Position numbers and translations under genes: made by a program | Notes under the pieces: model-generated | Databases searched by the model: none | The model's input: the letters and a program-made list of their open reading frames with translations, nothing else | Told to the model about the DNA's origin: nothing | Part shown: positions 1-34,782 of the stretch, piece after piece | Layout: each line of letters opens with the position of its first letter | Position numbering within the stretch: the stretch's first letter is position 1 | Virus record (IMG/VR): IMGVR_UViG_3300011116_000391 | Location: 1 to 34,782 of that record | DNA length: 34,782 nucleotides | Source: a virus | Reading direction: 5' to 3' (one strand)

Positions 1-127
1 TCGTCATCTTTGCTTTGAATATCTCGGCTCGCCTTAACATATCTTCAGTGTTGTACTGCTTGGTATTGGATAGGAATATCGCCAGTATCTTGTGCATATT
101 GTATATGATTTCATCGGATGTCTTTGA
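1..127. repeat. Left copy of the 127-bp terminal overlap
   Basis: These bases are identical to 34656-34782. An open reading frame continues without interruption through the repeat from 451 down to 34483, which is expected if the molecule is a circle cut open by the assembler. Exactly 127 bp is a common largest k-mer size, so an assembly overlap is more likely than a packaged terminal repeat. Confidence 0.95.
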
Positions 128-451
128 TAGCAGTTCCAAGTCGATATACTGCGCTAACTTCAACTTGTCCACCCTCATTTGCAGGTCGTATTTCACCCCA
201 TCGAACTTGATTTGTGTCGGTATGTGTTCAGCACTCGGCAAGGTCATTATAAACTGTAACTGCTCCATCATTGCGGCATAGTCCTCAATATCCACACTGC
301 CGATAATATCTTCACTCAACCCGGTTATGATAGATAGCATCTTGATGTCTTTTTCAAGTACAAGCGTGTCGGGTAGTTTGGTCAGTGCGTAGATTTCTTG
401 ATACTTGCCGATGTTGATGTCGCTCCAGTCGTTTGGTAGTGTTACTCTCAT
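1..451 (-). CDS. Tail assembly chaperone (G-like), N-terminal part, split by the contig break
   Basis: This is the first part of a 207-residue protein that starts at 451 and continues from 34655 to its stop at 34483. It begins MRVTLPNDWSDINIGKYQEI and is mostly helical by composition, with no membrane segment or enzyme motif. Size, position among late genes and a slippery T run with an overlapping -1 frame near its end suggest a siphovirus tail assembly chaperone that holds the tape measure protein and recruits tail tube subunits. The start ATG overlaps the TerL stop (ATGA), so the two are probably translationally coupled. The chaperone call is inferred mainly from architecture; residue similarity was not searched. 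Confidence 0.6.
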   Translation of the reverse strand, partial: MRVTLPNDWSDINIGKYQEIYALTKLPDTLVLEKDIKMLSIITGLSEDIIGSVDIEDYAAMMEQLQFIMTLPSAEHIPTQIKFDGVKYDLQMRVDKLKLAQYIDLELLSKTSDEIIYNMHKILAIFLSNTKQYNTEDMLRRAEIFKAKMT

Positions 452-1629
452 CTGAATAGAATTACTTTGTTTATGTGTTTGGTCAGTCTGCAATGGTTTG
501 CAAGGGCAAGGGCACACACGGTATCATCGTGCATCCCATCAGGTGCAGAATAGCGCACCCCTCGTGCTGAATAGCTGTACTCGAATGACTCCATTTCTTC
601 TTGCATTACCCCACTTAAAATAGAAACTTCCTGCTTTTGTACCGATGTCGCAAGTTCCAACATTATCTGCTGTTTGCTTTCACTGGTAAACTTAAACCCT
701 TGTGCGTTCGGGCATACTTTAACCAATTCTTCCACAATCGGGTCGCCAACACCCGTGCTGTCGATTAGTGCAGGTGTTGTGCCGATAAGCATTTTCAATA
801 TCGCTGTGGTGCTGCTCCAATCCTTTTGGAAGCGTTCAAAATATGCTATGCTGCCGTTCTCATTCAACCCAACGATGCAGGTGTAGTCACTTGACTTCGC
901 AAGGTCAACGCCGTAAAAGTGTACGTTTGTTGGGTTTACTTTCGCTTGTGACTGCTTTCTGATATAATCAACCCCGAATGGGTTGGCTGCATTCTCATTG
1001 AACATAGCCATATATTCTTGATTGAATGCTATTTCAGGCAAGTCATTGCGTGCTGCATCTATTTCTGATGATTCAATAAATGGGTTTGTGTATGTGCTCA
1101 TTTGCCAACTCGCCCAGTCTATATCGCCCTGACCTTTAACGAATAGCTTGTAAAAGTCGTTTTTGCCTTTAGGCGTAGATAAAAACCAAGCACTGCCCCT
1201 TAAATCGGTTAGCGTTGGTCTTATACTTTCAGTCCATAACGCCCATAAATTCTTTGCAAATGCCGCCTCATCAACTATGGCTACTTTATACTTGCGTGAG
1301 CGACCTGCAAAGGGGTTGTCCATTGTCCAAAAATCTATCCTGCCACCCGTAACAAGTTCGATAAATTGATTGTCGTGCTTTCTCGATATGGCAGGCTTTA
1401 ATAAGTTTTGCAGTTGAGTATATGTGTTTTCAAGTAGTTTATATGTCGGCGTGAAGTAACCACACGGATACTTTTTTTTCGCTGATGCAATTATCAATAA
1501 GTGTGCTGCAAGATAAGACTTACCCCAACGCCTGCCGCAATCAACTACGTTAAACCTGCGCCTATTCTTTACGATTTCATTCTGCGCTTGGTGTAATGTC
1601 GGGATCGTAACTACTGGTTGATTCATCAA
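448..1629 (-). CDS. terL: Terminase large subunit
   Basis: The DNA-packaging motor ATPase and headful or cos nuclease that docks on the portal. Of 393 residues, the N-terminal ATPase domain has a Walker A CGRRWGKS (31-38), a Walker B VAIVDEA (116-122) and a coupling motif STPKG (about 151). The C-terminal RNase H-like nuclease starts at YGVDLAKSSDYT, with Asp242 as the first metal ligand; later acidic residues occur in IDSTGVGDP and HDDTV. The protein is rather short for TerL but has both domains. It overlaps the small terminase by 53 nt and the chaperone gene by 4 nt. Two adjacent ATG codons (1629, 1626) could each start it. Confidence 0.93.
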   Translation of the reverse strand: MMNQPVVTIPTLHQAQNEIVKNRRRFNVVDCGRRWGKSYLAAHLLIIASAKKKYPCGYFTPTYKLLENTYTQLQNLLKPAISRKHDNQFIELVTGGRIDFWTMDNPFAGRSRKYKVAIVDEAAFAKNLWALWTESIRPTLTDLRGSAWFLSTPKGKNDFYKLFVKGQGDIDWASWQMSTYTNPFIESSEIDAARNDLPEIAFNQEYMAMFNENAANPFGVDYIRKQSQAKVNPTNVHFYGVDLAKSSDYTCIVGLNENGSIAYFERFQKDWSSTTAILKMLIGTTPALIDSTGVGDPIVEELVKVCPNAQGFKFTSESKQQIMLELATSVQKQEVSILSGVMQEEMESFEYSYSARGVRYSAPDGMHDDTVCALALANHCRLTKHINKVILFR

Positions 1630-2020
1630 CTATTTTAACGGTTATCTGCTTATCCCCTGATTCTTGCACCTTATCTGCCATACCTAATTGGCGTGCTATT
1701 AAATTCTCTTTGTATAGACCTACTGCCGCCCGATTGAAGTTGTGTGAGTAGATATTCTTTCTTATACGTGTAATGATGGTACGATATGCTTCGTATGAAC
1801 TATCTGTATTAGCTGAATAATGACCTAAATCCTGAATTATATCGTTATCTGCAAGCCAACATTCGAAACCCTCAAATGTCATCGGCTCTTTAACTTCTAA
1901 ATAGACTACCCCCAATTTAACGTGCGACTGCGGTATTTTTAATATTTGTAACGAATCTTGATATTTTTCAAATAACTCCCACAGTTGTTCAGGTGTTTTG
2001 ATGTATTTAGTCTTTGCCAT
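1577..2020 (-). CDS. terS: Terminase small subunit
   Basis: A 147-residue protein lying directly upstream of TerL and overlapping it by 53 nt, the usual place of the DNA-recognising terminase subunit. It has a KEPMTFEGFECWL segment and a basic YRTIITRIRKNIYSHNF helix followed by ALxKENLIARQLG-like sequence, a pattern I associate with small terminases of Bacteroidota phages. The acidic, disordered C-terminus ends in PDITPSAE. It follows the FkbM methyltransferase gene, overlapping its end by 14 nt, so packaging genes seem to be transcribed together with the glycan genes. Name from context and segment pattern. Confidence 0.7.
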   Translation of the reverse strand: MAKTKYIKTPEQLWELFEKYQDSLQILKIPQSHVKLGVVYLEVKEPMTFEGFECWLADNDIIQDLGHYSANTDSSYEAYRTIITRIRKNIYSHNFNRAAVGLYKENLIARQLGMADKVQESGDKQITVKIVDESTSSYDPDITPSAE

Positions 2021-2576
2021 AAATAAAGTTGTAGTCTGTTAAATGTAATAATTTATACCCATTACGCACAATGTGGTTCAAAAGTTCAAGATTGTATTTG
2101 CCCAGTGTGTTATATTCTGCAATGATCAATCTCGGCTCATCGTATTTCAACAATTCGGTTATGATGTCGTATTCCATCCCCTCAACGTCGATGCTGACTA
2201 AATCAAAGTGCTTCCAATGCTGCATCAGGTCTTTTACCGATATGCACGGCACGATGTCATTGCCGCCTATTTTCCCAATTTCAGGTATGCTGTTGAATTC
2301 AAATCCTATCGTTCCCGTATGTGTTGCCGTTACTGCTTTCTTTATTCGATTGCGACCCGTTGCTGCGTAGCTGTTATCATATACCGGGTTCGGCTCATAA
2401 CAAACCCCTGACCAGTTCGGCAGGCTATCCAATACCCTTGTGTTGCTGTTGACTTCTGCATCTGCCGCCCCGATGTCCAAGTACGTGTATGTGTCGTTGC
2501 TAAATAGCGTTGAATAGTTGTCCATCAACCATTTATCTTCGCCACGTTGTGAATGATATTTAATACTGCGCTCCAT
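2007..2576 (-). CDS. FkbM-type SAM-dependent methyltransferase
   Basis: Probably O-methylates a sugar or similar small group. The SAM-binding motif YLDIGAADAEVNSNT is followed by CYEPNP (acidic ribose-binding turn) and LVSIDVEGMEYDIITELLKY, the FkbM signature. The N-terminal SQRGEDKWL is also typical. I chose the ATG at 2576 (189 residues), which overlaps the upstream glycosyltransferase by 17 nt; an ATG at 2618 would add 14 basic residues. It ends the run of sugar genes and overlaps the small terminase. The substrate is not visible from sequence; in this context a phage-made glycan is the likely acceptor. Confidence 0.85.
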   Translation of the reverse strand: MERSIKYHSQRGEDKWLMDNYSTLFSNDTYTYLDIGAADAEVNSNTRVLDSLPNWSGVCYEPNPVYDNSYAATGRNRIKKAVTATHTGTIGFEFNSIPEIGKIGGNDIVPCISVKDLMQHWKHFDLVSIDVEGMEYDIITELLKYDEPRLIIAEYNTLGKYNLELLNHIVRNGYKLLHLTDYNFIYGKD

Positions 2577-3285
2577 TATGAAAGGGTATAATCGTTTCGT
2601 CAATGTGTTTCGCTTCAACGGACTTATCTACAAAGTGCCGTTCGCCTTTCCATATCAGATGCCAGTCAAAGCAATAGTTCGGGTCATCGCTTTGTAAATG
2701 CCCAAGCGTGCAATGCCTGCCACGTCTGAAACGTAATACCTCAAATGCGTTCCTGCTGATTAGACAAAAGCCTATGTTTGCGTGGTCGCATTCGATTAGG
2801 TTCGGTGCTATTTCTTTGATGCCGTACTGATGCCCGAATATATATTCTGCTCCCTTGTGTTCGTTTCTGCCCCTTACATAACCGCCTATGATCTGCTTAT
2901 TGCGTGAAAGTAATTGCGTGATGGTGTTGCTCGGTATGACCATATCAGTATCGACAAATAGAATGTAGTCAGCTTGTAGGTCGATTGCTGCATCTATGCT
3001 TCGGTTGCGCCCCTCACATATCGGCACCAGTCGTGCTTGGTCTTGGTCGTATGTAGGTTTCTTCCACCAAGTGCTTTCGTAGTTCCAAAAGTCAAAATGT
3101 GTTTTTATCGCATTGTCCTGCGTGAAGTCAATCAACGGCTGAAAGTTTGCTTTGTCTTTCGTTTCTACGTTGTGATAAACTTCGTAATTGTCGTATGACA
3201 GTGAATATACCGATTGCAGGCAGTTCATCTGATTGTGTGCCTTTCGGTCACAATGTAGAATGCAGACTAATACTTTTGGATTCAT
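2560..3285 (-). CDS. Glycosyltransferase, GT-A fold
   Basis: A 241-residue protein with an N-terminal nucleotide-binding strand KVLVCILHCDRK, an EGRNRSIDAA stretch and a DTD metal/nucleotide site at residues 112-114 (ILFVDTDMVIP). A later GGYVRGR and DPNYCFDWHLIWKG complete an Anp1/GT2-like pattern. No membrane segments, so cytoplasmic. It overlaps the epimerase upstream (38 nt) and the methyltransferase downstream, indicating one operon that makes and transfers a sugar. The donor sugar and acceptor cannot be read from the sequence. Confidence 0.82.
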   Translation of the reverse strand: MNPKVLVCILHCDRKAHNQMNCLQSVYSLSYDNYEVYHNVETKDKANFQPLIDFTQDNAIKTHFDFWNYESTWWKKPTYDQDQARLVPICEGRNRSIDAAIDLQADYILFVDTDMVIPSNTITQLLSRNKQIIGGYVRGRNEHKGAEYIFGHQYGIKEIAPNLIECDHANIGFCLISRNAFEVLRFRRGRHCTLGHLQSDDPNYCFDWHLIWKGERHFVDKSVEAKHIDETIIPFHNGAQY

Positions 3286-4183
3286 TTAGTTTGATGTTTA
3301 TTCCTTGTTCTAATGTTACGGTCGGCAGGTAATATTTAAGCAGTTCGGTTTCGTCGCCGCATCGGTATGCAGGTCCAGTCGGCTTGGTTATGTCGGTTTT
3401 GATATACGGCGTTTGCCCCCACATCTGTTCGTGTGCCATCGTTGCCAGTTCAATGAATGATGTCGGTATGCCCGTGCATAGGTTTATTGCATTCGCTTTC
3501 GTTCGTTCCTCACTTAATATCATTGTCGCATTGACGATGTCTGATATGTGAATGAAGTCACGTACTTGGTTGCCGTTCCCCCATATTTCAATAGGGTGCT
3601 GCTTTTCAACTACACGCTTGATGATGCTCGGGAATGGATAGGTTAAGTCCTGCATCAGCCCATAGCCGCTGAATGGTCGAAGTACGGTGACCTTTTTATC
3701 GTATTCGATATGCAAGCGATGTGCTATCATTTCACCCGTTAATTTAACCCACCCATATGTCATATCAGGCTGCCTGATGTCGTATAGGTCAATGTCCACT
3801 TCTTTTAACTTATATACTGATTCCTGCAAGTGTATCGGATATGCGGCTGAACTGCTGAAATATATAATGCGTGTATGCTTCGGGCAAGACTTTACCCAGT
3901 TGAAGAATTCTGCATCGATGGATAGGTCTGATGCGACTGCTATCTGATTTTTTTCAAGGTTCAGGCGACCGCCAACCACTGCTGCACAATGAATGATTAG
4001 GTCGAATTTAGGCTTTATGATTGCAAATAACTTCCTGCAATCGGTTTCGTAATATTTATCCCAATAGTTGTGCGTTTCTTTCACGATGTCGTTTGCGTGA
4101 ACTTCCCACCCCTCTTGTTTCAGGTATTGACAGAAGTACCTACCTACGAAGCCGCTTGCTCCCGTTAATAGCGCTTTTTTCAT
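3248..4183 (-). CDS. NAD-dependent sugar epimerase/dehydratase (extended SDR)
   Basis: Acts on a nucleotide-activated sugar, with NAD(P) as cofactor. The Rossmann motif GASGFVG is at residues 8-14, the catalytic serine region YFSSSAAYP around 108-116, and the YxxxK pair at Tyr143/Lys147 (YGWVK). VLRPFSGYG and WGNGNQVRDFIHISD match the substrate-binding part of GDP-fucose synthase or UDP-glucose 4-epimerase relatives. At 311 residues it is full length. It supplies a sugar donor, presumably to the glycosyltransferase encoded next. The product sugar is unknown. Confidence 0.9.
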   Translation of the reverse strand: MKKALLTGASGFVGRYFCQYLKQEGWEVHANDIVKETHNYWDKYYETDCRKLFAIIKPKFDLIIHCAAVVGGRLNLEKNQIAVASDLSIDAEFFNWVKSCPKHTRIIYFSSSAAYPIHLQESVYKLKEVDIDLYDIRQPDMTYGWVKLTGEMIAHRLHIEYDKKVTVLRPFSGYGLMQDLTYPFPSIIKRVVEKQHPIEIWGNGNQVRDFIHISDIVNATMILSEERTKANAINLCTGIPTSFIELATMAHEQMWGQTPYIKTDITKPTGPAYRCGDETELLKYYLPTVTLEQGINIKLNESKSISLHSTL

Positions 4184-4409
4184 ATATCGTGTAGTTTGTT
4201 TGTTCGTATAACCGCTTCATCATATCCTGCACACAAGATGGGCAAGATAGGTCAGGCGGCGGCATTGTGCTGAATATCTCAACGTGTACCGATAGCATCG
4301 TCATCAGGTGCGACTGCGACTGATTATCGCCTGCCACAAATCCTGCTATTCGCCACGTGTTGTATGTCGTGAACGCTGACTTTAATCGTTCGTATTGTGA
4401 TTGGTTCAT
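4140..4409 (-). CDS. Unknown 89-residue protein with CPSC motif
   Basis: Start chosen at 4409, where ATG overlaps the stop of the upstream membrane-protein gene (ATGA); a longer frame to 4463 would lie deep inside that gene. The protein contains a PPPDLSCPSCVQDMM segment, in which the CxxC could bind metal or be redox active. No other domain is recognised. It overlaps the start of the epimerase gene by 44 nt. A function linked to the neighbouring CxxC membrane protein or to the sugar genes is possible but only positional. Confidence 0.6.
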   Translation of the reverse strand: MNQSQYERLKSAFTTYNTWRIAGFVAGDNQSQSHLMTMLSVHVEIFSTMPPPDLSCPSCVQDMMKRLYEQTNYTIYEKSAINGSKRLRR

Positions 4410-4669
4410 TGTTTGGTTATGTATTTTGAAATCAGATACCCTGCGAACATCGAAGTGAAGCACAAAGGTATTAATATTTGCAATGATATATTAAACATTA
4501 CGCCCTGCATTAGGCATATCCAAAAAGATAGACACTTAGTGCAATCGAATGGCTTTAACCTCTTGATGTTAAAAAACCATTTGAACGTCTGCACTACGTT
4601 GCTGACCGGGTAGATTGCCGCCGCTATGAACGGTGAAAGTATCAATATCCATTCACGATGAAGTTCCAT
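4406..4669 (-). CDS. Small membrane protein, DUF1360-like
   Basis: An 87-residue protein with about three hydrophobic segments (ILILSPFIAAAIYP; LSFWICLMQGVMFNI; LIPLCFTSMFAGYLI). Between the first two lies KPFDCTKCLSFW, resembling the L-x-C-x-x-C-x-x-F-W motif of DUF1360 membrane proteins found in phages and bacteria. Its function is unknown. It overlaps the end of the sigma/glycosyltransferase gene by 28 nt and is coupled to the CPSC protein by ATGA. It may sit in the inner membrane. Confidence 0.65.
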   Translation of the reverse strand: MELHREWILILSPFIAAAIYPVSNVVQTFKWFFNIKRLKPFDCTKCLSFWICLMQGVMFNISLQILIPLCFTSMFAGYLISKYITKQ

Positions 4670-6342
4670 AGCTGTACCCTTTTTTTGTTTACCGTGTCGA
4701 TGTGAAATTTTACTTTCACTGATTCATATAAGGCTTCGCCATACTCTTGTCGCATTGCAGGGGATTCAATAAGTCGCTTCATCTGTTTGTACCAGTCTTT
4801 GTGATTTTTGTGCGAATCGACCGCCACAAAGTTACTGCCGTTGTAATGCGGTGAATAAGGTAATATGTTTGAAACGATGCAAGGCTTTTTTTTGAACCCT
4901 GCTTCTGCAAGTTTCAATGGCGACTTACATCGGTTGAACTCATTGTCTTTTAGCGGAACAAGGCATATATCCATCTCATCAAGTATGTACCCATAGTTGA
5001 ATACGTCTTTGCCCCATATACGCTTGTAGCGTTCGTTAGTGGTTATTGCGGCAGGCTCAAACTTCTTTAACTCTGCTTTGTATTCATCACTGCAACACGT
5101 GTATCGGTCGGATAAGATTAGTTCGTATTTATATGATTCCTGCATCTGCATCGGCGTTGGTACTTCAATCAGTTTGCCATCTTCACCTATCTGCAAGTGC
5201 TTTTGACCATTGCTGAACCCCCCATATACAACCTGATACTTGCCTTTCATATTGTCATCTTGATGCAGTCTGTGTATGCAGTTGTCCATTAATGACAAGT
5301 CAGGTAAATGACAAATGCCGCCTTGCCACCCTACCCGAACCAATTCCGATGGCGTTGCCGTGCTTGACCATTGCGGCTGTTCAGGGTTGATTGCGTTCGG
5401 CAGTACTTCAATATTCGGGTTGTAGTTGCGTAGCTTGTCAGCAAGATATGTCGTTGTAGTCGTGATATAATCTGCCGCCCTTATCGTGTCAACAATCATA
5501 TTGCTGTATTCCTTTTTGAACGTATCATACAATACGTGGTCGTGTGGCAATATCCAATAGTCATCAATGTCATATAAGACCTTGCAACCTGCTTTCTTTG
5601 CCCGTTCAATGATTGTAACCGGATTCGTGAATCGGGATGCCTGCCTCGTGATTACCAACAACTGATAGTCTTTGAAAAACTGCTCCGTTGCATCTTCTAT
5701 GTTGTTGATTAGCGTGATGTCGATGTGCTTGTAGTTCTCGCCGATATGGTAGGCAGGAATAAGACTGCGATGGTATTCAACGCCGCCCTCTGGCACATTG
5801 CGAAGCATCAGTACCTTATACGGTTGATTGTTCATATATTCTTTGATTTGTTGTTTGCTTTTCTTTAGGCTGAAGTGTATAGCCGAAATGGGGATGCCTG
5901 TTTCTTTGTGCAGCTTTCGTATTGAACCTTCTGCGACATAGTGCTGCAATATGCGTGCATCGTAGGGGTATTTCCCTTTGCTTGATTGCTGCTTTTCTTG
6001 TTCTTTGATGTACTCTTCGAGCGTGGCTTCATCGTATTGATTTGTTTCGTCAAAGGTAATGATATTTGTATGCTTGTCGGTCAGTTCATCGTGCAGGTGC
6101 TTTCTGTATTTGTAGTTGAATGTGCTACGTGGACTATTCCACATTGTCATCGTGATGCGCACTGCAAACCACTTGATGTTGTTCGCTCCCTGCTGTTCGA
6201 TTGCGTTCAGCTTCTTTTTGTCGTATTCAAGCAGGCATATAAGTACTTCCTGATATAGGTCGTCAGTAAGGCAGTGGTTGTTCGTTATCTTTTTACAGAT
6301 TTTTTTTAGTTCATCGCCCGTGTATAAGTCTTGAAACGTCAT
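4642..6342 (-). CDS. Sigma-factor-like domain fused to a glycosyltransferase
   Basis: A single 566-residue frame with two unrelated parts. Residues 1-169 resemble a sigma-70-like protein: NNHCLTDDLYQEVLICLLEYD looks like region 2 and YVAEGSIRKLHKETGIPISAI (about 135-155) is a region-4-like helix-turn-helix. From Met170 (NNQPYKVLMLRNVPEGG) to the end the protein looks like a group 1 (GT-B) glycosyltransferase, with YDIDDYWILP, VLPNAINPEQP and a C-terminal CKSPLKLAEAGFKKKPCI segment typical of the donor-binding half. An internal start at Met170 (5835) could give the glycosyltransferase alone. It overlaps RuvC upstream by ATGA. Stand-alone versions of both halves are what I would expect; the fusion is unusual. 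Confidence 0.8.
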   Translation of the reverse strand: MTFQDLYTGDELKKICKKITNNHCLTDDLYQEVLICLLEYDKKKLNAIEQQGANNIKWFAVRITMTMWNSPRSTFNYKYRKHLHDELTDKHTNIITFDETNQYDEATLEEYIKEQEKQQSSKGKYPYDARILQHYVAEGSIRKLHKETGIPISAIHFSLKKSKQQIKEYMNNQPYKVLMLRNVPEGGVEYHRSLIPAYHIGENYKHIDITLINNIEDATEQFFKDYQLLVITRQASRFTNPVTIIERAKKAGCKVLYDIDDYWILPHDHVLYDTFKKEYSNMIVDTIRAADYITTTTTYLADKLRNYNPNIEVLPNAINPEQPQWSSTATPSELVRVGWQGGICHLPDLSLMDNCIHRLHQDDNMKGKYQVVYGGFSNGQKHLQIGEDGKLIEVPTPMQMQESYKYELILSDRYTCCSDEYKAELKKFEPAAITTNERYKRIWGKDVFNYGYILDEMDICLVPLKDNEFNRCKSPLKLAEAGFKKKPCIVSNILPYSPHYNGSNFVAVDSHKNHKDWYKQMKRLIESPAMRQEYGEALYESVKVKFHIDTVNKKRVQLWNFIVNGY

Positions 6343-6776
6343 AAGCCATACACTAACATTGCCGCATCTCGCAGTTCCTGATTGGTTCGCTTGTCATACC
6401 CGGTTAGCTTCTTGAACATTACCGCATCGACCTTTGACTTTTTCGGCACGATTAGTTTATACTGATAGTTGTTGCGGATGCAGTACTGTTCAATCAATTT
6501 GCCCGTTGCGTGGTTCTCGCCCACGTTCTTGGCTATCTTTTGCGATACGACATTATTGCCTGCGTGCCAGTTACTTTTTTTGTTCATCCACCCTGCTTCA
6601 ATATGCGTGATTGTCCTGCGTGTCTTATAGCTTTCATTCAGGATGTCAAGCACATCAAAGAATGAAGCGTTTATCAACTGCATCTTGTCTTGTGCGTAGC
6701 GGTCATAAATGCATAACCCCGACTTATCAAGGTCAGGGTCAATGCCGATATACAATATGTGATTGATGTACGTCAA
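6339..6776 (-). CDS. RuvC-like Holliday junction resolvase
   Basis: A 145-residue RNase H-fold nuclease. The first catalytic aspartate is in YIGIDPDLDKSG (Asp13), the glutamate in THIEAGW (Glu60), and the C-terminal acidic residue in ELRDAAMLVYG (Asp137). It probably resolves branched DNA before packaging. No ATG precedes the first active-site strand; the likely start is the TTG at 6776, overlapping the stop of the upstream exported-protein gene (TTGA). Lies just before the sigma/glycosyltransferase gene, with ATGA overlap. Confidence 0.8.
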   Translation of the reverse strand: MTYINHILYIGIDPDLDKSGLCIYDRYAQDKMQLINASFFDVLDILNESYKTRRTITHIEAGWMNKKSNWHAGNNVVSQKIAKNVGENHATGKLIEQYCIRNNYQYKLIVPKKSKVDAVMFKKLTGYDKRTNQELRDAAMLVYGL

Positions 6777-7192
6777 TCGATGATTAACACTTCTTTAGGC
6801 TTGCGTATGAAGTTGTATTTGCCATCGTATGAATCAAGTATATAGATTTCATCGCTGCCATCCATTTGCAGGTTGCCGTGTATCCTGCCCGTGCCATCCA
6901 TATTGATGTTCAAACGTGCCTTTACGGTCAACCCCGTGATGGTGAAGCTACGCACATATTCTGTGTCGTGTACAAGGTTCATCTTCAACTTGGTTGCCTT
7001 TGTGAATAGTTTTCCATCGTGAAATTCGATGTCCAACGTGTCGCCATCTATTGCATCAGATAACTGGTCAAATGACGTTCCCCTGATGATGATTTTGTCT
7101 GCCATCTTAATCTGTGCGGATGCGTTAATAGTTATGCAGAATGTCAATCCGATTAGGTATATTCTGCTGATTAGGTATGCAAGTGTTTTCAT
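6773..7192 (-). CDS. Small exported protein of unknown function
   Basis: The 139-residue product begins with a basic, then hydrophobic segment (IYLIGLTFCITINASA) and a probable signal peptidase I site NASA|Q, so it is likely exported to the periplasm. The mature part (about 110 residues) is beta-rich by composition and soluble, with no recognised motif. It starts 1 nt after the stop of the metalloprotease, which has the same SA|Q-type signal, so the two are probably made together. A role as partner or inhibitor of the protease is conceivable but not shown. Confidence 0.7.
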   Translation of the reverse strand: MKTLAYLISRIYLIGLTFCITINASAQIKMADKIIIRGTSFDQLSDAIDGDTLDIEFHDGKLFTKATKLKMNLVHDTEYVRSFTITGLTVKARLNINMDGTGRIHGNLQMDGSDEIYILDSYDGKYNFIRKPKEVLIID

Positions 7193-7193
7193 A

Positions 7194-9449
7194 TTATTGT
7201 GCGGTTATTGTTTTAGAAGTTGACCAACTGCCCTGCCCCGTTTGGCATCGTGATTGCGATTGCACTTCGTATGTCGTGCCACGTACTGCCCCAACGGTTA
7301 TCGTCAATCCATTTGTTGTGTTTTCTGTCCACGCCGTTGTTCCATTTGCCCTATATCGTATTGCGTAGAACTTGCTGCCGTTATTTACGAATGTAGTTGT
7401 TATCCTGCCATTGCTTGATGCAAGGCTGAAATCGGGTGCTGCTTGCGTGATTGCAGGTATTACCGATGTGATTTCGGATGCAGTCGATTTCGCCCCATTG
7501 GTACACGTTGCCGTAACGATGAAGCGCACCGATGCGTTCGCCTGAAAGTTAAACGATGCACTTGTTCCGGTGATGGTCTGTGAATTGATGCTGCCATTGT
7601 TTACGCTGTGCTGAACAAGGAATGATTGATATGTTGTGTTCGGGGTGATGTTTAACGTAGTGCCGTTGCAGGTGGTTGTTGCCGATATGGTCGGCTGTAA
7701 GCAACTTGGTGGCGGCGGCGGCGGTGCGCCCACATTCACATAGGCATAGGCATCTGAAGTGCATCCGTTTGCTGAAGTTACAAGTACGTTGTACCCCGTT
7801 GCGGTTGTTGGTGCAATTGTTATTGACTGCGTTGTCTGATTCGGATTAACCGTGTACCAATTATACGTGTATGGCGTTGTGCCGCCCGTTGCATTTGCCG
7901 TGATGACCGTTGATGTGCCTGATACAACCGATGCAGGTGCTTGTATTGTTGCGTTCAGTGCCGATGTGATGTTCACCGTTCTTGTGGTCGTGTTACTGCC
8001 ATTTGTATTCGTTGCCGTTAGCGTGATGGTTTTGCTGCCTGCTGTGGTGTAGGTAACGGTCGGATTGAACGCCGTTGACGTGGCTGGCGTGGCTCCTGCT
8101 CCGAAGTTCCAAGTGTATGTCGTCGCCTGCTGTGATTGGTTGTTCATCGTCAATGTGTTGCCTACACACGTTGAACTCGGTTGCGTAAAGTTTGCCACTG
8201 GCAATGATGTCGCCGATGCGAATGTTCCGGTCAGGTAATAACGACCAACACTACCATATCTTGTGTTTGCAGGTATGTTGCCGATTGGATTGGTGCTGTA
8301 ACAGAAATCGGTATAGTTCGGGTTGCCAGATGCAGATACCTGAATGAAGTATGTTCCGGCAGGTTGATTGATTAATGATATAGTTGCGTTCAGCTTGTTT
8401 ATGTTTGAGTCAATAGCGATGACCGTGCCTGCCGCATTGCGAATGATCAGCCGCACGTCAAGCGTTGCATATTGGTTATCTGATGTCGATTTGCTCAATG
8501 ACCACGGTCGGCAGTTAATGGTCATATTCTGCGCCGCCGTTGTCGTTACCCTGAAGTAGTCGTCATCGTATGTGATTGCAGGCAATGTTGCATACTTGAA
8601 TGATGTCAAACTGCCGTAGTTATGAATGATTAAACCTGAATCCGATATGGCATTGTTTACGATGTTGATTGCCTTTGCCGTTGCGGTCGTGCTGCCGATG
8701 TCGTCTGCTTTGAATGAAATTGCTTTGGAATGACCCGTAAAACCATCGCCGCCTAATCGCTCCAACGTCATTTCTGCAAAGTCATCTTGCCAATTCGGCA
8801 TATTGAAGCCGCCCGAAATTCTATACCCACACGGACCGCCGACTGGTCCTGCAACCCATTGTACGACATTCAAGCCATACCCCACACCCATCATCGGACA
8901 CCACGATGTTTCGCCCGTTCCCTTTCCGAAATGATATGCCCCTTGTGGTTGATTGGATGAATTATACTGTGCGTGATGCAATAAGTGCAACTGATGCCCT
9001 GCTTCGTGTACTGCTGCATTTGCCATTGCTTTCATACCGCCTGATGTTAAATTCGAAGTGAATACCCATCCCGGCTCATAAGCCTGCCATCCCCACGAAC
9101 CGATGAATGCAATTCCACCTACACCGCCATACCATTCACTTGTCGGGGTAAATACGATGCGCTGTTTCTTTGTTGCCAGTGCCGCATTATATACTGCAAG
9201 CGATGTGGTGACATTAAGGTCGAATATCGTGTAATGGTTGGCAATAATGTTAAAGCATTCCGTGATTTGTGCAGATGTGAAACCTGATGGGGCTGCGTTT
9301 ATCGTCGTTGCGCTCCAGTTCGGATTGTTCACCACTGCGCCATCGAAGTCAAGATATAAGACATTCTGCGAAGTTGGAAGCGATTGCAGTATCGGTACTT
9401 GTGCAGATAATGCTGAACATATCAGCATAAAGAGTAGTGTGATTCGCAT
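7194..9449 (-). CDS. Secreted metzincin-like zinc metalloprotease with PKD/Ig-like domains
   Basis: 751 residues. Residues 1-16 form a signal peptide (cut at ALSA|Q). Residues 25-230 are the protease: HEAGHQLHLLH at 148-158 gives three zinc histidines and the catalytic Glu149, and CPMMG (184-188) fits a metzincin Met-turn. The usual metzincin glycine at the eighth position of the zinc motif is His here. Residues 245-412 resemble a pre-peptidase C-terminal beta domain, 417-495 a PKD domain (YTWNFGAGA; GSKTITLTATN), then an Ig-like domain, a proline run near 580 and a fibronectin-like end. No type IX sorting tail is seen. Expected in a bacterial secretome rather than a phage; it may degrade surface or matrix protein, or be a virion or lysis factor. 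Confidence 0.85.
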   Translation of the reverse strand: MRITLLFMLICSALSAQVPILQSLPTSQNVLYLDFDGAVVNNPNWSATTINAAPSGFTSAQITECFNIIANHYTIFDLNVTTSLAVYNAALATKKQRIVFTPTSEWYGGVGGIAFIGSWGWQAYEPGWVFTSNLTSGGMKAMANAAVHEAGHQLHLLHHAQYNSSNQPQGAYHFGKGTGETSWCPMMGVGYGLNVVQWVAGPVGGPCGYRISGGFNMPNWQDDFAEMTLERLGGDGFTGHSKAISFKADDIGSTTATAKAINIVNNAISDSGLIIHNYGSLTSFKYATLPAITYDDDYFRVTTTAAQNMTINCRPWSLSKSTSDNQYATLDVRLIIRNAAGTVIAIDSNINKLNATISLINQPAGTYFIQVSASGNPNYTDFCYSTNPIGNIPANTRYGSVGRYYLTGTFASATSLPVANFTQPSSTCVGNTLTMNNQSQQATTYTWNFGAGATPATSTAFNPTVTYTTAGSKTITLTATNTNGSNTTTRTVNITSALNATIQAPASVVSGTSTVITANATGGTTPYTYNWYTVNPNQTTQSITIAPTTATGYNVLVTSANGCTSDAYAYVNVGAPPPPPPSCLQPTISATTTCNGTTLNITPNTTYQSFLVQHSVNNGSINSQTITGTSASFNFQANASVRFIVTATCTNGAKSTASEITSVIPAITQAAPDFSLASSNGRITTTFVNNGSKFYAIRYRANGTTAWTENTTNGLTITVGAVRGTTYEVQSQSRCQTGQGSWSTSKTITAQ

Positions 9450-9465
9450 CGTTTTTTATGCGAAT
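9442..9465. promoter_or_regulatory. Perfect inverted repeat over the metalloprotease start codon
   Basis: ATTCGCAT and ATGCGAAT (8 bp each) flank an 8-nt spacer. In the minus-strand mRNA the start ATG is the first three bases of the 3' arm, so a hairpin would hide it. It could equally be a DNA operator. It is the only such repeat in the 68-nt gap ahead of this gene. Confidence 0.55.
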
Positions 9466-9517
9466 GTAACAAGTTTTAATTTTTATGACTTCGCCAATAT
9501 GTGAGTTAGTAGTAATG

Positions 9518-9721
9518 CTACTTTCTTCGTAAATCAAACTTTTCTTTAAGTTCATTATAAACCGATTCACCATCTAAATACATATCACCGCTTTTAGTAG
9601 GCTTGAATTTCCAAGCAAGTATTCCAAATAAATCATCCCACACTTTAAACTCCGCACTACTGCTAACATCGGCTATATTCAATGCCTTAGTTTCTTCTAC
9701 TTTTGATTTTTCGTTTTCCAT
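9518..9721 (-). CDS. Unknown 67-residue protein
   Basis: A small charged protein (MENEKSKVEETKALNIAD...) with a hydrophobic centre FKVWDDLFGILAWKFKP and a basic end. No family recognised. It is preceded by a 76-nt gap with a CCG-ATAA-CGG mini-hairpin and an AT-rich leader, and is followed by the 68-nt gap before the metalloprotease. Base composition is more AT-rich than the structural genes. Confidence 0.5.
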   Translation of the reverse strand: MENEKSKVEETKALNIADVSSSAEFKVWDDLFGILAWKFKPTKSGDMYLDGESVYNELKEKFDLRRK

Positions 9722-9797
9722 TTTATATTTCGTTTTTTAAATTAATTTAGTTTTAAAAGTAGGCACTAAATATAGCCGAGAACCGTTATCGGCAACA

Positions 9798-10025
9798 CTA
9801 TTCAGACCAATGCCCGATAAGTTCCGTTAATAATTTCGCTTGGTTGTATGAAATTGGCATACAATTCAATTCTGATATTGTTACATCGCAAGTATGCAAC
9901 TCTTTGCCCTCATAGGTAAATTCAATTTCCATACATCCGAGTTTATAGCGGTTGGTATGATACTCGTCGTGGTTGTATTGCTTTACAAGTTTCCATCCAA
10001 GTTCTTTGATTTGTTCTTCGTTCAT
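9798..10025 (-). CDS. Unknown 75-residue protein
   Basis: Small soluble protein beginning MNEEQIKELGWKLVKQYNHD, ending with a helix KLLTELIGHWSE. The ELGW...H-D-Y...Y-x-L-G pattern resembles short uncharacterised proteins of Bacteroidota phages, but I cannot assign a function. ATGA overlap with the upstream gene shows co-translation with the early small genes. Confidence 0.55.
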   Translation of the reverse strand: MNEEQIKELGWKLVKQYNHDEYHTNRYKLGCMEIEFTYEGKELHTCDVTISELNCMPISYNQAKLLTELIGHWSE

Positions 10026-10342
10026 ATTTTTGAGTTTAATTTAAACAACTGCAACTGATTTACATTTTTTTTATCTCCCGAAAAGCCAATAGTTTCAACC
10101 ATTGTAATTAGCATCTCCTCTGAGTTGGAATCTAAACAAAACATTCCTATTACTGCCTTATCAGAATAATTGTCATTTATGCAATGACTGGCATATTGAC
10201 GAGCTTCATCATAAGAGCAGAATATCTTACCATCGTGCTCCTTTATCTTACTATCTATCAGAAATAGAATGTAACGTAAAGAAGCACTATCCGGCACAGC
10301 GTCAGGCATGGTATCGTGGTTAATTGATGTTTCTGCTTCCAT
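10022..10342 (-). CDS. Unknown 106-residue protein
   Basis: An acidic, soluble protein with no recognised motif (central segment KIFCSYDEARQYASHC). It overlaps the genes on both sides by 1-4 nt, so it belongs to the tail end of the replication operon. Its AT-rich base use matches its two small neighbours and may point to a separately acquired block. Confidence 0.55.
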   Translation of the reverse strand: MEAETSINHDTMPDAVPDSASLRYILFLIDSKIKEHDGKIFCSYDEARQYASHCINDNYSDKAVIGMFCLDSNSEEMLITMVETIGFSGDKKNVNQLQLFKLNSKI

Positions 10343-10554
10343 TAAAACAATTTTAGCTGCGTATTTATTGTTACAACATTTTCAATCGGTACCATATATG
10401 CACCATGTTCCCATTCAAATAAGTACCAACATTCTGAATAATCTTTATTATTAAATTGTATTTTTTTTAGAATACCAATTCTGTCTGGTCTATTATATTC
10501 ATACGCCTTTTTGCCTATTAATGATATTGCATTTGTTTTTTCTTTCATATTCAT
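10342..10554 (-). CDS. Unknown 70-residue protein
   Basis: Small basic/aromatic protein with NKDYSECWYLFEWEHGAYMVPIENV. No family recognised. A second ATG at 10548 is possible. It starts 4 nt after the helicase-loader stop and overlaps the next gene by one base, so it is translated as part of the replication operon. Confidence 0.5.
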   Translation of the reverse strand: MNMKEKTNAISLIGKKAYEYNRPDRIGILKKIQFNNKDYSECWYLFEWEHGAYMVPIENVVTINTQLKLF

Positions 10555-10558
10555 CCCG

Positions 10559-11401
10559 TTATACCCTTAAATCTTTACCGTTCAGAATTATCACGTTGCA
10601 CATCTCTCGCAACCTGCTGCGTAATCGCTGACCATATCGCTGTTCAATCATATCGCCATTCAGGTTCGTGGTTATCCTCGTCTGCCTAAACAACCCCAAT
10701 TCGTGCCGCTTTACCAATGCAATCAGCATCGGCTCCTCAACCGCTTTTTGATACGGCTGCTGCTTTGCCGTTTCAAACCCGAAATCGTCAAAGAATATGT
10801 TCGGCTGTATTGGATTGGTCACGTACTGATTGAAGAAATAGGTCGAATCTTCTGCATAATAGTCTGCAACCAGTTCGCACGAATGCAGGTCGAACCTGCC
10901 CATCGGGGTGTCGCCTATTGCAGTCATTATCGCTGTCTTGCCCGTTCCGGTGCCGCCGATGAATAACAAACCCTTGTTAAGGTCGTAAAGTTCATTTTCA
11001 AATCCGAGCAAATAAGGAACTAAATTACGAACGATGTCTGCATTCTGCTCGGTTATCGCTTTTTCGGTTCGGGTGTTCGTGTTTATGATTTTATACAACC
11101 TGCCAAGTATCAGTCTGAATAGCTGCTCATCTGTAATTGCCAAAAAACGCTCTTCTTGTTTGATTTTTGCGAAGTATTCTTTCGCCTTGATGTCTGACTG
11201 CTTTTTTTCTTTTAATCGATTTATGACCTCTTTCTGTTCGATTTCAGTCAAAGGGTAGGTGCTATAATCAATAAAGTAGTTTACCGGCGGTGGAATCGTT
11301 GCCCGAACCTTGCCCTGCATCAGGTCTTGATGGTATTGTTTTTTCTTCGCCTGCAATATTGCGGCTCTGATTTCTTCGTCTGTTAGTGTAATTGTTTGCA
11401 T
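10559..11401 (-). CDS. DnaC/lambda P-type helicase loader ATPase
   Basis: 280 residues. The C-terminal AAA+ domain carries Walker A GGTGTGKT (149-156), Walker B NIFFDDFG (201-208) and an arginine-rich end RYGQRLRSRLREMCNVI, as in DnaC-like loaders. The N-terminal half is a charged helical region that would contact the helicase. The gene follows the O-like initiator after 2 nt, giving the O-P order of lambdoid phages. It would load the host replicative helicase at the origin lying in the upstream gene; no phage helicase or polymerase gene is present. Confidence 0.85.
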   Translation of the reverse strand: MQTITLTDEEIRAAILQAKKKQYHQDLMQGKVRATIPPPVNYFIDYSTYPLTEIEQKEVINRLKEKKQSDIKAKEYFAKIKQEERFLAITDEQLFRLILGRLYKIINTNTRTEKAITEQNADIVRNLVPYLLGFENELYDLNKGLLFIGGTGTGKTAIMTAIGDTPMGRFDLHSCELVADYYAEDSTYFFNQYVTNPIQPNIFFDDFGFETAKQQPYQKAVEEPMLIALVKRHELGLFRQTRITTNLNGDMIEQRYGQRLRSRLREMCNVIILNGKDLRV

Positions 11402-11403
11402 TG

Positions 11404-12153
11404 TTAAAGTTTTTGTGAGTAATCGGTTGTTTTGAATGAAGCCGTTGCGCCCAGTTCTTTTGCAGTATTTGCTGTATTTACCACAATATCGTTATTCCAA
11501 GATTCTTTGTTGAGATAAGTTAATGGGTTTTTTCTGTATTGAACATCAGGTGTTGCGGCTATGTATTTTTTCGTGTGCAAAAATATCTGCGCCTTTAGGT
11601 ATGCAGGTATTTTGTTCCATTTTTTTTCGCAGTCTTTTCTGTCAAGTTTCTTATTGTATAAATCCCACCATTCATCAAAAGTGTAAATATCAATGCGCTC
11701 ATTTGCCTTATCAGTATTATTATCTATAGTATTATTATCTATAGTATTATTATTAGGTAAACTTTGTTTACCGCCATGTGGTAAACTTTGTTTACCGCCA
11801 TCCGGTAAACTTTGTTTACTCCCTTGGTAAACTTTGTTTACCATCGGTAAACTTTCTTTACCTTGGTTATCCACATAATTTGACCACCATTTTTCAGTAG
11901 TTCTTAAGTGCTTTGTTGCATCATTTTTAATGATAAAACCATCAACTACTAATCGGTCAATCATTTTCATTAAACCCATTTTGCTGATGCCGATTTCTTT
12001 TGCAAGATTGTTTTTTGACATATAGCACCAGTTATCTAATTTATTGTCAGGGTTAGTATGCAATACATAAATCATATCCAATAGCACATATTCATTGCAG
12101 CTAAGGTTATGTTTCTTTCTAAAATTGTGCTGAATATTTGTGTAAACTAACAT
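11404..12153 (-). CDS. Replication initiation protein (lambda O-like), with origin inside the gene
   Basis: 249 residues. Residues 15-85 form a winged-helix-like domain (NNLAKEIGISKMGLMKMIDRLVVDGFI). Residues 98-135 contain GKQSLP repeats that are simply the translation of DNA iterons, followed by an Asn/Thr/Ile/Asp run (134-147) encoded by an AT-rich repeat. The C-terminal domain (YTFDEWWDLYNKK...DRKDCEKKW...KNPLTYLN) resembles the partner-binding part of phage replisome organisers. The layout, DNA-binding domain, origin repeats, then helicase-loader-binding domain, matches lambda O. It is preceded by a structured RNA leader. Confidence 0.8.
   Translation of the reverse strand: MLVYTNIQHNFRKKHNLSCNEYVLLDMIYVLHTNPDNKLDNWCYMSKNNLAKEIGISKMGLMKMIDRLVVDGFIIKNDATKHLRTTEKWWSNYVDNQGKESLPMVNKVYQGSKQSLPDGGKQSLPHGGKQSLPNNNTIDNNTIDNNTDKANERIDIYTFDEWWDLYNKKLDRKDCEKKWNKIPAYLKAQIFLHTKKYIAATPDVQYRKNPLTYLNKESWNNDIVVNTANTAKELGATASFKTTDYSQKL
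11715..11753. repeat. AT-rich 15-bp direct repeats, probable DNA unwinding element
   Basis: TATTATTATCTATAG occurs twice in tandem (11715-11729, 11730-11744), followed by a partial third copy. The stretch is almost entirely A/T and touches the iteron block. It sits where the AT-rich unwinding region lies in lambda ori. Confidence 0.7.
11756..11862. repeat. Five palindromic iterons: phage replication origin
   Basis: The 17-bp palindrome GGTAAACTTTGTTTACC starts at 11756, 11780 and 11826 (perfect), 11804 (last base T) and 11846 (one changed base). Spacing is 24, 24, 22 and 20 bp, about two helical turns, so bound dimers would lie on roughly one face. They lie inside the initiator gene and next to the AT-rich repeats, as in lambda ori, and are the expected binding sites of its winged-helix domain. 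Confidence 0.85.
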
Positions 12154-12243
12154 AAAATAAAAATCCCAAATCGGGTTCGGCTGTACGGAGCCTCCCCCAA
12201 CTTGGGATTGTTGATGTTTTTAAGTGATGTCCGTACACATCAT
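12152..12243 (-). ncRNA. Two-hairpin RNA with complementary loops, 5' leader of the replication gene
   Basis: Read on the minus strand. Hairpin A: TGATGT, loop GTACGG, ACATCA (12242-12225). Hairpin B: outer stem AATCCCAA/TTGGGATT (12209-12202 with 12169-12162), then GTT/GAT pairing as GU-UA-UG, GGG/CCC, a GGA/GAA purine internal loop, GGCT/AGCC and loop CCGTAC (12188-12183). The two 6-nt loops are perfect complements, so a kissing interaction is likely. The wobble pairs and G-A pairs form only on the minus strand, favouring that strand as the RNA. The T-rich stretch TTTTTATTTT runs into the ATG of the replication gene, so hairpin B could also act as a terminator. Confidence 0.65.
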
Positions 12244-12248
12244 TTTTA

Positions 12249-12280
12249 CAAAATTACTAAATTTCTCTGAACGTGTAAAA
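12249..12280 (-). promoter_or_regulatory. Possible promoter of the structured leader and replication genes
   Basis: TAATTTTG (12256-12249) is a perfect match to the Bacteroidota -7 box TAnnTTTG. A TTTT about 20 nt upstream is a weak match to the -33 TTTG. A transcript would begin within a few bases of hairpin A, which fits a dedicated leader RNA. Confidence 0.45.
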
Positions 12281-12475
12281 TACTTTATAATCAGCATCGA
12301 AGTTCCTGCGTGCGAACTTGCATCTGCTCAAATACTTATCGAACTCTTTCAAATTTCGCTTGCCGAATACAAAATGGTCAGTGCGATATATCTTGCCGCC
12401 TGCCTTTAGGAACCCATACACAATGCGATCACGCCATTTCTCCTGCTCAACCTCAAATTCATACGGCTTCATCAT
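12257..12475 (-). CDS. Unknown 72-residue protein
   Basis: Small, very basic and aromatic protein (EKWRDRIVYGFLKAGGKIYR; KFARRNFDADYKVFYTF). No family recognised, but the charge would suit nucleic-acid binding. It overlaps the upstream gene by 4 nt (ATGA) and ends just before the leader RNA of the replication gene. Confidence 0.55.
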   Translation of the reverse strand: MMKPYEFEVEQEKWRDRIVYGFLKAGGKIYRTDHFVFGKRNLKEFDKYLSRCKFARRNFDADYKVFYTFREI

Positions 12476-12840
12476 TTCTGCTTCTGTTTATGTTCAATGA
12501 ATCTAACCAGTTGCTGATATACCTTTTCCTGCGCCCCGATTCGCTGACCTAATGACAAGGCATAGTCCTGCAACTCTTTGATATCGTCAGTGCAGTAGTA
12601 CCCTCGATTGTCTGCACAGATGTTCGGCATTGACGTGCATCGCAGGAAGTTTACGATTTTACGAAGCCTAATGTCGGTCAGGTTGATGTCGGGGTACTTC
12701 ATATTTAGCGTTTCACAGATATACTTTGATGATGCCGGGTTGCGCTTTGTTTTCGTTGCCAACCCCTGCGCCACTATTTTCGCCAACACAAGTTCATCAT
12801 TGGTAAGCGGCGCAGTTTCTTTGTCGAATCCTTTTATCAT
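12472..12840 (-). CDS. Probable DNA-binding protein, winged-helix-like
   Basis: A 122-residue protein beginning with APLTNDELVLAKIVAQGL, then SSKYICETLNMKYPDINLTDIRLRKIVNFLRC, which reads as a helix-turn-helix with a following recognition helix, and GYYCTDDIKELQDYALSL. This arrangement (choose, scan, regulatory end with a GYY turn) is frequent in small phage proteins beside replication genes. No enzyme motif. Starts 1 nt after the methyltransferase stop. Confidence 0.6.
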   Translation of the reverse strand: MIKGFDKETAPLTNDELVLAKIVAQGLATKTKRNPASSKYICETLNMKYPDINLTDIRLRKIVNFLRCTSMPNICADNRGYYCTDDIKELQDYALSLGQRIGAQEKVYQQLVRFIEHKQKQK

Positions 12841-12841
12841 A

Positions 12842-13666
12842 TCAAAATAATGTTGGTGCTATTTTATTCAATTTTGTTTTTGCAAATCCAAATTCTGCTA
12901 TTTCTTTTTTCATCAGCTTTTCTTCTTCAAGCCATTTATTTGCTTTTATCCAAAATTCTTTTTTTATCTCAAATCCATACGCTTTTCTATTCAACCTTTC
13001 AGCAGCTATTAATGTCGAACCACTTCCGGCAACGGGGTCAATTACAACATCTCCTGCATCAGTAAATATTTCAATTAATGTTTTTAATAATTCGATAGGC
13101 TTTTGAGTTGGATGTATCTTTTCGCTTTCATTATCTCGTGGCCAGTCAATGCAGTTAAATATCATCTTTCCTTTATTTCTGAATTTTGGCAATTTATCCC
13201 TATATAGTAGTAGTCCGTATTCACAATTTCCAACTATTTTCATATTTGCTTTCAATACTTGTGCAGAAAAATTTTTCCTGAATACTAAATTTATATAGTT
13301 ATTTAACCCATATCTTTTTGCAAGGTCAATCAAATACATCTGTTGGTCAAATGCACAAAATATAATCATACACGGGGCATCGCTTTTTTGTCTTTTTACG
13401 GCATCATCTTTTACTTTTTTAGGTTCAGCCTTTAACATAGTGGAACAGAAATGCATAAACTCGGCAGGTCTGAAATCTTCATCTGTATCGAAAAAACTTT
13501 TGCCTGCAAGTTCACTTTCCCCGTTATTATTATCGCCATCTTTATACCAAGCCGGATTCGATGCGTATGCATTGTTTCCTAAATTATATGGGATGTCTGC
13601 TATAATCAGTTGCGCTTTGGGTATCGCATACCCCTTATAGTTTTGAAAATGATCTCTGTATATCAT
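12842..13666 (-). CDS. DNA methyltransferase (N6-adenine or N4-cytosine type)
   Basis: 274 residues. The catalytic motif ADIPYNLG (Asp24-Tyr27, a DPPY variant) comes first, the SAM motif DPVAGSGST (210-218) near the C-terminus, the order of beta-class methyltransferases. HPTQKPIELL (185-194) is typical of CcrM-like enzymes. The middle would choose the DNA target, which cannot be read. No restriction endonuclease is nearby, so self-protection against host restriction or regulation is likely. The gene is visibly more AT-rich than its neighbours, suggesting separate acquisition. Overlaps the exonuclease by ATGA. Confidence 0.88.
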   Translation of the reverse strand: MIYRDHFQNYKGYAIPKAQLIIADIPYNLGNNAYASNPAWYKDGDNNNGESELAGKSFFDTDEDFRPAEFMHFCSTMLKAEPKKVKDDAVKRQKSDAPCMIIFCAFDQQMYLIDLAKRYGLNNYINLVFRKNFSAQVLKANMKIVGNCEYGLLLYRDKLPKFRNKGKMIFNCIDWPRDNESEKIHPTQKPIELLKTLIEIFTDAGDVVIDPVAGSGSTLIAAERLNRKAYGFEIKKEFWIKANKWLEEEKLMKKEIAEFGFAKTKLNKIAPTLF

Positions 13667-14367
13667 ACTATTCGATTGTCAGGTGAATAATGGTCTGTAT
13701 CAATCGTTTCGTTCAGTATGTTCACGTTGGTCAAAATCCACTTGCTTGCCTCTGCAATGCGCTCTTTAAGTAGTTCGATATGCCCATCAATCGGTTCAAT
13801 CGGTACAACGTGCAACTGCAAACGTTCTAATGCCATACGTGGGTCGTAGCTTATAAAATACCCTATACGTGTTTCTGTGAATAGCATATTTGCAACCATC
13901 TGCCAATAGTATTCAGGTGCGATATCCAATAATGCACTGGCATCGGTCACAAGTAAGTGTTTAACGTGTTCAGTCGAATTGTACGGGCATTTAATTTCGA
14001 TGATACCTGCATCACCGCTTGCCGCTTCAAATACGCCATCAGGACTGCCGCCGCAGTATTCATTGTATGGGTAGAACTTGGGGTTCATCACGCCATAGTA
14101 ATTCAGCTTCAAGTGTAGGTGTCGCTTTTGAAAATGTTCTGCTGCATCGCTTTCGTGCGCAGTTCCCCAATCCATCGCATCGGTATTTGTTCGACCACCG
14201 TTATTCGGTTCGAGCGTTAAAATCTCTGCAACCTTTGAAAGCATATAGGTTTCGGCAAGTTGCCCGAAGTAGGCATCTTTGTTCCGACCTTTGCCCATTA
14301 TCTTGTAAATCTCTGATGCAGTCAGTTTGCCGCATCGGTCTTGAATCCATTGTGTGTAATTGTTCAT
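13663..14367 (-). CDS. YqaJ/lambda-exonuclease-type recombination nuclease
   Basis: 234 residues. Motifs in order: RCGKLTASEI (12-20), WGTAHESDAAEHF with the acidic helix (67-79), CGGSPDG (Asp110) and GIIEIKCPYNS (Glu124, Lys126), the PD-(D/E)xK core of YqaJ enzymes. It would degrade one strand of duplex ends to give single strands for the annealing protein encoded about 260 bp upstream, making a lambda Red-like pair. Coupled by ATGA to the genes on both sides. Confidence 0.9.
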   Translation of the reverse strand: MNNYTQWIQDRCGKLTASEIYKIMGKGRNKDAYFGQLAETYMLSKVAEILTLEPNNGGRTNTDAMDWGTAHESDAAEHFQKRHLHLKLNYYGVMNPKFYPYNEYCGGSPDGVFEAASGDAGIIEIKCPYNSTEHVKHLLVTDASALLDIAPEYYWQMVANMLFTETRIGYFISYDPRMALERLQLHVVPIEPIDGHIELLKERIAEASKWILTNVNILNETIDTDHYSPDNRIV

Positions 14368-14624
14368 TGATTGTTTCGTTTTTTGATTGTTCTTAAATGA
14401 TTGATTTCTTTCTCTGCCTGCAATATAGCTTTGATGTCCATATTGGGGTCGATTAGATATAAACCCCTTTTTATTTTCTGTGCATAATTTGCACGCTGCA
14501 ATATGGTAATGATGTTGATGGTAATTTGATGCTCTGTTGCAAGTCTTTGAATTTCTGTTGCAGATAATGTCCTGCGCATCGTCTGTAATTCTTGAATGAA
14601 TTTATGCAGCTTGTCCGTGTTCAT
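14364..14624 (-). CDS. Unknown 86-residue helical protein, HTH-like
   Basis: MRRTLSATEIQRLATEHQITINIITILQRANY resembles a small helix-turn-helix domain; the rest is basic (KEINHLRTIKKRNNQ). It lies between the annealing protein and the exonuclease, overlapping the latter by ATGA. It could be a DNA-binding accessory of the recombination pair. Not assigned to a family. Confidence 0.6.
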   Translation of the reverse strand: MNTDKLHKFIQELQTMRRTLSATEIQRLATEHQITINIITILQRANYAQKIKRGLYLIDPNMDIKAILQAEKEINHLRTIKKRNNQ

Positions 14625-14627
14625 AGT

Positions 14628-15185
14628 TTAGTCTTGTGTTACTTTATTTAGTGAATTGATTTTCATTCTGAACTGCTCCGCTTTGTTCTGCAACGATGGC
14701 GTGATGTCGATCGTGTCTTTACGATTGATGTCTTTGCCGAATATCCTGCCCAACTTCTCAGCCGCATCTTTAAGCGCATACGATTCAGCCGCTGGTGCTG
14801 CCATCTGTACTGCCGATGTGTTTACCTGATTGAAGTCAGTCGCCGGTGCGCCCTTTGCAGTTTGTATCGGCGATGCTCCCACACCATCCTGCCAATCCCA
14901 TTGGTTTGTTATCGGGTCAAGAATATGAAGCCTGCCGGTAACCACGATGCTGTTGGCAATCACCTGCACGTTCTTAATCTCGAATCGCCACGACTGATAT
15001 ATGGCAGTTAGCAGGTATTCAACCTTGTCAATGGGTATGTAGTTCGTGTTGTTTGCGAACTTGTTTTGCTTTACCCATTCCGGCTTTGGTGGTTGATTCA
15101 GTAATGTAAGCAGGTCATTTTTTCTTGCCGCCTGCTCAACGTCGGCATACAAATCCTGCAATGCAGGTAGTGGTTTTTGTTTCAT
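14628..15185 (-). CDS. Single-strand annealing protein, Rad52/Sak-like
   Basis: 185 residues. Core features: YIPIDKVEYLLTAIYQSWRFEIKNV at the N-terminal side, a strand pair VTGRLHILDP, the DGVGASPIQTAKGAP turn, and the helix SYALKDAAEKLGRIFGKDI, which matches the Rad52-type pattern of alanine/lysine/arginine helix ending in FG. It would anneal single strands made by the YqaJ nuclease. The leader ends AAACAAAACAATG. Confidence 0.78.
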   Translation of the reverse strand: MKQKPLPALQDLYADVEQAARKNDLLTLLNQPPKPEWVKQNKFANNTNYIPIDKVEYLLTAIYQSWRFEIKNVQVIANSIVVTGRLHILDPITNQWDWQDGVGASPIQTAKGAPATDFNQVNTSAVQMAAPAAESYALKDAAEKLGRIFGKDINRKDTIDITPSLQNKAEQFRMKINSLNKVTQD

Positions 15186-15206
15186 TGTTTTGTTTATTAG
15201 GTTTTA

Positions 15207-15214
15207 CAAATTTA
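15207..15214 (-). promoter_or_regulatory. Possible -7 promoter box for the recombination genes
   Basis: TAAATTTG on the minus strand fits TAnnTTTG and lies 22 nt before the annealing-protein ATG, but no convincing -33 TTTG is seen at the right distance. It partly overlaps the stop of the upstream small gene. Confidence 0.3.
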
Positions 15215-15388
15215 ATGTTTTTTACTTTCATTTATCATAACATTTGCACATTCGCACTGTGCATTGTGTTGCTTTTTTTGCTCCCGATATACCTTGCATT
15301 GCTCATAGATGTATTTTATCCATTCATTGAATGCAGGCTTGTGTTCAGGTACTGCAACACGTAACGGCTTATGCTGTGATTGGCTCAT
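15212..15388 (-). CDS. Unknown 58-residue protein
   Basis: Begins MSQSQHKPLRVAVPEHKPAF, continues NEWIKYIYEQCKVYREQKKQ and ends with a Cys pair (CEC) and basic residues. No family recognised. It overlaps the end of the upstream HTH gene by 20 nt and fills an otherwise empty gap, which supports it being real. Similar short proteins with a central WIKYxYE helix are plausible phage early products. Confidence 0.5.
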   Translation of the reverse strand: MSQSQHKPLRVAVPEHKPAFNEWIKYIYEQCKVYREQKKQHNAQCECANVMINESKKH

Positions 15389-15578
15389 AGTAAATATTTA
15401 TGAAGTTTATTAATTCGGGCTGCGCTTCGCCCCTGAATGCTCGGATGACCGTTGCACGATGTACGCCCGACTGCTCGGATATAAGTTGATAATCGCCGTG
15501 CCGGTATTTCAGCTTCCAGTTCCTGATGGTGTCGGCAGGTACACTGATTGCCCTGCCGTTTCTTTTGATGTTAATCAT
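15369..15578 (-). CDS. Small helix-turn-helix DNA-binding protein
   Basis: 69 residues with DYQLISEQSGVHRATVIRAFRGEAQPELINFI, a helix-turn-helix of the Xre/repressor type preceded by a basic N-terminus (INIKRNGRAISVP). It might be an early transcription regulator. It overlaps the upstream gene by ATGA. No operator is evident nearby. Confidence 0.6.
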   Translation of the reverse strand: MINIKRNGRAISVPADTIRNWKLKYRHGDYQLISEQSGVHRATVIRAFRGEAQPELINFINIYYEPITA

Positions 15579-15841
15579 AGGTTTAATTCTGTTTGTTTGA
15601 TGATTATTTCTTTTGTCTTGATTGTTCTTGGCGTGCGGTCGATTTGGTCTTTTTCAACTTGTTCTTCAAACCATTTGTCAAGTTCTTCATCTGACTTAAA
15701 GTACGATTGCAATTTACCGGTAAGCACTTTTGAAGTAACCACGCCATTGATGTTGTGGTTGCAGTACAGATATATCATGTGTTCATTCAGATTGGCTGAC
15801 CATTCAACCTTTAATTCGTAAAGTTTTGATTCGCTTTTCAT
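15575..15841 (-). CDS. Unknown 88-residue protein
   Basis: Beta-rich N-terminal half (KLYELKVEWSANLNEHMIYLYC) and a charged helical end (DEELDKWFEEQVEKDQIDR). No family recognised. The leader is an unusually regular AAAACAAAACAAAACAAAATG, an A-rich start context without Shine-Dalgarno sequence. Confidence 0.55.
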   Translation of the reverse strand: MKSESKLYELKVEWSANLNEHMIYLYCNHNINGVVTSKVLTGKLQSYFKSDEELDKWFEEQVEKDQIDRTPRTIKTKEIIIKQTELNL

Positions 15842-15865
15842 TTTGTTTTGTTTTGTTTTGGTTAA

Positions 15866-16063
15866 TTAATCGAAGTAAAATTCTGTTGTTAAGCCATTGC
15901 CTGATATAAGAATATACCGTCCACCGCTATTTCGTGGGTGAAGCGACCACATATAGTTCGCAGGCAGTCGCTTGCAATAGTGTTCTTCTTTGAATTGTTC
16001 TTTGGCATATTTTAATGCCTGCTTAACCGTTAGCGGTCTGTTGTTAATTGGATTTCTGTTCAT
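15866..16063 (-). CDS. Unknown 65-residue protein
   Basis: Basic small protein (PLTVKQALKYAKEQFKEEHY; RNSGGRYILISGNGLTTEFYF). No family recognised. Leader TCAAAACAATG. Part of the string of short early genes behind the 16.55-kb promoter. Confidence 0.5.
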   Translation of the reverse strand: MNRNPINNRPLTVKQALKYAKEQFKEEHYCKRLPANYMWSLHPRNSGGRYILISGNGLTTEFYFD

Positions 16064-16085
16064 TGTTTTGATTTTAGTTAGTTAT

Positions 16086-16280
16086 TTAATTATCGTAATC
16101 AGGTTCGTAATTGTCGGCATCAATCTCATCCTGCATCATCTTCTTCAGCATTGCCGCTTGCACTGGGTAAATTAAGCCGCCGTAACAATAGCCGCACTGT
16201 TCATCAGTGCTATTGCATACCGGGCATTTGCACATTTCGATGTTGTGCGCTTCTTCGATTAGTTCTAATTGGTCTTTCAT
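16086..16280 (-). CDS. Small zinc-finger-like protein
   Basis: Start at 16280, where the upstream stop and this ATG overlap as TAATG, giving 64 residues. CKCPVC followed by CGYCYG gives two closely spaced cysteine pairs able to bind one zinc ion. The C-terminus is very acidic (DEIDADNYEPDYDN). Possibly binds nucleic acid or a host protein; family unknown. Confidence 0.55.
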   Translation of the reverse strand: MKDQLELIEEAHNIEMCKCPVCNSTDEQCGYCYGGLIYPVQAAMLKKMMQDEIDADNYEPDYDN

Positions 16281-16531
16281 TATATTTTTTCCCATTGTTT
16301 AGTGAATGAATTGAATCTTTCGTCTTGATGCGCATTCGCCATCATATCTGCTAACTTGCTTGACTTTACCTGCTTGCAGTGTTGTTTTAATTCGTCGCAT
16401 AGTTCTTGAACATTGTCGCAGTTGCCTGCAAGTTCAACTGCTAATTCCATTGCGAACTTTAAGTCATAACCTCTATCGTTGATGAAGTTGATGATTTCGT
16501 TTCTGTTGTCTTTTAAGTCTTGAGTTGTCAT
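16280..16531 (-). CDS. Unknown 83-residue protein, first early gene
   Basis: The ATG at 16531 is chosen (leader AACAAAACAATG); the frame is open further upstream but crosses a good promoter. The protein (MTTQDLKDNRNEIINFINDR...) is helical and acidic to neutral, with two cysteines, and no recognised family. It is the first gene after the late terminator, so it is likely expressed very early. Confidence 0.55.
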   Translation of the reverse strand: MTTQDLKDNRNEIINFINDRGYDLKFAMELAVELAGNCDNVQELCDELKQHCKQVKSSKLADMMANAHQDERFNSFTKQWEKI

Positions 16532-16553
16532 TGTTTTGTTTGTTTTGATAGTG

Positions 16554-16586
16554 CAAACATAATAACATTTGCAACATATAAACAAA
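16554..16586 (-). promoter_or_regulatory. Bacteroidota-type promoter of the early region
   Basis: TTTG (16586-16583), 21 nt, then TATGTTTG (16561-16554), a full match to the TTTG/TAnnTTTG consensus. Transcription would start near 16547, about 16 nt before the ATG of the first early gene. It lies right behind the terminator of the lysis operon. Confidence 0.6.
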
Positions 16587-16648
16587 TATTTTTGCAACTT
16601 TTTTTTAATTACTGCATAACTGATTGATTTACAAGGCAATAAAATTTA

Positions 16649-16673
16649 ATAAAAAAGGGGCATTGCGCCCCCT
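16649..16673 (-). terminator. Intrinsic terminator of the late/lysis operon
   Basis: On the minus strand GGGGC, loop GCAAT, GCCCC, then six T. It lies 43 nt past the last lysis-cassette gene and before the early promoter, separating late from early transcription. Confidence 0.8.
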
Positions 16674-16714
16674 TACCTAATTAAAAACTATGAAATAAAT
16701 CCGCTACAATATTA

Positions 16715-16810
16715 CTATTCTTCAGGCAATTTTTCAGTGCAGACTTTAACCACGACGTAAACAAATACCATCACGCCCAAAACCATCAACCCGAACTCTA
16801 TATCATTCAT
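16715..16810 (-). CDS. 31-residue single-span membrane peptide of the lysis cassette
   Basis: MNDIEFGLMVLGVMVFVYV is followed by VVKVCTEKLPEE. It is one hydrophobic helix with an acidic end. Its ATG overlaps the stop of the holin gene (ATGA) and it ends just before the terminator, so it is likely translated. It could tune the holin (antiholin) or be a small lysis helper; size alone does not tell. Confidence 0.55.
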   Translation of the reverse strand: MNDIEFGLMVLGVMVFVYVVVKVCTEKLPEE

Positions 16811-17307
16811 CGCTTGATCAGTTCTTTAATCGCTGAATCTTTTATCCTGCTGCCGTTGCTACTGCCGAAGTAATAACTCAATACCATACCGACATACGAT
16901 GTCAATGCACCTAACACATACACAAGTATATCTTTTTCAACCGCAGTAATCTGCTTAAACATAACCATATAAAAGAGTGCGAAAGTCAACCCTACTATGA
17001 CCAGTGCAAGCACGGGCGAAACAATCTTATTCAATAGCGGTGCATTTTCACTCGCTGCAATTTCGCTCTCACGCTTTCGTGCATCTGCAAGGTCGTTCAG
17101 TTCAAGCTCTAACAACTGCATCATCTCTTGTTTCACTTCCTGCGGTATGCTGTCGTCTTTGCTGATGATGTTCTTTACAATGCCGAACACGCCCTTGTCA
17201 GGCAGTACATCGCCGACTGCATCCAATACCTGCGGTGCTTTTTCGTTGATGAACTTGCCGACCGCAGTATCCTTAAACTTTTTGTTACCCTTTGCGCCAG
17301 TCGCCAT
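16807..17307 (-). CDS. Holin-like protein (3TM type)
   Basis: 166 residues. The N-terminal half is soluble and charged (ISKDDSIPQEVKQEMMQLLELELNDLADARKRE), the C-terminal half has two to three hydrophobic spans (IVSPVLALVIVGLTFALFYMVMF; LVYVLGALTSYVGMVLSYYFG) and ends basic (SRIKDSAIKELIKR). This layout matches the GTA/3TM holin group that I know from gene-transfer agents and many phages. It overlaps the other membrane protein upstream by 23 nt. Confidence 0.7.
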   Translation of the reverse strand: MATGAKGNKKFKDTAVGKFINEKAPQVLDAVGDVLPDKGVFGIVKNIISKDDSIPQEVKQEMMQLLELELNDLADARKRESEIAASENAPLLNKIVSPVLALVIVGLTFALFYMVMFKQITAVEKDILVYVLGALTSYVGMVLSYYFGSSNGSRIKDSAIKELIKR

Positions 17308-17644
17308 CGCTCACCTCTGTAATATAATTTTTGCCGAAGAACTGAATGGCTATCGTTGCACCAATGGTCACGAAGTTCACGACCTCAACGGGCACAAGTG
17401 CAGATGAATTTACCAATGCAGCAGAATTAAGAATGATGTTTGCAAGCACGACAATCCACTGTGCATACGACCAACCCTCAGCAACCCATTTACCCGACAT
17501 CGTGTATGCGTTGTTTAAGAATACGGTAATTCCTGCAATAATCACCCCGAACCACGCCGCAAGCGTTGGTGATGCAATTACTGAATAACTTGTTAAAGTG
17601 AGTACCACAAGTGAAAGTAAATTGAAAAGAATGGTTTTTTTCAT
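17285..17644 (-). CDS. Holin-like membrane protein
   Basis: 119 residues with at least three hydrophobic segments (ILFNLLSLVVLTLTSYSVI; LAAWFGVIIAGITVFL; WIVVLANIILNSAAL; FVTIGATIAIQFFG). No enzyme motif. Between the endolysin and the 3TM holin-like gene, so a second pore former or a regulator of it. Family not recognised. Confidence 0.6.
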   Translation of the reverse strand: MKKTILFNLLSLVVLTLTSYSVIASPTLAAWFGVIIAGITVFLNNAYTMSGKWVAEGWSYAQWIVVLANIILNSAALVNSSALVPVEVVNFVTIGATIAIQFFGKNYITEVSDGDWRKG

Positions 17645-17646
17645 CG

Positions 17647-18072
17647 TTAAAATTTTTTAAGTATTTTGATTGTTTGCTGTCTGTTGTTTTTTGTAAATGA
17701 TACGTGAATCCAATCCGGTCCATCGTCATTGCCATATTCCCATATCAGTTGGTCATATTTCAGATTGTCACGCATCCACTCGTATAGTATTTTATTTTCA
17801 TCACGGCTACGTGTATCAATGTCAACCGCTTCCCCTTTCATGTGCTGTGAGTTTGCCGCACCACCTACACGCAGGTTCAACTTAAACGACCGAAAGAAAG
17901 AGTTGATGTATATCGGTTTTCCGTACCACTCCCTTGCAGGCTCAAAGCAATTATCTGCAACTGCTTTCATTGCAATAAGCTGATTCGCATCAGGATGATT
18001 CGTTATGCCCAACCTTATTGCAGTAGGGCTGTACGTCGCTTCCCGGTACGATATGTGCTTACTTACCTGCAT
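17647..18072 (-). CDS. Endolysin, M15-family L,D/D,D-peptidase
   Basis: 141 residues. SQHMKGEAVDID gives zinc ligands His77 and Asp84, and DWIHVSF the third, His123; INSFFRS is the usual preceding strand. It cuts peptide cross-links in peptidoglycan. No signal peptide, so it depends on a holin for release; holin-like genes follow directly. It overlaps the coiled-coil membrane protein upstream by 14 nt. Confidence 0.88.
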   Translation of the reverse strand: MQVSKHISYREATYSPTAIRLGITNHPDANQLIAMKAVADNCFEPAREWYGKPIYINSFFRSFKLNLRVGGAANSQHMKGEAVDIDTRSRDENKILYEWMRDNLKYDQLIWEYGNDDGPDWIHVSFTKNNRQQTIKILKKF

Positions 18073-18319
18073 TGTCTAAGGACTGCTGAATCAATATGTG
18101 CTTAATCTCTTTGATGTCGGTCTTAATTTCTTTCATCTCATCTCTCAACTCCTGCTTGTCTGTTGAACGCTGTTGCTTAATGTTCTCGACTTCATTCTTT
18201 ATCGTTGCGATGTCGTTTTGCGTGGTTATCCAACCGCCAACCATCGTAAGCAGTAACGGCGTTGCGACTGCAACTAACTGCATCAAGTTTACTTCTCTTT
18301 TAACTGTGTGTGTTGTCAT
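18059..18319 (-). CDS. Membrane-anchored coiled-coil protein of the lysis cassette
   Basis: 86 residues. One hydrophobic span (LVAVATPLLLTMVGGWI) is followed by a charged coiled coil (IKNEVENIKQQRSTDKQELR... to about residue 75). The form resembles XhlA-like or spanin-like lysis accessories. It sits between a fibre gene and the endolysin. Confidence 0.6.
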   Translation of the reverse strand: MTTHTVKREVNLMQLVAVATPLLLTMVGGWITTQNDIATIKNEVENIKQQRSTDKQELRDEMKEIKTDIKEIKHILIQQSLDNAGK

Positions 18320-18320
18320 C

Positions 18321-19259
18321 TTAAATTAAACCTAATCTTATTCCGTATGCTAATATATTTGACGTACCCGAGTAATCTAAATCATCAGTCGAATCAATCG
18401 TTGCAGGCAAACCACTTGATGCAAGATTAACTGTTGTATTCTCGTAGTATAGCTTTTGCGAATCATTCTTAAGAAATGTATTCCATCCAAATACGGGTAA
18501 TAGTGAATTGTTTGCGAACTGTAACCAATCCTGACCTGCTGCCGCTGTATTCCTGAACATTGCCAAAAGATACCATCCTTTTGTTAATGTTATGGTGCTG
18601 TCAGGTGTTGCAATTATTTCATCTGCCGCAGAGCAATCATAATCGGTTGCACCACCAATTAAACTAAATTGTTGATTTAAACCAATAGGATTTGTAAAAG
18701 AATATATGCCAAATGATACCAAGCAAAGCGTTCCGCTTGTTACCGTTTGCGTTCTAAAACTAATAACTTCACAATCAAATGGCACATAAATAGGCATCAA
18801 CTGCGTTCTTCTACCTACCACACCACTCGATAATGCAGTATTGTCGCTCTTTTGCGCTGTAATTATAGATGCGTCGATATTCCATAAATATAAGTCACTG
18901 CCACTGCCACCCGTTGCATCTTCCCAAGTAGGCACGTTGCCCGATGAAACGGTCAGCACCTGACCTGATGTGCCCACTGGCAGTCGCGTTATGTTACCAC
19001 CACTCAAATAAAATACATCACCCGTTGCGGCGTTATTCGGCACTACAAAGATTTCTTTGATGCCGTTGTTTGTCCTGCACCACATCTTGCCATCAGCCGC
19101 ATTCATAAACAACTCACCGATGTACACATCTAAACTATCCCAAGTGCCATCGACGTGGTTGTCCGATGGGGCAACTGTCGGCACCTGCCCCGTAACGGTC
19201 GATAGCTTTTGAATCATTCTGCTATCCTGCGTGTTGATTGTTCTCGTAAATATTGCCAT
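18321..19259 (-). CDS. Second (probably neck-attached) tail/neck fibre protein
   Basis: 312 residues. Residues about 8-118 match the N-terminus of the 619-residue fibre (shared TVxGQVPTVAPS, DGxWDxLDxYxGE, NNGI, GTSGQVLTVS), a probable attachment module. Residues 120-312 form a different beta-rich head domain (QLMPIYVPFDCEVISF; GWYLLAMFRN), likely receptor-binding. It follows the tail-terminator-like gene, which ends in tag repeats also found at the tail tip. The motif ATTCTATTT lies 6 nt before the ATG. Confidence 0.7.
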   Translation of the reverse strand: MAIFTRTINTQDSRMIQKLSTVTGQVPTVAPSDNHVDGTWDSLDVYIGELFMNAADGKMWCRTNNGIKEIFVVPNNAATGDVFYLSGGNITRLPVGTSGQVLTVSSGNVPTWEDATGGSGSDLYLWNIDASIITAQKSDNTALSSGVVGRRTQLMPIYVPFDCEVISFRTQTVTSGTLCLVSFGIYSFTNPIGLNQQFSLIGGATDYDCSAADEIIATPDSTITLTKGWYLLAMFRNTAAAGQDWLQFANNSLLPVFGWNTFLKNDSQKLYYENTTVNLASSGLPATIDSTDDLDYSGTSNILAYGIRLGLI

Positions 19260-19263
19260 AACC

Positions 19264-19899
19264 TTAAATAGAATTTATCTTGTTTTGTTCAAATATCGGA
19301 TTATCGTATTGCACATCGTCAACGCCACCCACCACTGTCGTTTGTGGCTTCGTCGCTTCAATACTTCGCACATCGTCAACACCGCCAACGACCTCTGTCG
19401 TATCAGGTTCAAATACCGGAACGCTACAATTTTCAAAGCCATACGGTACTTTGATACGCAAGTTCACCACCCACCCATTTAGGCTATCTTCAAACCTATC
19501 TGCAAAGGGGTTCATCGTCACGCTCGCATCAATACTGAAGTCTTTTTCTTTTACGCTTTCACGTTGCAGTAACGCAACCACATCCTGCGCCACTAATTGC
19601 AGGTCGCTGTATATCTCGAAGTCGTTTTTTTCGCCATCCGTAACAAGGTCAGCAAATAATAATTGAAAGTTCAAATACGATGCCCTGCCCTGCAAACTCG
19701 AATCAATCACGTTGAACCACATCAATGGGTATGTCGGCTGTGCCGTTTCTGTGTTCTTGTCGGGCATACCGCCATATAATAACTTCCTGAAGCTGACATC
19801 ATAAAGACTGCCAGTGCCGAAGCTATTTATTTGCAGATGCTTTTCTGCGATGCTTTTTAACGACCTGATAAGCCGATTGATGCTGTACTTTGTTTTCAC
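19264..19899 (-). CDS. Tail terminator/neck protein with C-terminal tag repeats
   Basis: 211 residues. The main part (residues 1-165; YPLMWFNVIDSSLQGRASYLNFQLLFADLVTDGEKN...LNGWVVNLRIKVPYGFENCSVP) looks like a siphovirus tail-completion protein at the head-tail joint, and its place after portal and connector agrees. The last 43 residues carry VVGGVDDV twice. The start is a GTG at 19899; the frame is closed just upstream, so no ATG is available. Confidence 0.65.
   Translation of the reverse strand: MKTKYSINRLIRSLKSIAEKHLQINSFGTGSLYDVSFRKLLYGGMPDKNTETAQPTYPLMWFNVIDSSLQGRASYLNFQLLFADLVTDGEKNDFEIYSDLQLVAQDVVALLQRESVKEKDFSIDASVTMNPFADRFEDSLNGWVVNLRIKVPYGFENCSVPVFEPDTTEVVGGVDDVRSIEATKPQTTVVGGVDDVQYDNPIFEQNKINSI
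19266..19274 (-). promoter_or_regulatory. Boundary motif ATTCTATTT
   Basis: Read on the minus strand ATTCTATTT, 6 nt, then the fibre ATG. One of five copies at structural gene boundaries; function unknown. Confidence 0.4.
19267..19395 (-). repeat. VVGGVDDV tag repeats (neck copy)
   Basis: Encodes the C-terminal 43 residues of the tail-terminator-like protein with VVGGVDDVRSIEA and VVGGVDDVQYD. The same motif ends the 850-residue tail-tip protein. Both tags lie directly upstream of paralogous fibres, suggesting a docking site. Confidence 0.6.
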
Positions 19900-19957
19900 G
19901 CTTTGCTTCGTATTTAATTAGCTTGATGATATTTCTGTTGTTTGCCTCTTTGCTCAT
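19823..19957 (-). CDS. Possible 44-residue basic protein
   Basis: Starts immediately after the connector stop (TAAATG) and overlaps the first 77 nt of the tail-terminator gene in another frame. The sequence (MSKEANNRNIIKLIKYEAKR..., ending HRRKASANK) is extremely basic. It may be real, or just a translated leader that brings ribosomes to the GTG start of the next gene. Confidence 0.3.
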   Translation of the reverse strand: MSKEANNRNIIKLIKYEAKRENKVQHQSAYQVVKKHRRKASANK

Positions 19958-20533
19958 TTACCATTTGCGTTTCTTGTATGGTTCTTGAAATCGTGGAATT
20001 CCTGCCCGGTCAATGAAATCGTTATCGCCATCGTCTAAAAGCATACCGCTGAAGTAGTTTTGAATGTTTGGCTGTATATCGTCCTCTGCATCGTTGCCGT
20101 TCTCGTATTCAGGGAATAAGGTGCTGTTTTCGCATAGGTAGGCAGTAATGCGTTCGGCGTACCATTGCGCTCTATTTTGCCACCAGTCAATCACCTCTTT
20201 CATATCGGTCATGTTGACCTGCGTTGCCGTTTCTGATATCTTGGTCATTATGCCCTTATTCAGATACTTTACGCTGATATACATCGGTGAATCGGCAATA
20301 ATATAAGCAATCATACAACGCTGTATGTAGTCGTTCATTAAGATAAGGTAATTGCCTGCCAATGTGTTATTCGTCACATCGGTCTTTAGCCTTGTGTATA
20401 ATTCAGTGCCAAGTATCGGATGAATCCTTTGCTCTTGCACATCGTCAATAAGCTGCCCTAACATCTTGTAGTCGATGTTGTCGCTCATTACGCTGTTATT
20501 CTTTAGGTCTGCTTCTGATATAAATCGTACCAT
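19958..20533 (-). CDS. Head-tail connector (adaptor) protein
   Basis: 191 residues, mostly helical. RFISEADLKNNSVMSDNIDYKMLGQLIDDVQEQRIHPILG matches the helical start of DUF6712-like/gp6-type adaptor proteins that sit under the portal. The gene lies 7 nt after the portal and before the tail-terminator gene, as in many siphoviruses. The acidic C-terminus (GNDAEDDIQPN) is a variable region. Confidence 0.7.
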   Translation of the reverse strand: MVRFISEADLKNNSVMSDNIDYKMLGQLIDDVQEQRIHPILGTELYTRLKTDVTNNTLAGNYLILMNDYIQRCMIAYIIADSPMYISVKYLNKGIMTKISETATQVNMTDMKEVIDWWQNRAQWYAERITAYLCENSTLFPEYENGNDAEDDIQPNIQNYFSGMLLDDGDNDFIDRAGIPRFQEPYKKRKW

Positions 20534-20540
20534 AGTTGTT

Positions 20541-22484
20541 TTATTTTTCGATGACTAAAACTTGCTCCCACGTATGCCTGCAATAGGGTACGTGTAATAA
20601 CCCTGCTGTGTCGGGTACGGTGTACCAACCGCCTTTCATTCGCCATACATCATATCCGAATATTGCACTCATACGGTCAATGTCCTGCTTGCTGTATAAC
20701 CTTTTTCTGTCCATCATCTTTTGGCAAAATTCACGGCTTTCACCGCCAGGACTTAAGGGCGGCGCATCGCTACGTAACGCATACCGATACATCGTCGTGA
20801 TGGTAGGAATCTTGCCGATTGGCGTTATGCCATCCCGACCCCTTGCTGTTGGCGTTCGCAGTATCTGACCATCTTTTTCAGTCGGCTTAATCAACTTGTC
20901 ATCAATCATCTTGTTGATTAATGTTTCAATGCGGTCTGTCTTTTCACGTATCGCCTTTGCAATATTCTCGATGCTGATGTCTGGTGTTTCTTGCAGGATT
21001 TTTAATATTTTATTCGTAACGATTTCTTCTGATGCCATTGCGTAATGCTCCGCTTCTGTTATGCTGCTGAAGTGCTGCCGTACTACTTTCAATATTGTCA
21101 CCATCTCCTCTGCCACCCCGAATGTTTCTGCAATCTGTAAATGCTTTTGCCAGTCTTTACTTTCACTTGCGAACTCTGATGTTTCGCCCAACATCGCATC
21201 GATGTCAGTATCGGTCAAGCCATATCCGCCCCTCAACATCGTTACTGCCTGCTCATAGGTCAATACCCCTTTGCCGTACTTGTTTATAATGCGCATCACG
21301 TTCTGCAACTGCCTGCCCGTTAGGTTGCGCAGTGCATCGTTCACTTCGGCTTGTTGCTTTTCGCCCTGCATCTCTTTCGCTTGTATTTCCTGCTGTGCAG
21401 GTGTTATCGGCTCGGTCGGCACTATCGAATACGCATTTGACGTGCCGGTGATGTTTTCAGCGTGGAAGTTGATAATCTTTTCCGCTATCTGCTGCCTGCC
21501 GTTTACGTAGGTATTCTTGAATAACTCATAAGCATCAAGCATTTCAGTTCGCCCACCCAGTTGCCCCTCAACACGTACGCCCATTAGCATCGGACTTGTG
21601 ATCTGATGACCGACAAATATTTCCTGCAACACGGTTTTATTCAATATCTCGAACTTGGTATCGCTGTCATCGGGTTCAAGGCTTTCGATTATAGGTGCTG
21701 CATCTTTGTTCGGCACGAAGTTCAACACGAATTTACCTGCATTGTCTGTGCCTGCTTTCGTGTACTTGAACTGCTTGCTTATCGCTCGCATTTCTTCTGC
21801 TGTCGGCTGTTGTGCAATGAACGTAATTACCTTGCCGCCCCAAAACCCGTTCTTGATGTTGTTAAGGTGATAGTTGCTGATTTCGATGTCTGTTTCGATA
21901 TACGGTATGCAACCGATATAGTTCGGGATTGGGTAAACTTTGCAACCCGGTCTGTAAACCTTGTAATAAAATATTTGACTGCCTTTGCGTTTGGTCACAT
22001 CAAATGCAGGATATTCAATGATGTCATTCGTGTTGTACTGCGCCCACTGTGGCGAATAATAAAACGTACTGCCATCAACATTAGACCGCACATTCTTAAA
22101 CTCCAATACTTTCATTTCATAAGAAGTGCCTGCCCGATTCCATATACATTCAATCGCACAACCGTTGTAAAGTTCTAAGTCAGTAATAAGCTGATAAGCA
22201 AATTCATTTAGCGACTGCCATCTGTTCACTGAATCGTATAACGCCTGCACCCTTGCATCTTGCACGTTTACCTGCAAGCCCTGACCATATACATAGGTAA
22301 TCTTTGAATTGACAATCGCATTGTGCTTCGCTGAACGGTTGTATAATTCAATCAGATAATTAGGGTAAAGATTGTCCTCGCCATACGTCACATAGCCATC
22401 TCTCGGGCGTTCGATGTTCACGGGTATCTTGTGTGCCTCTAATTTTACCTCGTATAGGTTTGCTTTATCAGTAGTTTTTCTCAT
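20541..22484 (-). CDS. Portal protein with C-terminal winged-helix and metal-binding extensions
   Basis: About 647 residues; ATG at 22484 preferred over an upstream TTG. Residues 1-350 are portal-like (YGEDNLYPNYLIELYNRSAKHNAIV; NIKNGFWGGKVITF; TSPMLMGVR). Around 485-545, EIVTNKILKILQETPDISIENIAKAI resembles a winged helix, not part of normal portals. The end (REFCQKMMDRKRLYSKQDIDRM; VPYCRHTWEQV) is like the Mu F-type head morphogenesis C-terminus. It forms the dodecameric DNA entry. It follows a terminator, which would keep its level below that of capsid protein. Confidence 0.85.
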   Translation of the reverse strand: MRKTTDKANLYEVKLEAHKIPVNIERPRDGYVTYGEDNLYPNYLIELYNRSAKHNAIVNSKITYVYGQGLQVNVQDARVQALYDSVNRWQSLNEFAYQLITDLELYNGCAIECIWNRAGTSYEMKVLEFKNVRSNVDGSTFYYSPQWAQYNTNDIIEYPAFDVTKRKGSQIFYYKVYRPGCKVYPIPNYIGCIPYIETDIEISNYHLNNIKNGFWGGKVITFIAQQPTAEEMRAISKQFKYTKAGTDNAGKFVLNFVPNKDAAPIIESLEPDDSDTKFEILNKTVLQEIFVGHQITSPMLMGVRVEGQLGGRTEMLDAYELFKNTYVNGRQQIAEKIINFHAENITGTSNAYSIVPTEPITPAQQEIQAKEMQGEKQQAEVNDALRNLTGRQLQNVMRIINKYGKGVLTYEQAVTMLRGGYGLTDTDIDAMLGETSEFASESKDWQKHLQIAETFGVAEEMVTILKVVRQHFSSITEAEHYAMASEEIVTNKILKILQETPDISIENIAKAIREKTDRIETLINKMIDDKLIKPTEKDGQILRTPTARGRDGITPIGKIPTITTMYRYALRSDAPPLSPGGESREFCQKMMDRKRLYSKQDIDRMSAIFGYDVWRMKGGWYTVPDTAGLLHVPYCRHTWEQVLVIEK

Positions 22485-22830
22485 AAACAATATTAGTGTT
22501 ATTTCTTGTGTGTTCAGTTACCGCAGAACGCTGCCATATAACCAGTGCCAAGCCACGTTCAAGCACATCGCCTGCATTGCTCAATACCGTATATTCGTGA
22601 TAGCCTAACTTCAGGTTGACCTCATTCGATGCCGTTGGCGTTGCTGTATCTGTAATCGTCAAGTAGTTGTATCGCTTTTTATGTGCGCTCGTGTCATTCG
22701 CTGTGCATTGCACCACTTCCAACGTCTGCTTGCTCTTGAACTGCAACACGAAGCTCGAATCGTCATAGTCGGTCATCTCGCTTGCAGTGACCACTAATCT
22801 GTTGATGCTATTCTTTTCTATTATCAGCAT
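22468..22830 (-). CDS. Small structural protein, unknown
   Basis: Start at 22830 (MLIIEKNSINRLVVTASE, 120 residues), supported by a boundary motif 6 nt upstream; the frame opens at 22854. The protein is beta-rich (DDSSFVLQFKSKQTLEVVQC; GYHEYTVLSNAGDVLERGLAL). Proteins of this size between tail tube and portal occur in Bacteroidota phages, but the role is not known to me. Confidence 0.55.
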   Translation of the reverse strand: MLIIEKNSINRLVVTASEMTDYDDSSFVLQFKSKQTLEVVQCTANDTSAHKKRYNYLTITDTATPTASNEVNLKLGYHEYTVLSNAGDVLERGLALVIWQRSAVTEHTRNNTNIVYEKNY

Positions 22831-22836
22831 ACAAGT

Positions 22837-22845
22837 AAATAGAAT
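22837..22845 (-). promoter_or_regulatory. Boundary motif ATTCTATTT
   Basis: Minus-strand ATTCTATTT, 6 nt, then the ATG at 22830. It follows the terminator at 22862-22891 by 16 nt. Confidence 0.4.
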
Positions 22846-22861
22846 AAAGGGCAAAGTGTAA

Positions 22862-22891
22862 TAAAAAAGCCCACCGTAGAAACGGCAGGCT
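22862..22891 (-). terminator. Intrinsic terminator between tail tube and portal blocks
   Basis: Minus strand: GCCTGCCG, loop TTTCTA, CGGTGGGC, then six T. The stem has 8 pairs including two G-U pairs, which form only in the minus-strand RNA. It lies 28 nt past the tail-tube-like stop. Confidence 0.78.
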
Positions 22892-22918
22892 CAAATTCAA
22901 AATAATGAAACAAAACAA

Positions 22919-23440
22919 TTACGCAGGCAAAAGTAACGCAGGAATAATTCCCGAAGCAACTTCTTTGGCAGGCAATGGCTCTTTGCCGGTAAATTCTAAC
23001 TCGTAGCCATTTCGGTCATCAATCAACTTTCCGAACGTAGCAATACGGTTGATAAGGTTCAAGCCGTAACCCTCACCATATAACCAGTACTTGTCGTTGG
23101 AATCTTTAACAATTATCAATACACGATTTTTCGCAACGATGTATAATTCATTGCGCTTGTTCGTTTCTTGTTTGTACAACGGTATTTTAACCGACTGCTC
23201 GTGTGCGATTGTACCGTTTTCAGGCTTTTTGATTGCCGTTTCGGTTACTTCGCCCTGCTCTGAATATAGTTCGTATGTCCAGAACTGCTTACCTGCTGTC
23301 ATTGTGATGGCAGTGATAGCACCCGATGCAGTAGTGATTGCCGTTACGTTATTGAACTCGGTGATATATATTTCTTTTACACCACCTGCATTATCGCCAA
23401 GACAGTCTAAACTGAACCCTTGTGTTAATAAACAACTCAT
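22919..23440 (-). CDS. Probable major tail tube protein
   Basis: 173 residues, beta-rich, with a pattern I know from abundant structural proteins of Bacteroidota phages: SCLLTQGFSLDCLGDNAGGV at the start, IPLYKQETNKRNELYIVAKN in the middle, and GYELEFTGKEPLPAKEV near the end. The next gene downstream of the major capsid protein and just before a terminator, consistent with high expression. Tail tube versus minor capsid cannot be settled by reading. Confidence 0.55.
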   Translation of the reverse strand: MSCLLTQGFSLDCLGDNAGGVKEIYITEFNNVTAITTASGAITAITMTAGKQFWTYELYSEQGEVTETAIKKPENGTIAHEQSVKIPLYKQETNKRNELYIVAKNRVLIIVKDSNDKYWLYGEGYGLNLINRIATFGKLIDDRNGYELEFTGKEPLPAKEVASGIIPALLLPA

Positions 23441-23464
23441 AGTATTTCGGTGGTTTTAGTGATG

Positions 23465-24406
23465 TTAAGAATTAGAATATTCAACGATTTCAGATGGGAA
23501 CGCAACCTGCCAACCACGACGATAACGGAAAGAGTATTTCACGTTTTGGTCATCTTGTGAATACCACATTTCTGCAGTTTCTTCTTCGTTAAGCAAGTCA
23601 ACGCCCAAGTATATATTACGGTCTGGGTCCATAGCAAAGATGAATGGGTTATCTCCACTGTTTGCACCTAATCCATCAAGACCGTGTAGCGGGATGATTT
23701 CGTGTACTGAACCCTCTGCAAATATGTTCTTCTGATTGCCGCCCACTGGGAAGTGGAATAAGTTATCGATGAACATCTTTTGGCGATATAATTCAGCGAT
23801 GTCGTAACCGCAGAATATTTTAACGCCTGCATTGCCTTTCAGCTGAACGGGTATTTTAGAAACAATATTCTGCATAATTGTACGCACGTTTGAAGTGGTC
23901 ACTGGTCCTGCTACTGCAGTTGCTACGTTTGTTCCCGTTGCCGCTTTGATGATTTTTATTAAACCATCATAAATTGACAAGTATGCACTACCTGAACCTG
24001 TATCGCCCTGCCAGTCGGCAGTTTCTTGATGCTTCTTGATTTGTGCAACGATGTCGCTCACAATCTTTGCAGGTATGTCGGCTTCAGAATATTTCTGTCC
24101 GTTCTTCAAAAGGATTTGTGTCCATTTCGCTTCAAGTGTACGTGGACAAAGTGTGTCCTGATACTTCACCGCCTTTGCATCGATTTCACGCTGCGTGAAT
24201 GCAGTTGTGCCTGATGCAAGGAATGAACAACCATCACCGTTCTGTGGAATTGGCGTGTTTGTTAAAATTTGCAAAGCCATTTTACTCTTTACACCTACCT
24301 GCACGTTTGCCAATGCAGCGGTTTCTGATTCGAAATGTAAGGCAGTGAGTAATTCCTTACTGGTTTGGTTAACGTAATCGGTTAACGATCCTACTGAAAA
24401 TGCCAT
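23465..24406 (-). CDS. Major capsid protein
   Basis: 313 residues. Follows protease and scaffold genes. Mixed alpha/beta composition without low-complexity stretches; it has a segment VKIFCGYDIAELYRQKMFIDN and a C-terminal FAMDPDRNIYLGVDLLNEEETAEMW...YRRGWQVAFPSEIV resembling HK97-fold capsid ends in Bacteroidota phages. No cleavage site was identified. The gene is 1 nt after the scaffold stop. Confidence 0.78.
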   Translation of the reverse strand: MAFSVGSLTDYVNQTSKELLTALHFESETAALANVQVGVKSKMALQILTNTPIPQNGDGCSFLASGTTAFTQREIDAKAVKYQDTLCPRTLEAKWTQILLKNGQKYSEADIPAKIVSDIVAQIKKHQETADWQGDTGSGSAYLSIYDGLIKIIKAATGTNVATAVAGPVTTSNVRTIMQNIVSKIPVQLKGNAGVKIFCGYDIAELYRQKMFIDNLFHFPVGGNQKNIFAEGSVHEIIPLHGLDGLGANSGDNPFIFAMDPDRNIYLGVDLLNEEETAEMWYSQDDQNVKYSFRYRRGWQVAFPSEIVEYSNS

Positions 24407-24407
24407 G

Positions 24408-25013
24408 TTATTTAGTTTTAAGTGTTTTTAATGTTGTTAATATTGAATCGATTTTTTGTTGTTTCTTGTCTTTTGCAGTTGTGAATGCCTGATTTTCTTT
24501 TTTAGGCTCTGATGTAGGCAGGTCGCCAATCTTCTCAATCAGTTCAAACATCTGTTTATTGGTTTCTTGCTGCTTGCTGATTTCGGTTTCGATTGCAGAC
24601 ATCTTTGCGTTAATCGCATCCATCAGTTCTTTTAACTTCTTGCCCATATCTTCTTCATCTTTCTTGGGGTACATACCTGCTTCTGTTTCTGCAGGTGCAA
24701 CGGGTAACGCAGGAATGACTTCGGTAATCAAGCCGTTCACGGTCGATACTTTCGTGCCATCTTGCATTTCGTGTGTGCCATCAGGTGCAGGGTTTGTGCC
24801 TTGCTCCGTTACGACCATCAATGGGTAGCCGACTTCAAGTTCATCGTAGGTGACCATTGTGCCATCTTTTAGCTTGCCCTCGCCCATCATCTTTTCTTCT
24901 TTTTTGGGTTCTTCAGGCATAGGTGCTGCCGCTTCAAGTCCTAAAAGGACACGCAGCTTGGTGAACTTATCTTCACCGATTAATTCTTTTACTGATTGTT
25001 TTATGTCTTGCAT
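24408..25013 (-). CDS. Capsid scaffold protein
   Basis: 201 residues, highly charged, with a PMPEEPKKEEKMMG linker and a long helical/coiled-coil stretch (GKKLKELMDAINAKMSAIET...). Ends basic (ILTTLKTLKTK), as scaffolds that bind capsid protein often do. Placed between protease and capsid. A 12-bp hairpin ends at its ATG. Confidence 0.65.
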   Translation of the reverse strand: MQDIKQSVKELIGEDKFTKLRVLLGLEAAAPMPEEPKKEEKMMGEGKLKDGTMVTYDELEVGYPLMVVTEQGTNPAPDGTHEMQDGTKVSTVNGLITEVIPALPVAPAETEAGMYPKKDEEDMGKKLKELMDAINAKMSAIETEISKQQETNKQMFELIEKIGDLPTSEPKKENQAFTTAKDKKQQKIDSILTTLKTLKTK

Positions 25014-25048
25014 TGCAGGATATTTCTAATAAATAGAATACCCTGCAA
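25013..25048 (-). promoter_or_regulatory. Hairpin in front of the scaffold start codon
   Basis: Minus strand: TTGCAGGGTATT, 12-nt loop containing CTATTTATTAG, AATATCCTGCAA; 12 pairs with one G-U. Its last paired base is the A of the scaffold ATG. No T run follows, so it is not a terminator. It could slow translation or be an RNA-processing site. Confidence 0.5.
25031..25039 (-). promoter_or_regulatory. Boundary motif ATTCTATTT
   Basis: Minus-strand ATTCTATTT inside the hairpin upstream of the scaffold gene. Here the ATG is 17 nt away instead of 6. Confidence 0.35.
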
Positions 25049-25054
25049 ATCCGT

Positions 25055-26080
25055 TCAGCTTAACAATTCTTTCAATTTGTCAATCACCTGCTCGTCGCTT
25101 GCTGTGATTAGCTTTTTTAAGAATATACCCTCAACGCTGAACCCCCTGAACTTGCCTGCCTTAACCAAGTTCCACACCTCTTCATTTTCGATTTTGTACG
25201 AACCGAACCAACTGCCATCGGGCACGTTCTCAAACCCCTTTGGCGCAGTGATGCCACGCTGTGAATCAACGATGAAACTCTCAAACATATACACGCCATC
25301 AACCTGAATGCCATTGTGCATCAAGTTTACCGAATGCTGCAACCCTGCCTTGTAGTATTTCATCACCAACTGCTCGATGGTATCTGCATCGAATACTACG
25401 TAGAACTCGAAGCCATCGGGGCTTTTTCTGTATATCGGCAGGTTAGCAATCATAAGCGGTCCGGTCACTATCCTGCGCTCTTCATTCTGAATAGCAAATC
25501 GCATCTTGCTTTCACGGTCTATTTGTTCAAGTTTGCGTGCTGCCCATTCAATACCTGCATCGCCACCCCATGCCAGCCACATTAACCTGCCACAACCATC
25601 GCCAAGTTCTTTTTGTGAATTCTGCCTATGCCTTTCAAATGCTGCCATACGTGCAATCGTATCACGACTGATGGCTTCACCATTTGCCAACTGATTTGCC
25701 CTTGCCTTGCCGACTGGTGTTCCACAATCACCCCATCCGTTTTCTTCAGCCCATCGTAGTGCAATCTTTGCGTTTTCGCTTGCCTGCTTCGGGTAGTCTG
25801 TATATGATTCAAACTGCTCTTGTGCGGCGTTCTTGTTCTCATACATCGAAATACACATCGCAATGGCTTGGTCTTGCTCTTTGCCCTCGTCAATCATTGC
25901 CGGGATGCACCTGCTTAAAAACTCTGACTGCGTTTCGCCTGCCTTTGGCTCAATAAATAATTCCGTGCTGAATTTCATCCACTCACGTTCGATTGCAGGC
26001 ATATCGACAAGTGCAACGGCGTTCAATCCCGTTTCTGCTTGTTCATCAATGACCATCTTGTAAATTGGGAACTTATCCAT
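25055..26080 (-). CDS. Prohead protease (XkdF-like) with N-terminal additional domains
   Basis: 341 residues. The C-terminal third fits the XkdF-type serine protease: VTGPLMIANLPIYR, QHSVNLMHNG, VDSQRG, WFGSYKIENEEVW, GKFRGFSVEG. It would cut scaffold and capsid during head maturation. The N-terminal part has SEFLSRCIPAMIDEGKEQDQ AIAMC-type sequence, and the middle a WGGDAGIEWA domain also seen in other phage proteases. Overlaps the tape-measure end by 8 nt. Which histidine and serine are catalytic was not resolved. Confidence 0.75.
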   Translation of the reverse strand: MDKFPIYKMVIDEQAETGLNAVALVDMPAIEREWMKFSTELFIEPKAGETQSEFLSRCIPAMIDEGKEQDQAIAMCISMYENKNAAQEQFESYTDYPKQASENAKIALRWAEENGWGDCGTPVGKARANQLANGEAISRDTIARMAAFERHRQNSQKELGDGCGRLMWLAWGGDAGIEWAARKLEQIDRESKMRFAIQNEERRIVTGPLMIANLPIYRKSPDGFEFYVVFDADTIEQLVMKYYKAGLQHSVNLMHNGIQVDGVYMFESFIVDSQRGITAPKGFENVPDGSWFGSYKIENEEVWNLVKAGKFRGFSVEGIFLKKLITASDEQVIDKLKELLS

Positions 26081-27683
26081 ATAGTGCTTTTGTTTTTATG
26101 TCTGTGATTCTGTTTTGCGATGTGCTGATGTCATCTTCTAACACATAGGCTTTTATCGCATTCTGTTGTTGCTGATTGTTCTGTGGTATGATTGTACCTT
26201 GTGGGTTGAATGTCGGCACTGTCGGTGCTGTTGGTGCAGGTACTGTGCCGCCACCGCCACCACCTGCTCCTGCACTCGATACGCTGCCGCCACCGCCCTC
26301 GAATTTCTGTTTTTGTATTACGGCAACACGGGCAAGACCTGATGCAAGTGCAATACCTGCCGCAATAGCACCCCTTACTGGTGAAGTAACATCCGCAATC
26401 GGATTGAACTGCGACTTATACGCTGATTGTGCTGAAAGTAATGTATCGATTGTCGCTTGTGCAATACTTACTGCCTTATTGATGGCAAATGCCCTACGTG
26501 CTGATGCAGTACTTTTACCCTGAAACGCTTCTGTTAATTTCTGTATGGAAGAAAGTGCATCCTGCGTGGCTTGTATCTTAAAGGCGTTATTCCTATTTAT
26601 TCTGTCCTGCTCCGCTTGTATTTCTTGCTGTTGCTTTTCCTCACGTTGCTTTCTATTTTCTTCTTCAATTTTTTGTCGCTCTTGTGCCGCTTCTTCTTCT
26701 GTCTGACCGACTTTCGCCGCAGGTGCTTCAGGTGGTGGCGCAGGTGTTGTAGTTAATCGCTTCAAATCTGCTTCTGTTGCCGCAATTTCACGCTGTTTAG
26801 CCAAATATTCATCACTGCCAATAACAAGGTTATTTAATTCCTCTCGCAGTTTAGATAGCCTATTGTTGTAATCGTTTAGACTACCTTTTACATACGTCTT
26901 TGTTTGTTCATCTACTTTACTTACTGAATCATTGTATTTGTCTGTTTTTTTCGTAGATTCATCAAGTGTATCATTTAATTTTGTTTGGCTATCATTTGCC
27001 GCATCTGAACTCGTTACCCAGTTCAGTACTTTGCTTGCGCCATCCTGAACCGCACCAATAAACTTCCCGATAAGCGGTATGTTTTTTAACGTATCAAGAA
27101 AACTACTTATCGCCTGCTTGACCTTTTCAAAATTGGCTATCAATGCACCAAGTGCGACCGTTACCAATCCGATGCCCGTTGATGCAAGTGCTATCCTGAA
27201 TAATTTTAACGCTCCCGTTGATGTGCCGACCACCGTTGCATACGCCCCTTGTGCAGTGGTCAATGCCACCGTTTTAATCAAAGAAGCCTGCTTAACCCCA
27301 TCTGCAATCGCTTGTACTGACTGTAATAATGCCGTTGCCGATTGTACTTTTAATAAGGTCGCTTCAAGCTGCTCATTCTTTTCACCGAATAACGCCGTTG
27401 CCGATATAGCCGCTGTCAGTCCACCTGCAACCGTTTGACCGAATGCCGCAAATGCCTGCGCCTTTGCTCCCGGGTCAAGTGCATTGATTTTCTCTTGCAG
27501 GTCTTTTACTTGGTCTTTTGCCTCTGCTGCCTTTTTAGCATATACATCAGAAAGTGCTTTGTCACCTGCCCGTTCCGCTTCCAATGCCGCCGCCGTTAGG
27601 TTTTTAATCTCCTGACGTGCTTCTTTTAGTGCATTCGTGCTGTTGCCTGCGTTTACTTTTATGTCTAATGCTACCTCTGCCAT
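26073..27683 (-). CDS. Tail tape measure protein
   Basis: 536 residues. N-terminal and central charged coiled coils, a hydrophobic span around 156-185 (ALKLFRIALASTGIGLVTVA), a second hydrophobic stretch near 420-450, a glycine-rich patch and a C-terminal KAYVLEDDISTSQNRITDI, all typical of Bacteroidota phage tape measures. At about 0.15 nm per residue the tail would be near 80 nm. It lies more than 6 kb from the tail-chaperone-like gene, which normally precedes it directly. Confidence 0.82.
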   Translation of the reverse strand: MAEVALDIKVNAGNSTNALKEARQEIKNLTAAALEAERAGDKALSDVYAKKAAEAKDQVKDLQEKINALDPGAKAQAFAAFGQTVAGGLTAAISATALFGEKNEQLEATLLKVQSATALLQSVQAIADGVKQASLIKTVALTTAQGAYATVVGTSTGALKLFRIALASTGIGLVTVALGALIANFEKVKQAISSFLDTLKNIPLIGKFIGAVQDGASKVLNWVTSSDAANDSQTKLNDTLDESTKKTDKYNDSVSKVDEQTKTYVKGSLNDYNNRLSKLREELNNLVIGSDEYLAKQREIAATEADLKRLTTTPAPPPEAPAAKVGQTEEEAAQERQKIEEENRKQREEKQQQEIQAEQDRINRNNAFKIQATQDALSSIQKLTEAFQGKSTASARRAFAINKAVSIAQATIDTLLSAQSAYKSQFNPIADVTSPVRGAIAAGIALASGLARVAVIQKQKFEGGGGSVSSAGAGGGGGGTVPAPTAPTVPTFNPQGTIIPQNNQQQQNAIKAYVLEDDISTSQNRITDIKTKALYG

Positions 27684-27689
27684 ACCGAT

Positions 27690-27698
27690 AAATAGAAA
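27690..27698 (-). promoter_or_regulatory. Boundary motif TTTCTATTT
   Basis: Minus-strand TTTCTATTT (one base different), 6 nt, then the tape-measure ATG at 27683. Confidence 0.35.
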
Positions 27699-27701
27699 AT
27701 A

Positions 27702-28085
27702 TTAAGAAATGAATTGCAGTATTTCAAGTGCCTTGTCTTTTCGTGCCACTGAATAATATGTCGTCTGTGCATAGCCGTTCGATGTAAAGTTGGTTGACCA
27801 GTTGCTATCCTGCCCATTCTCGAACCATAGCCGCAGGCGTGGTGAACCGATACGCCAATCATCGACGTGGTTACGTACTGAATTGATTAAACTCACATAC
27901 TGCTGCGTGGTTAGTTCTGCTTTGAAGTACTCGAATAGTTCTGCAATCTGATAGTTGCGCACTTCGTCATATTTGTTGTCTGCAAGCACCTCAACGGTTG
28001 AAAGTATTGCGTTTTCGTAATATTCAATCACGCTGCGAACTGCTCCGCTTGGTATTGTTTCTGTTGTTAGTCTTACTGTTATCAT
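27702..28085 (-). CDS. Unknown structural-region protein, 127 residues
   Basis: Start at 28085 by ATGA overlap with the fibre stop; a longer frame to 28136 would lie inside the fibre gene. Contains TIPSGAVRSVIEYYENAIL, ELTTQQYVSLINSVRNHVDD and SPRLRLWFENGQDSNWSTNF. No family recognised. Between fibre and tape measure it may be a tail or fibre-assembly protein. Confidence 0.55.
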   Translation of the reverse strand: MITVRLTTETIPSGAVRSVIEYYENAILSTVEVLADNKYDEVRNYQIAELFEYFKAELTTQQYVSLINSVRNHVDDWRIGSPRLRLWFENGQDSNWSTNFTSNGYAQTTYYSVARKDKALEILQFIS

Positions 28086-29941
28086 CTGAAATAAAGTGCT
28101 ACAATGAAGTTCACGTTTGTTGGATTTGTCGCCCAAGTAGGTGCAGTGAATTTTAACTCGAAGTAATCGCCCGAAACGAACGATGCCCCCGATAACCCCG
28201 TTGCCTGAATATACACATTCGCAGCATTCATAAGTACGCCAGTTGATATGGTGAAGTCTGTTGTGTTGTTTTTTCTTATTGCTAAAGTCCCCGATTCACC
28301 ACTACCGATTGTACCTGCAACCCTGACCATTATCGATGCAGCAATCAACTCGAATGTTGCCGCCACGTAATGCCTGCGTGCCGCCGCTGTTGTACCCCAA
28401 TCCAATGATGCCGATAAATCACCTGCATAGTATATCGTCGCATCTAACGGGTTGAACGCCGTTGGTGCAATTCTGTGCATAAATACGCCCGACTTTTGAT
28501 TGAATGTAGTCCAATCCGCACTGGTCAAGAAACCTTTGTTCGATGCAGATGCTGACTGCCCATTGGTATAATCTAATGAAATAACACCCGATGCTGAATT
28601 AAAGTCGTTAGCGTTAAATGCTGCCGCCCCTTTGGTAGTGCCATCTGCAACTGCATCAGCTATCGACAATGTCCTATCAGCCGTTAAATTGCCGCCACCG
28701 CTTAATGGTGATGTGGTCGATATTAATCGTGTAGGGTTTACTGGTGTATAACCTAATACCGTTGCGATGCTTTTCTTCTCCCATAGGTTTGTCGATGTGT
28801 TGAAAAATATGCCATCGTTATTTGCAGGGGATTGTGCCGATACGTTATGCAGTTCGTCAAGTTCATATCCGTTTTGCGGCTTGATGTATATCTGACCATT
28901 ACCTGCATTCGATCGCTCTACAATGCCGACATATACAAGATGGTTCGGGGCATACGGCTTTACGTTGGTTAGCGTTCCAGATGTTGCACCTAAATACAAC
29001 TGGTCACCTGCCGTATATGCTGACGTGTTTACGCCCGATATAACGCCTTGCATTATCACGAACCCTTTTTGATTCGCCCCTATACTTGAACTGAATACAA
29101 CCCCGACCGTTTGTGCACTTGTTGCATCTGTTGTATTGTACGCTAACTTTACGCTCATTCTGTTTCCTGCCGCACCAAAGGCATATACGGGTTGTCCTTT
29201 TGTTATTGCAACCGATTCAGCATTTGTTACATAAGCAAATAGCTGATTAGGTGCAACGCCGATACATTGAAAGTTCGTGCCATCATACATCAATATCAAC
29301 TGCTGCCCTGATTCAATGTCGCCACCCGTTACTTGCACATTCAACTGCTTGACTAATGTATTTGCTCCCAGTCCGTTTATGTTTATCGTCGAATCAGCAT
29401 CGTTTCCGTTCGTGAACTTAACCGCATACACATCGCCATCCGTATATGATGTCACGCCCGATATAGTTACTGCATAGGTATTGGTGCCTGATGCTACGCC
29501 ATAGGGGATGCCCTCGTCGATTGTCCACGTTCTGTCTGCTGATAAATCCTGCGTGTTGCCGTTTATCGTTATCGTTCGGCTTGTCGGTACGCCGCCCGAT
29601 GTGCCACCGCCACCCGTACTCGCTGCCCATACCGGAACGCCACCGCTGACCGTTAAGACCTGCCCCGATGTACCTATCGCCACACGCTGCCAAGTGCTGC
29701 CACCCCAATAGTATAAGTCGCCCGTTGCTGAATTGTTTCTTTGCACAAGCAGTTCACGTATGCCGTTGTTCATCCGCATCCACACCTTGCTATCTGCTAC
29801 GTTGCTCATCATCTCGCCCTCGTATATGTCGAGTGCATCCCAACTGCCATCCGTATGGTCATTGCTTGGTGCTACGGTCGGCACCTGACCTGATACTGTG
29901 CTGTTCTTTAGAATTATCTTGCTGTCTTGTATGTTTAGCAT
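28082..29941 (-). CDS. Tail fibre / receptor-binding protein
   Basis: 619 residues. Residues 1-110 form the attachment module shared with the 312-residue fibre. A glycine-rich hinge and the ITINGNTQDLSADRTWTI segment follow, then beta-rich repeats (GLGANTLVKQLNVQVTGGDIESGQQLILMYDGTNFQCIG), NGDGIFFNTSTNLW-like segment, LSGGGNLTADRTLSI, and a C-terminal beta domain with YLxALYFR-like end. It starts 1 nt after the 850-residue tail-tip protein, whose C-terminus carries tag repeats. Confidence 0.78.
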   Translation of the reverse strand: MLNIQDSKIILKNSTVSGQVPTVAPSNDHTDGSWDALDIYEGEMMSNVADSKVWMRMNNGIRELLVQRNNSATGDLYYWGGSTWQRVAIGTSGQVLTVSGGVPVWAASTGGGGTSGGVPTSRTITINGNTQDLSADRTWTIDEGIPYGVASGTNTYAVTISGVTSYTDGDVYAVKFTNGNDADSTININGLGANTLVKQLNVQVTGGDIESGQQLILMYDGTNFQCIGVAPNQLFAYVTNAESVAITKGQPVYAFGAAGNRMSVKLAYNTTDATSAQTVGVVFSSSIGANQKGFVIMQGVISGVNTSAYTAGDQLYLGATSGTLTNVKPYAPNHLVYVGIVERSNAGNGQIYIKPQNGYELDELHNVSAQSPANNDGIFFNTSTNLWEKKSIATVLGYTPVNPTRLISTTSPLSGGGNLTADRTLSIADAVADGTTKGAAAFNANDFNSASGVISLDYTNGQSASASNKGFLTSADWTTFNQKSGVFMHRIAPTAFNPLDATIYYAGDLSASLDWGTTAAARRHYVAATFELIAASIMVRVAGTIGSGESGTLAIRKNNTTDFTISTGVLMNAANVYIQATGLSGASFVSGDYFELKFTAPTWATNPTNVNFIVALYFR

Positions 29942-29942
29942 A

Positions 29943-32495
29943 TTACCCCCTGATTATATGAAATGGTGATGTCGCTGCAAGGTTGCGCACCTCGTCTTTG
30001 CCGCCCACCACTACGTTATAGAATGAATCTGCCGCTATGTTGCGTACCTCGTCAATGCCGCCGTTTACCAAATTGTAATTTACAAGGTTGTCGATAGGGT
30101 TGTCTGTGTCGCCCGGATTAAATGCTGCACCCTCGCTAATCTTTAAGAACTCGCACTTTGTGACCTGCTCTGTAATCGGATTGTAGTTCTCGATTTTGTT
30201 GAGTCGGTAATACGAATTGTTGATGAAGTACTTTTTGGTGAAGTCAAGTTTATTGATGTCGTTAACTGTCAGATATAACCACATCTTGACAATCTTTGAA
30301 TCCTTGTCGGTTATCTCGCTTATGTACTTTTTCCAATATTGATTGTATAGGTTATTGGTTGTGTATATGGCAGGGTTGTCGAACTTCCAATATACCTGCT
30401 TTGGGATGCCGAATAACAAGTCCATTGTAGGTGCTTGTGCATCGTCTAAATGAAGCGACTGCGGATAATACGGTAATGATGCAAGTGGTGAAGAGTTGTT
30501 AAAAGAACCCCATAAACCAATAGTAGTAGCAAATGCAGACAAATCATACTTGCCATTGTGTGATAGTATTCTTATGTTCTGCTCAAATGGTTCAGGCTTA
30601 TTCGGGTCGCCCTTGTAATGCTGTGCAATGTACACTGGTCCGTTACCGATGCCGTGTGTAGGCGAAAATATAAGTTCAATCTTTTGCTGATTGGTAACAA
30701 AGTCATTCTCGATATTCTGCAAATATTGACCGTATGCCTCTTGCCATCTTGAAGTATAGGTCTGATTGGCAACGTCGCCATCAGGCTTGTATGTCCACAA
30801 GAACTGCCTGAAGTCAAGTTCACCCATCGGATATATCTCAATCTGCCTGCTGTTATCAAGCTTCATTGTCCAATCCAACACATCGTCTGAAATGAAGTCG
30901 TTATATGGCTTGATAATTAGGTTCTGATAGTTGTCTTTGTCCACGTCAATGTAAAGGTTGAACATCTTTACTATCGACATAAAGAAATCCACCTGCTTAA
31001 TGTTTGCGTGTAGGTTGGCTTGCAAGTTTATTTCTGTCGCTTCGTGATAGTTGCCTGCCACATCCCAAGTGTTATTCGGGTCTGATACTATCGTTTCAAA
31101 TTCAACAATCTGATTAGTTCCTGCCGCTGTCGGTGATGTTATCGTTGTTGATGTGCCGAATACCTGCATTGAACCATCCACATTACTGACTACGTCGCCA
31201 GTCTGTTGATATGTGATTGTAAATGTCGCATTGGTCAGAAATAACTGCGCAACAAGTATCATCGGACTTGGGTTGCCACCTGCATTCGTTAAACCGATGC
31301 AGTTCGCTTCAACATATAACCAGTCGCCATACTCTAATTCTACTTCCTCGCTTATAGTGTATGTGACTACTTCGGTTATGTTATTTGATAACGGTACTTC
31401 AACCGATGTTATTTCTGTGAAAGTATTCGATGCTAAATTGTATCTGTATAAAAATATTTTGCCGCCACCAAGCAACACTGGGCTGAATATAACCCCTTGA
31501 AAATCTCTTTGCACATCGATTGAAAGCTGTGCCAATACTTTATGCTTTGCCCTGCGTTGCATCGGTACAATCAGCTTCTTGAACATAGCACTATTCAATA
31601 AATCCGATGTGTACGTATATCCAACCGAACTGAACATCGAATCGATTATCTGCTTTGCATATACGGCACCACGTATAGTCGGCAATTCAAATTTGAAACT
31701 GCCACCGCCAGTCGGTAATGAATAGCCATCGAATATCAATGGGTAGGTGTAACCCTCGCCGCTCGGCTGTCCATTCGGGAATCGTGTTGTAACGCTGCCC
31801 GTGAAGTTGTCGTAGTTGCTCCCGTTTTTCTGTATCTGCTCAAACCAACTTTCTTCAATGTTTGTAAATGTTACCTTGTGATTGTATGCAGACAAGTCCA
31901 AATCCCTCAACTGCTTATTGCCTACGCTGTTGAAGAAACCGCCGATATTACCGAATATCGATACCTCATATTCAATGAAGTCACGGGTGCGGTTAATCTG
32001 AAGTAACTGCAACACGCCCCTAAACTGCTCTATGCTGTCGATGTCGATGTATGCAAGTGCTTTTATGTTAGGATTGTAACTGCCATCAATGTCAATCTCG
32101 AATATATTGCCAAGTAAGGCGTTATTCGTATCCGTTCCGGGTAACCTTACGGTCTTTGAATAGCTGCCGTTTCGCTTGTCAGGATTGCGTATGTCTGCAA
32201 TATTGAACGTAAGCGTGAACGGGATGTCTTCATATAAATCCACCTCGACATATTCAAGATAGTAAAAGATGCCGCTTTCGGTCAGTGGCATTGCCGCATT
32301 CAGCGTTAAGGTCTGCGTGTTCGGGTTCGCATTCAGTATAACTCGTTCAATGTCGCCCCTGCTTGTCCTAAATATTATCGTGCTGCCATCATCTGCATCT
32401 GTGAATGCAGTATTTGTTCCCGTTACCGTGATACTGCCATTCGTGACCGATACCGTGCCCTTGCGGTTAGGTGATATGTATAATTGCGTTCTCAT
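29943..32495 (-). CDS. Large tail-tip/baseplate protein with C-terminal tag repeats
   Basis: 850 residues. DLYEDIPFTLTFNIADIRNPDKRNGSYSK TVRLPG-type sequence, FRGVLQLLQINRT, and YEVSIFGNIGGFFNSVG are a pattern I associate with large tail proteins of Bacteroidota siphoviruses. The middle (residues about 330-560) is beta-rich, and PLIFDGYS... and YYPQSLHLDDAQ lie in loops. The last 42 residues hold VNGGIDEVRNIAA and VVGGKDEVRNLAA. Start overlaps the end of the upstream tail gene by one base. Confidence 0.68.
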   Translation of the reverse strand: MRTQLYISPNRKGTVSVTNGSITVTGTNTAFTDADDGSTIIFRTSRGDIERVILNANPNTQTLTLNAAMPLTESGIFYYLEYVEVDLYEDIPFTLTFNIADIRNPDKRNGSYSKTVRLPGTDTNNALLGNIFEIDIDGSYNPNIKALAYIDIDSIEQFRGVLQLLQINRTRDFIEYEVSIFGNIGGFFNSVGNKQLRDLDLSAYNHKVTFTNIEESWFEQIQKNGSNYDNFTGSVTTRFPNGQPSGEGYTYPLIFDGYSLPTGGGSFKFELPTIRGAVYAKQIIDSMFSSVGYTYTSDLLNSAMFKKLIVPMQRRAKHKVLAQLSIDVQRDFQGVIFSPVLLGGGKIFLYRYNLASNTFTEITSVEVPLSNNITEVVTYTISEEVELEYGDWLYVEANCIGLTNAGGNPSPMILVAQLFLTNATFTITYQQTGDVVSNVDGSMQVFGTSTTITSPTAAGTNQIVEFETIVSDPNNTWDVAGNYHEATEINLQANLHANIKQVDFFMSIVKMFNLYIDVDKDNYQNLIIKPYNDFISDDVLDWTMKLDNSRQIEIYPMGELDFRQFLWTYKPDGDVANQTYTSRWQEAYGQYLQNIENDFVTNQQKIELIFSPTHGIGNGPVYIAQHYKGDPNKPEPFEQNIRILSHNGKYDLSAFATTIGLWGSFNNSSPLASLPYYPQSLHLDDAQAPTMDLLFGIPKQVYWKFDNPAIYTTNNLYNQYWKKYISEITDKDSKIVKMWLYLTVNDINKLDFTKKYFINNSYYRLNKIENYNPITEQVTKCEFLKISEGAAFNPGDTDNPIDNLVNYNLVNGGIDEVRNIAADSFYNVVVGGKDEVRNLAATSPFHIIRG
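29946..30071 (-). repeat. VGGxDEVRN tag repeats (tail-tip copy)
   Basis: Encodes the C-terminal end of the 850-residue protein with VNGGIDEVRNIAA and VVGGKDEVRNLAA, about 20 residues apart, as in the neck copy. The main fibre gene begins 2 nt after the stop. Confidence 0.6.
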
Positions 32496-33703
32496 TATCG
32501 TGTTGCGTACTCCTGATAAGCATATTCAATGTCGATGATCAACTGCGAAGCCCCATCGTTGACCGACTTGCGCACCTCGTATGTGTTCGTGTTTATTTCA
32601 ATCGGCACCAGTGCATTATCCTCTATCGAATAGACCATTGGCGATGTGATTAACTCCTGCAACCACTCAAATTCTGCATCCGTTAGCCAATCTGAATTTA
32701 ACTGCACACTTTGTTTGCTTTCAACGTGAAATGTGGTCTTACCTCTGTTCTTTATGTTTTGCGTGAATATGCCCGATGGGAATGTGTAGTCTGTTTTTTC
32801 AAATCGCTGCCGTTCGGTCGTGATTGTTTCTCGTGAAACCTTTGTGAACTGAACCGAATCGAAGCCGCCATACCTATTCTGAAATACAAGATAGTAGGTC
32901 GTGTAAAGACATTCTGCATCCAATAACGTGTATGTGTACGTCAGGCTGCATTGCTCATCGTTGCCGTTGTATGCCGATACATCGTATTTCACCACTTCGT
33001 TTTTTATTATCGGTGTGGTTCCAGTCAATGCCGTGATGGTGTTATTGGCTATGTTGCCGCTACCTATCGGCACTCGCAGGAACTGATTGATGATGCCCGT
33101 TACCGTGTTGTTGGCGTTGGTCAGCTTGTATGTACCCACCCCTGCTCCGCTTGCATTAAATGTTCTCACGTATAGATAGGCGATGTCATCGGTCGCTTCT
33201 TGTATCATGTGCAACCACGCATAGCTTCCCCTTACCTGCCTGAACGATGTCGGCGTGGTCAAAAACCTTGCCGATGCGTTATAGTTCGGCAGTACTGTGG
33301 TCGTATCAAAGGTGATGAATGTCCGGTACGGGATAGATGCGTTCCACACCCGTATCTGTTGGCTCACTACGTTTAAGTTTTGCGTTGTGCCGTACTCTTC
33401 ACCCACCTGAACTGTTACTGCTGCCCTCATATTGGTTGAATGTACAAACCCAGTATCTGCATACTCAATGTCGTGTGATATGTAATTCTCAACCACCCGA
33501 TGTATGTCTATTGCGCCATACCCATTCGGCATCGGTGCTTTCTTTATTCTCGCTTCCAGTGTGCCGTTAATGAATATGTCGTATATGTGCTTATACCCCG
33601 TTTGCGTGTTGTTGCTGCCCGATACGGTTAAGAAGCAAGGGTTATGCCCTGCCGCAAAGTTGTGCGTGCCCGTGAATGGTTTATCTATTATCGTGATTGC
33701 CAT
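32495..33703 (-). CDS. Tail structural protein, distal-tail/baseplate type
   Basis: 402 residues, beta-rich (AITIIDKPFTGTHNFAAGHNP; YYLVFQNRYGGFDSVQFTKV; TTFHVESKQSVQLNSDWLTD; YEVRKSVNDGASQLIIDIEY). The final segment resembles the end of distal-tail-like proteins in Bacteroidota phages, a comparison from memory. It precedes the large tail-tip gene, with one-base overlap. The motif ATTCTATTT lies 6 nt before its ATG. Confidence 0.6.
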   Translation of the reverse strand: MAITIIDKPFTGTHNFAAGHNPCFLTVSGSNNTQTGYKHIYDIFINGTLEARIKKAPMPNGYGAIDIHRVVENYISHDIEYADTGFVHSTNMRAAVTVQVGEEYGTTQNLNVVSQQIRVWNASIPYRTFITFDTTTVLPNYNASARFLTTPTSFRQVRGSYAWLHMIQEATDDIAYLYVRTFNASGAGVGTYKLTNANNTVTGIINQFLRVPIGSGNIANNTITALTGTTPIIKNEVVKYDVSAYNGNDEQCSLTYTYTLLDAECLYTTYYLVFQNRYGGFDSVQFTKVSRETITTERQRFEKTDYTFPSGIFTQNIKNRGKTTFHVESKQSVQLNSDWLTDAEFEWLQELITSPMVYSIEDNALVPIEINTNTYEVRKSVNDGASQLIIDIEYAYQEYATR

Positions 33704-33709
33704 ATAAAC

Positions 33710-33718
33710 AAATAGAAT
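33710..33718 (-). promoter_or_regulatory. Boundary motif ATTCTATTT
   Basis: Minus-strand ATTCTATTT, 6 nt, then the ATG at 33703. Confidence 0.4.
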
Positions 33719-33725
33719 GAATGCC

Positions 33726-34367
33726 CTATCGTTTGAACGTACTCAACCCGATTTCGACTTTTTTGCCCAACTGCTTTTCTAATTGGTCAGTCAATATTTG
33801 CAGGCTTTGTTCGTTTATTACGCTGCTGAAGAAGTTCGTTGCCCTGATACCTTTGTCAATGATGCTGCTCCGCATCGCATACGCTATGCTTGCATTGATG
33901 TTGCGTACCTGCCTGCCCGATTGTTCAGGACTTGTCCTGACTTGTATCGGCTTTTGCGCTATCCATAACTGCAGGCTGTTTTGAAATTTGCCGCCACTTG
34001 ACTTCGGACTTGCAGGGTATTGGAACGGCGATGCACTGCTTTCTGCATAGGTTGACTTCCTACCTTTAACGCCCTTATCGACATACTTCCAATAGTCGTT
34101 CATCACAAGCTGAACCGATATCGTGTCGCCAAATGGCTCGACATTGACCTGAATGCTGTTGTATAACGATTGCTGCCCGGTCTTTGATGTGGCGTTCAAA
34201 TTCTCTTGCAGTTGCGCCTTTACGCCGTTGATGAACTTCACCAACACATCGGTGACCGTGTTCTGAATGATTAGCGTGGGGTCATCGCTTTGCCCGATGT
34301 CTGCCGCTTCAAATTGCGCCCATCGGTCTGCTTGCAGCTTGTTTATGCCTTTCGGGATTGTTGCCAT
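33726..34367 (-). CDS. HK97 gp10-like tail completion protein
   Basis: 213 residues. The core YWKYVDKGVKGRKS and the following proline/serine-rich stretch (SSASPFQYPASPKSSGG) resemble gp10/neck-type proteins that join head and tail, and the helical C-terminus (NEQSLQILTDQLEKQLGKKVEIG) fits too. The start overlaps the end of the -1 frame extension of the chaperone gene by 25 nt. Exact position in the virion (neck or tail) is not certain. Confidence 0.6.
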   Translation of the reverse strand: MATIPKGINKLQADRWAQFEAADIGQSDDPTLIIQNTVTDVLVKFINGVKAQLQENLNATSKTGQQSLYNSIQVNVEPFGDTISVQLVMNDYWKYVDKGVKGRKSTYAESSASPFQYPASPKSSGGKFQNSLQLWIAQKPIQVRTSPEQSGRQVRNINASIAYAMRSSIIDKGIRATNFFSSVINEQSLQILTDQLEKQLGKKVEIGLSTFKR

Positions 34368-34624
34368 TGCTTTTTTATTTTTTCGTTTTCAACCGCCGCC
34401 TTGTCTAACCTGAATGAATAGTAATTGAAGAACTCGATTATCTGCATCTCAAAGTAATAATCCCACATACGTCTGTCGCTGCTTAATTCTTCCAAAATAA
34501 TATACCATTTCCACCTCGTGTTGTAGTTGTCGGCAGCTTTTGGTTCAGCTCCCTCACCTGCTTTTTCGCCTCTTCCACCAAATAATTTTGAATACCGTCT
34601 AACAAAGTCATATAGTTTAGATAA
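34343..34624 (-). CDS. T-like extension of the tail chaperone, reached by -1 frameshift
   Basis: This frame has no good own start at its left end and is open from upstream of the slippery run. It reads LSKLYDFVRRYSKLFGGRG..., then NYNTRWKWYIILEELSSDRR and MWDYYFEMQIIEFFNYYSFR, ending KKQWQQSRKA, with protein-like composition (aromatic, charged). Slippage on the T run would join 161 residues of the chaperone to about 93 residues, giving a 254-residue G-T form as in lambda. Alternative: a separate gene starting at an internal ATG (34468). Confidence 0.6.
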   Translation of the reverse strand, partial: LSKLYDFVRRYSKLFGGRGEKAGEGAEPKAADNYNTRWKWYIILEELSSDRRMWDYYFEMQIIEFFNYYSFRLDKAAVENEKIKKQWQQSRKA

Positions 34625-34782
34625 AAAAAAACCGTGATAGGGTAGGCAATGTCCATCGTCATCTTTGCTTTGAATATCTCGGCTCGCCTTAACATATCTT
34701 CAGTGTTGTACTGCTTGGTATTGGATAGGAATATCGCCAGTATCTTGTGCATATTGTATATGATTTCATCGGATGTCTTTGA
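34483..34782 (-). CDS. Tail assembly chaperone (G-like), C-terminal part
   Basis: Continuation of the gene that starts at 451 (bases 34656-34782 repeat 1-127). It reads MDIAYPITVFFYLNYMTLLD and then a charged end, stop at 34483. The frame runs on after the T run for about 46 codons, so an unshifted 207-residue product and a shifted longer one would share the first 161 residues. Function as described for the N-terminal part. Confidence 0.6.
   Translation of the reverse strand, partial: SKTSDEIIYNMHKILAIFLSNTKQYNTEDMLRRAEIFKAKMTMDIAYPITVFFYLNYMTLLDGIQNYLVEEAKKQVRELNQKLPTTTTRGGNGILFWKN
34623..34631 (-). promoter_or_regulatory. Slippery T9 run for programmed -1 frameshift
   Basis: Read ACG GTT TTT TTT TAT in the zero frame; the nine T allow slippage T TTT TTT by -1 into TTA TCT AAA. 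It is the longest T run inside a coding region here, at the right place near the end of the zero frame. Confidence 0.6.
34656..34782. repeat. Right copy of the 127-bp terminal overlap
   Basis: Identical to 1-127. One copy should be removed when closing the circle, leaving 34,655 bp. Confidence 0.95.

Follow-up and report, generated by a model that had tools for sequence, protein, structure and literature searches.

The 34,782-nt stretch of viral DNA analysed here (the window), from a phage of Bacteroidota type, contains a reading frame in which sigma-factor-like sequence is followed by glycosyltransferase-like sequence. The locus raises the question of whether these two halves form one genuine protein, are made as two products of the same gene, or were joined by an error in the data. 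A sequence-only reading had proposed either a bifunctional protein linking late transcription to glycan modification, or a sigma-like protein and an enzyme produced from one gene by internal initiation. Judged from sequence comparisons and predicted structures, the gene probably encodes a bifunctional 566-residue protein, in which an ECF-like sigma runs into a cytoplasmic GT-B glycosyltransferase, and which would be derived from two operon genes.

The fused frame and its two halves

The interval 4642..6342 is a single open reading frame of 566 codons with zero internal stops. The uninterrupted frame reported previously is therefore borne out; it lies on the minus strand, and the plus-strand reading of the same interval is riddled with stops. 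The gene is placed after the replication genes and just ahead of the terminase and structural genes. Its parts and neighbors are as follows:

5836..6342, minus strand: sigma-like half, residues 1-169, with region-2-like DDLYQE at residues 27-32 and a region-4-like helix-turn-helix at about residues 127-168
4642..5835, minus strand: glycosyltransferase half, residues 170-566 and stop; GT-B fold, GT4-like
5833..5835, minus strand: Met170 codon, presumed former glycosyltransferase start and candidate internal start
5830..5868, minus strand: codons 159-171 around the joint, zero synonymous changes relative to contig L003
6339..6776, minus strand: RuvC-like Holliday junction resolvase (PHROG 1770, 3.6e-20), whose stop overlaps the fusion start by 4 nt
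4406..4669, minus strand: 87-aa small protein with a (R/K)PFDC..CLSxW motif, whose start overlaps the fusion end by 28 nt
4140..4463, minus strand: small CxxC protein (SCPSCVQDMMKRL), a constant neighbor
3248-4183, minus strand: NAD-dependent epimerase (Pfam PF01370, 3.9e-36) of the glycan cassette 2007..4183
2560-3285, minus strand: GT-A-like protein of the glycan cassette, a weak assignment (PF03452, 0.004)
2007-2618, minus strand: FkbM methyltransferase of the glycan cassette (PF05050, 4.2e-9)
1577-2020, minus strand: terminase small subunit, named by position and sequence reading
448-1629, minus strand: terminase large subunit, named by position and sequence reading

Residues 1-169 match the NCBIfam profiles PRK12522 (1e-5) and TIGR02937 (sigma70-ECF, 3e-4), both almost end to end, and the Pfam profile Sigma70_r2 (0.002). 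The sigma half reaches a curated cut-off neither in Pfam nor in NCBIfam, with 20.3 bits against 42.9 for TIGR02937 and 18.3 bits against 24 for Pfam sigma region 2. The matches are nevertheless collinear, with the 169-aa half spanning positions 12-163 of the 165 in TIGR02937. Its size fits that of ECF proteins composed of sigma-2 and sigma-4 only (about 160-190 aa), and the stand-alone sigma relatives are about 165-180 aa long. The similarity also extends across the family: TIGR02937 is matched by 16 of the 32 aligned members (best 2.8e-7), and a profile of 32 relatives matches the PDB entry of SigW, an ECF sigma factor, end to end at 0.0014, although the top PDB match of this profile is an unrelated helix-turn-helix. 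The D-D/E-L-x-Q-E core motif of sigma-2 is present as DDLYQE and is near-invariant across the family; the fused copy has kept the near-invariant positions D28, L29, Q31, E32, L37, M67, F75, I150, P151, and K167. In the region-4-like part, helices are predicted at residues 127-138, 141-148, and 152-168, and the sigma-4 chain of SigW is matched at 0.0047, with no separate region-4 match in Pfam. The predicted structure of the sigma half is all-helical (pLDDT 79, pTM 0.47). In Foldseek, sigma factors (SigL, SigH, RpoE, SigW) make up nearly all of its top matches, none of them significant (best E 0.15, TM 0.27). No match to the sigma half was obtained among 50,697 phage records, and a full-length alignment that mixed fused and stand-alone sigma rows was left unused because the latter were misaligned.

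The sigma-70-like assignment made earlier for residues 1-169 is thus supported by weak yet collinear and family-wide matches to TIGR02937, PRK12522, and SigW. The half appears to be a divergent ECF-like sigma protein of the sigma-2/sigma-4 type, with a modest doubt attached to its being a working sigma factor. It could instead be a regulator of sigma origin that binds DNA or polymerase (an anti- or co-factor), joined to an ordinary glycosyltransferase. Such a regulator would suit the fact that every sigma match lies under the curated cut-offs, the strong divergence of the family (stand-alone sigma members are 19-34% identical to the fused copy), and the lack of significance in Foldseek. However, the matches cover both region 2 and region 4 in many members, and the DDLxQE core has hardly varied, so that this explanation is considered unlikely, if worth keeping in mind.

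The assignment of the second half is firmer. Residues 170-566 match the glycosyltransferase family PHROG 7162 with an E-value of 2e-51 over profile positions 4-304 of 309, and a profile of 32 glycosyltransferase relatives matches MshA and PglA in the PDB (1e-5 to 6e-4). This half is predicted with high confidence in the full-length structure, and Foldseek places it with PglA, MshA, GlgM, and BshA (E about 1e-12 to 1e-10, probability 1.00). All 26 invariant columns of the family are kept. The Pfam curated cut-offs are missed, with 20.8 bits against 28.5 for Glyco_transf_4 (half alone) and 15.1 against 26.4 for Glycos_transf_1. By these profile and fold comparisons, residues 170-566 are a GT-B fold, GT4-like glycosyltransferase, in agreement with the GT-B-like identity given before.

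The half shares with the GT4 enzymes MshA, BshA, PglA, and GlgM the GT-B fold and a donor-site region with KSxLKxxE, but is only 10-14% identical to them. Of the EX7E motif, typical of retaining GT4 enzymes, the second Glu (E480) is invariant, whereas the first is replaced by Cys472. The sugar chemistry, including donor and stereochemistry, is unsure because of the missing Glu. The phage enzymes of PHROG 7162 and those of phi92-like phages belong to the same family over nearly the full length, at about 28% identity to the phi92 enzymes, but are encoded by stand-alone genes without a sigma-like N-terminus.

The joint and Met170

The same 566-residue frame is present in contigs L001 and L002 (99-100% identity) and L003 and L004 (76%), and partially in L021. 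Between the window and L003, dS is 1.1-1.3, with dN/dS values of 0.155 (sigma half), 0.151 (glycosyltransferase half), and 0.077 (joint). These low ratios at dS >1 indicate purifying selection on the two halves as well as on the joint.

The fusion is not limited to the clade of the window, a view that was abandoned when a scan of bacterial genomes uncovered a distant fusion, L104, in soil Bacteroidetes bacterium 2013_40CM_41_45. L104 has 548 residues, is 34% identical, and combines sigma-like and glycosyltransferase parts; its joint, I-K-x-x-Met, falls where that of the window lineage does, the Met included. The 38 kb around it contain tail- and terminase-like genes, as read by eye, which makes it most likely that this fusion sits in a prophage. 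L104 differs from the window in its other terminase type and in its longer glycosyltransferase operon, which resembles that of loci L007-L010. The large terminase subunit of the window has zero matches in the L104 genome, a scan of viral contigs with the L104 fusion gave zero relatives, and none of the 50,697 phage genome records covers most of it.

As stated in the sequence-only reading, there is neither a stop nor a shift between the halves, and the same joint in other contigs supports an in-frame fusion. Whether the gene also yields a separate enzyme depends on Met170, which is aligned exactly with the start Met of stand-alone glycosyltransferase relatives and with Met157 of L104. Among the genes of the window, a start context at least this good is found at 21 of 37 real starts but at only 6 of 166 in-frame internal ATGs. 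In codons 159-171, the 10 codons comparable with L003 are without synonymous change (P 0.009 for this run alone), which is suggestive only, as the run is the third strongest in the gene. The strongest, 556-566, is a true overlap with the next gene and serves as a positive control, whereas run 199-211 is as strong as that at the joint and has no explanation. Synonymous-site constraint as a signal special to Met170 was therefore rejected: it is present but not unique.

In the full-length model, a helix of residues 152-171 crosses the joint and the first strand of the glycosyltransferase follows at 175-180, leaving almost no linker. The model has no confident contact between the halves, and residues 1-104 have pLDDT <50.

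There is about an even chance, as far as the sequence tells, that ribosomes also start at Met170 and give a free 397-residue enzyme. A free sigma product would require proteolysis, because no stop codon separates the halves. In a stronger version of internal initiation, the free enzyme would be the important product, with most ribosomes beginning at Met170, and the 566-residue form would be a minor one without a role of its own. In line with this, Met170 is retained by both fused lineages and begins the stand-alone copies, its context is start-like, the codons around it are synonymously unchanged, and the enzyme of L007-L010 starts within the end of the sigma gene. However, the equal run at 199-211 weakens the synonymous signal, and a Lys/Gln-rich helix such as the one coded there also produces an A-rich context. 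Furthermore, the purifying selection on the sigma half and the joint, and the fact that no stop has arisen between the halves, argue against a dispensable fused form, and this version is rated as quite improbable.

Separate, overlapping and reversed arrangements

Relatives were collected with the large terminase subunit of the window, which retrieved about 80 related phage contigs. The separated versions that the sequence-only reading had suggested looking for were found: at 50 loci, a stand-alone sigma-like gene is followed on the same strand by a glycosyltransferase gene of the same family, 186-3,928 bases downstream. The space between the two is usually occupied by a PFDC..CLxxW small protein, often together with another small protein.

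In four loci, L007-L010, the two genes overlap by 14 nt: the glycosyltransferase gene begins within the last part of the sigma gene, out of frame with it, and the pair is off from the in-frame joint by one base. In these loci, the glycosyltransferase gene is the first of a long series of glycosyltransferase and FkbM genes. The order is reversed in Chitinophaga prophages L109 and L110, in which the sigma gene overlaps the end of the glycosyltransferase gene.

In the glycosyltransferase tree, the fused L104 and the unfused L008 and L010 form a group with support of 99/98, outside which lies the clade of the window. This grouping implies that the fused state changed at least twice, either by two fusions or by an old fusion followed by a split. 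It is quite possible, from the sequences, that an old fusion was split, because the joint has the same position in both fused lineages and the overlapping pair is one base apart from it. The overlapping pair of L007-L010 as an ancestral intermediate is unsupported, since the tree places L104 with L008 and L010.

The various arrangements bear on the possibility that the glycosyltransferase domain is a regulatory C-terminal extension, like the SnoaL-like or TPR ones of ECF41 and ECF42, by which sugar-nucleotide state or enzyme activity would switch transcription. By analogy, such a role might be expected from the adjoining of sigma and glycosyltransferase in many divergent phages, in either order, and from their fusion in two lineages. 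However, separate proteins suffice in most relatives, the model offers no confident contact between the halves, and the retention of all family-invariant glycosyltransferase positions next to glycan genes is that of a working enzyme. A regulatory extension is accordingly regarded as very unlikely.

Although a one-base error could create a fusion from an overlap such as that of L007-L010, an assembly or sequencing error that removed a stop or shifted the frame has a negligible probability, since six contigs of differing metagenomic origin, which fall into two clades with dS >1, share the same in-frame joint with an unrelated prophage. The missed frameshift named in the sequence-only reading as grounds for refutation is excluded for practical purposes by the frame in five other contigs and L104. 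On the strength of this conservation, the fusion is a genuine gene fusion and not an artefact.

Proposed role, regulatory elements and neighboring genes

In the favored reading of a bifunctional protein, two genes of one operon, which are separate or overlapping in relatives, would have been joined into a single gene. The sigma half would direct host RNA polymerase to phage promoters, presumably, by position, those of the terminase and structural genes. The position of its gene fits a middle or late regulator. Of the link to late transcription claimed earlier, the part that stands is the location after replication genes and before terminase; no promoter set emerged for it. The glycosyltransferase half would add a sugar jointly with the epimerase, the GT-A-like protein, and the FkbM methyltransferase, most plausibly to a virion or host-surface glycan. 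DNA is a less likely target because of the glycan-gene neighbors. In the simplest view, the fusion would fix the co-production of sigma and glycosyltransferase, and coupled activities would not be required. That the sigma half recruits the enzyme to the transcription machinery, or that the enzyme senses sugar nucleotides for it, either of which would let glycan supply and phage gene expression directly regulate one another, is highly improbable.

The fusion resembles the ECF41, ECF42, and ECF56 groups (sigma-70 group 4) in carrying an extra domain after sigma-4, according to the ECF review (PMC8999054). Known extensions given there are SnoaL-like, TPR, Cys-rich, and carbohydrate-binding domains, and a text search of the review showed glycosyltransferases as gene neighbors only (ECF248), none as fused domains (PMC8999054). 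The protein differs from ECF41 and ECF42, with their SnoaL-like or TPR extensions, in its glycosyltransferase extension and in a sigma part below the curated cut-offs. It is similar to phage-encoded sigma factors such as T4 gp55 (PMC2988020, PMC7892883) in that a phage protein is expected to redirect the host polymerase to phage genes, but gp55 is not known to carry a fused enzyme. Text searches of the open literature found no sigma-like protein fused to a glycosyltransferase; the C-terminal extension of this sigma-like protein is of a kind undescribed in the literature searched. Separate neighbors, overlaps in either order, and fusions in two distant lineages form a natural series, which can be used to test whether fusion, overlap, and translational coupling can replace one another in linking two phage products. 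Should the sigma function be confirmed, the family would represent widespread, largely unannotated sigma-like proteins of Bacteroidota phages.

No promoter for the fused sigma was recognized, and a scan for Bacteroidota-type -7/-33 promoters gave no informative pattern. The element AACTCACATATTGGCG (window 9470-9510, minus strand), upstream of an inverted repeat, is largely conserved in L002, L003, and L004 and may be an operon promoter or operator, as its conservation suggests. It was rejected as a sigma-specific promoter, since it occurs once within the window and no regulon motif can be claimed from a single occurrence.

The inverted repeat itself (window 9440-9470, minus strand) has perfect 8-bp arms, ATTCGCAT-N8-ATGCGAAT. 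It is kept in L002, L003, and L004 despite diverged sequence further upstream, and has an RNA fold z-score of -2.8. The 3' arm contains the start codon of a 751-aa protease-like gene, and the repeat looks like a translational or operator element. The gene (7194-9449, minus strand), also present in L002-L004, encodes a reprolysin-like metalloprotease (sub-threshold) with PKD domains.

The PFDC..CLSxW and CxxC small proteins accompany the sigma and glycosyltransferase genes in nearly all relatives. The former, in the window (4406-4669) and in relatives, is a probable membrane protein; its motif relatives come after the sigma gene in most related phages and after the glycan cassette in L007-L010. 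Relatives of the CxxC protein adjoin it in L007-L010, L071, L109, and L110. Between the CxxC gene and the terminase lies a variable cassette with contents that differ by phage: the epimerase, GT-A-like protein, and FkbM methyltransferase in the window (2007-4183), a DNA methyltransferase in L001 (2182-3510), a methyltransferase-GT2 fusion and an aminotransferase-like gene in L003 (8194-10109), and a GT2 in L004 (8133-9571). The 427-aa gene in L003 (8194-9477) is another type of fusion, of a PF13578 methyltransferase domain and a PF00535 GT2 domain. In L024 (4551-5282), L025, and L026, sigma-like proteins of the same family carry another C-terminal extension, about 70 residues long and without a Pfam match.

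Follow-up and report, generated by a model that had tools for sequence, protein, structure and literature searches.

The window analysed here, a stretch of 34,782 nucleotides, is a virus record from IMG/VR in which a candidate RNA element on the minus strand (12154-12256) leads into the ATG, at position 12153, of a gene for replication initiation (hereafter rep). The gene that follows in the presumed operon encodes a DnaC-like helicase loader (Table 1). The product of rep (11404-12153) has no Pfam match. Homologues of the short ORF on the other side of the element were detected by tblastn in L008-L011, where they lie ahead of the leaders. Within rep, five iteron-like copies related to GGTAAACTTTGTTTACC (window 11756-11869, spacing 20-24 nt) adjoin two tandem copies of AGTATTATTATCTAT (window 11713-11742). 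By analogy, the iteron-like copies possibly mark an origin inside the initiator gene, an arrangement for which lambda O provides a comparison. Elsewhere the window encodes a 751-aa protein with a PKD domain (7194-9449) and a glycosyltransferase (phrog_7162, 4642-6342).

Table 1. Features of the RNA element and the neighbouring genes in the window
Feature	Position	Strand	Basis
Replication initiation gene, directly behind the RNA	11404-12153	minus	phrog_270, E 7.7e-22
DnaC-like helicase loader, next gene of the presumed operon	10559-11401	minus	phrog_50, E 2.3e-14
72-aa ORF upstream; its stop codon immediately precedes the box	12257-12475	minus	
Promoter-like box TAATTTTG (TAnnTTTG, Bacteroidota -7-like)	12249-12256	minus	sequence
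Hairpin A, TGATGT-GTACGG-ACATCA, 6 bp, near the expected transcript 5' end	12225-12242	minus	fold and scan
Kissing loop A, GTACGG	12231-12236	minus	exact complement of 12183-12188
Linker between A and B, 15 nt	12210-12224	minus	coordinates
Hairpin B, terminator-like, about 20 levels tall, tandem G-A interior loop	12162-12209	minus	fold and scan
Kissing loop B, CCGTAC	12183-12188	minus	scan
T-rich run between hairpin B and the start codon, overlapping the last base pairs of B	12154-12163	minus	

An earlier sequence-only reading had described this site as a kissing-loop RNA in the leader of the replication gene, behind its own promoter-like box. The two loops are exact complements, the gene is a phrog_270 member, and the box, which that reading had placed just before hairpin A, is separated from it by 6 nt. 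The box conforms to TAnnTTTG, which we take to be the Bacteroidota promoter consensus, and inspection by eye reveals no clear TTG -33 element ahead of it in the window. Complementarity between the loops grows to 8 nt (TGTACGGA/TCCGTACA) once the closing pair of A opens, and 29 nt separate loop B from the rep ATG. One of the alternative folds proposed earlier, in which CCCAA folds back on the directly adjacent TTGGG, is impossible, as its loop would be 1 nt. The predicted fold of the window RNA has a free energy of -35 kcal/mol (z -5.4), and none of 200 shuffles was equally stable. When the window was scanned for a box, kissing hairpins and a T-run, the RNA site received the top score on the minus strand (44.0, against a plus-strand best of 27.1), while 200 shuffled windows reached a median of 29.5 and a best of 40.7 in the same scan.

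The same RNA is carried by a sister contig of the window (L001; the window itself is L002). Through relatives of the exonuclease we reached phages in which an analogous leader precedes a rep gene without a tblastn connection to that of the window, and this second rep gene, used as a query, led to further leaders. Of 60 distinct rep-upstream regions, 40 contain a T-run and a pair of hairpins whose loops are complementary over 6 nt or more (one of the 40, L025, looks like chance), compared with 3 of 2400 shuffled ones. A second scan was positive for 59 of 174 distinct rep-upstream regions, likely chance cases among them (L104, L109, L128 and L180), and negative for 115. At many of the scanner-negative loci rep sits inside an operon, and at about 15-20 of them the RNA lies 300-600 nt further up, at the operon head; at some other scanner-negative rep loci no RNA was seen further up either.

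Requiring the box in a scan of 1.24 Mb of loci yielded 70 distinct matches, 66 of them on the plus strand of the loci. As the same scan gave 30 matches in 3.71 Mb of shuffled sequence, about 10 of the 70 are expected by chance. Five of the 70 were dropped, namely L002 (the window, for which its sister L001 stands in) and the off-site, chance-like L016, L129, L149 and L190. Fourteen leaders recognised by eye or in later scans were added (L047, L055, L080, L048, L200, L213, L015, the first copies in L010 and L008, P12002L, Gundel_1, 11b, B40-8 and BF702P1). The final set comprises 79 leaders with 70 distinct RNAs and 36 different kissing strings, some of which overlap one another (e.g. GTAGGAT and GTAGGATTC), and most of its members were collected with a scanner that requires the T-run.

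Most scanner-positive relatives have a TAnnTTTG-type box shortly before hairpin A, a feature that one of the scans required; the distance from box end to kissing A is 8-23 nt (median 17). In 36 representatives the spacing between kissing A and kissing B is 38-79 nt (median 42.5), and in all 36 the T-run follows kissing B at 12-24 nt, a range that reflects a count beginning at 12 nt and scans that demanded a T-run. The commonest loop size among 76 parsed leaders is 7 nt for both loop A (42 leaders) and loop B (37 leaders), and hairpin B keeps a height of 19-21 levels in 46 of the 57 rows listed, despite differing pairs. Hairpin A remained unparsed under the folding constraint in the first copies of L010 and L008 and in 11b, and is thus less regular there. 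A divergent subfamily upstream of rep (L048, L200, L213 and L226) has the kiss TGGAACC/GGTTCCA and long branched hairpins, with a spacing of 79 nt between kissing A and B in L048.

The T-run is followed by an ATG after about 5-30 nt in the relatives, and the genes behind the RNA include rep, small ORFs, HNH-like ORFs, a ParB-methyltransferase-like gene and Rha (the HNH and ParB names come from reading the translations, Rha from the annotation of the record). These differences in downstream genes indicate that the RNA belongs to the operon start rather than to one gene. ORFs that resemble HNH homing endonucleases in translation lie between the RNA and rep in L186 (1480-2004) and L191 (999-1511).

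Because the scanner selects for complementarity, its matches cannot prove the kiss, and we relied on three tests free of such selection: covariation in an alignment, a covariance model and an open-loop pattern. The alignment, A2, consists of 26 rows, all scanner matches, whose columns were placed by MAFFT without knowledge of the kiss. In its kissing columns 89.5% of cells are paired (67.8% when shuffled), 37 cells carry double changes (13.6 shuffled) and the covariation score is 0.519 (0.185 shuffled); when the columns are slid by 1-3 positions, 28-46% of cells are paired and scores are at most 0.190. Of the five measures of covariation computed for the kiss by itself, two lie within reach of the shuffles and do not stand out, namely the number of pairs with a double change (5 versus 3.6, reached in 65 of 500 shuffles) and the number of further pair types (12 versus 10.7, reached in 138 of 500). 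Changes on both sides occur at 5 of 5 pairs of the A stem, 5 of 7 of the kiss and 12 of 13 of the B stem.

The covariance model contains pairs in hairpin B alone and no term for the kiss. It gave 46 matches in 99 sources, of which 22 are distinct and not identical to any training row. Complementarity of at least 6 nt was found in 20 of these 22, compared with 22% of mismatched partners, and of at least 7 nt in 16, compared with 9%. Among the 20, the 8-mer of L050 stems from its B stem and the 6-mer of L188 differs from the loop pair seen earlier (GGGGAG/CTCCCC). One of the two failures, L195, keeps by eye a 6-bp kiss with one G-U pair, and the other, L099, has none.

The open-loop pattern, one hairpin-A stem with four loop positions left free, was run on viral contigs and gave 114 matches; 54 have a box upstream and represent 28 distinct sequences. 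An exact complement of the sequence's own loop lies downstream in 27 of these 28 and in 0 of 456 cross-controls. The 27, which include contigs already in the leader set and count close relatives separately, fall into four loop types (15, 10, 1 and 1). Of 47 distinct matches without a box, none has the loop complement (cross-control 14 of 2138). All 4 matches to a second open-loop pattern, in which the gap was set wrongly, were attributed to chance.

Compensatory changes in homologous leaders, on which the sequence-only reading had made its interpretation depend, are present in A2, in the covariance-model matches and in the open-loop matches. Such comparative evidence shows that the A and B loops are kept complementary by compensatory change, as a predicted kissing helix of 6-9 bp. 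The specificity for one strand that had been noted at the window extends to the relatives: the sense alignment folds at -8.67 kcal/mol and the antisense one at -1.52, and 32 of 36 representatives have the more stable fold on the sense strand. In 550 non-independent homologue comparisons, changed B-stem pairs became Watson-Crick 1809 times, G-U 831 times, A-C 243 times and other combinations 1662 times. The strand asymmetry thus holds in the family, as would be expected of an element that acts as RNA rather than as DNA.

Between relatives that diverge by 10-20% elsewhere, differences amount to 3-4% in the kissing letters, compared with 17-22% in the 12-nt B flanks and 3-5% in the A stem; many pairs in the low-divergence bins come from one clade. 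The kissing letters thus evolve more slowly, on average, than the B stem. This is not in favour of immunity loops that diversify fast, and the idea of hypervariable loops as specificity codes finds no average support in this comparison. The kiss changed more than the B flanks in 12 of the 32 relative pairs listed with less than 30% divergence and a changed kiss (L197/L220, L031/L221, L047/L055, L008/L009 and others). Linker length and helix height are negatively correlated (Spearman -0.48), opposite to the simple prediction for a kiss in cis, because folded outer A stems eat into the linker. In L029, L039, L042, L159 and L162 such folded stems leave linkers of 0-4 nt, so that the outer A stem and a kiss in cis may be mutually exclusive, which could constitute a switch. 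L010 (5267-5371 and 6985-7090) and L008 (about 5840-5950 and 7610-7717) each carry the RNA twice, with different, non-matching loops, the first copy in each preceding an inserted ParB-methyltransferase-like gene. A box of the TAnnTT[TC]G promoter type on the antisense strand was found in only 9 of the 79 leaders.

Several named phages carry the RNA. In Polaribacter phages P12002L and P12002S (kiss GGTCGTAG/CTACGACC) and in Tenacibaculum phage Gundel_1 (GTAGGATTC/GAATCCTAC) it precedes a gene annotated as primosomal protein, and in Flavobacterium phage 11b (CGGGCAGG/CCTGCCCG) a small ORF. Bacteroides phages B40-8 and BF702P1 share the kiss CCGCCAA/TTGGCGG; in B40-8 the box is poorer and the RNA is followed by a Rha-type regulator, and in BF702P1 it is followed by a hypothetical gene. 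The named-phage scan gave 18 matches in 11 loci, of which four were accepted (P12002L, P12002S, 11b and B40-8) and the remaining 14, lower-scoring at 27-31, were judged by eye to be chance. The Gundel_1 leader was missed by the scan, recognised by eye and then matched by the covariance model (E 0.034). No convincing site was found in the parts covered, for most records, of RAP44, 6H, P12024L, phi18:1, phi19:1 and MT837034, nor in short stretches of B124-14, VA7, Barc2635, vB_BfrS_23 and BF695P2, and BF766P1, 90% identical over the B40-8 leader region, gave no scanner match. In five related B. fragilis phages a promoter-like box is present but the RNA is missing, which indicates that the RNA is dispensable in some phages. 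For the metagenomic contigs, the label Bacteroidota derives from the box, with its presumed consensus, and from these named phages.

Two scans of 64 loci from bacterial genomes, several labelled Clostridia, revealed no convincing case. Model R1 gave three weak matches in three of 9 genomes, at loci where the scan gave no site, and 0 matches in 199 genomes of one family under strict filters and without a positive control, a result that is not proof of absence. Among 35 virus records it matched 19, with one copy each; R1 misses subfamilies, as the records of L009, L010, L060 and L067 hold the RNA and were unmatched.

The window, 20 loci and 11 further loci including named phages contain no match above the gathering threshold of Rfam 15, in agreement with the failure of the sequence-only reading to recognise a known family; of the permissive Rfam scans, one gave three sub-threshold matches and another none. 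The guanidine-II (mini-ykkC) riboswitch consists of two hairpins with kissing loops of the fixed sequence ACGR, unlike the 36 different kissing strings found here. The c4 antisense RNA is represented in the Rfam library scanned (RF01695; PMC2864571) and has no match in the window or the 31 loci. No prior description of this RNA appeared in the titles and abstract openings of the open-access journal papers listed, which for several topics were the best-ranked 8-20. Within these searches, and as judged by comparative analysis, this is a real, widespread and undescribed structured RNA.

As for its function, the layout consists of a box, a 5' hairpin, a terminator-like hairpin with a T-run about 40 nt later and, behind these, the first gene of an operon for replication or regulation. 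Box, 5' hairpin and terminator-like hairpin directly before an operon are the layout of an attenuator, and we lean, with modest confidence, towards the view that this conserved phage leader RNA of about 95 nt works as a transcription attenuator, the most likely and best-fitting reading among those offered. Transcription would start at the TAnnTTTG box and hairpin B would be an intrinsic terminator, in which case most transcripts would stop there as a short RNA. The A-B kiss would form while B leaves the polymerase and would set, up or down, the share of read-through into the operon; a competitor probably disrupts or strengthens it, and this could be a factor of phage or host or else the identical short RNA made by other copies of the phage. 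The kissing helix leaves the B stem intact, so that its effect on termination is not obvious. We know of no other attenuator in which a 5' hairpin kisses the tip of its own transcript's terminator. A trp-like leader peptide was considered and rejected: by eye, short frames starting from hairpin A are present in L009, L027 and L159, whereas in L168, L175 and L042 they end early or are absent.

The pT181-type attenuator likewise precedes a replication gene, in the Staphylococcus rep leader. According to PMC4878617, its leader combines a 5' hairpin, kissing between loops and an intrinsic terminator. The present RNA resembles it in this, the window and its relatives having a terminator-like hairpin with a T-run before rep. 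In pT181, however, the kiss is made with an antisense RNA and works via anti-terminator pairing, whereas here both loops are in one transcript, and pT181 has an antisense countertranscript whereas the antisense box is rare in our leaders. Attenuation was among the functions proposed by the sequence-only reading, and it is supported by the terminator-like B and the T-run before the operon. Copy control, also proposed there, may apply, since complementary loops allow it, but antisense boxes are few and the loops are not fast-evolving on average. Overall, the observation made earlier is confirmed and its interpretation partly supported.

Alternatively, the terminated short RNA might recognise its own kind in trans, kissing nascent leaders of the same specificity and so shutting the replication operon, as copy control or superinfection immunity by analogy with plasmid antisense systems or the P4 CI RNA; we regard this as rather unlikely. 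Any two copies with identical loops can pair, L008 and L010 each hold two copies with non-matching loops, and the 0-4 nt linkers of a few members would, from their geometry, be too short for a cis kiss while the outer stem is formed. The pairs of relatives whose kiss has diverged further than the B stem beside it also suit this explanation, as does the precedent of the P4 CI RNA, in which, according to PMC4825925, RNA pairing in a phage leader controls premature termination before replication genes. In the leaders studied here, too, predicted RNA pairing lies inside the leader of a replication operon. The P4 RNA, however, is processed and pairs with two separate leader sequences (PMC4825925), whereas in the present case a single short RNA supplies both of the pairing hairpin loops, one of them the tip of the terminator-like hairpin. 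Against recognition in trans are the slower average change of the kissing letters relative to the flanking B stem at low divergence, the scarcity of antisense boxes, the single copy in each record matched by R1 (with the subfamilies that R1 misses) and the cis partner, which would always be nearer than one in trans. It is improbable that the element is instead a stand-alone phage small RNA that ends at B and acts on a target in trans, its kiss building or protecting the fold and the downstream gene being reached by leak-through. A promoter-like box, compact fold and T-run are typical of a small RNA gene, but the place ahead of the operon start is kept across different head genes, and the two loops would occupy one another, so that no free target sequence is obvious.

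IncB/IncI-alpha plasmids use a translational system with an antisense RNA and have no terminator at that place. There, a 5' hairpin loop pairs with a loop close to the rep start (PMC10724649), as it could in the window. A pseudoknot of this type, in which the kiss beside the start codon would open or shut ribosome loading, is nevertheless very unlikely here: the distance from T-run to ATG varies, the leader reading frame that such plasmids couple to rep seems by eye to have no conserved counterpart, short upstream frames being dissimilar, prematurely ended or lacking, hairpin B is closed by a terminator-like T-run, and a conserved antisense box is absent. We give almost no credence to a put-like RNA, proposed in the sequence-only reading, that would modify RNA polymerase to pass B and later terminators. 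HK022 put comprises two stem-loops and acts via the transcript, putL being found shortly behind a phage early promoter (PMC9378689), and here too there are two hairpins immediately behind a phage promoter-like box. That paper, however, mentions neither kissing nor a pseudoknot for put, and put acts on RNA polymerase and is itself no terminator. It therefore fits less well with the loop-loop covariation, the terminator-like B and loop letters that vary freely provided that pairing stays.

The attenuator and trans recognition could be combined into protein-free control across the phylum, in which the leader kisses its own terminator in cis or sister copies in trans, expression of the replication genes depends on phage copy number or on a resident phage, and the loops serve as exchangeable specificity codes; we hold this broader proposal to be unlikely. 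What the element does look like is a so far undescribed RNA switch that governs the start of viral replication. Such an RNA family would be absent from Rfam 15 and present in phages of at least Flavobacterium, Polaribacter, Tenacibaculum and Bacteroides, so that early gene control in Bacteroidota phages becomes directly testable in cultured phages, and the naturally matched loop pairs could serve as orthogonal regulators. PMC8040213 reports 3161 candidate RNAs, of which 28 are most often located close to domains of integrase, sortase or phage type, and a gut member of the present RNA may be among those candidates.
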